Below, piece after piece: positions 1-64,000 of a DNA stretch of 64,000 nt. Made by a program: the position numbers and the translations under genes. Numbering within the stretch: the stretch's first letter is position 1; each line of letters begins with the position of its first letter. The notes under the pieces were generated by a model. The model ran no database searches. It saw only the letters and a list, made by a program, of their open reading frames with translations, and had not been told where the DNA came from. Source of the stretch: Cladocopium goreaui (lineage: Eukaryota; Sar; Dinophyceae; Suessiales; Symbiodiniaceae); assembly GCA_947184155.2 (NCBI GenBank), contig CAMXCT020000506.1, forward strand, positions 167,501-231,500. Direction: 5' to 3'.

Positions 1-59
1 TGGTTTGGTGCCACTTCTCCTATACCAATGCTTCTTGCCAAGTCTTCGTAGACGACTCG

Positions 60-329
60 GTGTTCGAGACAATTCACAAGAACATGGACAACAAAATCGC
101 AGACCTTTATGCAGCAACAGGCAGCAAGGGAAAGGGAAGACGCAACAGCCACCCGAGCAAAGGAAAGGGCAAAGGAGTTTTCACAACTCTCGACACCCCA
201 TTTGATCCCCGGGACCCCTTTTGGATGAAGTTCATTAGGGTGAAGAGCTGGAAAAATGATGATCAGGTACACGCAGCCTTGCAGGATGAGGAAGAAGCCC
301 AGAAAAGGTTCGCCATGTCAGATGGGTAA
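60..329 (+). CDS. Short Lys/Gly-rich ORF upstream of the LINE, unrecognised
   Basis: An 89-residue reading frame begins at an ATG at position 60 and ends at a TAA. It contains a SKGKG/GKGKG basic stretch near residues 22-38, followed by a more ordinary segment with a PFDPRDPFW motif. Basic Gly/Lys stretches of this kind are common in dinoflagellate retroelement ORF1 or gag proteins. It could therefore be the remnant of the first ORF of the LINE that follows, or of another element cut off by the left edge. No family was recognised and no start context is decisive. Confidence 0.3.
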   Translation: MFETIHKNMDNKIADLYAATGSKGKGRRNSHPSKGKGKGVFTTLDTPFDPRDPFWMKFIRVKSWKNDDQVHAALQDEEEAQKRFAMSDG

Positions 330-399
330 CGCTACAAGGAAAGGAATAGGAACACAGCAAGCATCACATGAAGAATTCGAGTATGAATCTTCCTTTCAA

Positions 400-620
400 T
401 GTAAAAATACCCAATTTGATCGAAATCTGTGCGAACCGGCGGCCCTTCATAGGCCAGCGGTATTTGAGGATTCTCTGTGTGAAAGGTTTCTATTTGAAGT
501 GACTCGTTGTGAGTCAGCTCTTTTTGAAAACACTCTATGTTAAAAAACTCTGTGTGAACTGGCTGCCATTCAGCCGCTGAAATTTAATGGCACTCTCTGT
601 GGGGAGCTGCTTTTCGAGCA
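400..620 (+). repeat. Degenerate TCTGTGTGAA-type repeats upstream of LINE
   Basis: Several imperfect copies of a short unit (TTTGA... followed by CTCTGTGTGAA or CTCTATGTTAA) are spaced about 30-40 bases apart. The same words form the 57-bp tandem repeat at 4391-4497, just after the LINE coding region. Related repeats therefore flank the element on both sides. Confidence 0.5.
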
Positions 621-774
621 TGTATCACCGCACAGATTTTACAGAGGCATTCGCTATCAGCAAAAAAGCGCCGCTGACAAGCAGCGGAAACACATACATA
701 GGCACAGTTTTAAAAGCGCCATTTCACAAAGAAAACAAAGATATTATGACCCTACCTTCCCGAGGAGAGCCGGG

Positions 775-2467
775 TTGACAGCGCGAGCGGATTATTCCAC
801 TCTGCAGCGTCATCAAAAAGTGCACCAACATGCTGTCATGAAAAACGATGAAAACTCCACTAGCAAGAAGAATTCTAGAAGAGGAAACAGGAACATTGAC
901 AAACGCAAAGCTAGGTACGAACAGTGGAAAACCCTTCGGAGAAACAACCGCAGACATTGGCGAGAAATAAAGCAAAATGACAGCACAGCACTGAAGAACT
1001 TGGTTGCAACCTCTTTGCTGTACCCCGCAACCCAAGAACCTATCCTGCTGGCCAACGCCGACAACGAAGGCGTGACCATAACAAATAGCCTTGGGCAGAC
1101 TCCCCGCAAAAAACATTACCACAAGAAGAAAAGTAGACTTGTCAGCTCTTGGCTTCATAAGATTCAGAATGCAAAGCGCCGAAAACGGCAAAAACAATAT
1201 TCGCAAACGAAAAAACAAAGACGGTCTTTTCATACACGGCCAGAACAAGATTTTCAACCACCAGATCCAGCCCCGGAATATGCTGGCAGTAAAATACCTT
1301 ATGCATCCACATGGCGCATAGCAACGCTTAATTGCAGAGGTCTCAACTCGCAATCCAAAAGGGAACGGATTATGGAGATCATGCGTCAACTCAACATTGA
1401 TATTCTTGCCCTTCAAGAAACTAAAGTCAATCTTTGCACGGAAGAATCCAAAACGATAGAAGGCACTGACAAAGTGTACAAGTTCTTCTTCAGTTCGGAT
1501 AAGAACGTCCCAAGCCCTTCGGCTGCACTTCAGGCGCGAGCTCAGGCGAAAGCCAACCCCAGGAACTTTACTGAACATCACGGAGTCGGTTTTGTCATAG
1601 GGCCTAAATTTAGAAATTATGTTTCAGACTGTACACCACACAACGGTCGCATAATCAAGTTGCACATCCGCAATCAAGGGCCCAACATTCGCATCATCAA
1701 TCATTATGCCCCCCATAGTGCTAGACCATTTGCCGAAAAAGATCATCAGTGGAACCTGCTCCACAGCATTACCGACACACAAACCGCCAACATGCCTACT
1801 TTTGTGGTGGGAGACACCAACGCACGCTTGCATGGAAGAGTCAGCGGATTGGAAGAAACGATAGTTGGTAGTCATGTGTTTGGTTGGGGAAACTTTTTTG
1901 TAGATTACCTTTCTGACGAGCAAAGAGAAAACCGACAGTTCCTTATTGATTTTTGCACCGCCAATGAATTCATTGTATCCAATACATTTTTCATAAAACC
2001 TGATGAATGTAAATGCACGTGCAAGGACACAAGAACAAATGGCTTTGTAGGTCCTTGGACCCCAGATAGGTTTGCGCAGATCGATTTGATACTTGCCTCC
2101 AAACAATGGAGATGCGATTTCAGACGTGCACGCCCATACGAATATTGCCTTTGATAGCGATCATGTTTTCGTCACGGCTGATGATAGAATAAAACTCAGT
2201 GCCTCAAAACAACCGGAGAAGAGAAACGGTAGATCAAAACGATATTTCAACCCAACACAGGAGCAAATTGACAACTATAACCAACATATACAATCGAATT
2301 TCATCTTCAAACAGGATCCTTTGGAAGATAAATTGGCTAACTGTAGCTCCTTTGTGACCGTAATGAAAGAAGCAACCCAATCGCACTTTCAAGCGAAAAA
2401 TTCACGACAAAATCGAGAATATTTGTCTGGTCATACATGGCAGTTAATCCAAAGCAGACAAGGGTGA
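775..2467 (+). pseudogene. LINE ORF2, N-terminal endonuclease part (frameshifted)
   Basis: The first frame (775-2154) starts with a long basic region (residues 1-180). The nuclease domain follows: ATLNCRGLNS near nt 1321, DILALQETK near 1400, INHYAPHS near 1700, the catalytic-type FVVGDTNARLHG near 1800 and QIDLILASK near 2080. These correspond to the ordered motifs of the apurinic-type endonuclease of LINEs, which nicks the target DNA. The expected final SDH motif is found only after a frame change near 2105, as DSDHVFVTADD near 2155. That frame stops at 2467. The frame change and stop make the ORF non-functional unless frameshifting occurs. No zinc knuckle was seen. Confidence 0.8.
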
Positions 2468-4402
2468 GAACTGACTATCAAACTGAGAACCTGCTGAATC
2501 GTGAAATTAAAAAACATGCTCGGAAAGATAAAAATCTCTTGGAGAACCGACAAACTTGCAGATCTGACCGACACAAAAAATGCTTGGAAACAGATCAGAT
2601 TTGAAAAGCAAACTTTCACTCCTAGATTTTACGATTTAAAGGATATTAGAGGGAACCGTGTGCCGATCTCAAAAAAGGCGGATGCCATGGCAGAGCATTA
2701 TTTGTTTGAAAAGCAATGGGGACCTATGACCACTTCGCCACCAGCAGACCCTTCACGCAATAATCTTTTCAACCAGAACTTTCCTTTCAATGTTGACCTC
2801 ATTTCCAGCATTGAAATCCGACAAGTTGTTTCGAAACTCAAAACCAACAAAGCTGCAGGCCCTGATGGAGCCATAACCGAATTGTTTAAATGGTTAAATG
2901 ATGATAATCTTGAAATTTTTACTAAGTGTTTAAATGTTTTCTGGGCAGAGCAGAGAGTCCCTGACAGTTTCACGCAAGCGCATGTCTGTTGCTTACACAA
3001 AAAAGGAGCGCACGACAATCCTGAAAACTATCGTCCAATCTCCCTGCTCAATACTTGCTATAAGGTTTTCGCTGGAGTTATTCAAGTTCGACTCGCGTCT
3101 ATCTTAGAAAATTACATCGGGGACACACAATATGGTTTTCGCTCTAAACGATCAACTGCTGAACCGCTTTACTGCGTGCACCGTCTGACAGACTTTGCAG
3201 AACAAGGGCATGACCCGCTCTTTTTAGTTTTCCTAGATTGGGAGAAGGCCTTCGATAGAATCGACCATGAAAAGATGTTTCTATCACTCTCGCGGCTAGG
3301 AATCCCCCAAACCATTATTGATAATATCAAAAGCCTGTACCAGAATCCAACCTTCAAAGTGATGCAAGGGATTCACGAAAGCGAATGGCAACAACAAAGG
3401 ACAGGAATAAGACAAGGATGTCCATTAAGTCCCTACCTTTTTATTTTAACTATGCATGTTATGTTTCATGATGTGAAGGAACAGTTCAACGACCCTCGAC
3501 ATCAAAAACTTTTCAAAATATCAACTTCCAAGAACTGCTGTATGCAGACGACACCCTAATCATAGCCAAAAGTGCTAAGACTGCCAACGCATATTTGCAT
3601 CTGATCGAACAAGAATCAGAATATCTGCATCTAAGGCTGAATCATGATAAATGCAATTATATAAGTTTCAATACCAACGTCGGCAGAATCAAATTTCCAA
3701 ATGGAACCATGATGAAGTCAACGATAAAGCTGATCCCGCACAGGAAATAAGACGACGAATCTCGAGCACCATGCCAATTTTGAAACGCCTTGATATTTTT
3801 TGGAACAAAACGAGCTGCAGCAAAAGTTGGAAATTACTAGTTTACAACTCCGTTATCATTAGTAGACTACTTTACGGCTTAGAGTCACGTCAAACTGCAG
3901 ACAATACAGGGAAACTGCTGAATACTTTTCAGCTTAAAGGCTTGAGAAAAATATTGCACCTGCACACCACTTACGTAGATAGAAACAATTCTAATGAATT
4001 CGTTTACCAACGAGCAAATGAAGTAGTTGGTGCTCCTTCTCAGGGGCCTCTCCGCAAAATCAGACCTTTGACTGAAATTTTGGAAACGAAACGTCTCAAA
4101 CTACTTGGGTATGTGCTGAGAAGACCGCGGTCCCCCACCCTCAGCATCAAGTCACTTTTGCTTCCTATTTAGCTTTACCAAAATCCCCATCTAATCGAAG
4201 AGCCGGCAGACCCAGAAAAAATTGGACCATTGAAAACATGAAACTGGCTTGGAACATACTGAAGGCTAATGATGATGGACTACCAAACCTCAACTTTGAT
4301 CATCGAACCCTAGTCATTCGCGAGCGCTCATCGATGCAGCAAGGGCTTATATACCCCCTTTCAACTGATCACAGATTTTGGTGTGATCAAACTCGTTTTG
4401 AA
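2468..4402 (+). pseudogene. LINE reverse transcriptase region (frameshifted)
   Basis: The main frame (2501-3559) carries the standard LINE RT blocks: NKAAGPDGA, ENYRPISLLN, QYGFRSKRST, motif A as LDWEKAFDRID, and GIRQGCPLSPYLF. The catalytic YADD box (LLYADDTLIIA, near 3541) lies in the next frame. The C-terminal region (SRLLYGLESRQ) lies in a third frame at 3651-4172. The tail, with GRPRKNWTIENMK, is in yet another frame and runs to about 4402. All key residues are present but are split by at least four frameshifts, so this is a dead copy. The enzyme would copy LINE RNA into the nicked target. Confidence 0.85.
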
Positions 4403-4497
4403 CGATACTCTGTGTGAACGAACTCTATGTGAAACGTCTGCAACCGAACTCGTTTTGAACGCTACTCTGTGTGAACGAACTCTATGTGAAATGTCTG
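4391..4497 (+). repeat. 57-bp tandem repeat at LINE 3' end (2 copies)
   Basis: Two near-identical copies begin at 4391 and 4448, each with ACTCGTTTTGAACG, then CTCTGTGTGAACGAACTC, then TATGTGAAA. They differ at only a few positions. The unit probably forms the 3' terminus of the LINE. Confidence 0.7.
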
Positions 4498-4526
4498 TGC
4501 GTGATGCGCCAGGCACGGAATCCAAT

Positions 4527-4574
4527 GAAACTTAGCAGCATGACTGACCATTTCCTGTCTTCCTCTCAAGCTGG
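4527..4574 (+). repeat. Split direct repeat A1 of YR retrotransposon
   Basis: This 48-bp block starts GAAACTTAGCAGCATGACTG and matches 12121-12168 exactly. The first small ORF starts 3 nt after its end. Confidence 0.9.
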
Positions 4575-4576
4575 TG

Positions 4577-4864
4577 ATGAGTACCACCTCGGTTCTAGGG
4601 TCCACCTTGGAATTTTTGAGGCTGGGAGTTGCCACTAATTGGTGGGGTCTTAGTTGCCCTGGTCATTGTGGTTCTTCGTCCCTCATTGTCATCTGTCTTG
4701 CTCTCTTAGCTGGGATCTCTCTGGGACTGCTTCTTGGATTTCTAGGGGCTTATTGGATTTTGTCTTGCCCTGTTCAGCCGCCTCATTCCGGACCGTCTGT
4801 GGTTCAATTTCCTCACTCCTTGCTGAGAAGGAGGTCAAGGCTTCAAGCCTACTTACATGAGTGA
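4577..4864 (+). CDS. Small predicted membrane protein at 5' end of YR element
   Basis: A 95-residue frame starts at the ATG at 4577, directly after repeat A1. Residues about 35-65 (SLIVICLALLAGISLGLLLG and following) form one strongly hydrophobic stretch long enough for a membrane helix or hairpin. A basic tail with LLRRRSRLQ follows. Its stop overlaps the next ORF by 8 nt (ATG at 4857 lies inside its last codons). No homologue is recognised. A membrane-type leader ORF is unusual for YR retrotransposons. It may instead be an incidental open frame, or the start of gag expressed by frameshifting. Confidence 0.4.
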   Translation: MSTTSVLGSTLEFLRLGVATNWWGLSCPGHCGSSSLIVICLALLAGISLGLLLGFLGAYWILSCPVQPPHSGPSVVQFPHSLLRRRSRLQAYLHE

Positions 4865-5444
4865 GTCGGAACTTGTGCTTTTGAGGAGCCAAGTATCCGA
4901 CCTGCGAGATCGAGTGCTGAGTTTGGAGTCCCAAGTCAGGGACCTTCTGCGGCTTCATCACGGCGCTGAGAGCCCTGTCCCTGACAACTCTTCTGTTGAT
5001 TTGGTGTCATCTGAGGTTACTAGGGAGTTCCCACTGCTGTCTGAAAACGCCAAAGAGGTATTGGCAGGTCAGTTCCCTCAGTGCCCACCGGCTGCCCTTG
5101 AATTGTGTGCATTGCTCAGAGGAGGTCAGATTTCCAAAGAGCAGAGAGCTAGACGAGCGTGGATTGCTGGGTGCTGGGCCAAGCTGGCCTTGGAAGACAA
5201 GATCCGCCTGCCTGAGCCAGCTGAGCCTATCGGGCTTTCCAATACCTGCTTCATTATCCTCAGAGCTGCAGGGCATCAAACCCCCAAGCTTGTGGAGGAT
5301 TCAGCCACGTATCAAAGGATCTGCCAGGGTCCCACTTGCCGGCCTGTTGGCCACGGCTTCGCATCGAAGTCAGAGGCAAAGGTTTACTGTCTGGCAGCAG
5401 AGATTGAGTTTCCCAAGGTGTTCGCATGGAGCTCGACTCAGTGA
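4857..5444 (+). CDS. Gag-like ORF with N-terminal coiled coil
   Basis: This 195-residue frame begins MSESELVLLRSQVSDL. Leucine-rich heptads over residues about 5-38 predict a coiled coil, a common multimerisation device in gag proteins. The middle contains an ISKEQRARRAWIAGCWAKL segment. The C-terminal part has two cysteines near CQGPTCRPVG. The ATG overlaps the preceding stop, and the TGA overlaps the next ATG (5426) by 19 nt, so the three ORFs form an overlapping chain. I infer a structural nucleocapsid role from position, not from homology. Confidence 0.5.
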   Translation: MSESELVLLRSQVSDLRDRVLSLESQVRDLLRLHHGAESPVPDNSSVDLVSSEVTREFPLLSENAKEVLAGQFPQCPPAALELCALLRGGQISKEQRARRAWIAGCWAKLALEDKIRLPEPAEPIGLSNTCFIILRAAGHQTPKLVEDSATYQRICQGPTCRPVGHGFASKSEAKVYCLAAEIEFPKVFAWSSTQ

Positions 5445-7111
5445 TAGACCTGCGTTCAGGCGCACTGGAACTGTATCGAATTGCTTGGCCCCCAACTGGG
5501 GTCGACGAGGTGACCTACGGCCTCGCGTTGGTGGTGAGAAAGAGACATGGAGCAGGGGGAGGTGTTTTGTTGGCTCTGCCAGAAAGTTTGACTTCCACCG
5601 CTGCACTCTTGGATTTGTGCACCGGGCAGGCAGATGCCATAGTTGGGGCCTTCCACTACTTCGACATTCCTGCGGTCAGCAATCAGAATGGACTTCAGCC
5701 TTTGGACTTTTTGGTGACTGTAGTGGTAGTGGATGTGGCTTTGGATGCTCTCTCCTATATGGTACCGATGTCTCAGGTTTCAGAAGAAGAGGATGTGGGG
5801 ATAGTTGGCTTTGGAGAAGATTTGGATGTTTTGCCAAACTCAGGACTGCTTTTGTCCCGGGTTGCGACCTGGCTCAACGAGCTCACAGATCAACGCGCAG
5901 TTTTCTACTCCGCGGAAGAAGGGGTAGAGGTAGCGGATTTGGACGGTCAGCCAATGGAGGAGGAGCAGGAGGAGCCTGGAATGCAGACCCCGAAGGCGAC
6001 TGCAGCAAAGCTACCGCCCAAAGCGAAGGAATCAAAACCAAAGAGGGTTACTACAGCATCCCTGGCCGAGCAGATGAGGACTCTTTTGGAGGTGGTGCCT
6101 GCTTTGACACAGCAAGTAGAGGCAATGAGGGTCGAGCAGGAAGCACTCAAAAGATCTGTGGAGGAAGGACAAGATCGTCCGGCCCCAAGACCCTCTCAGC
6201 TTCCTATCAGCGCTCCTCTGGCGTCAGTGGCCAAGATGTTGGGGCAGCCCCCAAGAACCAAAGCAGCGGCCAGGCTAGCTGTGCCTATGTCTCCGGCGCC
6301 AGACCCTCCATTAGGCATTCAGGAGATTGCGGAGGAGAAGAGCCCAATGGCAGGGGACCCCCTGTCACATGCAGTCCTCGAGCAGAGCAAAGCTTTGACG
6401 GCATTGGTGGCTCATCTTCAACAAGGCGGAGATCCGTTGTTGGACGGGCACGGCACCTCATCAGGCAGCTCACTAGGTACACGAGGTTCGGTTGGTCGGG
6501 AGAAGCTGCAAAGAGAACTCGCGATGAGGTCAGGAGGTTTCTTTCTTGCAGTCCTCCAAAATGCTGCTCGGAGGTTGAAACCGGCATCGAAGATGCCAGA
6601 GACAGTGGATGCCCTTGCCCAGACAGACTTCTCGATGGTCCAGTATCTGGAACGCTTCGGCGGCTACGGTGGATCGAAAGAACTGGGTTTGATCCAGTAT
6701 GCTCTTGCTCACATTTGCGATGCTCTTGTCCATGGAGATTCCGAGGGTGCGAAGGAGCACCTAGCTCTTCTTATGGTGGGGGTGGAACAAGCCTGCATGG
6801 ACCATGGACGATGGGAACTAGCGTATCGACTCATGCTCCTGGACGAGCCCCCATCCCAACTGTGGTCCTACCGGCAGGCGGGATACGATCCCAAGTTGAG
6901 GGCGTTTGCCCCTCTTTGCCCTCAGAGATGGACAACGATTGCGCTGGCATACAGCAAAGAGATAGACTATATCCACCAGAAGCGCAGCGAGATGACTCAT
7001 CAGCCCAAGGGCAATCCTCAAGGCCTCAGCGAGCCAAAGGCTGCCCCGAAGAAGCCTGGAAAGGGCTCGCCAAAGGGGAAAGGCCCTGCAAAGCCCCAAG
7101 AGGAAACATAG
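5426..7111 (+). CDS. Gag-like structural ORF of YR retrotransposon
   Basis: This 561-residue frame starts at the ATG at 5426. Residues 1-170 are mixed, residues 170-200 are acidic (MEEEQEEPGMQ), and a predicted helix or coiled coil follows (LAEQMRTLLEVVPALTQQVE, about residues 212-245). A conserved-looking module begins near residue 365 with MRSGGFFLAVLQNAARRL. The C-terminus is Lys/Pro/Gly-rich (KKPGKGSPKGKGPAKP), probably binding nucleic acid, with no CCHC knuckle. This layout fits a gag precursor that packages element RNA. Pol lies in the -1 frame relative to it and must be reached by frameshifting, reinitiation or a separate message. Confidence 0.6.
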   Translation: MELDSVIDLRSGALELYRIAWPPTGVDEVTYGLALVVRKRHGAGGGVLLALPESLTSTAALLDLCTGQADAIVGAFHYFDIPAVSNQNGLQPLDFLVTVVVVDVALDALSYMVPMSQVSEEEDVGIVGFGEDLDVLPNSGLLLSRVATWLNELTDQRAVFYSAEEGVEVADLDGQPMEEEQEEPGMQTPKATAAKLPPKAKESKPKRVTTASLAEQMRTLLEVVPALTQQVEAMRVEQEALKRSVEEGQDRPAPRPSQLPISAPLASVAKMLGQPPRTKAAARLAVPMSPAPDPPLGIQEIAEEKSPMAGDPLSHAVLEQSKALTALVAHLQQGGDPLLDGHGTSSGSSLGTRGSVGREKLQRELAMRSGGFFLAVLQNAARRLKPASKMPETVDALAQTDFSMVQYLERFGGYGGSKELGLIQYALAHICDALVHGDSEGAKEHLALLMVGVEQACMDHGRWELAYRLMLLDEPPSQLWSYRQAGYDPKLRAFAPLCPQRWTTIALAYSKEIDYIHQKRSEMTHQPKGNPQGLSEPKAAPKKPGKGSPKGKGPAKPQEET

Positions 7112-10100
7112 CCCTTGGGGACTATAAGCAAAATGAGAGTCGGCCCCTCTCTTCCTTGCTGAGCTCTTCATCGTCAGTGCGGGCAACCGCAATACACAGT
7201 CGGGAAGAAGAGGGGCCATATGACTCTGACCATGATGATGGCAGCATGAGTTCCTTTGTGAGTTCCAGCGCAGATGGCAATGAATTCATAGATGGCTCAA
7301 CAAAAAATCTAAAAATCCCCAAGAGCCATACTGAGCACACAGGCCAGCATGAAACTGCCGGCAAATGTGCTGTGATTGGAGGTGGAAGTGGGCATGATGA
7401 TTCGAAGCAGTCTGAATCCCAACGCTCATCGCCAAAATTAGATGCGCCTGAGGTTCGATACAATGATGTTGGAGTCCTCCGGCAAGTTCCCTTTCCGTCT
7501 TGGGTTGAGCAATTTGTGCGCCAACTGCTCGGGGCCAAGACTTCATTTTCATTTTTCTTGGTACAGAGTTTCAAGTCCTGCCGCAGTGGTCGTGATGACT
7601 TCACTGCTACGGCTCTCTTCCCGATTCCGTGGCCTTTTCTTGAGATTACGGAGACGGGCCCGGCAAGACCCAGCCAGAGGAGTCGCCTTTTGAAGGCACA
7701 GAAAAAACTGGTTCATTGTGCAGTGATGGCAATGAACTATGAATACTTCAGGGCTCCTTTTGCTGTGTTACCCTTGCTCCGGAGGCAGCCTTCAGCCTTA
7801 CATTTGCAAGTGTATCATAGGCTGATGGCTTTTGTGAGAGCGTGTGGCCCTTCCTGCAACGTTTCAATCGCAGGGTGTGGCCGGAAGAGTTTTCAATTAG
7901 ATGCAAGATTCAATGAGCTTTTGAAGGGATTGGAAGGCCTAGGGTTGGAGGCGAAGTCGAAGTACCACTCTGGCTTTGAGGCTGAGGAGGTCCCTTTGGA
8001 TGATTCGAGGTATGAGGAGCTTAAGCCCTACAGGGAGCTTGATGCAGGGCGTATTAAGATTGCAGGCAAAGGACAGTGGAGGTGCGAGGAATTTTTGTCG
8101 GATTTCTTGTACATGCCTTTTGTTGAGCCTAGGGTTTTGCGATGGAATGGGAAGCCTCCTTGCGGGAGTTATCCAAACGTTGAGCAGTGCGATCCCGAGG
8201 AAGTGCTCAAGCTTTGTCTCATTTGGGATGCCAACAACCTGCTGACTTTGATCCCCAAATGTTATGGTCCTGCAGACGATCAGAAGTTTCTTCACACCAG
8301 GATTTTTGGAAACTACAAGCGGATAGATGCAGACAGGCAGATTGGAGACCGGCGTGGAGCTAATTACGTAGAGGGCATCCTGCGAGGAGGACCATCAAGC
8401 AACTTGCCCACAGGCCCGTCTTTGCTGCAGCTTGAGGTCCCTAGGTTCTCCAAAGTCCTCTGTGGGTCTGTCACAGACCGTCGAGACTTCTATCATCAGT
8501 TTGCAGTCCCATTTGAGAGGGCATCCACCAATAAGCTATTTCCAGCGTTCAATGCAGCAAGGTTTGTAGGTACAAGAGCACATGAAGAGTATGCTTTTCA
8601 TTTTTCACCGCAGAGCAAGAAGAAGGCACGAGAAGATGTGGGAGATTTTTTGGGCGAGCCTCAGCCCTTGCTGGTTGAAGGCTCCTCCGAAGGAGAGGTT
8701 TATGCGTGTTTTCAATCTTTGCTGCAAGGAGACCATTTGGGTGTCGAATTTGCATGCGATTCTCACGGGAGGTTGCTGGAGGAGCAGGGCTGTAGGGATC
8801 CTCTCAGCATCTTGCAGTCTGACGAAGCAGTGATCCACAATGATCCAGCGACTGGCCTTGTGATTGATGATTTCTTCATTGTCAGTGTGGAAGATAGGAT
8901 CTTGGCTTCTGGTGACAGACTGCTGAAGCAGGGCAAGTCAAGCCAGGTTTTGGACAAGGCGAAGGATGTCTATGCATCAGAAGGGATCACAGGATCAGAT
9001 GACAAAGAGGTGCGTGATGCGCTTGTCTTCAGAGCGGTTGGAGCTGAGATCAACTCCTCTACAGTTCTTGTGGACAGAGGCCTTGTTAGCATTGGTGCTC
9101 CCCTTGACAAGAGGCTGGGACTAGCAATGATCAGTGCTGCTCTTGCAAACCTCCCATACACCTCTGATGCTTTGCATGCCACTCTCATGGGATCATGGAT
9201 ATCGGCCCTCATGTTCAGGCGATGTTTGATGGCTCATGTCAACGATTTGTTTCAAGTCATCGCCCCAGAGGAGTTGGATACATTGAGGCCTAGGTTGAGG
9301 AGGTTGCCAAGGAAAGCCGCAGAAGAGCTCCTAATTTTAGCGACACTGGCTCCATTTGCTGCCAGCAACATTGCAGCACCTTTTGCGGATCGCATCTATG
9401 CGTCAGACGCCTCAACTGGAAAGGGAGGATTTGTGCGAGCACCTGTCCCGCAGGAGATTGCCAAGATCCTTTGGCGTACTGCTGACAGGAAGGGGAAGAA
9501 TGTTGCCCTTCCGTCAAAGACAGCTGCCCTTCACTCATACCACGATGAGTCCTTTGAGTTCTTTGATGAACCCCTCCCGGCCGGAGACGGGGAAAGTGCT
9601 GAGGAGGTGGAAAGGCCAATTGGTTTGTACTTTGAGTTTATTGAAGTTTTTGGAGGAGCTGGCGTAGTCACAAAGCATCTGGTTGCACTGGGTGTCGTCT
9701 GTGGCCCTATAGTTGATCTTTCCGAGAGTTTGCAGTATGACCTGAGGAAGTGCAGAGTATTCTCTTGGCTTTGCTTTATGATGGAGAATCATAGATTGAG
9801 AAGTTTTTTGGCAGCTCCTCCTGGCACAACGTTTAGCCCAGCTGCGCACCCTGCCCTCAGAAGCTACCTGATGCCACTGGGTTTTGACAGGCTGCATCCT
9901 CGGGTGCTCCATGGAAACCAACTTGCTTTTGCTAGCTTGGGGTTGATGACGGTGGCATTGCGGATGGACGTGTACGGGATGACAGAAACTACAAGAAGAT
10001 CCAAGCTGCGCTGGACCCCTATGTGGCGGCGGCTGTTAGCCAGAGGTGCTCAGGAAGTCATCCTTGCGTCCTGCGCCTTTGGTAGCCCCCACCAGAAAGA

Positions 10101-12045
10101 GTTTGCTTTCATGAATGTGCACATGGATGTGGACCACCTTCACAGGAAATGCCCACGCAATCATGTTCACATCAGAGTGGAGGGGTGCTACACCAAGGCC
10201 AGCGCGACATATACTGAAGGTTTGGCCATCGAGCTTGCAAAGGCTTTCAGGGATCATTTGAGGCCTCTCAACGCTCATTGCGACATTGAGGAGAAAAAAG
10301 GGCTTGAGGATATCATGTCCAACGATCTCTCTACGAGCCTTGAGTGGGAAACAGTTAGCGCATGGAGATGGAAGGGTGTAAGCCATATCAACTTGCTTGA
10401 AGTAGCGTCAGGCTTGAGAGTTTTTGAGGAGGAAGCCAAGCAAGGGGGAGATGTCAGATTTGTCAACCTCTATGATTCCCATGTTGCACTCTGCTCCATC
10501 AATAGAGGCAGAACTTCCTCTCTGGCTCTGCGCCCTCTTCTAAAAAGAGCATCCTCTCTCAGCATTGCCTATGGACTTTACCATGCTGGTAGGTTCACAC
10601 CTACACGTCTCAATCCAGCAGACCATCCCACGAGAGACTCAGATATCCCAGCTCCAACTCGCAGTCTGGCTCCTCATCTTCCCCAGGAGGTCAGGTGGCT
10701 TTGCACTCTTAAGGGTCTCAGGCGTTGGACTTCAAATTGGATTCGTCTCTCCATTCTGCTTGTCCCGTCTTGGATTTCCTTTTTCGCAGATCCTTCCGCA
10801 AGTCGCAGGTATCCTCCGACCATTGGACTTAGGTCACGCTCTTCCATGGATTTTGATCAGACTCTTGGGTTTCCCGGGGAGGGACCACAGTGGCTTAGGG
10901 CTTTTTGGGGTATTCCTTTTTGGATTTTACTGACTGGGTGGACTCCTGTAGCTGTAGCTGTTCCTAGCCATGGCGATCTGCAACGTCAGAAGTCTCGAGC
11001 TGGGATAGAACTGCCAGAAGGACGCAGAGTGACAGAGCAGACATCATCTTTCCGCGCCCAACTGTTGGTGAATCTTGGTAGCTGGCTGCGTACGGTTGGG
11101 ACCTCATTTGACGATCTGATCTGGGAGAACCCGCCAAACCTTGACAAGATCAACTCTTTCTTGGCAAACTATGGTAGGTATCTCTTTGACCAGGGAAAGC
11201 CGTACAGCCATTACAGTGAGACACTAAATGCAGTTTCGACTAAGAGACCAGTGCTGCGAAGGTCTCTTAGTCAGGCGTGGGATTTGGCTTTTATGTGGTG
11301 TTCTTTCGAGCCTGTTGAACATCACCAATCAATGCCTTTTCAGCTGTTGTTGGCCTTGCTGTCAACATGTCTACTCTGGGGATGGCGGCGCGAAGCAGGA
11401 GTTTTTGCACTAGCATGGGGGGGCCTCTTTCGTATTGGGGAGATCCTCTCAGCTACCAGGGCAGACCTTGTTTTTCCTCATGACGTAATGCATAGCATAG
11501 ACCACATTTTGCTGAAAGTCAGAGAGCCAAAGACAAGATTTCGTGCAGCGAGGCACCAATCAGGAAAGGTTGAGGCGCCTGACCTGATCGAAACTTGTTG
11601 GCTTGGCCTTGGTGACCTTAGAAAGGATGAGAAGCTTTGGCCTGGCTCATCATCTACTCTGAGGTCGCGCCTTGACAAGGTCATGTCAAGACTTGGCCTT
11701 CCGACTACGACAAAGAGCAAAGTCAAACCAATGACGCTTTCAAGTTTCAGACCTGGAGGAGCGACTCACTTGATAGCACTGACCGAATCTGCTGAGACAG
11801 TACGAAGAAGGGGCAGGTGGGCTTCCATGAAGGTGATGGAAGTATATCTTCAAGAGGTGTCCACCAGCACTTACCTCAACGATATCGAAGAAGAGTCAAA
11901 GCAGAAAGTGCTCCAAGCGATGAGTGTTTTCCCAGAAGTTTTGAAGCTGGCAAATGCCTTTTCCCAATGGCAGTACCCTGAACCGACGTGGAATTGGTTC
12001 TTCCAGCATGGGCATAAAGCAAGGCACAGTACTCAGTGGGGGTAA
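7090..12045 (+). CDS. Pol: RT, RNase H with inserted MTase-like domain, YR
   Basis: The frame is open from 4996 to the TAA at 12045, but the part before about 7090 is out of frame with gag, so the Pol start is set near the gag end. The RT has TDRRDFYHQF (nt ~8475), QGDHLGVEFA (~8727) and the catalytic VIDDFFIVSV (~8862). RNase H has YASDAS (D ~9406), LLEVASG (E ~10399), YDSHVA (D ~10474) and NPADHPTR (D ~10617). Between the first D and the E lies a C5-MTase-like segment: FIEVFGGAGV (~9637) resembles motif I, and APPGTTFSPA (~9812) resembles motif IV with its catalytic Cys replaced. The YR at the C-terminus has GLFRIGEIL (Arg ~11431), SSFRPGGATH (second Arg ~11749), RGRWAS (Trp ~11818) and Tyr ~11845. 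The usual His before the second Arg is Ser. No internal stops are present. Confidence 0.85.
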   Translation, partial: KAPRGNIALGDYKQNESRPLSSLLSSSSSVRATAIHSREEEGPYDSDHDDGSMSSFVSSSADGNEFIDGSTKNLKIPKSHTEHTGQHETAGKCAVIGGGSGHDDSKQSESQRSSPKLDAPEVRYNDVGVLRQVPFPSWVEQFVRQLLGAKTSFSFFLVQSFKSCRSGRDDFTATALFPIPWPFLEITETGPARPSQRSRLLKAQKKLVHCAVMAMNYEYFRAPFAVLPLLRRQPSALHLQVYHRLMAFVRACGPSCNVSIAGCGRKSFQLDARFNELLKGLEGLGLEAKSKYHSGFEAEEVPLDDSRYEELKPYRELDAGRIKIAGKGQWRCEEFLSDFLYMPFVEPRVLRWNGKPPCGSYPNVEQCDPEEVLKLCLIWDANNLLTLIPKCYGPADDQKFLHTRIFGNYKRIDADRQIGDRRGANYVEGILRGGPSSNLPTGPSLLQLEVPRFSKVLCGSVTDRRDFYHQFAVPFERASTNKLFPAFNAARFVGTRAHEEYAFHFSPQSKKKAREDVGDFLGEPQPLLVEGSSEGEVYACFQSLLQGDHLGVEFACDSHGRLLEEQGCRDPLSILQSDEAVIHNDPATGLVIDDFFIVSVEDRILASGDRLLKQGKSSQVLDKAKDVYASEGITGSDDKEVRDALVFRAVGAEINSSTVLVDRGLVSIGAPLDKRLGLAMISAALANLPYTSDALHATLMGSWISALMFRRCLMAHVNDLFQVIAPEELDTLRPRLRRLPRKAAEELLILATLAPFAASNIAAPFADRIYASDASTGKGGFVRAPVPQEIAKILWRTADRKGKNVALPSKTAALHSYHDESFEFFDEPLPAGDGESAEEVERPIGLYFEFIEVFGGAGVVTKHLVALGVVCGPIVDLSESLQYDLRKCRVFSWLCFMMENHRLRSFLAAPPGTTFSPAAHPALRSYLMPLGFDRLHPRVLHGNQLAFASLGLMTVALRMDVYGMTETTRRSKLRWTPMWRRLLARGAQEVILASCAFGSPHQKEFAFMNVHMDVDHLHRKCPRNHVHIRVEGCYTKASATYTEGLAIELAKAFRDHLRPLNAHCDIEEKKGLEDIMSNDLSTSLEWETVSAWRWKGVSHINLLEVASGLRVFEEEAKQGGDVRFVNLYDSHVALCSINRGRTSSLALRPLLKRASSLSIAYGLYHAGRFTPTRLNPADHPTRDSDIPAPTRSLAPHLPQEVRWLCTLKGLRRWTSNWIRLSILLVPSWISFFADPSASRRYPPTIGLRSRSSMDFDQTLGFPGEGPQWLRAFWGIPFWILLTGWTPVAVAVPSHGDLQRQKSRAGIELPEGRRVTEQTSSFRAQLLVNLGSWLRTVGTSFDDLIWENPPNLDKINSFLANYGRYLFDQGKPYSHYSETLNAVSTKRPVLRRSLSQAWDLAFMWCSFEPVEHHQSMPFQLLLALLSTCLLWGWRREAGVFALAWGGLFRIGEILSATRADLVFPHDVMHSIDHILLKVREPKTRFRAARHQSGKVEAPDLIETCWLGLGDLRKDEKLWPGSSSTLRSRLDKVMSRLGLPTTTKSKVKPMTLSSFRPGGATHLIALTESAETVRRRGRWASMKVMEVYLQEVSTSTYLNDIEEESKQKVLQAMSVFPEVLKLANAFSQWQYPEPTWNWFFQHGHKARHSTQWG

Positions 12046-12046
12046 G

Positions 12047-12120
12047 TGGACATGTAAAGTTTGGTCAAGCCAGCACGATCACTAAACCAGAGAAGCAGGA
12101 CAAAAGGATGGAGTGCCGCT
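12047..12120 (+). repeat. Split direct repeat B1
   Basis: This 74-bp block, starting TGGACATGTAAAGTTTGGTC, begins one base after the Pol stop codon and matches 12233-12306 exactly. It abuts A2. Confidence 0.9.
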
Positions 12121-12168
12121 GAAACTTAGCAGCATGACTGACCATTTCCTGTCTTCCTCTCAAGCTGG
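12121..12168 (+). repeat. Split direct repeat A2
   Basis: This is a 48-bp exact copy of A1 (4527-4574), placed directly after B1. The 64 bp that follow (12169-12232) are unique and separate A2 from B2. Confidence 0.9.
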
Positions 12169-12232
12169 CCCACCGCCATCCCCATATTCACCTCCACTGC
12201 TTTGCCCATGCTGGTTCTCTTTTTCTATGTGC

Positions 12233-12306
12233 TGGACATGTAAAGTTTGGTCAAGCCAGCACGATCACTAAACCAGAGAAGCAGGACAAAAGGATGGAGT
12301 GCCGCT
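12233..12306 (+). repeat. Split direct repeat B2 (right end of element)
   Basis: This 74-bp exact copy of B1 ends with GGAGTGCCGCT. Host-type sequence follows. Confidence 0.9.
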
Positions 12307-12507
12307 AATTAGTTACTTGCCAATTACTCCTCTGCAGAACGATACATGTACATAAATTCCTGTTTACTAGTAGAGTTTTGTACAGATTGCTGTCTTCAAA
12401 TTTCACCTTTGCGTAGACTGATTCTCTTTCCGCCTGATTTTGCCCCTCCATAATCATTCGAACAGCAGGGGAAGGCCAACGGCCGTAAGTCGCGAACCAA
12501 ATCGGCC

Positions 12508-13120
12508 ATACATACATACATACGAACATACATACCTACCTACCTACATACATACATACATACATGCATACATACATACATACATCCTTACTTTACCTTA
12601 CCTTACCTTACATTACATTACATTACATTAATACATACATTACATTACATTACACTTACATGACATGACATGGCATGACATTACATTACACTTACATGAC
12701 ATGACATGACATGACATGACATGACATTACATTTACATGACATGACATGACATTACATTACACTACACTTACATGACATGACATGACATTACATTACATT
12801 ACATTTACATGACATGACATTACATTACACTTACATGACATGACATGACATTACATTACATTTACATGACATGACATTACATTACATTACACTTACATGA
12901 CATGACATTACATTACATTACATTTACATGACATGACATTACATTACATTACATGACATGACATTTACATGACATGACATGACATGACATTACATTTACA
13001 TGACATTACATTACATTACATGACATGACATTTACATGACATTACATTACATTTACATTACATTACATTACATTACATAACATACATGCATACACACACA
13101 CACATATATATATATATAGA
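12508..13120 (+). repeat. Composite microsatellite (CATA, TTACA, TGACA, CA, TA units)
   Basis: CATA repeats (12508-12585) pass into TACCT and TTACAT repeats, then into about 400 bp in which ATTAC and ATGAC pentamers alternate in clusters separated by TTTACATG or CTTACATG. The block ends in short CA and TA runs. The interspersed clusters suggest repeated slippage plus local duplication. It is non-coding. Confidence 0.9.
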
Positions 13121-13221
13121 CACAGTTGCACCAGGCGTAATCACTTGATTTTGACGGCGGCTCATCTACACCCATTTTTTTTCCCTTTGTCGTTGGCGCG
13201 TGGTGGATCCATCGGCACAAG

Positions 13222-14121
13222 GACTTCAAACCGCACAACATCCTGCTGGCCAGTCCGCTGCGACCTGGACAACCTGATGTGGTGAAGCTGGTGGATTTCG
13301 GCCTCAGCAAGGAGCTGCTCCGGGATAGGCTGATCGGTAGATCACTGATTTGGAATGGGTTTCCCCTGGGATTTTTACACTTTGCAAAGTAGAACGTGGC
13401 CCATTTTAGTTTGATGACTTGTCATGATTTACGTATTCAACATGGTGACTTTAAATTTAAATGACCTTAGCGAAGTCAAATTACCAGAGGGTAGCTTTGC
13501 GGTTGCTTCTGTGGTTTGCAGCTGCCAGTGATGGAAGAGCCACAAGATGCTGGAAGCTTCTGACTGGAAGCCGCTAGAATCACTAGCTGAGAATTGTCAG
13601 GACATCAGTGGATGTTCCTCGGGCACTTCAACTCCCTTTCTGGGAACCAAGTACTACAGGCGCCATGGCCGTGATTTTTGACAGAAAGACTACAGGAAAC
13701 TAAATATTATCATGATTATATCATGATTCATAATCAAAAAGCAATCGCTCATTTGCAGGGCGCCGGAGACGCGGCATACGTTGCCGGGACAGGAGAACTA
13801 TGATGCGGCCAAGGCCGTGTCAAAACCTCCAGGATTTTCATTTTTTGACATCAACATACTTGAATTGATTGTTATGGGATTATTTGATGAATAAAGTTTG
13901 AACTCGGAACTCGAGAGTTTTCAATCACTTAAGTCTTAAGTCTGATTGAAAGGATGGACATACACCCAAAATTGCCAGCCAGTTTGAAGTGGCAAGCAGG
14001 GTGCAGGGTGCATAACATATTTGACAAAGATCCGGGTTCTTTGGGCAGATGTTTCCTTGGCAGTGACCCGAGAACGATGGCTCGGATTCCAGGTGGATGT
14101 GTTTGCCTTGGGCGTGACGTT
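13222..14121 (+). CDS. Ser/Thr protein kinase, exons for subdomains VI-IX
   Basis: Four short exons are visible. Exon 13222-13336 begins DFKPHNILLAS after an AG, completing the HRD catalytic loop, and continues KLVDFGLSKELL (the Mg-binding DFG). Exon 13601-13659 ends PFLGTKYYR with a GC donor. Exon 13759-13816 begins APETRHTLPG, so the junction reads GTKYYR|APE, the P+1 loop. Exon 14093-14121 gives VDVFALGVT, matching the subdomain IX D.W..G pattern after NYDAAKA. The missing upstream part (P-loop, Lys, HR) is not found in the window. The C-lobe exons at 19867-20458 fit the same kinase. The C-lobe motifs look CaMK/CDPK-like, but no EF-hand was seen. The enzyme would phosphorylate Ser/Thr in cytosolic or nuclear substrates; the target is unknown. 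Confidence 0.8.
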
Positions 14122-14505
14122 GTGAAAAGCTCAGTCCAGGGTTCACAATGGTTAGATGTTAGATCTTTATGGAAAACCGGCTCAACTTTTGGCTTGTTGG
14201 AACACACGCCCGAAAATGTGCAGCCCCTTAAACCACCTTTTCTAAACCAACAAGCCAAGGTGGTTTTCTTTCTCCCTTTGTTTGGGGGGCCAACTTTTAA
14301 CGCCTCAGGCAATCTCAAAGATCCGAGACATGCCGGGCTCAACATGAGAAGAGGCAACACATGGCGCTGTGGCCAAAAACCCAACGGTCATTGAGACATT
14401 ACCAACAAACAAATTTTCCCAACAAATTATCGGCAAATTATTGGGCAATCATATCAAATCCCAACAAATCATCAACAAACCAAGGGCCATCCGTTTGTAG
14501 CGAAG

Positions 14506-17500
14506 ATGTCGTCCGATCCAGTGATTCTGGATGTGCTGGCGTCCATTTGCAAAGACTCCTTGCAGATGTTCGAGCGCGTCACAAACCTCGTCTTTGATGA
14601 TAAGGAATATGGTCGAGGAAACATCTGCATCTCCAAGCACTTCGTCTATTTCGTGAATCGCGAAATGAATCACTTGATTGAAGGCAGAGAGAGGCTCTCC
14701 TACCTGGACATTGAGCGCGCGGTGATTGACAGCTCCACCAAACGCTTCATTTTGCTGGAAGTTCAACCATCTCAAGGATCCAGTTGGAGTGGCACCCGGA
14801 TTCTGATTGCCAGTGCTCACCGGGAGTTGCTGATCCAAAAATTGGCCCTATGCTGGCAGGCCGAAGTGATGTTTCGCCGCTTCGAGGTCAAGAAGTTGGA
14901 GATAGTGAAGTCAGCCATGGGGGAGCAGATGGCCAAGAGCAACATGACCCAAAGCGATTTGATCAAAGTGGAGCCTTTCCGTGGTTACACGGATGAGCAC
15001 AGCTTTAGAGGCTACAGCTTCTGGCTGCGAAAGGGCTTCAAAAGCACTTCGGGATTGAAAGATGGAGCCTTCCAGAATGATGAGGGTTGGGAAGTGAATT
15101 ACAAGGCTCAACCAGTTGTGGTACCACCTGGTGTTCGTGTTCTCATCCAGGTGAACAATGCCCAGCTCATCATGGATTTGGAAAAATCTCGGGACGGCAT
15201 GGATGACCTCCGAACGGTGGCCATGGAGTACCAGAGGAGCTTAACGGAGAACTTGGACCAGTTCTATGTGGTTGTCTCCGGCCCATATCTCAAGAAGATG
15301 AATCGAACAGATGCCTGGAGTGGAATTTCTTATAGTTTCTTGTTTATTCCCTTTCTTCTCCCATCTTTTTCGGATCGATGGGGAAGGTGAGTTTTCTTTT
15401 GGATGCCATTGATGCCATGTTTTTTGTTTAAATAACTGCTGGGCCTACAGGATGACATCGCCGCCTGGGACGGCTGGGAGTTCTTCGTGCGCTCCAAGGA
15501 ATACGTCTTCGCCTGCGTCCTCTTCCGGCGCCAATATATTCCACCTCTCTGCAGCACCTGCCAGGACATTGCCGTGGTGGTTCGCTGCCCTGCACAAGGT
15601 ATGACCAAGGACTCCTGTGAGGTGAGGGATTCAAAATGATTCAAAATTATTCACACATATTCAAACATTTTTGGAGGAAGCCTTCTGGCGAGTTGGACCT
15701 TGATGTTCCTCTAATGATCTCGTGTTTTGATATCGGACACCACTCAAAAACCTGTAGTTCTTTCCGCGGTGAGTCATGACCAAGCACAAGGTGATCCTGG
15801 ACGAGTGCCAGTGCATCGCAGACTCCCTCACTTCGGTCTATGAAAATGTGGGCATTTACAAGCGCCCCGTGCAGGCGCGGTTGGACACCTTGCACTTCAC
15901 GGAAGATGGATACCGTTGGGCCGAGGGGCAGCTGGGAATGGTTCCCGTTCATCGCCGTGTTGCAGTGCGATTTGTGAAGTCCATCGTGAAGATTTTGGTG
16001 AACGAAAGTGCTTCGGCGCTCTATTTTGTGATATGTCTGATATGTTGTGTTACCATATAAATCCATATCAGCCATATCGACGTCCTTTTTTCGGATGAGT
16101 TTCAGACTGGTGTGCCCTGAACATGACCTGGTTTGGCACCCTCCCATTTTTCCAAAAGTGGCAGCACCCCCAAGTTTTGTGGATAGGAAACCTCTGGAAT
16201 TCAAACTCCATTGGCCCAAAAATGTCCTCAACATCCCATCCCATGTTATCCCTGGTGTTATCCCATGTGTATATCCCATGTGTTTCTCCCATCTTCTCCC
16301 CCAGGTGCCTTGTGGGATGAATCCATCGAACACGCCGAGATCTTCAAAGACGTGGCGGAGATGTCGGACCCGTTGCAGGTGCCGCAGGAGTTGATCTCGG
16401 AGGCCGAGAGTTTGCTGCAGAGCAGCAGCGACCGCGTGGAGCGCCGCAACGCCTGGGCCGCGCGCATCGCGCGGTACTTCGCATATTGTGCCACCGGCAC
16501 AACGAACAAACAGGGTGGGGCAAAAGGTGGAACTCCTGCAACGGACAGATATGGAAAGATATGAAAGATGATTGATGATATTGTAATAGATATGATATAC
16601 ATGTATGATATCATATGATTACGCATTGCATGCATATGTGCATGGTTCATGTACGCATTTGCACGAACATGAATTTGTGCAAGAACATGAATTTGTGCAA
16701 ATTGGTGTGCAAATATGGAGGCTCTAGTTACATACGCATCAGGTTAGCAGATGAAATAGACTGCGTGTTAGTTTACGTTTTCTCATCCAATACTTGGAGA
16801 CGACTCTTCTGGTGATGATCGATGATCCATCCTGTCCTGAAAGACCCCAAAAGATCCCGAAAGGATGTTTCGCTGTCACCAAACAAATGTGACGTGTTGG
16901 ACCAGGTCAGGGGAACACCATGGAACACCTGAATCTGTGATTGCATCATGATAAGGAAAGTTCAAGGTGATGTTCCTAGAAGTGAACGTGAGGTCAGGAC
17001 ATCAACATTTTGTCACAAAGGTGTAATCATCCACTACTGTATTTGTTCCACATACCTGAAACACACTGAAAGGTGAGACCCTTGTGGCACCGGCATTGTT
17101 TTTGCCCAGGTGTTGATGGTGGCATTTTGGGTGAGCGCTTCACTTTTCCCTTGTTGCTCCAATCCCTCAGCAGGCTTTCATCGGAAATGGACAGTTCGAT
17201 GAATGCTGTGATTGATTTTCTACTGCATGTGAAGCATCGCGATGATTGGAAGATCAACTACTTCTTGGAGAAGGAAAAGAGCATCACCCTAACTGCGCTT
17301 GCGAAGGATCCTGACAACTTCACCAGATTCTCTTTCAATGATGTGATCATGAGGCATTTGTTGTCCGAGGGTTTTGTGGAGAACGAGCTGAAGAAACGTC
17401 CCCCTGGTGCTGGGGCAGACTATGCAGATCTCCTGGCTCAGCTGCTGACCAACGAGACGGTCGGATTGGGCTTGCGAACCATGGTTTGCCGCCACATTTT

Positions 17501-18353
17501 GGACATGGTTGGCAGTCAGGTGCACGAAGAGGAGGAGGAGAAATTTGAAAAAGCCGTGAGGCAGCTGGTTCCAGCACTGGTCAAGGTGATGAGCGGCTCC
17601 AACCACATTCTCATGTCCTATGCCACCGCATCTTTGGTGAATCTGTCGTGTGGCCGGAAGAACATGAAGCAACTGCTGGTGTCTCACGGAGTGTTGAGCC
17701 TATGTGTCAAGCAGTTGAAGGTGAAACATGATGAACTGACCTTGTACACCTTGTACTTGTTGGTGAATCTGACCAAGACTCCTCACCATCGATTCATTGT
17801 GGTGAAGGAGGGTGGAGTGCCGCTCCTGGTTGACATTCTCACCTCGTCTTACCAAAACCTGCGGAAGCAACGCATCCTGGCAGAGGTGGCGAGTGTTTTG
17901 GGGCAGCTATGCAATGATTCTGAGACAAGAAGTCTGATCTCCGAGAGTTTTCCAGTGGTTGCCTGCCTGCTATGGGTCAACGACGCGGCCCAACCCAACA
18001 CCAAACTCAAATCCAAGCTGCTCTTTGCTCTGCGGCAGCTGTGTTTGCTGGGACAAAATAAGCTCAAGGTGGGTCCCCATGTGATTCCAGTGCTACTGGA
18101 GGAGCTGGCACTGGCTACCTGGGCCAGTGAGGAATGTGCCACGAACCTGGTGTTGTTGCTGACCAGTTTGGCCACCATCAACTCCAACGCCCTGCTGATG
18201 GCAGACACCATTGATGCAGCACTGGAAACCTGTGGCATCCAGAAGAATGGCGAGCCGGCGAAGAACAACAAACTGGTGAAGCATCTCTGGCCAAAGGTGG
18301 AGGCTTTACTGATTCGCATTAAAGATGCCCAAGCCGCACAATGCGCATTTTAG
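14506..18353 (+). CDS. Armadillo-repeat protein, five exons, unrecognised family
   Basis: The start is the ATG at 14506 (MSSDPVILDVLASICKDSLQ). Proposed exons are 14506 to about 15312, 15451-15598, 15775-16007, 16305 to about 16490, and 17110-18353, ending in TAG. Exon 1 may hold a PH-like fold (CISKHFVYFVNREM, VIDSSTKRFILLEV). Exon 4 is helical (ISEAESLLQSSSDRVERRNA). The last exon encodes successive helical repeats of armadillo type: MSYATASLVNLSCGRKNMKQ, LYTLYLLVNLTKTPHHR, GVPLLVDILTSS, EVASVLGQLCNDSETRSLI and LFALRQLCLLGQNKLK. ARM domains bind protein partners, so a scaffold role is inferred. Phases agree where checked (for example, exon 3 to 4 completes a Ser codon). AATAAA follows the stop directly. 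The gene lies between two groups of kinase exons on the same strand. Confidence 0.75.
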
Positions 18354-19866
18354 AATAAAGCCCCGGAAAGGAGGGAAGGCAGGGAAGGGATCTGGAGGTC
18401 TCCCAGATGCGTTCGCAATGGTGAAACGTGACGTGCAGCAACTGCAGCAATGGTGGGGTTTGAGTACAGTAGCTCTTGACTTCATTGAATTGTTATAGTA
18501 AGTTATACAGTTATACTGTTATACATTTTCTGGAATTTCACACTATGTTTGGTTCTTCTTTGAGGGCTCCCTTGCCAGATCAAATCATATTCACATCATA
18601 TCCATTGCTGCGGGAGGTACGTGCCCAATGTGGCATGTGCATGGGATGTTCTTAGATGTGGGGACTTCTCCCGCACAGGTCCCAAGGTTCACGGCCATTG
18701 GGAGATGCCCAAGATTTCTAGTGCTCGAAACAATGGGTTTGAGCATGTTGAGCGTGAGCTCCTGTGGCAGGGTGAGTGATCCATCGTCATGTTCCAAGTT
18801 TTGCTATGCCAGAATTTGTTTAAGTTTGAAGGAAAATCCGGTGGGTTTCCTGTAATTTGTCCTGTAAGTCCAGCCCGTGATATTTGGTTGTTAGCTTCTG
18901 ATCTCACAAAGTGCCACCTCGAGCACGTCGTCATCCACTTCGACAGATGTGATGACTGAAAGTTCTGCCAGTCCTACAGTTTGTTTCACCAAAGCCACGC
19001 AGCTCAAAAAGGTGCGTGGAAAAAAATGTCGTTGTTCTTTTGGCCCACTTTCTCTTGGGAATTACAGTAGGTCTGGTGTGATTTTGCAAAGGTAGCTTCT
19101 CCGACACTAAGGCACTACGGCACTAAGGCGTCCTTTTTGGGGGTTACAGAGACATACAGAGACATACAGAGACCACCAGCATCACCCTGACTTTGGGATA
19201 TGAACTGTTGATAACCTAACCATGGCTCTCTGAGGTACGTGATGCTGGCAGGCTCCCACCCTCAAGAAGGCCGGACTGGAAAGTCGGGAGATGGAGAATG
19301 TCGATGTCAGATATTCAGATGTTAGTACTGTTAGTATTAAAACCCTATATGGCCTAATTATATGGTTTTGGGGATCCCCCCATGTTAAGACATCCCCATA
19401 TTATATCATATTATGAGATATTGTCATATATATATAAATATGATATATCTTTAGATGCTTCGCAAGATGGCATGAGGGGTGCGTAGCTTTCATCTCAATA
19501 CGTGCCTTGTCCCCATAATGATGGATGTTCCCTGCAGGTGAAGAGGTGAACGAACTTACCCTTCGCGGAGCGGTGAGGATCTCAAGACATCTCCAAGCAG
19601 GATACCTGGCAGGCTTCCAACCTTGCGTTCTAATGAGAATAACAATAACCCGGAAATACCATGGACATTTCATCACAGCAACCCCTCCATCACCGGCATT
19701 CCCACTTTTTCGCGGCGCCACATGTCTTGGAAACATTTGGACGTCACTTCGAGTGGGAAAAAAGAGCCAAGATCAAGTGGAGCAGGGGAATTTTATCTCA
19801 AAACAAATTCTGAGTTTTTTTTCCTTCCAACACTGTTGACACCCCCCATCAAAATCCACCAAACAG
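18354..19866 (+). other. Non-coding stretch between ARM gene and kinase C-lobe exons
   Basis: No convincing exon was found. A short open segment after an AG at about 19537 (GEEVNELTLRGAVRISRHLQ) could be a small exon but matches nothing. AT-rich tracts and a three-copy GACATACAGA run (about 19150-19173) are present. The kinase segment expected here (subdomain X, about 40 residues) was not identified. Confidence 0.5.
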
Positions 19867-20458
19867 GTTGGTTTTGTTCAAGGTCAAAGGGATCATGTTT
19901 TGATGGGCTCCCAAGTCGATGGGCCTGAGGCCTGGCAGCGTGTCAGCAAGGAGGCTGGAGTTATGAGATATTGATAACGCAATAACCGATAACCATACAC
20001 ATGTATATAATATATATATATATATATCTGTGTGTGTGTGTTAATACTTAACACTAAGATACTATCCACATATATGATACACATGTATACATACATACAT
20101 ACATATATATATATATACATATGTGCGCATAAATAAAACAAAATTTATATCATGAATCATGAATGAATAAAACCATCAATCTTTTTCACGCAAAAAAATG
20201 ACCCAGACCCTCCTTTGCTACGGTAATCTGCAGTGTTTTGGGCGCACTTGGGCGCAAGCGGCGCAGGCTCAGGAGCTGCTTCTGGGCTTGTTGAAACATG
20301 AGCCGGAACATCGACTGAGCTTGGATGATGTCATCGAGCATCCCTGGCTCAGCGCCATTTGGGCCACCTCTGGAGAGAATGAGGAACCTGGTGATGCTGA
20401 GGATCGACCGGAGCCTGGGAATAAGATCTGGTGCTATGTGGAGGTAGAGTTCTCCTGA
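19867..20458 (+). CDS. Ser/Thr protein kinase, C-lobe exons (subdomains X-XI)
   Basis: Exon 19867-19953 encodes VGFVQGQRDHVLMG and ends GPEAWQRVSKE. A GC donor (GAG|GCTGG) joins it to the exon at 20267, which starts AQELLLGLLKHEPEHRL and continues SLDDVIEHPWLSA. The joined reading gives the usual kinase ending: W..VS.EA, then LL..LL...P..R, then HPWL. The exon either ends at the TGA at 20456-20458 or splices earlier at the GT at 20444. An acidic tail (ENEEPGDAEDRPEPG) follows the catalytic domain. The acceptor and donor both lie in an AGGCT word. It most likely belongs to the kinase at 13222-14121, with the ARM gene inside the intervening interval. A separate kinase fragment is the alternative. 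Confidence 0.7.
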
Positions 20459-22652
20459 CCACAAATTTGTATCAAATTTGCTGGGCCCATTTTGGCCCAG
20501 TTTCTGGCTGTCTCAGAGCTTCCGCAAGTTCGTATTCGTTTTTGATGTGGCTCGAATAGGAATATGACATTTTCTTATCCACTTTTGTCGGGGGGAGGGA
20601 GAGAGAGAGAGAGAGCCTGCCATGCATGGGGTTGTGAAACTGTGTCTTGAATTTGGGGAGGGCCCCTTGGGAGCAAGTTGTACGTAACGCTTCATCAGGA
20701 TCTTCCAGATGATGAAATCGGTGCCTTGGGTCGATGTATTCTCTTCGGCATGTGTGGATAGTATGCGGGTGCATCACCTTGTGGTGTTTCTGGTCAGGGG
20801 AGCACCCCAGCAGGCTACAGTAATCAGCTCACCTCAAGCTGCAGTTGGCATGTTTGCCTGTCGGATTTGGACACATTATATAGTTGTTCAGCAAGTTGGA
20901 CCACTGCAGGCAGATGGCAGTGGGAAAATGCTTGTTCGCCGCTGTCCAATGATAGACACTATTGCATGTGGTGGTTTCCGATGAGGTCTCCCATTCTGTT
21001 TTGACAATGACCCCCGGTTCTGGCACCTTTGCGTTGGTCGAAGTCTCCACATTTTTCTGGGCAAAATGCGAGGAACTTCCCCCATGGCTTGTTGGTGAAT
21101 ATCTCCCAGAATTGGTTGAAGGGAAGAATGATAGGAACCCCCCAAAAATCAAAGTTGAACATTGAAACCATTGGTTTCTTCCAAATTTTCCCTCCAGAGC
21201 CATGTAAATTCCACCAGTTCATCAGCGCTGAGGCCCTGCCCCGCTGGGCCCCATGGGCCCCAGCTTCCTGGCTGCCTTCCCGGAAGCCCCGGCCACGTCC
21301 TGCGCAGCCAAGATCCCGGCCGAAGGCTGGAGAGTGGACCAGCTGGATCTACCTGGATCTAGCTGGATCTAGCCTCCAGCCCTCCAGGAAACATATTGGA
21401 ACATGGCGCATTTAGTTCGATGATTGAGGTAAAAATGGTGATTTGCATAGCTGTGGTGTTGATGTTTCCAACAATTCCCATCCGAATGTTAGGAATCCGG
21501 GCCTTAGCCCAGCGATGCAACAAAGATGGTGATTCCAGGTGGCAGCAGCCATGGGAGCCCTGTGCAATCCGCCGCCAACGCACCCGGCTGGGGAAATGTT
21601 GCTTGGCGTCAGCCGGGGCAGCGGGGGAATGCGGGGGATGGAAGGTGGCTGAGCAGGTTAAACTCCAAACCTACTCAAAGTCTTGATCCAAGTCACCTTA
21701 CGATTGTTGTTGAAGATCATAAGATAGCAAGAGCTAGAACTTGTCGGAGTGAACCAGAATGAGCTGTGAGACTCCTCACAGTGGCATCTCATCCTGCGTG
21801 ACACATCAGAAGCTTCATCTTGTGTGTGACGAGTTGGATCAGGTTTAAAGGTTGAACTTGCACTGGGTGTGCCACAATCAACTGATTGCTTGCCATACAA
21901 TCTACGTTTGACGACTGGTTGATCACTGGATTCCTTTGATGACGCGGATTGTTGCAAAGGAAGGTTTTGGTGTTCATAAGTAGGGGTCTACAAATCGTTT
22001 TTGGGAGGTTGTTGGTCCGGTCTTTCCATCTCCACGATCTCCCACATGCTTGGCATGTCAAGATCCCTTCGTTGGGCGGCTTTTTGCCGACCTTAGGCTT
22101 CCATGTGAGATCGTGGTTTCCTATGTATATTGTACTGTAATGTACTGGATATGTACTGTACCTGGCATTCATTTCTTGGTACTGGTAGGCTTTTTCCAAC
22201 TGGATGTGGATATTCAGGTCCTTCTATACATGCCGATCCATGTGACGTCGTCATCACCCGAAATCGGTCGGTTGTTGGGTGGTTTCTCCATGGGACATGG
22301 ATCGACAAACTTCTGTGCTTCTCCATTCGCGGATCCAATGAGCCAAGGTGCTGTCTTGGCTACACGCAGATGCGACTTGGATGAGCATTTGGTCCAAGAG
22401 TTTCATGAAGAGAAAACTTGCAGTAGCCCCCAGCTACACTGGGAGCAGCCACCGGGGGGTGGCTAGCACATTTTGGATACTGGATCAATCAGTGGCGTCC
22501 CGCCTGAATGTGTTCGTTCGGGGAAGTGATGTTGGGAGTTTGGATAGAGCAGTACCCTCAATTGAAATCCAGTTAGGTTAGGTCAGGCAAACGAAGATAG
22601 ATGGTATACCAAACTGGCCCACTCAGTGTGTTCCAAATTTTTCGGTATCGAC
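20459..22652 (+). other. Mostly non-coding, with one GC-rich patch
   Basis: A GA run lies at 20597-20614. A GC-rich patch at 21230-21400 is open in several frames (one reads SAEALPRWAPWAPASWLPSR), but no frame is clearly coding. The rest is AT-rich intron or intergenic sequence with no motif I can name. Confidence 0.45.
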
Positions 22653-22849
22653 ATCACAAGCATCGCCTGGCCCACTTATTGCAAGCGAACTTGCAGGCGG
22701 CCTCAGCAGAAGCTCAGCAAGTGTTGTCGCATGTGGGTGTGCCAGCTCCTCCCACTGTGGCCTTTGGTCGCGCGCCGTTGATGAACCCAGGCAGGGCCCC
22801 CCAGGGCCCCAGGGCCTTACAGCCCCAGGTGGAGACGGGTGGAAGCTGA
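22653..22849 (+). CDS. Possible terminal exon, unrecognised
   Basis: After an AG at about 22652, an open segment encodes HRLAHLLQANLQAASAEAQQ and then a Pro/Gly-rich end (PTVAFGRAPLMNPGR), stopping at 22849. The composition is coding-like: a helical Ala/Gln stretch followed by a low-complexity tail. It could be the last exon of the kinase gene or of an unseen gene. No homologue is recognised. Confidence 0.35.
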
Positions 22850-23805
22850 CCCCATGGCCCCGGCAGGGAAGCGTCCGATGGACAAGGAGAAGCGCGCAAC
22901 TGTGCAGGATTCCGATGATGTTTCTCGGCCTTGTCATCTTAGTCAGGAACACTTTAAGGATCAGGAACCGGACTTTAAGGAACTTTAGGAATGATCAAAA
23001 CATGTCAGAATCCAGTTATAAGGAGATGGCATTGGTTGGGGGGTCCACCACATACAGTAGCTACGAACTGTCTAAGAATCTAAGCACCCTGGAGACAACA
23101 TTTTCCAAAGGAGTACCGCTCATGAGCCGAGGCGGTAACTAATGCTACTGCAGTTACGCCACTTGGCGGCAATCCTTTCTGGTTCTGTTTGTCAGCTATA
23201 AATCCCCATGAAATGAAGGCTTGCTACTTGCTTTCCTCTCTTTGTTGGTGGGTTATATCATATCTCCGTTCGTGTTCGTTAAATGAAATAGTGGTTTATA
23301 CATGTTTATACTATATAGTCAGATGATGTCATATGAGTCATATGCTTATACCTGTTCACTATGTACCCTAAATCATATCATACAATCCTTTTTCCACTGG
23401 TGATATCTCCTTTGCAACTGACGGATTGGTCTCCTGGTTGATCTTGCTAAGGGAGGCAGATCGGGATTCTCCAGCAGCCGAAAAGGTGGGCCTATTGGGA
23501 CCTGTTTTGGGTGGACTCACAATGGTTCACCTACTGGATCATTCTGAAGATCCTACTGACTACGGACATCCAATGGCGAATTTTCAGGGATGTCAATTAG
23601 GTTACCACTGGATCTTGCAAATCGGTCATTTGGGATATTTTGGGCATAAAGCCAGTATTAACGAGCAAAACTATCCAATGATGGATTTTGGGCCGCATCC
23701 CTATGTACAAAAAAATCATGTTGTATCGTTTATATCATGTTATATCCCCATTTACGTTGGTTAGATCCTCATGAATTGACGGATTTTGGGTTCCAAAATG
23801 TTATC
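22850..23805 (+). other. Non-coding stretch
   Basis: Intergenic or intronic sequence. Nothing beyond short AT-rich tracts was found. Confidence 0.5.
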
Positions 23806-25257
23806 CGCAACCGCGCCAGTCGGAAGCTGCCCCCGCACCTGCGGGAGCTGCGGCACCTGCAGGGCGTAGCTTGGCCATCGATCTATCGATCTACTGATGC
23901 TATGAATATATTGAACATACGTATGGTTTTCCATAGGCATTTTTTTAAAAAATCAATTTCCTTTGGCTAAATTGGATGATATTTAAGTCATGAATCTATG
24001 TCGTATTTCGGGTCTTTTGCCCTCAAAGCAAAGGCAACCCTAATATCCGACGATCCCTTCTTCGGGGCCAGGAACCAGTCTGGTTTTGCAGTCAGAGGAT
24101 TTTCATACTTCTTTTGAGAATGCGTACCGATTTTCTAACTTCTACTCTTCTACTTTGTGGTCTGTCTTGTTTTGCTGTGCCCACCTTTGTCTAGCCGGGT
24201 TCCACTTTACTGGGACGCGCGGATTGACTCGCGCTTTTTTGGGTGGCCACGCTCTGCCTATTTATATACTTCATTTTACTTCACATGTGACAACATGCTT
24301 CCTTGTTGGGCGAACCGAGGCATCAAATGGATTTCTTGTGCCCCGCGCTTTGCATCTGTGTGGCGCTTCGCACAGGTGGAGCCTGGTACAAGCCGTGAAA
24401 GAACCGAACCCATCAATTGTCAAGCGAACATCCTCGATTTTTAGGGAGATTTTATCCTTTGTTGATAGTTGAGCAATTTCGCGTTGGCCTATAAATTGTT
24501 GGTTGCATCCACGGTGGTTGTGTTTCCAGCATTATATGGTTAGTATTGTTGGTCTTAGCTGGTACCAATCACCAGAGTCATCGCTGGGAAATTGTATCCA
24601 AACAACCTTTGTTTAACCTCTCAAAAATCCGGAGCCTCTCTATATTGATCACATTTAATCAACATATCACCTGATTTTTAGAAATGAACAACCAAAATCT
24701 GTATGTGTTATCCCTGCCCCCAAGGCCGCCGCCGAGTCGCCAGCGCCTTCGCCGGCACCCTCGCCGGCGCCATCCTTGCCACCGTCGCCGTCCCCATCTC
24801 CGCACCTGGGCCCTCAATTGCTGGAAAACCACTTGCCCTGCATACTGAAGATTATCTGAAGATTTTCATAAGTTTCCCCTATGATTGATTCCCTTGGTTG
24901 GACACCTCCCTGTGAGGCCTCAGATGGGAGATCAGGGCGAACACAGCGCCCGCGGCGACGCCCGGGGCGACGCCCGTGGCGATGGGAGAAGTGCGCGCGA
25001 TGGAAACACCTCGGTGGCTCCATCCAGTAGCTCCATGGCTGCCCCCTGGCGGCAACCAGTTGCATCACCAGCCACCAGCAGCAACCAGCAACTCCGCTGC
25101 TAGCTCCGACCCGGCTGGCAAGTTCTGGTAATTTCCACGCCTTGCAGCCCAGTGATTTCAAAGTTGCCTTGAAGCTGCAGTTCTCCTTGGGATTGAACTG
25201 GCAAGACAATTCACCATCTGTGGCTGATCTGGAACCCATTGGCTACCAAGGAGTTTT
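23806..25257 (+). CDS. Possible exons of an unrecognised gene
   Basis: Three GC-rich open segments stand out from AT-rich surroundings. At about 23806-23871 one reads NRASRKLPPHLRELRHLQ and is followed by a possible GC donor. At about 24718-24830 a Pro/Ser-rich linker appears (SPAPSPAPSPAPSLPPSPSP). At about 25038-25257 another reads SSGNFHALQPSDFKVALKLQ, then FSLGLNWQDNSPSVADLEP, to a TAA at 25255-25257. A further basic, Asp-rich open stretch (ARGDARGDARGDGR) lies at about 24940-25000. Whether they belong together is a guess, and I see no known domain. Confidence 0.3.
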
Positions 25258-28200
25258 TCCACCCAGGGAGGGTTAAATTGTATCATGCCTTGCCCTGCCA
25301 GGAGTACCGTGGAGCAGAACGTGATTCAGTGATCGGATTTGTACAGGCTCCAAGGAAACTTGCAGTGGATGGTTCTATGGCTCCCTGGTGCCAAGTTGGA
25401 GTCCGCCAGTGTGAATTCCGAGCAATGCTGGGTCCAGCAGTTCATCTCTATGATCCACCATTAGAAGCATTTATCAACAAACTCCAGACCTGAGCCGCAC
25501 ATGCGCAGACACATGATATCGACGCACATCAATTTATGTATATAGATTATATTTAGATGTATATAGTATATGCTAGTTTTTACACGCGCGCACACGCACA
25601 CACATATTTATATCTCCACACGCACATACATGCATACATCTATAGAGATAATCCAATGCATGCAAACATGCGACAGTGGACAAACAATTATGTCGATATA
25701 TTATTTATGCATATATCATATAGGGGATGTTTAATTATGTACCTGCAACCATACTTGGAGGAATGAACGTCCATTCGCCAGCTAATTTGATATTCATTAG
25801 AGTACCAGGGCTTTGACCCGTAGCCCACAAACACACACACAGAGACATGTACAAGCAAATAGGCAACTAGATTCTATAAATTAATAAAGTGAAAAACTCA
25901 AGAAACAAAAAAGTAGACCATGCTCAACATGCACATCATGACATTTTTACAGTAGCTCCCACATGGCCCACATGGCCTGGCTACAGCGGCTCCGCAGGTT
26001 ACCATCACTCGTTTCCAGCGAGGCACCCGCCACCGGCCTTGGGGCTTTATCTCGGAGACTTGTTCTCGCCTCAGCCTGGAAGCGGCCTTGGGGCCTTGGT
26101 CGGGACCCAATAGCTACCCAATAGCTACCTAATCCCTTACATAAAAAAGCCACCGATATGCCCAGATTACCTAAGTACAACTACATGCATACATGTATGC
26201 ATGGATACACGTGTGCATTCTGAATGCATACATTTACATGCATCTACATACATTTGAACACGTGCATATGCACATCTACTTACATCTAGTCATACATATA
26301 CATCTGTGAAGATACGGAGTAAAGGCTTGAGGTTCCACGGCCACTTATTTTCTCTCTTCCTCGCATTTTCATAGACACCCAGTTCCTCACTGTGTGTCAC
26401 AGTGCTTTTGGCTCTCTTTGTAGGTTGTTTTGAGGATATTTTGGCGCAGAATTAATTTCGGCACAGTGCATGCAAGTCAAATCAAGGTTTCTCTTTCTTT
26501 GTGGTTGTCTTGTGGGATGATACCATCCGGTGATTTGAACATGGCTAATTATGGAAAATTACCTATTTATAGATGATTTACCTCATAAGCACGACCATTT
26601 TTCATTCCTACGTTAAATTACCATAGGATATGTCGCAATTGAAGTCAGGGTTCCTTGACAACCCCATGTGCTTTGCAACATATTGTGAATCTCGTTGGAA
26701 GCCTGCCAAACATAGTTTTGCCCATTCCATCTAACAGCAAGGTCATTTCATTGTTTCAGAATTTGTGTTGTTTACGTTTGTCAGTGTATATGTCCTATCA
26801 TAGGGGTGGAGTCTTTGTGAGATTATCTTTTGGCTTAGAGTATGTGAACTCATACAGCAGAGGCATTTGTCAGTATATACCTACATACATACGTATGTAT
26901 GTGTATATGCACATATAAAAACATACAGTATATATATATACATAATGTCTCTGTGTGTGTGTGTGCGTGCATATCTTTGTCAGAAAACCAATGCCGCGCC
27001 ATTCTGTATGTAATCTATCACTTCTCAGAAAATAGCAACAGGAGAAAAGTGGGCAAGAAGCAAGAGCAGACTCCCCAAGCTTCGAAGCAAAACAGCAGTA
27101 AAAAAGAGGAGGGTAACAAAGAAGCCATAAGAAGCCTAAAATTCAAGAGCGGACCACAAAAGACGCCTCTTCAAGCTCTTTATGCCACAAAAGCCAAGAA
27201 GCAGGAACAGCAGCAACTTTTCTGGCAAGAACATTTCCGGCATAGCATTCGTACGGGAAGCAGCATCCAACGAACTCTTTGACCCCTCCGCCCCCACGGT
27301 GGAAACCAAAATGGGGAACACACGGCTTGTGCCTCGAGGAACCACAAGCATTGTACATACATGCATCTATACAAACATTTGCATATACGTGTGATGTGTA
27401 AAGACATGTATGCTTGGAAAGATGCATCATGTTATCATGTTGCATCTAAGCATAGCATTTCCCCGAGACTCCAGGATCTCCACCTTGGCCCAGGTAGGAA
27501 AGTCGGCTTCACGAGCCGGGAGGAAGCAATGAGAGCTGCAGAAGATGCACTGCTGGGGCGGCAGGCGCGGGGAACGCCCCAGGCTGGGAGGTTGCCATCC
27601 GGTGCATCTGCCGATCCCGACCTCCCAACCCGGCGGTGACCTGTAGGAGGTCTGAGAAATTCGAACTTGGTGATTTGGCGACGCACAGATCGTGACGGAG
27701 TTTTCTATCAACTGGTCCATTTCTGGTCCATTTCTGGTCCATTTTTCTGTGAGACTTGACGCAGTTTTCTTCGACCCGTGTTAGATGCTGAATCTTGATA
27801 GCTTGGATCAGTCAGAGAGAGAAGATCTGGAAGTGCAATGCCCCCATTGCTGCCGGAGTTTGCGCCCCGCCAACGGACACGCCTGGCCATTCTTTTTGTG
27901 ACAGCGATGAAGTCCTTGAGATATGCTGGGGAAAGGGTAGAATGTGGAGGGCCGTCGCATTCTTCCCATTCTTCCCATTTTTAGTGCGAGAGTGAGACAC
28001 CAAACAGAGTAACAAATTGAGTTGTTCAACGGCCGGACATTTGGCTGAACTCACATTGAAATTGTCCAGGCTGATGGCTGATGGGAGAAGAAGACGGACA
28101 AAGATGACGTGTCGGCCAATTGAGGCAGTTTGGAAATATTATCACCAGTTTCGAAAGAGATACCTGTTCTGGGGCATCCCTTGACATTTTCAGATTGTGT

Positions 28201-29962
28201 TTCTCCAACGGTTTTTGGGAACTTAAACCACAGTGACGGCCAAACAGCAAAGGTTTTTGTCCCTGAACGGAGCTGGTAACGGCTTTCGGGAAAGGTTAGG
28301 GGTTCCAGAAGCTACCAATAGGGGATGTGAAAACTCTACCTCTTGCTTTCCCTCCAGACAAGTCGGTTGGATTGCAAGGTCAAGGCCAAAGGTCAGGGAA
28401 AAAAGGTGCTTGATGCAAAGAAAGCAATAATGCGCCGCAGAATCCACATGCGAGCGCCACTGAAACGAACATGACAGGCATCGGCTGTTGGTCACGCTGT
28501 TGTCCTAAGGCCAATAGGGTGATGAGATGGCCAGTGGAGTTCGTGCAGGGAACGGTCTGATGGTCGGATGAGTTGGATTCTCCACAGCGGTTCAGTTGGA
28601 GCCTCGCCCCGCCCCGCTGCGATGCTGCAATGCTGCAGCCAGGAAAGCCTCAGTTGAAAGCTGCACCCAGCTGCACCCAGCTGCAGCTGCACCCAGCTCC
28701 AAGTGTTGCGCCTGCCGTGACAGCTGAGATCAGCTGAGCCTTGGGCCAGAGCTCCGGCGATGTCATGGCCTGTTTCTTTCCAAGTGGGGCTGTATATAGC
28801 TCTTTTGTAGCCTTCATTCTGGGCCGTTCCTGCAGAAGATGGACGGGCCAGTGTATGATAGTGTACCAGTAGTTGGCGAGACAGTGCAAGGATGCTTTGG
28901 GACAAACGGAGCTTAGTGAGCTTCAGTCTTGCTTGATGGCTGGACATTGCATCGTCTGAGTTCCCACTGCTGTTGGCAAATTTTCTATTGGAGTGCAGGG
29001 GTTAAGTATCCCCTGGCAGCCCTGGCAGATGTTGAGCGACGGCTGTGCTGGCTGTTATGGAGGCTGGTGAAGTGCTTCTTCGTGGCTTCCTCAGGTTGTT
29101 CTTGGACCGTCAGTGTTGATGCCTTCTGAAGTGTTTTCTCTTGTGGCAGATCAACTCACCAGTTTGGAAAGGACCATCACTTGCTTTTCAATCAGATGTT
29201 TATTGTCGCACTAGATTGCCGGAGGCTGCGAAGGGATGTTTCAGGGTATTTTGTTGGAGAGTTGGAGCATGCAAAGGAGAGCCCGGTGATTGACAACTCA
29301 TCAGCTTGACACAGTTTGGATGGCCAAAGCTCAGAATTTGGCTGCCTCGTCGCAAGATTGGTGGTTGGAGCATAGGGTGTGCCCCAGAAGGCTAAGAAAG
29401 CCAGAGGGCGGGGGGTGACGCCATGGCCTTGTTGAACGGATTCAGCCGAGAGGACGCTGATGGGTTGGGTCCTGCCATTGTGCCAGCAATCAAAACATGG
29501 TCCATGTCCGCAAGAATGTGAGACCATGGCAGCGCAGTGCAGGAATATCCGAACGGGGATTCTTATGTGACTTGCCTGGCAGTATCTGGCAGTTTTGGGC
29601 CAAGCAAGAGAGGAACCTGGAAAGCTTTGATCCACAGAGGGGGTCATAGTTTGAAAAGCCTGCAGGCCACTTTTTTTGGGGGGGGCAGAGGTTACATAGG
29701 CTGCTTTATTGTGACCATCCGGGCCTATGCAGTATTTGGGATACCCGGCCAATTTCAAACCATGCATTCCCACCACTGCGGAAGACGCCCAGGAAGGTCA
29801 ATTCAAACGCGGAGCTCGGCATGGGCACCCGCCTCAGTGAAGGGCTGGCCAAGGGTGCTGGATACTCCAAGAAATTTGATGTTCAAAAAGAAACAAACAA
29901 AAACGTGCATAAATAAAACAAGCGTTACGTCACCGGGGCAGGGCTCCCATTTCAATTTTCAG
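25258..29962 (+). other. Long mostly non-coding stretch with a few open segments
   Basis: The stretch holds CA/TA microsatellites (about 25580-25640, 26880-26960), CATACATG-rich tracts (26180-26300) and a short AGCTGCACCC tandem repeat (about 28655-28700). A Lys/Gln-rich open segment at about 27030-27282, followed by a WKPKWGTHGLCLEEPQ-like reading, may be the relic of a LINE N-terminal region. An open segment at about 28999-29129 (KYPLAALADVERRLCWLL) is another weak candidate. None is convincing. Confidence 0.45.
27482..27640 (+). CDS. Possible exon, unrecognised
   Basis: This open segment reads GRKVGFTSREEAMRAAEDAL, then LGRQARGTPQAGRL, ending in a TGA at 27638-27640. It is GC-richer than its surroundings and has a charged helical look. 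No splice partner or homologue was found, and the opposite strand is also open. Confidence 0.25.
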
Positions 29963-32900
29963 GTCAGGCACCTACTACTGCGCAGATGGCGGCTTCTACG
30001 AAGGTGAGTTCTGTGAAGGCATGATGCAAGGAGAAGGAACGTTGCTTGGCGAACGCTCGGGCGTTTTGGGAATTCCAATTACATTGCCATTGATCAACGC
30101 TACTGGCATGGCACAAGCACCGTGGAGTGACACAAGGCTCTGGGCGTTGGGTGCATTTCTGTGGACATGTCATGTGGTACCAATGAGAAACCTAGCATTT
30201 GGGATCATTTGGGGATGATTTTTACATAATTTTCTGATGATATTGGAGATGGTCTATGATAATCCCAAGTGTGATCGAACAATCAGCCCATAATTCCCCC
30301 GATTTATTGGGTTTACCACATGGCTAGAGATGAGGTTTTACTATGCCAAAAAGGAATCCTACACCGGCCGCTGGTTGAACAGCATGCGCCACGGCTATGG
30401 GAAGTTCACCTATCACGATGGCGCCGTCTATGAGGGCCGATGGGAAGCAGACCTCAGACATGGACAGGCAGCGGGTGGGAAGCCAACGGGCAAGGCGGAC
30501 TTTCACCCAGAGGAGTTGATAGTGATCTTCGAAGAAAAACAACTATATAGATCAGAGTAGAGTGGAGTGGAGTGGAGTCATAGAGCACAGAGCAGAGCAC
30601 AGCATAGCATAGCAGAGTAGAGCAGAGTGGGGGGGTGGAGTGTTGTGGTGTGGTTTGGATAGATAGATCCATCGCTCTATAGCTTGATAGATCGATAGGC
30701 CCCCCCTGCCAGGGGCTCATGAAGTACCCGGATGGATCAGCCGCTTTTCTGCAGTTAACCCCCCTCCGGGTCCCTCAATGGTCGCTGCCATGAGTCGGGC
30801 GGTGCAAGACTTTACTCTAAAGTTGGTCTATGACAGTCGGGGGAATGGTATTGATAGTATTTGATAGTAGTCATGCAAGAGTGGTGCTCTCCATATTTAC
30901 CATGTTTACACAGCTTGCTCAATCTTGCTCATAGCTTGCTCTATTTCAGAAATGCGACAAGTGTTTGGCTTATTGGAACTTTGGCGCCTATCATGGAAAG
31001 TCATGTCCTACAAACACGATGCAATGTCAGATGATCGGTGGAACTCATTACTGGTGGAGGTATCAAACAGTTTACGGCGATTAGAGTTTCAATGACCACT
31101 CCGGCATGCACATGTTTCGTTGCATTGCCAAGGCTTACAATGGCAACTGGGCAGATGACATGCGGCACGGTCAGGCTCGGGTGTGCCAAGGAACGTGGCT
31201 CCAAAATGGTAATTTTCAAGGTGAACATGATAATAAACTACTGGATTTTGCAGAACCTGATTTTTGGAGAAAACATGACAAACCATGACAAACCACTATT
31301 CAGATCTATTCAGCAGATTCTCTGCTCCAGGGGCAGATGGGCTTTGGTGATGGTGCCCAATACAGCGGCGGCTGGCTCAATGATGCTCGACATGGCCATG
31401 GATCCTACAGGCAGGGCATGGCAGCATCTCTCTGCTTAGCGCCCATCTTTCATGTGGTGAGGTTGCCCAACGGCAGCTGTTACGACGGTGACTTCAAGGT
31501 GCGACTGTTGCAATGTGCCATGGATGTGCGATGGATCGATTCAGGGTTGCTCCAACCCACCATAAATGATAGCCACAAGGGGGGTAGGTTGGTCGTTTTG
31601 CCTCTATACTTACTTAATTTACCACCCTTGTACCTGGGGTGTTTGGAGCCCTGGAAATCGTGATCTGCAACAGTGCAAAAAAAAAAACAGTGGTTGAGCA
31701 AAATCCTGCTTTGAAGGCTGACATCCCGGAAGGATCCGGGAAACTTCACAATGCAGATGAGCCGGACTTAGAGACACAGATTGGCTCGTGAAAGCAATCC
31801 CTTCCCCGCAGGAAATGCATCATATTGCATACAGTACAGACAGAGGAAAGCAAAATGCATAGATCCAACACGTACTAAACCGGGATTTCTAACATGAAAT
31901 TCAAGGGCCCTTTGGAACCTCATTTTCGAGCCAAACTTAAAATGTGTTTGAGGATGCATAGTGCCAAATTGATTACCGTTTGGACCCTAAGAATTCGCAT
32001 GAACAGTCAATGATGTGGGTGGCACGCATACAAGAGACCTCCATTGGAAAGATGACAGGAGAGATGTCGACCATTGCATTAACCAACCATTTGGGGGTCA
32101 CTTCAAATATTATATATATATATTTTTTTTAAATCATCCCAAACAGGGTTATACGCAACAATAACCCTCTATTGAGGATGGTTGATTGGGATCCCTTCCG
32201 CCGAGGAGCAGAGCGACTATGTAGGCCAGTTCCAGGAAGGTCTGAGGTCGGGGCAAGGGAGCCTTGGCGCCCTTTTCAGGAACCGATTGATTGGAGGTAC
32301 CTACCATATATAAGGCCGAAAAAAAAGGCCTATGTAAGGGAATATCCCTGCAAAATATGGCCTTATATGTTACAGTACCGCCATTTTAGGATCCTGGAAT
32401 TCCCATTGAATAAGAGTGGTTGAAATTGGAAATTATGAATTGACGAAACATATAGATGCATATGAACCAACTACTGTATAATAATTATGGGATGGGATAG
32501 AGGCATGTTTAACTTGAAATTCTTGGGTTCGCACTAATTTTGCTATAAATAGGACACTCTCCTGCCAATTTATCCTATAAATTCTGGAATTGGTGGCATG
32601 GAAAAGGGACATGTGACATGAACAGCAACTGTTTTGCTCCCTTTAAACACGTTCCATTGTGGGAAGTCAGGTTATACATGGTACCATCCAGTCGTCAGGG
32701 TCTTTGGAGAAGTGACCCAGCTCAGGAAGTGTGTGTACGAGCGCACCGGCGACAGCTTTGTCGGCGCCGCGAGGTGGCACTTTGTGTCGTTGCCGCGGCA
32801 GGCAGCCGAAAGTTGTAGACCCTCAGGGATTGCGGTGATTTGATGGGTGTTATATGTGTTATTTAGTTGGTGAAACATGGTCAAACCACCTGTAATCGCC

Positions 32901-33060
32901 GCAATCCGTCAACGGGATAGAAATCTTCGCCGTGGCCAAGGAATGGCGTGATGGGGTGAGGGTGCAAGGGATGATGTACCTGGCATCTGGTGACATTGAG
33001 AGAGTTGGATATTTGAATGCCGCTGGTCTGCACTTCCTCACCCTTCTAGGAACTTCGGAC
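29963..33060 (+). CDS. MORN-repeat protein, many small exons
   Basis: At least seven exons encode MORN repeats (consensus G.G...Y..G..Y.G.W): 29963 to about 30036 (ADGGFYEGEFCEGMMQGEGT), 30328-30467 (SYTGRWLNSMRHGYGKF, then YHDGAVYEGRWEADLRHGQ), 30713 to about 30757 (GLMKYPDGSA), 31085-31174 (AYNGNWADDMRHGQ), 31331-31410 (GQMGFGDGAQYSGGWLNDAR), 31462-31498 (LPNGSCYDGDFK) and about 32197-32275 (DYVGQFQEGLRSGQG). Three junctions use GC donors and join in phase, for example RHGQ|GQMGF and SYR|LPNG. Two weaker segments at about 32692-32818 and 32920-33060 may continue the gene. MORN repeats often act as membrane or cytoskeleton-associated scaffolds and can be fused to lipid kinases. No enzymatic domain is visible here. 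Both ends are uncertain. Confidence 0.75.
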
Positions 33061-33508
33061 AGTGGTTGCTACCTTTCATAGAGCCATGATTCCTGGCAGC
33101 TGAGGACACGCTGGTTAGACGAGAGTGCCTAGGCTGCATGTTGAACATGTGTACAAGTGCGGTCAGATGTGGTCAGCATGGTTTGGTTTCCTGGTACTTG
33201 GAAGACGTTGACACTGCCATGGACCTGACGCCTGGACCTGGCTGATTCCCGGCTGATCGTCCTGGCTCAAATTTAGAAGCACGCAGCACGGGTCACTGGA
33301 TCAAACAGAGAGCATTGAGCATGTGAGCCCTCACCTGAAAGCTTAACATGGGCTTGAATGAAACCAGCCAGTCAAGACAAGTGATGCACATGCCGCCTAG
33401 CACATACAATATAGTGAGATATAGTGAGTATATTTAGCTGTGTGCCATCCGTTCCGCTTTGTGCATCCTGTGGTGGTTTTGAGTGGTTTTGTGGATGTGC
33501 CAATTTTG
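33061..33508 (+). other. Spacer before the FAM32A-like gene
   Basis: No gene, repeat or recognisable promoter element was found. The reading frame of the next gene extends 23 codons upstream of its likely ATG with no conserved look. Confidence 0.5.
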
Positions 33509-33883
33509 ATGGCGTCTTCGTCTTCATCTGGCAAATATGACGCAGTGATCAAATCAGGCCTGAAGCTGAAGGGCGGGGACAAGAACAAAGAGGTGGGAGT
33601 CAAGGTGGCCAAGAAAAAGAAGAAGACCCAAGAGGATGTTCTGACCGAGCAGTTGCAAGCCAACGCCGATCAGGAATTGCAGGAACAGGCTGAGCTCACT
33701 AAGGGTGCCACCCAAGGCCCTACCACTGCTCAGAAGACTTTCAAGTTAGCCCGCGAGAAACGCAGCAATCAGAGGATCAATGAAGCCATCCAGTACACGC
33801 ATCGCCAGCGGATGGACAAGTTGAATGCCCATCTGGGCAGCTTGTCTGAGCACTTTGACATCCCAAAGGTTGGACCTGGCTGA
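33509..33883 (+). CDS. FAM32A: FAM32A homologue (spliceosome-associated), single exon
   Basis: This 124-residue protein starts at the ATG at 33509 (MASSSSSGKYDAVIKSGLKL). The frame is open for 23 more codons upstream, but the family begins close to the LKLKG motif, which supports this start. FAM32A features are present in order: GLKLKGG, a Lys-rich block (KVAKKKKKTQED), TAQKTFKLAREKRSNQRI, THRQRMDKLNAHL, and the diagnostic C-terminus LSEHFDIPKV. In human, FAM32A sits in the catalytic C* spliceosome, with its C-terminus reaching the active site to promote exon ligation. The same role is inferred here. The length matches the family (about 110-125 residues). It is uninterrupted, unlike the intron-rich neighbours. 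Confidence 0.85.
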   Translation: MASSSSSGKYDAVIKSGLKLKGGDKNKEVGVKVAKKKKKTQEDVLTEQLQANADQELQEQAELTKGATQGPTTAQKTFKLAREKRSNQRINEAIQYTHRQRMDKLNAHLGSLSEHFDIPKVGPG

Positions 33884-36800
33884 GGACGGCCGGCTCCCGG
33901 CCGACTCTACATGATGGTGCAAATGGCAGATGGATGGACTGTACAGTGGAACTTGCAGAAACTCCTGGGGGAGATGTTCGAAAAAGGGCTCGGAAGTGGC
34001 TGCGGGCGGGGGTCTAATCATTAAGGCATTGCGAACCCGAAAGGCAGATGAAATAATATGGTGCACACAGTGCATACCTCGCAAGTTGACCATGCAACCC
34101 AATCATGGCAATCTATGGCAATGTCCCACATGCAAATCCCAATCTAGCCGAATCTAGCGGGTTACATGTTACCGACTGTTGCCGAGGAAGCTTGGGAAGA
34201 AAGAGTTGGAGCGCATCAAAGGTGCTGAAGCAGGCCCACCCAAAGAGGAGCGTGGCCTTTGGAAGGTTGGATTGGAGGCTGAGCTGTAGAGATTTGAGAT
34301 TTTACATGATTTTACCATTTGATAATCTAACACAGCTATGGAAAACGGCTCACTCATAGATTACCTACCTATCAAAAATTGTGATTCTCCATAGCGTTGC
34401 TGCAGGGTAAAGATAAAACTAGACCTATGTGATCTTATGTGTAGCAATTGGGGGGTGTGAACATTGGAACCTGCTTCTACCTCAGCTCATAGACGGATCA
34501 CGGCAGAGATTGGTGCATCTGTGAGGAGCCCAGAGAATCAGCTCCAGTGAATGTGTTGCCTGTGGATCAGGCCAGAATCTGCGTAATTGGCGGCATGGCG
34601 CAACGTGAAACGGTGAAACGTATATCCTTTGGAGAGACATTTGATGACATTTGTAAGAGGAGAACATATAGACTCCTCGCATCTCCTCGCCTTGCTTGGA
34701 GTCTTTTTCCGGGAGATGGTAGTTTCAGGGACGTCAATTCGGGTGCCTCCAAAAGCTGAGGACCGGCCAAATCCACCAAGTTGTCGGACCGGATCCCACC
34801 ATGGTGATGGAATTGACCCCACTTTGACACTCCACACTTGTCAATTGTCGCACATCCCACGCCACATCAATTACAATGTGGTAAACTGTATCGTCGAATC
34901 GTGTGCCCGAATTTGCACAGGTTCATATGGTTCATGAAAACCATTGAAAACCCCAGATGGTAAGACATTTTTTTAAAAAATAATATAGGGCCTATAGGGA
35001 TGGTTTCACAAAAAATCCCCTCCCAAAAAAATGAAGTACCGCTTCACTCAGAGGGCCTTTTCACGATCCGATGCAGTACTGAGTTTCTAAGGGAGTAATG
35101 CAATATGAATATAATATAAGTAATATATACATCTATATATTATATAATATGGTAATCCTTATGTATATTTATATGATATGGTAATGCTTTTAGAAACGAT
35201 GTAACTGAAACTTTTCCATACTTTTCTTTTTTTTTGGGGTTACTATAGGGGGATGTTGGATGAATCTTGTAGCAGGTCGCCTCCTTGGGTCCTGGCCCAG
35301 CGGAAGCGGTGACGGCGCCCTGAAATGCCCCATTCATGGCGGTGGTGTTTCACCAGGAACGATGGCTGGTGGTGTTCATTTGTTTGTGGCATGATTCGGC
35401 ATGATTTTTCTGATTCAAAAAAGGTCATCAGTGTGAAAGCATTGAAAGCCTGGCATGATTCCAACATATTCCAACAAGCTTTCATGTTCTTTGGATGGCT
35501 GGAGTCGGCCCACCAGCCCTTGCTTCAGCGATTTCACTCCGCAGGCGTTTGAAAAGGTGGGACTTTAAAAGACGCCGGAGACACCTGTGGAAAAAGAAAG
35601 GGCCGCTGCCTCTTTCAGAAAGGGCCTGTGGAGGGCTACACGGTTATATACATCTTACGACTTATGACTACATATCGATGTAAAGAGATCCTGCTTTTGA
35701 CATCCTGATGGGATGAAGGCTCTGGTGAATCAGTGAACTGCCAGATTTATTCCAGAGAGGGACAACAAATAGGCAGGAACTGCTGTAGGTTGTTGGCGAT
35801 GTGAAAGCTGGCTGGATCAAGTGCAGTGGCGTGACCACCAAAGTAGTATGATATCTGCTGCGCAGGCCTCTGCAGACCTCTCCAGCTTGCAGGATCTCAT
35901 GGAATATTGATTTGTCTGACACTAGGGTACCATAGGGTACCCCAAAATTTCATGCTGAATCGTCGTTTTCCCATCATTTTCCCATCATTTTCCATGTTCT
36001 AAAAATTTAATGGCCATTTTATATCCCGGTATCCTCCATGGTATCAGATCCATGGCACACCCGGACGTCGCCCATTTCCACCGAACCCGAACCCGGCCGA
36101 CCACATCCGCGTCATGCTGCGCCATGGCACACCCGACGGCACCATTGGCGCCTGGAGTGGGGAAGCCGCAGATAGACAAGTCTAAAATTCATCAGGACAA
36201 TTTCAGAGCAGGCATAGAAATGTCATTTATATTGATATTTACATTTACACTGAATTTACACTTATAACTTATATTTAAAATTATATCATATTTATATCTA
36301 CATCTGCATCTACGAATCTACATCAACATCTACAACCAAATTCCATATCCATATCCGTTCTGCATCTATATCTACATCTGCATCTATGCTGATTTTCTCC
36401 TTACTTTGATTTGCAACTACTGTTGAAGGTAATTTAGTAATACAGTAATCCTTTCACCTGAGGAAGAGTTTCAGCCAGCCAGTACTGATGTTACATTGAA
36501 GGAATTCCAGGTCCAGGATCGAAACCGGTCCATTTCCAAAGGATCAACTGCAATATGTTGACAATCTCCAGGAGCTTTTTTATGCAATGTATTTACTGCG
36601 AGTTTGTGATAACCCATGATGGGTTGACACGGTTGGAGTCCAAACAGAGTGATTGGATCCACTGATGAGAAGTTCTGGTTGCGGGCTCATTTGCGTCGAG
36701 GTCTTCGTGACAGTTCCCCTTGCCATGAAAGGCGGGGCATGTAGGCATTCTTTGCATCGAAACTAAGACCCCCGGGGAATATTGGGTTTATTTTTGTTGA

Positions 36801-37432
36801 CCTACCCTAGCTATGCACACACACGGACACAAATGTGTTATGCATACAATATGTCTCCTTTGCTTCTAAACCCAGGATATTTCCTGGGCTTGAGGGTAAA
36901 CCTTGGTTTTACCAATCATATTGGGGTAAAACTTGATTTTACCCTTGGTTTTACCCCGAAAAACATGGGTTTACCCCTAAACCTTCATTTTCTACCACTT
37001 TTCCCCGCAGCCAAGCACGGTTTTGCAGTGTTAGGTTCGTGCTTGGCTGGCTCAATCGAGGTGAATACATATTTTTGCTTTAAGTATGAACATGTATACG
37101 TAAATGAGTTTGCATATAAGCCAAACCGATGCAAACCCAACCAAAACCATGGATATTCTCCTATTCGTGCTTGGCTGGCTCAATCGAGGGGAATACATAT
37201 TTTTGCTTTAAGTATGAACATTTATACGTAAATGAGTTTGCACATAAGCCAAACCGATGCAAACCCAACCAAAACCACGGATATTCTCCTACCATCGCTT
37301 CTATACATACATATATCCAGTGCAGAATGTTCAAATGGGGTATGTGTGTTTAGTGTGTTTTTGTGTATAGAAACACGCACGCACGTAGGTGTGTTCAAAC
37401 AGGTGTGTTGTTGGCTCGCTCCAGCTGGTCCG
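33884..37432 (+). other. Mostly non-coding stretch
   Basis: Only AT-rich tracts, a degenerate ATCTAC/ATATCC run at about 36290-36390 and GGTTTTACC-rich sequence at about 36890-36990 were found. A short GC-rich open segment at about 36050-36180, with the words HGTPGR and RHGTPDGTIGAW, is a weak exon candidate. The 128-bp tandem duplication at 37036-37291 is listed separately. Confidence 0.45.
37036..37291 (+). repeat. 128-bp tandem duplication
   Basis: Two adjacent copies start at 37036 and 37164 with TTCGTGCTTGGCTGGCTCAA. They differ at only a handful of bases, which indicates a recent local duplication. No coding role is evident. Confidence 0.9.
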
Positions 37433-37800
37433 CAGGTGTCCATTCTTGCCGAAGAAATCCAGCTGGCTGCGTGGTGCCAAGAAATCATAGAGTCACTTGG
37501 CGAATGCTCTGCGTTTTCTGTCCGAACTGGATGCAAAAGAAACATCACGCCCATGTTCGTCCAAATGCTGGGCTCGATTTCAGTCCAAAAACCGGGATGG
37601 GTCCACACCTGTAGTACCAGATGAACATCCATTTTTCCAACCATTTTTGATGTTTACGCAGGTTGACGCTTCTGCTTATGCCATCAGTTCCTTTTGGCAG
37701 CTAGCCTCCCAAGGTCCGAGTCGCTCGAGGACAAACACCACGGCAAAACGGACATCAACCCATTCCTATGCCACGTGATTCGTCACAAGTGGAGGCTGCC
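37433..37800 (+). CDS. Possible exons of an unrecognised gene
   Basis: After a CGCAG acceptor-like site at about 37432, an open segment reads VSILAEEIQLAAWCQEIIES and continues LGECSAFSVRTGCKRN. A second candidate at about 37700-37795 reads ESLEDKHHGKTDINPFLCHV. Both have coding-like composition in AT-rich surroundings. They lie just left of the bipartite retroelement, which may have interrupted a host gene here. No homologue is recognised. Confidence 0.3.
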
Positions 37801-38148
37801 GAGATATTTGGATGATTGGTTGGTAACATGGCTGGTGAATCCATATGAGACCATTTCTGACCACCTGCTGTCTCCAACAGTTTGTGCGGTATCCTGCAAA
37901 ATTGGAAGAACTGAGACACCGGGTCACTTGAACAAAACAACACTAGTTTTTTTTTTCAGAAGGGGACACCCTGGGAGTTCGGTTTTTCACTGCATTCTGC
38001 AACCACTGACACTGCACATGTGCCATGGTTCTCTCACTGCTTTGCAACCATTGACAATATCTGCTTGGTTTTTCTGCAATGGCTAAACAAAACCCAAATC
38101 CAAAAAAAAAAAACCAAAACACAAAAAAAACAAAGAAAACAAAAAAAA

Positions 38149-38255
38149 TGTTTCTTTGCTTGGAACTTGTGGAGAGCAAGTAATGTGTTGACGATATAGT
38201 TGCCAAAATGGCTATGGCTCAAGCTGTTCCCCCTGCGATCCAATACTTTCGAAAA
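38149..38255 (+). repeat. Block P, copy 1 (5' leader of unit 1)
   Basis: This 107-bp block, starting TGTTTCTTTGCTTGGAACTT, matches P2 at 44562-44676 except for an 8-bp deletion in the spliced-leader-like palindrome. It ends in CAATACTTTCGAAAA. An A-rich run lies immediately upstream. Confidence 0.9.
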
Positions 38256-38282
38256 ACACGCTCCGATCCTTTTGTTTTGTCC

Positions 38283-41200
38283 ATGGCGGCTTCTAGTCCA
38301 GTGGCTAGCGAGACTGGCACCGTGGGCTCCTTCTCGTTGATTGGGACGGAGTTGGACGCAGGGGATGATTACATGGTTCTTTCCACCCAGGGGACCGAGG
38401 CTGCGCCGGCCGAGGTTACGACAGAGATTGAAGATGATCCCGCCATCACCAGGGAGACTCTGGCTTCGCAGCTCCATGAGATGGAGAAAGTGATGGCAAA
38501 CTTGGGTTTGGAACCCAAGCTGGAGACAAGTGTGGAATCGTCAAGTGGGCCACCCCCGTCGGGGTTCGTTCATGCAGAGGCAAAGATTCAGACCCAGACA
38601 GCACGGGCCTTAGAGAAGGAGACGTTGACACTCCACATGGATCCGACCACAGAGACCTTCACCATCGAAGGCTGGGCACCTTTGATTCCGGCCCTGCCTC
38701 ACTCGGCTGCCAAGTATTTCAGAGACATTACGCATGGTGAGCTGCATTCCCTTTTGGATGCTTTCCGCAGTTCTCCATGGACGGCATCCTTGGTGGTCAA
38801 GATCGCAGAGGTTTACCACATTTCGAAGCGCGAGGCTGTCCACACACAGATGTTGAAACTCCGGCACACCACTCAGCGTGGGGGATCCATGGTGAATTTG
38901 AAAGAGAAGGACCCTGGAACTTCTCCGCAATTAGTCTGTTCTGATTGCAATGCACCGTGGGGTCAGTTATCCAAATGTTTGCTTTGTCAAGGCTCTCAGC
39001 CTGTTGACCTGTCAATGGCACCTTTGTCAGTAATTGAGGTGGCCGGCCAGTCCTGGCAACTTAGGCTCACTGAGGCGGGACCGACTTGGGTCCCCACAGA
39101 TACTAAGGTTACTAAGGCCTCAGGCTTTGTGGAAGTGGGAGATCTTGGCCGACCTCCCCCTGCGGCAGCTTCGGGCGCCGATACGGGGCTGGTTAGCTTT
39201 TCGGAGCAAGTTCCTGCCTCCCAGCGCATGACACTGCAGCAGCACGTGGTGGCTTTTGGGCAGGACGATATCTTTCATCCAGATGGCGAACGCCCCCCCA
39301 CTATGGATGATCGAGACTCTACTCAAACTGCTGTGATCTTCCACCCCAAGACCATTGAACTGATGCGTTTCAAGGTGGACTTGCTGGCCACCCCAGAAGA
39401 AGAGCTTACGGAAGCGGCACAGGAGGCCAAGCGGAGGAAGAAGGAAATTCAACACCAGCAAGAGACTGTGGCGATGGATGATGAGCTGCATACACTGACT
39501 GCCATCCAGCAGGGTGCACAGGAAACCCAGAATCCGGTCAGTGCCAAGATGCTCCGCCACGCTGACCTCCAGCAGTTCAGGTCCTACCTCAAAAGAAAAC
39601 ATGAAGAAAGTGGCCTCACCTCCTCCTACGAGGCTTTGGTGGCGGCCCAAACCACACAGGAGAGAGCGGCAGCCGCCAACAAGGCACTGGACACAGAGTT
39701 CAGGGATCGACGCAAGGCCCTCAAGCCCATTGAAGTGGCGTCCTTTTCACTGTGGACACCGGCCCTGCAAGAAGCATGGCAGAACAACCTCTTCGCGCCG
39801 GCCATGGGCCCTCAGGGCCCGGAACAATTTGACATGGAGGCACTGAAGCAACCCTACCTCCGAATGAAAGAACTCATCAAGGATAACAAGCCTCCGCTTT
39901 CCCAAGACCGCCTCATGACGGAGTTCCCCAAGACACAACTCGACATGTACACCACGGGGACGGAGATGATATCTTCCCAAGAGGCCCAGTTAGCACGACT
40001 CCTTCCGCCGGACAGCCTGGAACGCAAGTACGCAATCCTTGACTCCATCTTGCAGTACCACAAAGGTGAAGTCAGAGCCTGGGGCGGAGAGTGGGAACTG
40101 CGACAGGGCCCGCTCACGGCACCTGCCTGGGCGAAACCGGCACCCACGACTGAGGTCTTGGCTTTGGAACTCAGGACAAACCCGCTGGGCACCTCCTTCT
40201 ACACGCCCACAACCTACACAGAACAGGTGGTCCTGCAACAGATTTCCGAGGGCAAGCGACCCGCCTTGGACAAGATCATTGGCTTCTTCTGGGCTCCGGG
40301 GACGGCGGTAGCTTCTGGCACCGACGACACCCACCTGGTCCGGAGGGTGCAATCATGGGACCTTCCTTCAATGATCACGATGCTTGGACAGTCCTGGACG
40401 TTCAAGGAGCTCTACCAGGCTTGGTGTGGTATGCCGCTGATCGTCAAACCGATGCGCAGAGGGCATGGGGAAGGCATCCGCCAGAAGAAGATGGCAGAGT
40501 TGGCGGCACACCGGCAGAGGACTTCAGAGATCAAGTCCTTCCTCACTAGTGTGGGCCTCCGGTTTCCCCAATCACAACATGAAATCAAGCTGCTCTACAA
40601 GGAAATCGGCAGCTTTTTGGCTGCCTCGGTTTTCTTAGCCAGAACCCCAGCGGTGGTCTTGGACTTGCCCGAGCAGGACATCCAGGACACAAAGGAGCAG
40701 CTCCGTTTTCGAGCGGTTTGTGATGAGCGCATCACCTTGCCCTTGGATGCTTTAAGACAGCTCCCGGACGTCTTCCAGGCGCTGTCAGCCACTCTGGGGG
40801 CCCACAGCATGGTGCAAGTGCAAGTTGCCTGGCGGTGCAACTGTGAACTATGGTGGGTTGCCCTGGTTCCCCATGAGAAGGCGGAGAGCTTTTATTGCCG
40901 TCTGGGCTACTCCCAGGCAGAGATTGATGGCTTCCTGAAGACTGCGCTGGAACCGGAGGCTCTGCAGGCGACTACGGTAGCTTCGGGCACCGGTAAGTAC
41001 CCAGAGCTCTCCTTGGAGAACGTGGTGTCCATATGCAGCCCCAAGTACAAGAGGGAGCACTACGGCCACCGGGGAGTCCATGCTTTTTGGGGCCGCACGG
41101 ATTGCGGGCTCATCCTCAGCAGCATCAGTCCATGGGAACTGAAGACGAAGGAGGCTGGAGTGACTCGTGGAGGATGGGTCTGCAAGGCCTGCCAGGGCTT

Positions 41201-41543
41201 TTGGCGACAAGGGAAAGGAGCTTCCCGCTTTGTCCAATTGCTTGGAGAACACCGGGGAGTCAAAGTCAATCTCCAACTCATCTTGGATGAGCCACCCCAA
41301 CAGCTGTATAACAGCTGGGTGAAGTCAAGGCTTGAGTACTACAAGCGAGTGGAGCCGATTGCGGCCCCGCGAGATGTGGCCTTGCAAGTTGACCCTGACC
41401 ACACCCAACGCTTGAAGTTTTCTTGCCAGAATGGCCATGCCAATGTCTCCAACGCCATTTGGTCGGTCCTGCTGAGCAACCCTGACCTCGAGGGCCTGCA
41501 GAAGATCAACGCGCTGGCAGCGAGCAGAGTCCGGCCTACCTGA
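38283..41543 (+). CDS. Unit 1 ORF1: large protein of unknown function
   Basis: The ATG at 38283 (MAASSPVASETGTVG) is chosen because unit 2 gag starts at the equivalent spot after block P. The frame also opens at an ATG inside P (38208). The product has about 1,086 residues. A CSDCNAPWGQLSKCLLC zinc-ribbon-like knuckle lies near residues 220-240. A charged helical region (EEELTEAAQEAKRRKKEI) comes near 380. A second pair of cysteines (CKACQGFW) lies near 965. No enzyme motif is recognised. Its place before the recombinase suggests a structural or nucleic-acid-binding role. Three hairpin-motif copies lie inside the frame. No stops interrupt it, which suggests selection or a young copy. Confidence 0.7.
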   Translation: MAASSPVASETGTVGSFSLIGTELDAGDDYMVLSTQGTEAAPAEVTTEIEDDPAITRETLASQLHEMEKVMANLGLEPKLETSVESSSGPPPSGFVHAEAKIQTQTARALEKETLTLHMDPTTETFTIEGWAPLIPALPHSAAKYFRDITHGELHSLLDAFRSSPWTASLVVKIAEVYHISKREAVHTQMLKLRHTTQRGGSMVNLKEKDPGTSPQLVCSDCNAPWGQLSKCLLCQGSQPVDLSMAPLSVIEVAGQSWQLRLTEAGPTWVPTDTKVTKASGFVEVGDLGRPPPAAASGADTGLVSFSEQVPASQRMTLQQHVVAFGQDDIFHPDGERPPTMDDRDSTQTAVIFHPKTIELMRFKVDLLATPEEELTEAAQEAKRRKKEIQHQQETVAMDDELHTLTAIQQGAQETQNPVSAKMLRHADLQQFRSYLKRKHEESGLTSSYEALVAAQTTQERAAAANKALDTEFRDRRKALKPIEVASFSLWTPALQEAWQNNLFAPAMGPQGPEQFDMEALKQPYLRMKELIKDNKPPLSQDRLMTEFPKTQLDMYTTGTEMISSQEAQLARLLPPDSLERKYAILDSILQYHKGEVRAWGGEWELRQGPLTAPAWAKPAPTTEVLALELRTNPLGTSFYTPTTYTEQVVLQQISEGKRPALDKIIGFFWAPGTAVASGTDDTHLVRRVQSWDLPSMITMLGQSWTFKELYQAWCGMPLIVKPMRRGHGEGIRQKKMAELAAHRQRTSEIKSFLTSVGLRFPQSQHEIKLLYKEIGSFLAASVFLARTPAVVLDLPEQDIQDTKEQLRFRAVCDERITLPLDALRQLPDVFQALSATLGAHSMVQVQVAWRCNCELWWVALVPHEKAESFYCRLGYSQAEIDGFLKTALEPEALQATTVASGTGKYPELSLENVVSICSPKYKREHYGHRGVHAFWGRTDCGLILSSISPWELKTKEAGVTRGGWVCKACQGFWRQGKGASRFVQLLGEHRGVKVNLQLILDEPPQQLYNSWVKSRLEYYKRVEPIAAPRDVALQVDPDHTQRLKFSCQNGHANVSNAIWSVLLSNPDLEGLQKINALAASRVRPT
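39164..39179 (+). other. Hairpin motif 1 (compensatory variant)
   Basis: The sequence is GGCAGCTTCGGGCGCC. GGC-GC pairs with GC-GCC around a TTCGG loop, with one bulged A. Relative to the other copies, T to C on the left arm is matched by A to G on the right arm. It lies inside ORF1 and codes AAASGA. Confidence 0.6.
40307..40322 (+). other. Hairpin motif 2
   Basis: The sequence is GGTAGCTTCTGGCACC with loop TTCTG. It lies inside ORF1 and is read as VASGT. Confidence 0.65.
40976..40991 (+). other. Hairpin motif 3
   Basis: The sequence is GGTAGCTTCGGGCACC with loop TTCGG. It lies inside ORF1 and is read as VASGT in the same phase as copy 2. Confidence 0.65.
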
Positions 41544-41587
41544 GAGTAGAGTTTTTGCGAAGGGCTGTTTTACTGACCTGGTGGCCT

Positions 41588-41603
41588 GGTAGCGTCTTGC
41601 ACC
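41588..41603 (+). other. Hairpin motif 4 (after ORF1 stop)
   Basis: The sequence is GGTAGCGTCTTGCACC with loop GTCTT. It is non-coding and starts 45 nt after the ORF1 stop. Confidence 0.65.
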
Positions 41604-42021
41604 AACGTCACCACTCGGTTCTGCAGACACCTTCTCCTTTTGTATGAATATCATTGGTTGCGCACCACGACAAGGGCCAAGACAGGGGCCAGACCGCTGG
41701 GATGCCAGCTCACACAGTGAAAAAGGGAAACCTGCATGTGGCTGCCTCAGAATCATTTACAGCACACTGCTGTTTGACCATTGCTGTGTTTTACCGTGTT
41801 TGACCTTGGTTTGATGTTTTTGTTATCCTTTCGGGCTCCGCCCATTACGCTGATGTGACTGATGTCCATGTGACTTGCACTCAGTTCTGTCCAATTGCAA
41901 CCCGGATAGTTTTTCCTGGGCTTCGGTGTTGTTCTTCCAGCTTGCTTTTTCATGTGTTAGTGCTCCGCACACCCGCAGTACCCTTTTGGGCCAGGCTTGG
42001 CCATAGTAGAGTCGGGACATC

Positions 42022-44261
42022 ATGGAACCCGATCTGGTGCGTAGAACACCGTTTGGCCTGGCAATGGTTCGGCTCCCGGAACACATGCGAGATAGCCTGC
42101 TGGACCATGGAATCTTCCCCACACAAACGGAAGGGGAGTTGTTCATGCAGCTCTGCATGCAACAAGTGCCACCGGACCATCCGGAGGCCATGGATGGGGG
42201 AACCTGGACCTCTCGGGTCCACCCCAGCAATGACATCGACCCAATGAACGTGGCTCACAGTAACTCCATGATGGTGGCTACCACGCCCTGGATGGAAGAC
42301 TTTGTGGCAGACTGCATGAACCGGGTGCCACAACCAGCGCCCCCAGAAGAAAGAGATAGGACCTACGATGCATGTTTCAGCCTCTTCACTTTGATTGCGG
42401 GTGCACCAGATTCAGCCTTCCACACACCCCTTCAACAGCAACAGGAAAGTATGGACCGGGCGAGATGGCGAGCCTTTCATTCACGGCCTCCCATAATGGC
42501 CATTGTGGAGGCCAAATGGCGGCACTGGAAGCCTGGGCGACTCAAGGAAGAGTCGGCGACAACCCAAAGGAAGTTAGAGCTCCACCTCAGAGACCGCTGG
42601 GCAGAAAGGATCATTGGGCTCCTCCTGCCCTTTGCCAAAGACATCCCTTACCTCCATGCGGTCCACGGGGACAATGTTCACCAGGAATACTTGGACCTCC
42701 TTGGAGACACCAGGTTCAGGACCTTGCGTATTCATTGCCTTTGCTTTGAGAGCATCCAGAAATTGGGCTTCAACACAATTCCTTGGAAAGAAAGTGATAT
42801 TAGATCTCTTCTGAACACCCTGAGGGACCAGGAGATCACACCACACAAACTCCAAGGGATATGGAACACCCTAAGATGGTTCTCGGCCAGGTTTGGCCTC
42901 CTTGACCCTGACAGTCTCGAACGCCTCAAGGCAAAAAGGAAGACCATCCAAGAAGGCCTGGTGGAGACCAACATCAAGCCTCAGCGCAAAGCCCAGCTGC
43001 CTTCCAAAGAAGTAATCATGCTTCTGGAAAAGGTTGCATCGGGCGCAGATCCCACTGGCCCAACGACAGCCAAGAGTACCCTGGACAGATACATCTGCGC
43101 CATGGCCAGGTTTCAGGTTGCCTGCAGCGCTCGGTTCAACGACCTGCAGCATACCAGCCCCGGGGGTTACAAGCTCACAGAGACAACACTGGAGCTTCAA
43201 GCCTGGCAGACGAAGACGGTGAGCGCCTTCAGGATCAAGAAGAACCCGGTGCCACTGATTGCACCACTTTACTCCTTCACAGGTTTGGACTGGTGGTCCA
43301 TACTCCCCCAAGCCTGGGACCGCTTGATTGCCCAGGACAGTTCAAGGACATGGACTACCTCATCCCAACAGTCAGCTCTGACTTCACGGGCCTGATTCCC
43401 CGACCGGGACAGGCAGATCGGACCCTCCGATGGTTGAAGGATGCCCTTCATCGTCAAGGAACACTGGAGAGCTCAGCATTCAGACCCCTGAGTTGGCACA
43501 GTTTCCGCGTCTTCATCCCGGACTGTGCATACCAACTGGGTATGCCACGTGATCAACGTCAATACCTGGGCAACTGGACGACCGAGAGCACCGCTGACAT
43601 TTACACCAGAGAAAAACGGAAGGTTGTCCAGAGAGCTTGGACTGCCGTGGCAGATAAACTGGGGAAGCTCGACTTGACGGGGGCCAAGACAGTCCCCATT
43701 GACCTGGACCACAGAGACTGGGACACGGAGATCCTCGAATTGGACCCATCGCCCCCGAGGGACAGTCCAGACAAGTCAGGATCGCCTCCACTCAAATCCA
43801 GGAGGCAGGCCCTTGCCGAGAAGCAGGCGGCCTCTCCAGACTCCTCGACAGGGAGCTGGCAGAAGTTATCATGGTCCCCGGGCCTCCCAGAATCTACACC
43901 ACGGGGGGGCTCCCTCCGAGTGGTTAGTGCCTCCAAGGTCAATCGATCCACTGGACTCATGAACATCCACCTCCTAAACCAGGATGGGAAGGCGGTGGGT
44001 TGTGGATGGCAACCATCAGCTTCCAAAGCTCTTGACCTGAATCCGGAGGACTACAGGCAAGAACCTCACAGATATGCAAAGTGTACCAGGTGCTTCAAGT
44101 CGCATGATTTTCCATCAGGCTGGGGGAACACACACCAGGTTGAACCTGCCAGCACCTCAGATTCGGACTCCGACGCCCTGAGCTCAGACCTCTTCTCAGA
44201 TGATGCCAATGACACAGCGTCGGATGATGACAAGCTCCCAGCTGGGACCCTAGTCAGGTAG
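42022..44261 (+). CDS. Unit 1 tyrosine recombinase (one frameshift)
   Basis: The first frame (42022-43395, from MEPDLVRRTPFGLAMVRLPE) carries the N-terminal and core-binding regions and the first catalytic Arg (CSARFNDLQH, nt ~43132). Coding continues in the -1 frame from about 43335 to 44261, with HSFR (His ~43497, Arg ~43506), GNW (~43575) and the nucleophilic-type Tyr in DIYTRE (~43602). The order R...HxxR...W...Y is that of tyrosine recombinases, which integrate circular DNA. The C-terminal 200 residues are Ser/Pro/Asp-rich. The frame change could be a mutation or a programmed -1 shift; no good slippery heptamer was seen. ORF1 is in a different frame 478 nt upstream. Confidence 0.8.
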
Positions 44262-44286
44262 ACAATTGAGGGGGCCCTCTTTCCAC

Positions 44287-44303
44287 GGTTAGCTTCTGGC
44301 ACC
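44287..44303 (+). other. Hairpin motif 5 (after YR stop)
   Basis: The sequence is GGTTAGCTTCTGGCACC, with a two-base bulge. It starts 26 nt after the recombinase stop codon. Confidence 0.55.
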
Positions 44304-44376
44304 GAGGGAGGGGTCCTACCTTTGGTCGGGCTCCATCCTTCGGTTTGGCGTGGTGGTGTCACCCGACCTTCGGTGT

Positions 44377-44560
44377 GGGTGGATTTTGACGTGTGACACC
44401 ACCACTGCATTTCAGAGTTTCTGTGAAACCATTTGTGATGGATGCGATTGGCATCTGACAGAAACACAGCCGCAAAGCCAACTGCATAACAAAAGGTGCT
44501 GACTGACCGATGCAGTTGCTTTGTTCCGTTTCTGTCATTTTCAATTCTATTCGGGAACAC
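44377..44560 (+). repeat. Block Q, copy 1 (3' end of unit 1)
   Basis: This 184-bp block is identical to 49438-49621. It starts GGGTGGATTTTGACGTGTGA and ends TATTCGGGAACAC, and is followed one base later by block P of unit 2. Perfect identity suggests recent insertion or ongoing homogenisation. Confidence 0.95.
44456..44537 (+). other. Long hairpin in block Q (copy 1)
   Basis: The outer arms TGACAGAAAC (44456-44465) and GTTTCTGTCA (44528-44537) pair perfectly. The inner arms (44473-44487 with 44510-44523) form 14 pairs with a single bulged C: CAAAGC-C-AACTGCAT against ATGCAGTTGCTTTG. The apical loop is about 22 nt. The structure ends 23 nt before the end of Q. Confidence 0.75.
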
Positions 44561-44561
44561 T

Positions 44562-44676
44562 TGTTTCTTTGCTTGGAACTTGTGGAGAGCAAGTAATGTG
44601 TTGACGATATAGTTGCCAAAATGGCTATGCCATTTTGGCTCAAGCTGTTCCCCCTGCGATCCAATACTTTCGAAAA
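44562..44676 (+). repeat. Block P, copy 2 (5' leader of unit 2)
   Basis: This 115-bp copy is complete over the palindrome that is shortened in P1. An ATG inside it (44621) opens a short upstream ORF that overlaps the gag start. Confidence 0.9.
44615..44644 (+). promoter_or_regulatory. Spliced-leader-like palindrome in block P
   Basis: GCCAAAATGGC (44615-44625), a TAT spacer and its exact reverse complement (44629-44639) form an 11-bp inverted repeat. The right part, GCCATTTTGGCTCAAG (44629-44644), is identical to the last 16 nt of the 22-nt dinoflagellate spliced leader as I remember it. P1 has lost 8 bp of it. Confidence 0.65.
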
Positions 44677-44705
44677 CCCACCCACCACTGCCCTACTTTT
44701 CGAAC

Positions 44706-46049
44706 ATGGCGGCGGTGCCTGATGTATTGGATTCCCCACCTGATGCGGTGCCTGAGCAATATAAGGATCAGGTGGAATTGCTTCACCAACAAGTCCTGAC
44801 TATCTTCCAGTCCAAGGAGATTCCATACTTCATCATGGCAAGGATGGCATCAGATGGCTACCGCTCAGTGGAAGACCTTGCTGATCGATGGCCCACCATC
44901 ACGGAGGCCCGGAACAACTCCCCAGCAGACCTCCAGTTCCGTCACACAGACCGTGGGGGAGCTTTGATCACACAAGAGAAGACAAATCACCTGGCCATGC
45001 GCATCTCACAATGTGTCCGTCAAGCACAACAGTTGCTGGGCACTGGGGGCCTGAACCAGGGCCGAGTGGGGCCTGCAGGGCTACTGCCGACGACGTCTCA
45101 GGCGGCGCCCTCACTGGATGCCCTGTGTGATCGACGCCAGCTCCTGCAGACATGGACGGTGGTCGTTCAGCTCCCACTCCCACGATTGGAGGATCAAGGC
45201 TCCGATGCCTTGTTGAAGAAACAGTTCAAACTCTGTGCGCAAGGAGAAGTTGGTTGGATTGCCAGCAAGTACATCATATCAGCCTTACCAGACCAGGATG
45301 AGCGGCCTATCAAGACCACCAAGAAGGTGACAGTCGATGGATGGGAAAAGGAAGAAGAGGAGGAGACACGGAAACTCCCAACTACGAGGCGTCAGTTGGA
45401 GCACATGCACCTGGTCTTTCGAACCAACCTCCTCATGGCCATCCTCTCTTTTCCCAGCATGCCGAAGCTGAACATCACCCATAGGGACCTAGAGGACTGG
45501 TACCGATGGTTCTGGGGGAAAGACATTGCGGACAGGCGACCGCCCCCCAGTGAACAAGTTCTCCTCTACGCTGAAAGGAACGCATGGAGGGAGATCCACA
45601 ACTTGGTCTACGGGGGACTGGGCCTCAAGGAGGCCATGGCCCAACTACGTCAGGACACCCTGTTTTGGACCAGAGAGGTCTATGAGTCTGTCGCCCGGCA
45701 GAAAGGCACCAAAGGCTCTGGGCCTGACTCCCCAACACGACCAGCCAAGTCAAAGGGACGCCAACCTTCATGGTCACCAACTCAGCCACAATGGAACAAA
45801 CAAAAAGGGTCACCCAAAGGGGGTAAGGCCAAAGGGGCCATGGGATCCGGAAAAGGGAAGGACTCTGAATGGCCTTCAAACTGGGCTAAGATCTCACCCA
45901 AGGGAGTGCAGTACTGCCGTGACCACTTCCTCAAGAAGAAATGTCCCGGGAACTGTGGACGCTCCCACAACTGTCCGGTCCTCAAGAATGGCTGGGTATG
46001 CAACGCCGCGCCCTCAGAACACACCCCAGAGCAATGCCCACACCGTTGA
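44706..46049 (+). CDS. Unit 2 gag-like protein with CCCH zinc finger
   Basis: The ATG at 44706 (MAAVPDVLDSPPDAVPEQYK) is the first good start after block P; the frame is open a little further upstream only through a non-ATG codon. The product has 447 residues: a helical N-terminal half, then DWYRWFWGKDIADRR near residue 265, then a basic low-complexity stretch (QKGSPKGGKAKGAMGSGKGK, about 365-385). It ends with a CCCH-type zinc finger, YCRDHFLKKKCPGNCGRSH, followed by further cysteines. This is a nucleocapsid-like layout that would bind element RNA. The stop is TGA (46047-46049). The same frame then stays open into the next two coding segments, so gag and pol are separated only by single stop codons. 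Confidence 0.75.
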   Translation: MAAVPDVLDSPPDAVPEQYKDQVELLHQQVLTIFQSKEIPYFIMARMASDGYRSVEDLADRWPTITEARNNSPADLQFRHTDRGGALITQEKTNHLAMRISQCVRQAQQLLGTGGLNQGRVGPAGLLPTTSQAAPSLDALCDRRQLLQTWTVVVQLPLPRLEDQGSDALLKKQFKLCAQGEVGWIASKYIISALPDQDERPIKTTKKVTVDGWEKEEEEETRKLPTTRRQLEHMHLVFRTNLLMAILSFPSMPKLNITHRDLEDWYRWFWGKDIADRRPPPSEQVLLYAERNAWREIHNLVYGGLGLKEAMAQLRQDTLFWTREVYESVARQKGTKGSGPDSPTRPAKSKGRQPSWSPTQPQWNKQKGSPKGGKAKGAMGSGKGKDSEWPSNWAKISPKGVQYCRDHFLKKKCPGNCGRSHNCPVLKNGWVCNAAPSEHTPEQCPHR

Positions 46050-46063
46050 CTCCTGGCGGACCC

Positions 46064-46079
46064 GGTAGCGTCTTGCACC
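46064..46079 (+). other. Hairpin motif 6 (after gag stop)
   Basis: The sequence is GGTAGCGTCTTGCACC, starting 15 nt after the gag TGA. If the TGA is read through, it codes VASCT in the same frame. Confidence 0.65.
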
Positions 46080-46094
46080 GATCACCCACCAGGG

Positions 46095-46838
46095 TTGATG
46101 GACACCCCAACACCTGTCAAAAACCAAGCAACAACGGAACCGGGGGGGCCTCCCCCAGGTTACCCTAACGACACAAGCACACCACATTCACAACAAGAGG
46201 CCGTGGGCCGATCACTTGACACACCGGCGATCATGAATGGACAGTCCCTGCTTGGGCACTGTCCATGGCTTTCATCGGTTCCGAACAGGCTGTTGGAACG
46301 CCTTGTATGGACCACACAATCCACGGGTAGTCTCCAAGGGAGGGACATCCTACTCCTCTACACCGGCAGGAGTGACGGAGGAGCCCTGGATGACGTACTC
46401 ATCCAACAACGCCAGGACCTGGCCCCCAGGCTCCTTGCCGTGGACATCCTGAGGCCACCAGAAAAGGGCCCCAACGACATATTGGATGATGAGTTTTACT
46501 CAACTCTCTACTGCGCCGCCGCGAGGGGCCAGTTGTCATTTGTGGGGGGCGGCCCCAACTGCCGGACCTGGAGCATCCTACGATGGTTCCCAAAGCCTGG
46601 AGCGCCCAGGCCTGTACGAGGACGGGATCCCTCCCAGACATGGGGCCTTGACTCAAACTCCCTGGAAGAACAGTTGGACACAGACAAGGACAGTATCCTT
46701 CTGCTCCGGCAAATGGTCATCACTGCCCTAGCCTCCAAAGCCAGGCAAAACACAGGATTCCACTCGTTCTTGGAACACCCTCGTGACCCAGCTGAGTGTA
46801 GTAGGGCTCCAACGGCGACAAAATGCTCATCGATATAA
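46095..46838 (+). CDS. Unit 2 C5-methyltransferase-like domain
   Basis: This 247-codon frame is in phase with gag upstream and RT downstream. ILLLYTGRSDGGALDDVLI (nt ~46345) resembles motif I of cytosine-C5 methyltransferases. RLLAVDIL follows with an acidic residue in the motif II position. GGGPNCRTWSILRWF (~46547) resembles motif IV, with the catalytic Cys kept. FLEHPRDPAE (~46770) resembles motif VI (normally ENV). A TAA at 46836 interrupts the domain: VYQEWAKEV and later text in the same frame continue it to about 47010. Retroelement-borne cytosine methyltransferases have been reported in dinoflagellates. Activity here is unproven, since target-recognition motifs were not identified. The domain might self-methylate element DNA or be a degenerate fold. 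Confidence 0.55.
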   Translation: MMDTPTPVKNQATTEPGGPPPGYPNDTSTPHSQQEAVGRSLDTPAIMNGQSLLGHCPWLSSVPNRLLERLVWTTQSTGSLQGRDILLLYTGRSDGGALDDVLIQQRQDLAPRLLAVDILRPPEKGPNDILDDEFYSTLYCAAARGQLSFVGGGPNCRTWSILRWFPKPGAPRPVRGRDPSQTWGLDSNSLEEQLDTDKDSILLLRQMVITALASKARQNTGFHSFLEHPRDPAECSRAPTATKCSSI

Positions 46839-47006
46839 GCCACTAGAGTCTACCAGGAGTGGGCCAAAGAGGTAAATCACTGCCAGATCCACCTGGACCA
46901 GTGCAGACTGGGACAAAGGGCACAGAAGAGTACGACCTTCTCAACGGACCTTCCAATTCACCATTGGCAAGGCCTCCAGTGCAACCACGCTGGACATTCA
47001 AGGCCA

Positions 47007-49322
47007 ATGGAGATGACCTCCCGGGACCTCAGCAGATACCCGCCAGAACTGATGACCGGGCTAGCAGCAGCAATCATCCAGAGCATTCCAAACACAGGAC
47101 ATCAACCCACCGGGTGCCAACAGGAAGGGGAGCCTCCAGGTCGGACGGACCGCTCCTCATCGGTACCCCTCTCCCAGACGATGACTTTGGATGACGACCC
47201 GATCATCGTTCAATCAGGCTTCAAGACTAGACCCTTACGGGATGGAGGAGGTAAGCCCTCAGCCGGGAGACGACCTCCCCCGCTCAGACCTCAGTCCAAG
47301 ATCAAGCACATTGGAGACTCCATTAGCCACCTGGCAAAAGGATGCGCACAGGACGTCCAACAGTCCATCAACAGTGGTGAAAGAAAACACCCGTTCCCGA
47401 AGGAACTTCTCCAGGAGACACGACGGGCCATTGCCCAAGGGATCGGGCTGGACTACCAAACCGCTGAGGAGATGGAGCCAGGCCAGCCGTTCTATCTGAA
47501 CCTCATCTCAGCCTTAGCAGAAGCTGGTGGAGATGCAGATGCAGCCTACCCCACAAGGGTGGCCAAGGGAGTCCCCTTAGGTGTCACCACACCCACCTGG
47601 ACGTCACCAGGCATATGGCCTACCAAGGAAGAACTCAAAGGAGAATCCCCTCTGTGGGAGGACCTCCTGATACCCATGGGCAGGGACAACTACCCCTCGG
47701 CAAAAGATTTCTCCTCTCAGGTTCGACAGACCTTCGTGGAGGAGGTCGATATGGGTATGGTTGAGGGCCCACTCACACAGGAGGAGGCTGCACTCCGCTG
47801 TGGATGCACCCCAGATGAACTCTGCCCAGGGCCCCTGGCAGCAATTGATGAAGGAGATAAAATCCGCACAATCTACGACGGAAGCTGGGGCCATGCAAAC
47901 TCACACATCCAACAAAACACAGTTGAGAAGACCACTGCACCCACAGTAATGGACTGTGTTCAAGCCATTCACTGGCTAACCACCATGAAGGAGAAGACAT
48001 CTGGGACGGTAGCGTCTTGCACCGACCTGGCATGGCAACCTCCACACAAACAAACCACCTGGGCACTGTTGAAAGCAGATGTCTCAAAAGCACACCGCCG
48101 CATCAAGGTCCAGTCCAACGAATGGCGCTACCAGGTAGCACAACTTGATGGTGAATGGTGGATAAACAAGGTGGGTACCTATGGTATGGCCAGCGCCCAA
48201 CTTTATTGGGGCAGAATGGCGGCACTCCTCCTCAGACTATGCTACATGATGTTTCCACACATAGACTGGGGCTTTGTGTTCGTGGACGATTTTTGTTGGC
48301 TCCTCAGGACGGACTCCGCCACTGAGGATACTGCAAAACTACTTCTCTTCTTAGCAGCCATGGGATGCCCCCTCAGTTGGCACAAGACGGTGTTATCTGA
48401 GGTCAACACCTGGTTAGGTTTCCAGGTCAATCCATGTGGACCCGTGGTCGACTTCCCTCCAGATAAGCGGAAGACACTTGAGGCACTCCTTCAGACCATT
48501 GCGGCGGGCAACACCTTCACGGTGAAGGAGATTGAGAGAGCACTGGGACGATTGAATTGGGCAACGGCAGCTTGGCCCCTCAGTCGCCCTTTTCTTCAGC
48601 CATTTTGGGCATGGAAATCCGCGACGACTACCTCAGGGAAGCCTGGCAAGCTCATACGATCCTTCTCAAAGCTTCTCCTCCAACTGCTTCACAACCCCCA
48701 GATCCAGCCCTGCCCTTATGACCCTGCCTCCAATTGGTGGGGTGCCAGTGACGCTAGTGCACACCCGGACGATGGGGCCTACATTGGGGGATGGATTGCA
48801 GATTGTGAGAACCCGTCAAAGGGCCAGACCTGGTGGTTCCATTACAAGATACCCCTCGAAGACCATCCATGGGCTCACAAGGATGGTGATCCAACCAGAC
48901 GCATTGCGACCCTCGAGATGTTTGGTACATTGATTCTTACCCACTTCCTGCTGGCTTTGAGTGGGAAATCTCTGCTTCGTACCCGTCTCAGCCTCATTTC
49001 AGACAATCAAGGCAATGTCTTTGCCCTGTTGAACCAGAAGACGAAGCACATGCCGACCTCAGCTTTCCTAATGCAGCTCATTGCCATGCTCTATGTGGCT
49101 GGGGTTCAATTGGCGCCTTCACACATGAAGCGGGACTACAACAAGTGGGCGGACGAACTCACCCACCCGAACTTCACTGGTTTTCATCCTGATCGACGAC
49201 TACCAGTGAGTGAAGCTTTTTCCCATTTTCAGTTTCTCTGGGCCCTTCTGGATGACCAGATGAGTGTCCCCACCTTTTCAGGAAATTCAAAACGTCGTAA
49301 GACCGACTCTCACGCCACCTAA
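47007..49322 (+). CDS. Unit 2 reverse transcriptase-RNase H
   Basis: The frame is open from the TAA at 46838 to the TAA at 49322; 47007 is its first ATG, but translation may enter by readthrough. RT motifs: LKADVSKAHRRI (motif A, ~48070), GTYGMASAQLYWGR (motif B, ~48175), the catalytic FVFVDDFCWLL (motif C, ~48274) and TWLGFQVN (~48411). RNase H follows: WWGASDASAH (D ~48751), ATLEMFGTLI (E ~48918), LISDNQGNVF (D ~49000) and YNKWADELTH (D ~49150). All four RNase H acidic residues are present. No protease, integrase or recombinase is attached, so integration must depend on a recombinase in trans, perhaps from unit 1. One hairpin-motif copy lies inside the RT. Confidence 0.85.
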   Translation: MEMTSRDLSRYPPELMTGLAAAIIQSIPNTGHQPTGCQQEGEPPGRTDRSSSVPLSQTMTLDDDPIIVQSGFKTRPLRDGGGKPSAGRRPPPLRPQSKIKHIGDSISHLAKGCAQDVQQSINSGERKHPFPKELLQETRRAIAQGIGLDYQTAEEMEPGQPFYLNLISALAEAGGDADAAYPTRVAKGVPLGVTTPTWTSPGIWPTKEELKGESPLWEDLLIPMGRDNYPSAKDFSSQVRQTFVEEVDMGMVEGPLTQEEAALRCGCTPDELCPGPLAAIDEGDKIRTIYDGSWGHANSHIQQNTVEKTTAPTVMDCVQAIHWLTTMKEKTSGTVASCTDLAWQPPHKQTTWALLKADVSKAHRRIKVQSNEWRYQVAQLDGEWWINKVGTYGMASAQLYWGRMAALLLRLCYMMFPHIDWGFVFVDDFCWLLRTDSATEDTAKLLLFLAAMGCPLSWHKTVLSEVNTWLGFQVNPCGPVVDFPPDKRKTLEALLQTIAAGNTFTVKEIERALGRLNWATAAWPLSRPFLQPFWAWKSATTTSGKPGKLIRSFSKLLLQLLHNPQIQPCPYDPASNWWGASDASAHPDDGAYIGGWIADCENPSKGQTWWFHYKIPLEDHPWAHKDGDPTRRIATLEMFGTLILTHFLLALSGKSLLRTRLSLISDNQGNVFALLNQKTKHMPTSAFLMQLIAMLYVAGVQLAPSHMKRDYNKWADELTHPNFTGFHPDRRLPVSEAFSHFQFLWALLDDQMSVPTFSGNSKRRKTDSHAT
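48008..48023 (+). other. Hairpin motif 7
   Basis: The sequence is GGTAGCGTCTTGCACC inside the RT frame, read as VASCT. It is the same sequence as copies 4 and 6, which lie in intergenic positions. Confidence 0.65.
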
Positions 49323-49437
49323 GGTCCTTCGGGAGCCAGGTGGTTGCGGCTGACTTTCTGGTGTACAGTGGTGTTTTCCCACCTACAACCTTCTTTTTCC
49401 TTTCCTTACTTGCGCGGGCTACACGCTCCGGCGGGTT

Positions 49438-49621
49438 GGGTGGATTTTGACGTGTGACACCACCACTGCATTTCAGAGTTTCTGTGAAACCATTTGTGAT
49501 GGATGCGATTGGCATCTGACAGAAACACAGCCGCAAAGCCAACTGCATAACAAAAGGTGCTGACTGACCGATGCAGTTGCTTTGTTCCGTTTCTGTCATT
49601 TTCAATTCTATTCGGGAACAC
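49438..49621 (+). repeat. Block Q, copy 2 (3' end of unit 2)
   Basis: Identical over 184 bp to copy 1, starting 116 nt after the RT stop. Its own copy of the long hairpin lies at 49517-49598. The flank AACAAAAACAAAATG follows. Confidence 0.95.
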
Positions 49622-51095
49622 AACAAAAACAAAATGACAAGACCCAACTCTCTGCCACTACTCCCCCCCCTTGGAGTGTGCATTTTTTTTTGTTTTTTGG
49701 TTTCTGGTTCGTTGTTGGTTTTTTGAAGGACTCTTTGCCAGTTCTCCCACTTTAGGGGTTGCAAACTTGCTTTTGGTTGATTTTATTATTTGCTTTGGGC
49801 CTGTGGTTCCATTAGAAAATAATGTAAAAAACTATGGCAAAATGCAGGTATCACTGGAAGAAGCTTGGGGAGCTTGGGACACAAATTAGGCAATTTCGTT
49901 TGTTTATGTAATCTTTCAAAAACGGTGTTGAACAAATGCAAAAACATAGGCAGCCAATGAATGCGTAGAACTGTTTTTGATATTGACATTCTTGGCTCAA
50001 ACCCTTGGATTAGCACATGTTCAAACACTTTGGAAGATTCCCTTGAAAAGGAGTGATGCATCTCTTTGAAGTGAGTGCTTCCTTCAACAAGTGCATTTCT
50101 TTTATAAAATGGTAGAGCCCGGTAGAGCATCCCATTGAAGTAGGTCATGTCTTAGTCTACTTCTATGTCAAAAATGAACCCTCTTGCACATGCAATGCCC
50201 TTTGCACAATATATTTTCTTAAATGAAGAACGCATGGTACATGTAAGCACGTAAGACGTAAGATATGTCTTTCACAATTGCACATCATTTTTCTGAATGC
50301 ATAATGTGATATTTTTCCAAGACAACGAACCATATTTTGGGAATAACACCCTTTGGTGTAGGCAGCTCCCCTCTTGAAACATATTGTAATTTGAAGAATG
50401 TGCATCTTTAAATCTTAAGACAATCAAACATTGTTTGAGCATGTGGTAGTGCTCACAGTTTCAAACATATTGCGCTTTTGAAAGGGATGCCCTATGCCAA
50501 TGATATTGCATATATCATGCAAAAATATTGACTTTTCTAAAAGGGGTACTGCTCCTTTGAAATGAGGGTTAGACATCTGGAAATGCACGCTGCCCTCCTT
50601 CAAAGGGCATGGTGCAACTTTTCAAGGAATACTTCATATTTTGTTTGGATATTGTCCCTGCAAAAACACACTGCGTCGCCCCAAAGGAAGATTCCTCTTA
50701 TTCAGAAGGATATGTTTGTTTTGAATATATACTGCATTTGTTGGCAGGTATGGGGATGTTGTAATTATGTTGAAGTCATCTAGCATATTCTGCAGAAATT
50801 GTCTCTTGTTGAAGGGACAATGTAGTAGCATTTATCTGAGGTAGAGTGAACACCTGGACACTTCTTCAAGCAATACATGCTCTCTAGTGGACATGAACAC
50901 AGCTTCATCTGTAGCTTAAGCTTTAATGTGATTACAGTTTTGAAAAAACAATAAAAAAGTGCACTCCCACAGCGTCCAGCTCTCTTTTTTTCCCAGCATC
51001 TTGACACATCCTGCAGCAATGAGTAGGAAGTGGATCAACATCCAGGCAACAAACTAACCATGGGGGGCTTAACCAGTGGGAGTTGCATCATGCAG
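49622..51095 (+). other. Non-coding stretch before MFSD5-like exons
   Basis: AT-rich sequence with many repeats of the words CCTTTGAAA and TTTTGAA in both orientations (49990-50650), perhaps an old dispersed repeat. No exon could be supported. The first coding exon of the transporter must lie here or further left. Confidence 0.45.
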
Positions 51096-52622
51096 GCGCG
51101 ATTTTTGCCCGTGTGGTTCACCTGCGTCGCCTCAGATTGGTTGCAAGGCCTGGAACAAAACGCGTTGCAGTTCCCTGTGACATTTCAACATATTTCAACC
51201 ACATTTTCCCATGAAAATATACCAACATGATCTATATGGTTATTTGGTTGTTTTACTATCACCATCGATGTTTTCCTTGTTCCCCAACACCTGCAGAGCT
51301 CTTGATTGGATGCAGCCTGACTGAGTGATAGGGCAATTCTCGCACTAAATGGCGCACCAATTTTGCATGTTGAGCCGCAAACTCCACGAATTTCCGTGTA
51401 GGCTGTTGCAATATATGCAGGACCATATCTATATTCTCTCTTCGCAGACAATGGTCTAAGAAACTTGGCCAAATCTTCGCCCGGTGCTTCTTTTCAGGTT
51501 ATGCTGTTTGGCGGGTTTTTTGGGAAGGTTGCTGCATATTTTTGATGTTTCCATGCGTACTTGGGATGGTGGCTCCCTACTTGGCTAGCAGTTGAGATGG
51601 ATGTGAGTAAATGCCATCTTGATTTTTGCGTTCAGTTCAAAGTCTGAAGGCAGCCCCTTGATTGCGAAGCTCTTCGCAGTTGGCTTTGTCTCGTCAGCTG
51701 CGTTGGGAGCAGTGGCTGGCCGTTTGTGTGACAAGATTGGCAAGCGACGTGGTTGCTTGCTCTATTGCGTACGGGTCTCATTGAACTGATTGCCATCCCA
51801 CGCTTTGCATGATCAAGATGATCAAGACGGACAGCGGTGCTGTGGCCCATGTGAAAATTATTGTCAGCAGCTGCCAGCACATGTAGTAGAGAACTATTTT
51901 ACCCCGGGCCTCACATGGTCCCGCCCATGGTCCCGCCCAGCCGGCCCAGCCTCCCAGGTGGTTTGTGGTGCTTCCTGCGTCCTGGTGCACAGTGTGTCCA
52001 TTCCTGTCCTAATCATGAGCCGCCTGCTGGGAGGAGTTGCAGTCGCTCGGACCATCTCAGATCATTAGAGCCTCTCAACAGTGGTGGGGTAAAAATATGA
52101 AAGCGGACCAAGCAGAAACCCAACTTGGGAAAGGAAAACCAAGATTTTTTAGGACTTAGATTCAAGACTTAGATAGATCATTTACCAGTGAGGGATTTCC
52201 CATTGCCGTGGTAGTGTTAGATTGCAGGAGAGTATTCAACCAAATTCAAGCTTTGCAGCTTCGACGTGCACCGCACATGATGTGTAGAGAGAAGTCCAAG
52301 TCGACAGCAGCTGCAAAGGGACAAACCTCTGCTGTATATATATATAAATATAATTAAATATATATGATTATACATGCGGTCCTAGCCAGTCCCGCTCCGG
52401 ACTTAGGAATCCAACATAAATATAGTTTCACCACAGGCAGGATCAAATTATCCAGGCAAGAGACCCCAAACAGCGTGGGGGGAGTGAAAAGATCATGTAT
52501 TATAATGTTGATGATGTTGATGATGTTGTTGTTGATGATGATGATGCTGCTGATGATGATGTTGTTGATGATGTTGTTGATGATGATGTTGTTGATGATG
52601 ATGATGACTTTGATGATCATGG

Positions 52623-52660
<38 letters not shown>

Positions 52661-52679
52661 CTGGTGAACGTGATCATGG

Positions 52680-52719
<40 letters not shown>

Positions 52720-53819
52720 AATGATGATGGTGATGATGATGATGGCGCTGATACTGATGATGATGACGATGATGATGATGATGATGATGATGAGGATGAT
52801 GATGATGATGGTAATGATGATGTTGATAATGATGTTGATGATGACGTTGATGATGATGGTGATGTTGATGACGATGATGATGATGATTATGGTGATGATA
52901 GTAATATATATAGTGACGATGATGGTGGTGATGATGATGATGATGATGTTGTTGTTGATGATGATGATGATGATGATGATGATGACGGTGATGACAATGA
53001 TGGTGATGATGATGATGAGGAGGAGGAGGAGGAGGAGGAAGATGATGATGTTGAGGAGGATGATGTTGAGGAGGAAGACCGAGCTCAAGACCTGGAAGCA
53101 CACTTTGTGCGAGCCTGCGCAGTCGAAATGTACACGGGCATTTCACAAGAGCCTTTTTGTGTCGAAATTTACAAGGAAAATGCCGGATGCCAAGCACGCA
53201 ATATCCGTTTGTGCGAGCCTGCGCAGTTCTCCCGCGGCCAGCGTTTTGTGCGAGCCTGCGCAGTTGAAAGGCACATGGACATGTCACAAGAAGCATTTTG
53301 TGTGGAAATTTACAAGGAAAATGCCAGACGCTAATCCCACAGCAAGCATTTTGTGCGAGCCTGCGCAGTCGAAATGCACATGGACATATCAAAAGAGACA
53401 TTTTGTGCGGACATTTACAGGGAAAATGCAAAACACCCCGGGTACCACCTCGATTGAACACCGGGCCTTAACACCTACCGTAAGAACCCCTCAATGTGGA
53501 CACGCTGTTTGGTGAACGTCTGCGAGGAGCATTTTGCTCAGTGCTTCAGGCCAAGATATTGCCCAGGGAATTCGTTATTCTCATTCAGGATGGAGTTTGT
53601 GGAATGCATTAGGTGAAGACTTTGACTTTAGTTGTATATATTTAGTGGAGCCATCCTGGTCCTGCTCCAAAAAGGGCTGGGGTGCGCAGCACTGAGGACT
53701 CCTTGCTACACACGGCCTTCGAAGCATGGGCAGTTGAGGTGGGGGCCGATGGGGATCTCACTAGCTGTGGGATGTTCGCTCCGGCCATGTGGCAGGAGCA
53801 CAAGAGATGGAGATCTCCG
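51096..53819 (+). CDS. MFSD5-like transporter (molybdate-anion type), N-terminal half
   Basis: Five exons join in phase: 51096-51147 (FLPVWFTCVASDWLQG, GC donor), 51421-51483 (PYLYSLFADNGLRN), 51650-51768 (IAKLFAVGFVSSAALGAVAG, RLCDKIGKRRGCLLYC), 51958-52041 (VHSVSIPVLIMSRLLGGVA) and 53697-53819 (DSLLHTAFEAWAVEV). The DWLQGPY motif, the LF..GF.SS segment, the MFS loop signature G..CDKIGKR and RLLGGVA...FEAW are together characteristic of MFSD5/MOT2-type major facilitator proteins. These are multi-pass membrane proteins linked to molybdate uptake in algae. Visible text covers about five helices. The first codons and the C-terminal half were not found before the kinesin gene at 54473, so the copy may be truncated or extend through unseen exons. 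Intron 4 contains the large GAT array. Confidence 0.75.
52500..53090 (+). repeat. GAT/GTT/GAG triplet array in an intron
   Basis: About 590 bp of triplet repeat: mostly GAT with GTT interruptions, ending in GAG runs. Because the unit is three bases, most frames are open and read poly-Asp or poly-Met on + and poly-Ile or poly-His on -. These are not genes. It lies in intron 4 of the MFSD5-like gene. Confidence 0.95.
53101..53440 (+). repeat. Dispersed repeat with TTTGTGCGAGCCTGCGCAG unit
   Basis: Four copies of TTTGTGCGAGCCTGCGCAGT begin near 53103, 53200, 53243 and 53349. Three of them are followed by AAATGCACATGGACAT-like and TTTACAAGGAAAATGC segments, and one (53200) is truncated. The repeat length is 110-125 bp. 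Such repeats appear frequently in predicted dinoflagellate proteins, as VRACAVE or LCEPAQ readings. It sits directly after the triplet array in the same intron. Confidence 0.8.
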
Positions 53820-54472
53820 GTGAGCGAGCTGAACCAACTGCTTTCTCGCAGCTCGATCCTGGCACAACCGTTTTGGGTATCAGACACTCAAACAGAATGG
53901 GCGGGCTGCAGTTTTTCTCGTGGAGAATGAGGGCGAGGATGATGAGGAGGAGATGAGGATGAGGATGAGGATGAGGATGATGATGATGAGGAGGATGATG
54001 ACGACGACGACGACGATGATGATGATGATGACAACGATGAGGATGAGGATGAAGATGAGGTGGAGGATGAGGAGGAGGAGGAGGAGGAGGACGACGACGA
54101 CGACGACATTGATGTTTCCTGCCCTCATCGAGTCCTTGCGAGGCTGAGGGATCAGCCATCATCCATCGATGATCAAGACTTGATGCGCCGCGCTGCTCAC
54201 GGCTTGAGCCCTTTGGGCTTCATTGACACAGCAAATGACAGGACAACGGGAAAAGAAGAACCTGTAACTAGGACCTGTTGGAGCAGAACCGACGGTTCAA
54301 GCAACAGCATAAGAGATCATAGAGTTCCCAGGGAAACACCCAACGTTTAGCATGCAAAGACGTCGGGTATGTGTACATATACAGAGACAACATACAACAG
54401 CCTCCAGCCAGCCAGCCACAGTATGACACAATAAGAGGTGTGCATGACCTTGCTGTTTGTTGGCCTCCAGCC
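53820..54472 (+). other. Interval with a second GAG/GAT/GAC triplet array
   Basis: A GAG/GAT/GAC triplet array occupies about 53930-54106 (it would read as an acidic run). An open segment after it (LARLRDQPSSIDDQDLMRRA) is not recognised. No further MFSD5 exon was found. Confidence 0.6.
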
Positions 54473-57400
54473 ATGACAGACAAAGAGGCTGTTTGCGTTG
54501 GGGTCCGGCTGAGACCGTTCGTTGCCTACGAACAGGGGCAGCAGCAGCCGCTGGCTCAGCGCACGGGTGACCTTATTGGGATGAGTTAACAGCTAGCACC
54601 CCGCATTCTGCCGGATAGTAAGCACTGCCGCTCCCCAAAGATCATCAGAAATGGGTTTCCCGGAAGAAGTTGGGCAGGTTGGTGGCTATCCCTCCAAGAT
54701 GCGCCGAGGTGTTTGACCATTTCTGACAATGTCGTGCAGGTGGGAAGCTTACAGGGCATTTCGGGTGGTGATTTCCAAGGTGGGCCCACAGAGTTAGGAT
54801 CATAAGACGATCCCAGTTGATGGGCATTGCAACAACATCCACTTGTAACCGCTGGCCACCGGTGCAAAGTTCAGCCCCCAGCTGATGGTTGGTTAAGTTA
54901 TTTGTGACTATGGACTCCTTTGCATCGTGGAGAGGAGGACGGAGAGAGATTCGCTCACACCCACCATCGTCAATCTTCATCAACCATTCACTCCAGGGGT
55001 TGTCTCAAGCTTGGGAACTCCCAAGCCCCAATGGCTCATCATCATTTTCCCCATTAAGATGGCCAAAATACACATGCTAGGTACCTATGGATGAAGAATC
55101 TTCCACATCTGGTTCCCGAGGTAGATCCCAGCGTGGCGGAGCAATCCGCCAAGGCCAAAGTCTCGGAGTTTGCCTTCGACTGTGCCATGGATAGCACCGA
55201 TCCCATGGCACCCAGCTACGTGTCACAGGACAGGCCTTGATCAAGATCAATTTCCAAGAGCTTGATGTAGTGAATTAAAATGACGGATGGTTTGCAATGG
55301 TTTTTGTAGAATATTTGGGACATTACCAAGAACAGATGGTTTTTATAGATGATCTAACCCGATTGGCGGTGCCAGTTTCATTTTTTATCCTCTCAATCCT
55401 ACCTTTTCCATTGACCAACATTTGACTTCGAATCTCAACGCAGTCCAGTGAATTTCTGGACACCAGACTTACCAGGGTCTTGGCACCCCCCCTCAGCAGG
55501 ACAAGTGCTACCAACTAATGGCCAAGAGGATGGTCGATCATGTTCTCTCGGGATATTTCAGCTGCTTGTTCTGCTATGGGCAGACTGGCACGGGAAAGAC
55601 CACCACCATCATGGGAAAGGCCGAAAAAAGGGGGGGGATGCGGCAGAAAAAATCCTGAAATCGAAGAGACCCTGAAAAATGTAAGTGTGAATAAGAAAAG
55701 GCTTGCAGGATCATCAAGGCCTGTGGTCCACCAAGCCGTTTGCCCCCAATTCCTCGAGCTGCGTGCTGTGTATGCCCATCAGAAAGGAGGAGTGCAGCTC
55801 TTAAATCTACACATGCAGCCTCAAGAAATGGGCTTGGAAGATGTTTGTGTATATACTTGTTTGATGTGGCAATTGCCAAGTTATTGCAGTACAATTTTGG
55901 CTCGAGGCAAGCAACACCTCCAACAACTGCCTCTGACCAAAAACCAGACCCTCTTCAGGTGGAACCTGTGTCGGAGCAGGGCCTGCTGTTGCGGCTCATG
56001 AACGATCTGTTCACGGAGAAGCTGGGTGGAATTGATGAAGCCTTGGTGGATTTCAAAGGGGACCCAGAGCCGAGAGTTTGCGTTGGAAGTCGCAACCGCG
56101 CTACATATTTAATCCGGGGTGCTCTAATATATCACAACAAAATCCGCCCGCACCGAAGGTGCCGAGGCGTTTTTTGTGTGCCTGCGTGAACCGTTAGCAA
56201 TTGCATTATAGCTAATAAGCTTTAGCTTGGGGGGTGGGCATTTTTGCTCTAGAATCCTGTGTTTTTCCATGTTTTTCAAAAGGGGTCAAAATTCTTGATC
56301 TGGGCGAATATAGGCCAAAAATGGGTCAAGATAGGCCCAACATAGGCCCAACATGAGCCTAAGATAGGCTCACATGGGGCCAAGATAGCCTCAAATGGGG
56401 CCAACATACCCCCATATGGGGCCAGGATAGCCTCATACGGAGCTAAAAAGTGCCCAATAAGTGCTAAAAAAACATTCAATATGGCCAAACATCCTCCAAC
56501 ATATGTGAGTGTTATTGACGGAAACGCCAACTCCTTAGACTTCCCGAATCCATTACACTTGGTGCGGGCGGTTTTCGTCGCGAAGCGACCGTGAATATGG
56601 AAACTGCAGCGCTGCAGGGGCATGATTCGGCGTGATTCATTGATCGCGGCTTTACTCTCTATGCATCCACCCACTTTTCGAGCTCTCCTTGCTCTCCATG
56701 CTCTCTATGCTCTCTCGCTCTCGCTCTCGCTCTCCCTCCCTCTCTCTATGGCGATTTGCAATGGATACCTGCTTGGGGGTCCAGTTCCAGTCGAACAAGT
56801 TATACAACCATAGTTGTGGGGGTTATATCCCAGCTTTTGGGATTATAACCCCAACTGCTCCCCTTGCCGTAGGGATGCTGTCGTGCTTGGCGCTCAGGAT
56901 GAATCGCTTAGAAAGCGAAGGATCGGAGGTGCACTGCAAGGTGCAAATGCTAGAGGCCCAGAAGCCAGCTGCGGCTTCAAGGTTTGACTGGTTGAGTTTT
57001 AGTCTATGGCAACCCCACAAAGCTATAGAAAAGTAACATCTCATGAACATAGCGATAAATTACTTTTCTACATTCTTTTTTGGTTCCTACAATCTACTTC
57101 TAACTGCCTTCGGTCGTTGTTTTGGCGGGATGGGTTGGCACAACCAGCGGGTCGGCACAACCATCACATTTGAGGCTGCTGTAGTGTTTGGACCAGATTG
57201 GCCTCGCCAGGTCTACAACGAAAAGGTAAGAGACCTGCTGGTGCCAATGAACAGCAGCCTGGTACAGAGATCAGGCACCGGCGACAGGCCATGGGTCCTT
57301 GCCAACTATACGTGGGCTTGTCATGGCTTGTCGATGCCCCAAATCACAAGAGGTGTCTGGTGATGGAATGGAGTTACCAACCAATTTATATCAATTTATA

Positions 57401-60400
57401 ATCATTAATTGTAAACCCAGTTTGAAATCGTATGGGGACGTATCATTTTGGACAGCACTTGGGGCGAATGTCAAAAAGCTGCGCATTTGAGGCAAAGATG
57501 GAAAGGATGGGAAGGGACGACAACATCCTGAAGTGCACGTGCATCCCAAGCTTGGCGTGTTGCTTGGCTCCTTTCCATTTTTTTCCCAAGGGGTACTCAC
57601 TTTCAGCAATGCCCAACCACCATGGGTAGAGCCCAGGTATGTGAAAGGTGTAGCTGACGAGCCCGTGGACTCCTTTGAGAATTGTGTGCAACTCATTGAG
57701 CATCTTGACTGAGCATGGCGCCATGGGGTCTGAGATTTTCGGATCCTGGCCACCTTGAGAGCTCATTTGCTCATCTCAATGGGGTTATTCAACCTGACCC
57801 TTGCGCTTGCGACCTTTGAGGTACGGCAATACCATGAAGACAGTTGCAGCAACTGCAATGAATGCCAAGAGTTCGAGAGCACACACCATCTTCAAGTTGA
57901 TGGTTGAGAAGCGCCACCCGCCTGATGGCATGGAAAGTAGTGGGTAGAATGGATGTGGTTGGGGTGGGTTTCTCTTGGGTTTGGACGGCAGATGGACAGG
58001 TTGTTGCCACCTTGATCTGCCCAACATGTTTGTCCCTCGTGATTCTGTCGTGGCTCTTTGCCCATGGCTGGGAGATCTGCGATGATTCCTCGATTCCATC
58101 CCATCTTTGCCAGTTCACCTAGTAAGATAACGTCAGTGATTGGGGTTTTACATGCGCCCCAAGTGATTTCTGGATATTTCTGGCATTTTCCGAACCCCCA
58201 GGAGTTCCCCAAAGGAACCCCACTGGGGCTGTTTCTAAAAATTTGGGAAAGCCCCCCATGGCTTTCCCAAGACCCAGCGGTCCAGGGGGCGGCACGGACA
58301 ACACCATCGTCACTTCGGAGGCCTTTTTCGTGGACTTGGCAGGGCGGGAGAACGAGAAGACCACCAAGGTGCCACGGAGGGGTGGGCTCAAGGGATGTTG
58401 GGGAAAGAATCGGGTGGATTACCCCCTCAAAAAATGTGATTTTGAATGATTTTGATAGCTTTTAGAGATTTAGAGGGGAAAATGATGATAACCAAGTGGA
58501 ATTTAGAGCACCATTTTGTTGACACAAAGCCAAATGACAGGAATGTGGGGTTTCCTTTAAACAATTCCCACGAACAAGTCTGGGTGTACCAAGAGATTCG
58601 ATTGATGGTCTGTTGGAGGAACTGTTGACGAATTAGCTTTTTGGGATGACACTTTCACGAAAAAAGGCATCTCTCTGGTTGAAATAGCAGAACAAGATGG
58701 ATCATTTGCTTCTTCGAATGGCTTGAACTGTCGCTGCTCATGCCGGGTGCCATGGTTTGATGCTGCTTACTGCCTGCGTGCAGGTATCTGGCGAGAGACT
58801 CGTGGAGCTTACCTTCATCAACCAGAGTTGCTGGCCTAGTACTGGGGATGTTTAGTGCATTTCATGCAGTTTCACACCTTGAGGATCAAGAGGAAGATCA
58901 TGAATTGGGAAGGCCCACATCACATCACTCCTTAAATTTAAATAGCCAAGGAGATGCAAACACCATGACTCTGCTGGAAATAATGAACACCCTTTGGTAA
59001 TCAAACATGGCAATGGAACATCCCCTAAAAATAGAGGCATCATCTATAAATGGTGGGTTTTCCATTTCCGGAGGGCCTATCATATTGCATTAAATTATAC
59101 TCATACTGTCCTTTGCTATCTTATACTCCTATATATCAACTTCCCAATATTTGAGAAGTTGAAGTTGGGTCTTGTTCAGTGTTACACCCAAGTTGGAGAG
59201 AGAGAGAGAGAGATTCAGAGCCTCAACCACCTTTCGGTCCATCAGTTCGCTCTGCCATCCATGAATTACAACAATTCACCTCTCCTTTAGGTTTCCTATC
59301 GTTGAAGCTTCCGCTCACCGCTTTGCGCGGTACTACTGGTATCATATTATCACCATGAAATTTCAGTACAGACTATATGCTCATTACATTCCCTTTTTCT
59401 TGGTTCCTTCCCCATTTTTAGGGTCCCAGACTTGGTTCAATACAAACACATCTGCCGGACACCTTTTATTAAAACCTTTTTTCGGGGGTTAAAGAAGACC
59501 GGTTTTCAAGGGACAGTGTTCCACAACTCTCCCCTTCAAATGATTCAAGCCATCCATACCCATCCCATTTCTTGGACCATGGGAGTCTTCAGCCAGGCTT
59601 GATGTGGCTGGCCAGCTGTATCCAAGCCTTAGCCAAGCCGGATAGCCGCAAGAGCATGGCCCCTGGGGCGGCGGCCACGAATCTGATGTCGCGTTTCAGG
59701 AGGGGAGCTTTTGGTGTGGGTGGAATATGGACATGAATATCATACATGTTACACACGCGCACACACACACATATATATATATATATTTGTATATATATAT
59801 ATTTGTATATATATATATTTGTATATATATATATATGTATATATAATTATATCATGGTATATATATATACATATATATATAGTACCCAGCTCAAGCGTTT
59901 GCATGCACTGGCAAAATACACATATGGGTATTATGGATCAAAACCTACTTATCCGAATTTGCAGAAGGAACGCGCATTTGCCAGCTATTGAGATCCATAT
60001 AAACATGAGATGTAGTTACAAACATGAATACAATCAAGCAAATAATGTTTTGACGTTACATTTCTTGGATCCATGAAGTGAGAGGAAAAGGCACATTACA
60101 CTTGATTATTTTGGGATATTTTGGGGATGTATTAGATGTGATATGATGGGAAGAACGGGCTACAGCCATCAGTAGTGGAGATTTAAGTGGCATGGGTGGA
60201 AGAGGAATAATGATGCTTGAGGATATTGAATGGTTAAAGGTTGTCTAAAGAAGATGTTTTGAAATGTCTCAATTTGTGTCAGGATCTACTATCAGGCATC
60301 AGGTGAAGTTTCATCCTTCCCACGTTTCACTTAGCCTGGGTTCCGTTCCCCTCCGGGTATCAAACATGGGAATTGGAAATCCACGAACCAACTGGAGGTT

Positions 60401-63400
60401 TATAGCTGGGAAAATCAACCACCAAAAGGCGGTTTCCTGAACTGGTGTAGCCTCAAATCATCCAAATTAGTCCGTTTTAGTATTGAACACCATGGTGACT
60501 TCGGGATCCCCCATTTCACCCCCGAAATTTGACCAACAAAAAATCTCGCAGGAATTCCAAGTTGACGCTGCTGCTCTCCAATGCCTTGAGTGGCAACAGC
60601 AAGACCTCCATGATCGGCACCTTAAGCCCAGCCTTGGCGAATTTCGAGGAGAGCTACAGCACCTTGACCTTCGCCTCGACGGTGAAGAACATCAAAATCA
60701 AGGCGAAACCCGCCTCGGCGGTGGATAAAGATGCGCTGGTGAAGAGCTTGCAGGAAGAGTTGCAACACTTGAAGGATGCCTGGGCTGCCTGGAACTGGAA
60801 ATTGATTTTTTTTTACCGAAAAATATTTTTGGAGGGGGAAAGGGAAGGTTGTTTCCCGCTTTCTGTTGTTTGGTGACTAATTTCAGCTTTGTTCTGGTAA
60901 GTTTCGGCCATCAATGCTGTGGTATGAAGGAACATGAATGAACATGCTACATGTACATATTCAATTTGAATTATCGTGGTGTTGGTGTGATTTTGTTGCC
61001 ATTGTTTGCTGCAGGGGTCGTCACATGTCACCATTTGCATGGTAAAAATACATTTTTTGGTGGTTAGATATGGGTTCACCCCCGCTAAAGGTGATGTTAA
61101 TTCACACCTTAAACTAATTAAAATACATCATTTTCCATTGATCAATTAGTGGTAAACATTGTAAATCAATTGAGAATTCCCATTCATTATTAAAAATAGT
61201 GGATCAACCACCATTGACGGTTCACGTTAACCACCCTTCCGCCAGGAGCAGCTCGCGGAATCCGAAGAGAAGACTCATGCGGATGCCTTGACGGACAAAT
61301 TGGAGGACCCAAATGGGTGGCTGCACACTTCTTGGGTTGCAATCATATACCAGAATATCTCAGATATACCAGAATATCTCAGATGTATCAGATATGTCAG
61401 GTTTCAAAATGCCTGGGAAAAGGCTCGGTGTTTTAACCTTATCGATATGATGTCTTTTTTCGACTGATACTGGGTACCGGCTACGGCGCGCCAGGCCACT
61501 GAAGCCTTGATGGAACGCTACCGCAAGGGCTGGGAGGAGGCGCAAAGCGAGGCCAAGCGTTTGATGTCGCAGCGCGGCGCGGATCTGGAGAAGTTGGGCG
61601 CGCCTCGGTGGAGCTGGGCCGTGCATAGTGTGTTGGCGCGCACCAAGGACGGGGGGTTGGGGAATGTTGGGGATTGGGATCTGAAAGATGTGGGTTTATG
61701 ATCCGTTTATGATGTTTATGCGGTTTATATGTGGAATAATCAGAGACACTCTCCATTTTTTGGAAGCAACTCATAATTTTTGGAGAGGAGGATGGGCATG
61801 ATAGGCTTGGGAGTTGATCCCAATAATAAGACAAGTCCCAAGGCCCCCAAGAAATAAGACATTGACATGTGTAAATAATCCGTGTTCGCGCCACAATAGT
61901 GAGCCCACAGTCGTAACTGGGATCAACCAGCCATTTGGATCATTGGGATGCAGCACAAGACCCACAAATATAGGTGGACTAGGAGCGGTCATGGAGGACA
62001 CCCTCGAAACATGACATGGGGGGGTACCAATGATCCACCAGATTTGTAGTCATTTTCGGTTTACCAGTGGCACAGGAGGACTCGAAGAGGATCCCGCATT
62101 TGGCGAATTATTCGGATGATCCTCACATGTGTGGCAGGCTTATGTTCCACCCATTGCAGGTGGGACGGGAATATTCCCTGGGTTTCAACCAGAAGGTTTC
62201 TGGCCTGAAAATTGGTCAAGATTTTGGACTGCTTTGGGCTTTGGGTTTGTTGCCAGTGGACTGGGCTTTCCTTTCCCCTCTTGATTCTTGTCCATGGCTG
62301 ACTTTACAGTGATTGGGCAGCCAGTGTTTCCTCATAAACTACTGAGTGAACTACTGCTTATATGTGGATGGTCGGTAATTCAGAGTGATGATTGACATAC
62401 GTCCATATCCCACTAGCCGCTAGCACCTCTCCGTTTTTATTCATGGTGAATGAGCCACACATTAATACACATTAATTATTGATGGTGAATGATGGCATAA
62501 TTAATGCTGGCTATTATTGATGGTTATCCCATTGGCCCCTCTCCACACCCCGGCTCCATGCCAAGGTCTGTGACTTTCTCGTTCCTCACGGCCTGGGCAT
62601 CCAGCAGGCTATGCAACCTCTGGGAGGATGGATGGGGCATGTTTGGCCCTAAACGCAAGCCCCAAAATACTGCATATATATATATAATATTTTATGTAAT
62701 ATATAGGCACACACACACATATATATAGACTAGATATATGATATGATATGATATACCGGGCATTGCTGATGAGAATGCCACTAGTGTTGGGTTGACTTAC
62801 ACCCAAACTTACCAGGCATATGTTTTCCAAATGGCTTGAAGGCTTTTATCACAGTTGACACCATTTTTTGTTGAAACGGCCAAAACATGTTCAAGTTGAA
62901 GCTGTCATTCTTGTCGGCTAACATATATGTTGGTCAATGTCACCAGTTGAGACCTCCCATTTTTTGTCTAAAAAGCACGTGAGACCCCACGCTAACCTGT
63001 TTTGTTTGGTTCGACCGCCGTTCTGGGGTTAAACCCCAAAACGTTTGTGCAACATTTTCCAACCTCGAAATGATGCAGTTTTCTATCCTCCACGACATCC
63101 TCAGGAAAACCTATCATGTACCCTCCAGTAATCAAACATGGGAAATCCCCAAACTCAGTTTTCGGGAAAGGGGGACGTTTCCCAGCAATGTTTCTAGACC
63201 CCCAGTGCTTCCCAGGTAACCTGCTACATCCAGCGCGACGCCACGGGACGCCTCTTCCTTCGCCCTGCTGCTGCGGCGGAGCCCAGCGAGCGATCCAGCA
63301 GCGAGGATGAGAACAGCGAGGACGACGAGGAATGGCAGCCGCCACTGAAGAGTTCACTGGTGGCCTGCATTGAGGTGCCATTTCAAATGAAATCGGATCT

Positions 63401-64000
63401 TTCTTTTGGGGGGGATGTTGATCGATGTGCTTTTTTTGGGGTTAAAGGCAGCCGCAAGTTGAACAACATGGATGTTTGGTGGCTTTTGGATGGTTGATGG
63501 ATCAATGCTGTTCAAATCCTGAGGTTTTCCGATAGAATAATCTTTAGCAACGCTGGGGTGAAGCCACCAGCTTAATTTTTAAAATACCAAGACTGATCCC
63601 TTTCTCCTAAGGAAAATTCTACTCAGTCACCATGGTGGAAGAGGGAACCATGTGGATACACTGTATTTGTTCACTTTAGGTTCCCATTGTTCCAAGGTGT
63701 TCATTATGATCGTGGACTGGGTTCATCTCATTTTTATATCCATTTTGATTTAGAATCTAGTTTGCCTACATATTGTTTTGTTTTTCTTTGTTAAGCAGCA
63801 ATAATGGTGATTTAACCAACACATATGGGGATATCATGGGGATTTCGTTGATCATTTCGGCTGGTGCCAGGTGAACGGCCGTCGCCTGCAGGAACTGGAA
63901 GCCATTGAGCTACAGCATTTGGATCGTGTGGTGCTGGGGCGGTCAGTGTCACTTGGTTGTGGATACAGCCGGAGATGGTCATCCATAGAGCCATAGGGCT
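54473..64000 (+). CDS. Kinesin-3-type motor protein with FHA domain (partial)
   Basis: The ATG at 54473 begins MTDKEAVCVGVRLRPF. Further exons in order: ~55082-55227 (SEFAFDCAMDSTD); 55497-55619 (P-loop YGQTGTGKTTTIMG); 55959 to ~56055 (GLLLRLMNDLF); 56897-56955 and 57211-57260 (VHCKVQMLE|VYNEKVRDLL, GC donor); ~57630-57705 (YVKGVADEPVDSFENC); ~57823-57895 (switch I AMNAKSSRAHTIF); 58286-58368 (switch II VDLAGRENEKTT); 58784-58828 (GERLVELTFINQS); 60552-60774 (NSKLTLLLSNALSGNSKTSM to FASTVKNIK); 61246-61305 and 61495-61597 (coiled coil); 62076 to ~62145 (PHLANYSDDPHMCGRL); 63216-63374 (acidic linker); 63871-63940 (FHA VNGRRLQ, DRVVLGRS). The PHL.N..DP motif followed by FHA is typical of the kinesin-3 (KIF1/Unc-104) family, plus-end microtubule motors. 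Continues beyond the window. Confidence 0.85.
56284..56475 (+). repeat. Degenerate 20-21-bp tandem repeat in a kinesin intron
   Basis: About nine imperfect units of the type GGGGCCAAGATAGCCTCA run in tandem. The minus strand is open through it and reads as repeated LAPYEAILAP-like heptads, but this is a consequence of the repeat. Confidence 0.7.
56692..56750 (+). repeat. CTCTCG/CTCTAT-rich simple repeat
   Basis: Short pyrimidine-rich run of CTCTCGCT and CTCTATG words inside a kinesin intron. Confidence 0.7.
59755..59882 (+). repeat. CA and TA microsatellite in a kinesin intron
   Basis: ACACACAC passes into repeated TATATATATATTTGTA units, then more TA. The open frames over it encode only Ile/Tyr runs. 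Confidence 0.9.

Follow-up and report, generated by a model that had tools for sequence, protein, structure and literature searches.

Retrotransposons of the order DIRS encode a tyrosine recombinase (YR) together with a reverse transcriptase (RT) and RNase H. Those that most resemble the element described here are Kangaroo of Volvox and the nematode form of Pat1, both of the PAT group, whose internal repeats separate MT from YR according to the available text of the description (PMC4157794). A distribution of recombinase and RT over different arms is therefore already known. In dinoflagellates, SymbioDIRS-Dnmt3 was described from Symbiodinium in two structures with a shuffled order of the integrase and Pol ORFs (de Mendoza et al. 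2018; PMC5890265, accessible part). Like the present element, it is a YR retrotransposon of a dinoflagellate in which YR has an ORF of its own and both A and B repeats are present; its pol includes a methyltransferase, and the legend text gives the order A-coding region-B-A-B. Ngaro and VIPER elements have the structure A1-[ORFs]-B1A2B2, and the consulted parts of the descriptions mention no ORFs between A2 and B2 (PMC8547959, PMC6681497). DIRS1-like elements, also YR retrotransposons, are thought to pass through a circular form for which an internal copy of their ends serves as template. Their terminal repeats are inverted, and complementary regions are present internally, as stated in the accessible text (PMC3266345).

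The window analysed here is a 64-kb stretch of DNA from Cladocopium goreaui. Positions 38149–49621 hold an element of about 11.48 kb with the order of parts P1-[ORF1, YR]-Q1-P2-[gag, MTase-like, RT-RNase H]-Q2, in which P and Q are each present twice in direct orientation (Table 1). With a tyrosine recombinase, RT and RNase H it has the enzymes of the order DIRS, and its split direct repeats (A1-B1-A2-B2) are those of PAT-like elements. It is a well-preserved two-arm YR retrotransposon and a variant within a known kind. Split direct repeats, RT-RNase H and YR are shared with Ngaro and VIPER, but gag and pol are located between A2 and B2, whereas all ORFs of Ngaro elements lie between A1 and B1; the repeats are direct, whereas the terminal repeats of DIRS1-like elements are inverted. 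Membership of the Ngaro and DIRS1-like groups was ruled out by this repeat layout. The likeness to Kangaroo and Pat1 consists in internal repeats that separate the recombinase from the RT side. The differences are (i) that the YR arm comes first, whereas the RT-MT side is first in Kangaroo and Pat1 by our own reading of the published text; (ii) that YR is on the same strand as the other ORFs, whereas it is inverted in Kangaroo by that account; (iii) that an extra ORF of 1086 aa (ORF1) precedes YR and an MTase-like region precedes RT; and (iv) that the repeats bear a relict of the host spliced leader. SymbioDIRS-Dnmt3 differs in the repeat order given in its legend and in having a recognisable Dnmt3 domain, whereas Pfam gave no match to Dnmt3 or DNA_methylase in the present pol, for which a remote similarity is possible. 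The initial annotation knew of no described element with this layout; the separation of YR and RT has a precedent in Kangaroo and Pat1, as far as the available text goes (PMC4157794). Here, the YR arm comes first.

Table 1. Features of the element, with positions in the window
Feature	Position	Strand	Remarks
P1, repeat A1, left terminus	38149..38255	+	shared sequence begins GTTTC at 38150
ORF1, 1086 aa, function unassigned	38283..41543	+	start set from other copies
Tyrosine recombinase ORF (YR)	42022..44261	+	in the window two overlapping frames, 42022-43395 and 43293-44261
Q1, repeat B1	44371..44560	+	terminates in GGGAACAC
TT at internal junction, from Q to the GTTTC start of P	44561..44562	+	
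P2, repeat A2, second leader	44562..44676	+	
Perfect 11-bp hairpin	44615..44639	+	GCCAAAATGGC-TAT-GCCATTTTGGC
Dinoflagellate spliced-leader relict (DinoRL)	44630..44644	+	CCATTTTGGCTCAAG; candidate trans-splice acceptor
gag-like ORF, 447 aa	44706..46049	+	no family match
pol, MTase-like region then RT-RNase H	46098..49322	+	in the window split, 46098-46838 and 47007-49322
Q2, repeat B2, right terminus	49432..49621	+	

The two copies of Q were 99% identical over 190 nt, and P1 and P2 shared identical blocks of 68 nt and 41 nt with a single 8-nt gap between them. The first ATG of each arm, in the context CATGGCGGC, is located 27 nt past P1 and 29 nt past P2. The two-component P-Q-P-Q structure proposed earlier, including P copies alike apart from one 8-nt gap, matching Q copies and a leader and first-start context common to both arms, was thus confirmed. 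The gap lies inside the leader relict and represents a deletion in the P1 of the window, because the seven next-best P1 matches are 7–8 nt longer (459–460 nt, compared with 452 nt for the window hit) and the gap is absent from all other P copies in a set of 40 from 21 copies of the element (see below). Two other copies in this set have deletions in P1, one of 26 nt that covers this site (C4862) and one of 9 nt elsewhere (C3002). Due to the 8-nt deletion, the ORF1 frame of the window copy is open from 38208.

Neither YR nor pol is an uninterrupted frame in the window copy. Among 19 other copies examined, YR formed a single frame of 746 aa in ten and of 750 aa in two, and pol was one frame of 1074 aa in seven; all four frames (1086, 746, 447 and 1074 aa) were uninterrupted in 4 of 20 copies examined. 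Considering only pairs with dS above 0.03, dN/dS between copies was 0.05–0.15 for ORF1, 0.03–0.08 for YR (omitting C4447, for which another frame was taken), 0.01–0.09 for gag without C51, C3527 and C515, in which local frame differences gave values of 0.17–0.61, and 0.09–0.16 for pol. All four ORFs are under purifying selection.

Pfam returned no significant family for six proteins of the window. For the recombinase, the predicted model of a 96%-identical homologue (mean pLDDT 73.8) was compared with PDB structures, and all 20 matches at E ≤ 0.001 were Cre or Cre-derived (best E = 2 × 10−5). An integrase profile was matched by 3 of 32 YR homologues and a Pfam recombinase family by none of the 32; the YR alignment had no match in Pfam, NCBIfam or the PDB sequences either. 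In this alignment, R375 is invariant, R500, W523 and Y532 are kept in at least 90% of the sequences, and the histidine position of HxxR is occupied by H or Y. We take this R/HxxR/W/Y pattern to be the catalytic motif of tyrosine recombinases. By its modelled fold, the recombinase of the YR arm is Cre-like. In the case of pol, a model from protein P0002, which is 83% identical to the RT ORF of the window (mean pLDDT 86.1), matched the RT structures of foamy virus, CaMV, Ty3 and XMRV (best E = 5 × 10−12). RVT_1 was matched by 7 of 41 pol homologues; the pol alignment found no match among PDB sequences. The model identifies RT-RNase H in pol. The 5′ region of pol is called MTase-like here on our assumption from motif resemblance, and a Pfam methyltransferase was found in none of the 41 pol homologues at E 0.01. 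The 447-aa ORF is presumably gag, judged by its position and a C-terminal Cys/His stretch. Homologues numbered 13 for ORF1 and 184 for RT, each among about 8000 scored candidates, and 102 for YR; they include proteins named Symbiodinium, Polarella and Durusdinium. A search of viral contigs with pol and YR yielded no relatives. For ORF1, there was no match of the window protein in Pfam and none of the alignment to PDB sequences. As a side observation, this ORF is under purifying selection yet has no recognised domain and few relatives.

A search of the genome assembly (1.17 Gb, 6202 contigs) showed that the element is dispersed, with differing flanks. The search gave 160 candidates for the P1/ORF1 start, 185 for the RT 3′ end and 73 for the YR 3′ end, the best 40 of each being scored. 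A set of 21 copies comprised the window and 20 fetched copies, ten of which were picked as atypical-looking and ten among the best-scoring. Twelve of the 21 align from P1 to Q2 as a single block and three more do so with internal indels. The remaining copies are (i) C3527 and C1692, which run off at contig ends; (ii) C515 and C5935, in which the 3′ part is absent within the next 5.2 kb and 4.5 kb, respectively; (iii) C1347, whose remaining repeats flank a gag-RT region that is mostly lost; and (iv) C2057, a solo RT unit (C2057:294519-299579; L019, L020) whose P and Q ends are exact and whose pol of 1074 aa is uninterrupted. This unit either inserted independently or arose when P1 and P2 recombined. 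The shared P1-to-Q2 structure is far beyond chance. For an assembly artefact or a chance tandem of two elements we found nothing in favour: the 15 P1-to-Q2 copies are on different contigs with different flanks, and among the 40 RT matches listed (best 40 of 185) there was no second Q-P junction within 9 kb after RT. Copy and junction counts rule this explanation out, and its probability is practically nil.

The repeats of a copy are more similar to each other than to those of other copies. Leaving gaps uncounted, P1 and P2 differed by 3 mismatches within copies over 19 copies, compared with 20.6 when permuted among copies; for Q1 and Q2 there were 2 mismatches over 14 copies and 29.0 when permuted (0 of 5000 permutations reached the observed value in either case). 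P1/P2 and Q1/Q2 are homogenised within copies and share copy-specific variants, and both repeats take part in replication. The divergence of the two arms was also correlated across 18 copies (r = 0.98, 0 of 5000 permutations), a value that includes the rearranged copy C3577 and is possibly inflated. The element is one dispersed unit with clean ends.

Across the genome, the start of P occurred 150 times (allowing up to 3 mismatches), the Q-P junction 53 times (52 of them exact), and the passage from P into gag 44 times. The gag/RT arm followed 52 of the 53 junctions and ORF1 none; the remaining junction (C1322) is degenerate and unreadable. Of these junctions, 41 run directly into the P-gag pattern, six further ones are composites (C472, C3527, C3607, C3702, C4867 and C2379), and five are gag-like after P (C1546, C4670, C1001, C1123 and C4224), with an altered ATG in C1001, C1123 and C4224. 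The arm order, YR arm followed by gag/RT arm, is fixed, none of the 52 readable junctions having the opposite order. Seen from the YR arm, the Q-P junction lies directly 3′ of 37 of 40 YR 3′ matches (best 40 of 73 candidates). The other three are C4862 and C5122, which have the RT arm, with the P-gag pattern following YR, but no intact Q-P junction, and C1692, which is at a contig end; a solo YR unit was found at none of the 39 informative matches. From the RT side, a junction was present upstream of 37 of the 40 RT matches listed, the exceptions being C4862, C2057 and C1490 (a split RT match without Q-P junction). Finally, 43 of the 44 P-gag starts are located behind a Q-P junction (41) or the YR arm (2), and C2057 alone is solo.

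These counts bear on a proposal of the initial annotation, that of two halves needing each other in trans. A YR unit and an RT unit with common ends would then be separately mobile, and the composite would be a co-integrate. The complete leaders on both arms would fit such units, as would the exact ends of the solo RT unit at C2057, a copy at C324 that begins directly with the gag-like leader, and the 97 of 150 P copies without Q just upstream, a number above the 53 expected from composites alone. But the solo unit can also come from recombination between P1 and P2, and it is the only solo case among 44 P-gag starts; solo YR units are missing from the 39 informative matches among the best 40 of 73, the arms diverge in a correlated way and their order is never reversed. 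The two halves are unlikely to act in trans because the junction order is fixed and only one solo RT unit was found, and we rejected a two-part genome as very improbable on the junction and solo-unit counts. The other possibility raised at the outset, one element of the form A1-B1A2-B2 with ORFs in both arms, was borne out by the P1-to-Q2 copies, the fixed order and the homogenised repeats; in none of the 21 copies did RT and YR lie within one P-Q interval.

The surplus of P copies without upstream Q is explained in part only. Those read were the ones in the 21-copy set, the eight top P1 matches and eight others. The eight others comprise what are apparently other families, some of them leading into other ORFs, as well as a gag-first start (L049) and a miniature (L051), which also counts against separately mobile units. 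In at least four P copies (L050, L052, L054 and L055) other first codons follow P, and we read these as probable other families of the same kind. P copies lacking the ORFs of the element, anticipated as a sign that P is an unrelated widespread repeat, were thus seen in part. Two further structures were observed. In L049 (C324), P extends up to the leader relict and then passes straight into a gag-like leader. The miniature L051 (C1142:133797-133967) combines a shortened P and a Q-type 3′ end (...TTTCAATTCTATTCGGGAAC) within 171 bp and has its own left flank.

An unexpected feature, absent from the initial annotation, is a relict of the dinoflagellate spliced leader in P. The motif CCATTTTGGCTCAAG is the published relict of the spliced leader DCCGTAGCCATTTTGGCTCAAG, and such relicts are common in dinoflagellate retrogenes according to the accessible texts (PMC12014239, PMC6616646 for the former; PMC12014239 for the latter). 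In the 64-kb window it occurs once, with about 0.0001 occurrences expected. Among the 40 P copies from the 21 copies of the element, it is exact in 37 and altered in three. As judged by this match, the A repeats carry a spliced-leader relict, and this is the part of our results most worth following. Papers on dinoflagellate, DIRS and tyrosine-recombinase retrotransposons and the spliced leader, covered by titles and the beginnings of abstracts and with subscription papers mostly outside this coverage, mentioned no leader relict in the ends of YR elements. One arm of the hairpin in P includes part of the relict and the other is leader complement; it is perfect in 36 of the 40 P copies, with four loop variants, and its folding had a z-score of −2.7 (2 of 200 shuffles equally good).

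Ten further P copies were chosen as being alone among the first 100 of the 150 P starts or behind doubtful junctions. They had been found by their first 34 nt, and therefore only the sequence beyond is informative. All ten match P as far as GCTCAAG, with internal losses in two of them, and at least four different sequences follow. An exact relict is present in eight of these copies and an altered one in two, whereas only four have a perfect hairpin; the leader is thus better preserved than the hairpin. Nine of the ten have an ATG, and in eight of these the first one follows 54–57 nt past the relict, two pairs among them being close relatives. The conservation of P has no sharp stop at the relict, since a C-rich run and TCGAAAA recur beyond it in other P copies. 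Three homologous proteins (P0013, P0231 and P0234), possibly from the same species as the window, read through the same leader.

Taken as a whole, these observations are probably best explained by one split-direct-repeat YR retrotransposon of about 11.48 kb that combines a leader acceptor, a switch of the cDNA and joining by the recombinase. The relict in each A repeat would be a candidate trans-splice acceptor, by which each arm may give rise to its own leader-capped mRNA. Trans-splicing would remove the first 82 nt and the new leader restore 16, so that about 66 nt would be lost on balance. Reverse transcription would yield a cDNA that ends in the leader complement; this end could switch to the identical leader in A2 and copy what remains of A2 together with the end of B1, thereby restoring the terminus and joining B2 to A1. 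The internal Q-P junction would in this way restore the 5′ end lost to trans-splicing, and the leader in P2 would also provide the gag-pol arm with its own mRNA. The recombinase would then link the cDNA form to its target, which is mostly AT-rich and would not be duplicated. The details of leader-based annealing are our own reading. Annealing between repeats was already proposed for Ngaro and PAT elements, as stated in the part of the source available (PMC6681497).

Whether the element uses host trans-splicing in its life cycle is a separate question. A working acceptor would end each repeat, two leader-capped mRNAs would be made, the leader would be reinstalled in each cycle as the annealing site of the cDNA, and the hairpin, in which the leader would lie head to head with its cDNA, would be a relic of snap-back of the leader cDNA. 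We put this forward tentatively, with somewhat less than even chances. The snap-back hairpin is its weakest part: 36 of the 40 P copies of the element have a perfect hairpin, but only 4 of 10 others do. The leader match could also be an old capture. In that case the element would be an ordinary PAT-like one, B1A2 would merely serve as replication template, and the relict would stem from one old retroposition and have no present role. Split repeats with internal repeats between the domains, as described for Kangaroo and Pat1 (PMC4157794, available text), the frequency of relicts in dinoflagellate retrogenes (PMC12014239, accessible part) and the poor preservation of the hairpin in other P copies suit this explanation; the better preserved relict in front of differing downstream leaders, the near-constant distance to the first ATG, with the reservation about close relatives, and the homologous proteins that read through the leader speak against it, and we regard it as unlikely. 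If the life cycle did involve host trans-splicing, split direct repeats would have a concrete explanation, since a transcript deprived of its 5′ end depends on a copy of the ends located internally. The internal copy would gain a second use as the leader of the second mRNA, and dinoflagellate trans-splicing would be tied directly to a mobile element.

The copies also make it testable why only one of two identical junctions appears to serve integration. A double-stranded circle would have two identical Q-P sites, and therefore both arm orders would be expected on integration. As the reverse order occurred at none of the 53 junctions, either integration does not use the internal site or it proceeds from a form other than such a circle. 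At the left end, TT precedes GTTTC in 20 of the 21 copies, the window having AT. The 17 visible right ends consist of GGGAACAC followed by varying, mostly AT-rich sequence, which begins with TT in none of them. No target-site duplication was seen by eye in the flanks of the 17 two-ended copies. The only inverted repeat pair of at least 25 nt was a 73% A/T-rich pair in the flanks. About 0.9 kb upstream of the element, the window further contains a tandem pair of 128-nt copies that are 97% identical (37036–37291).
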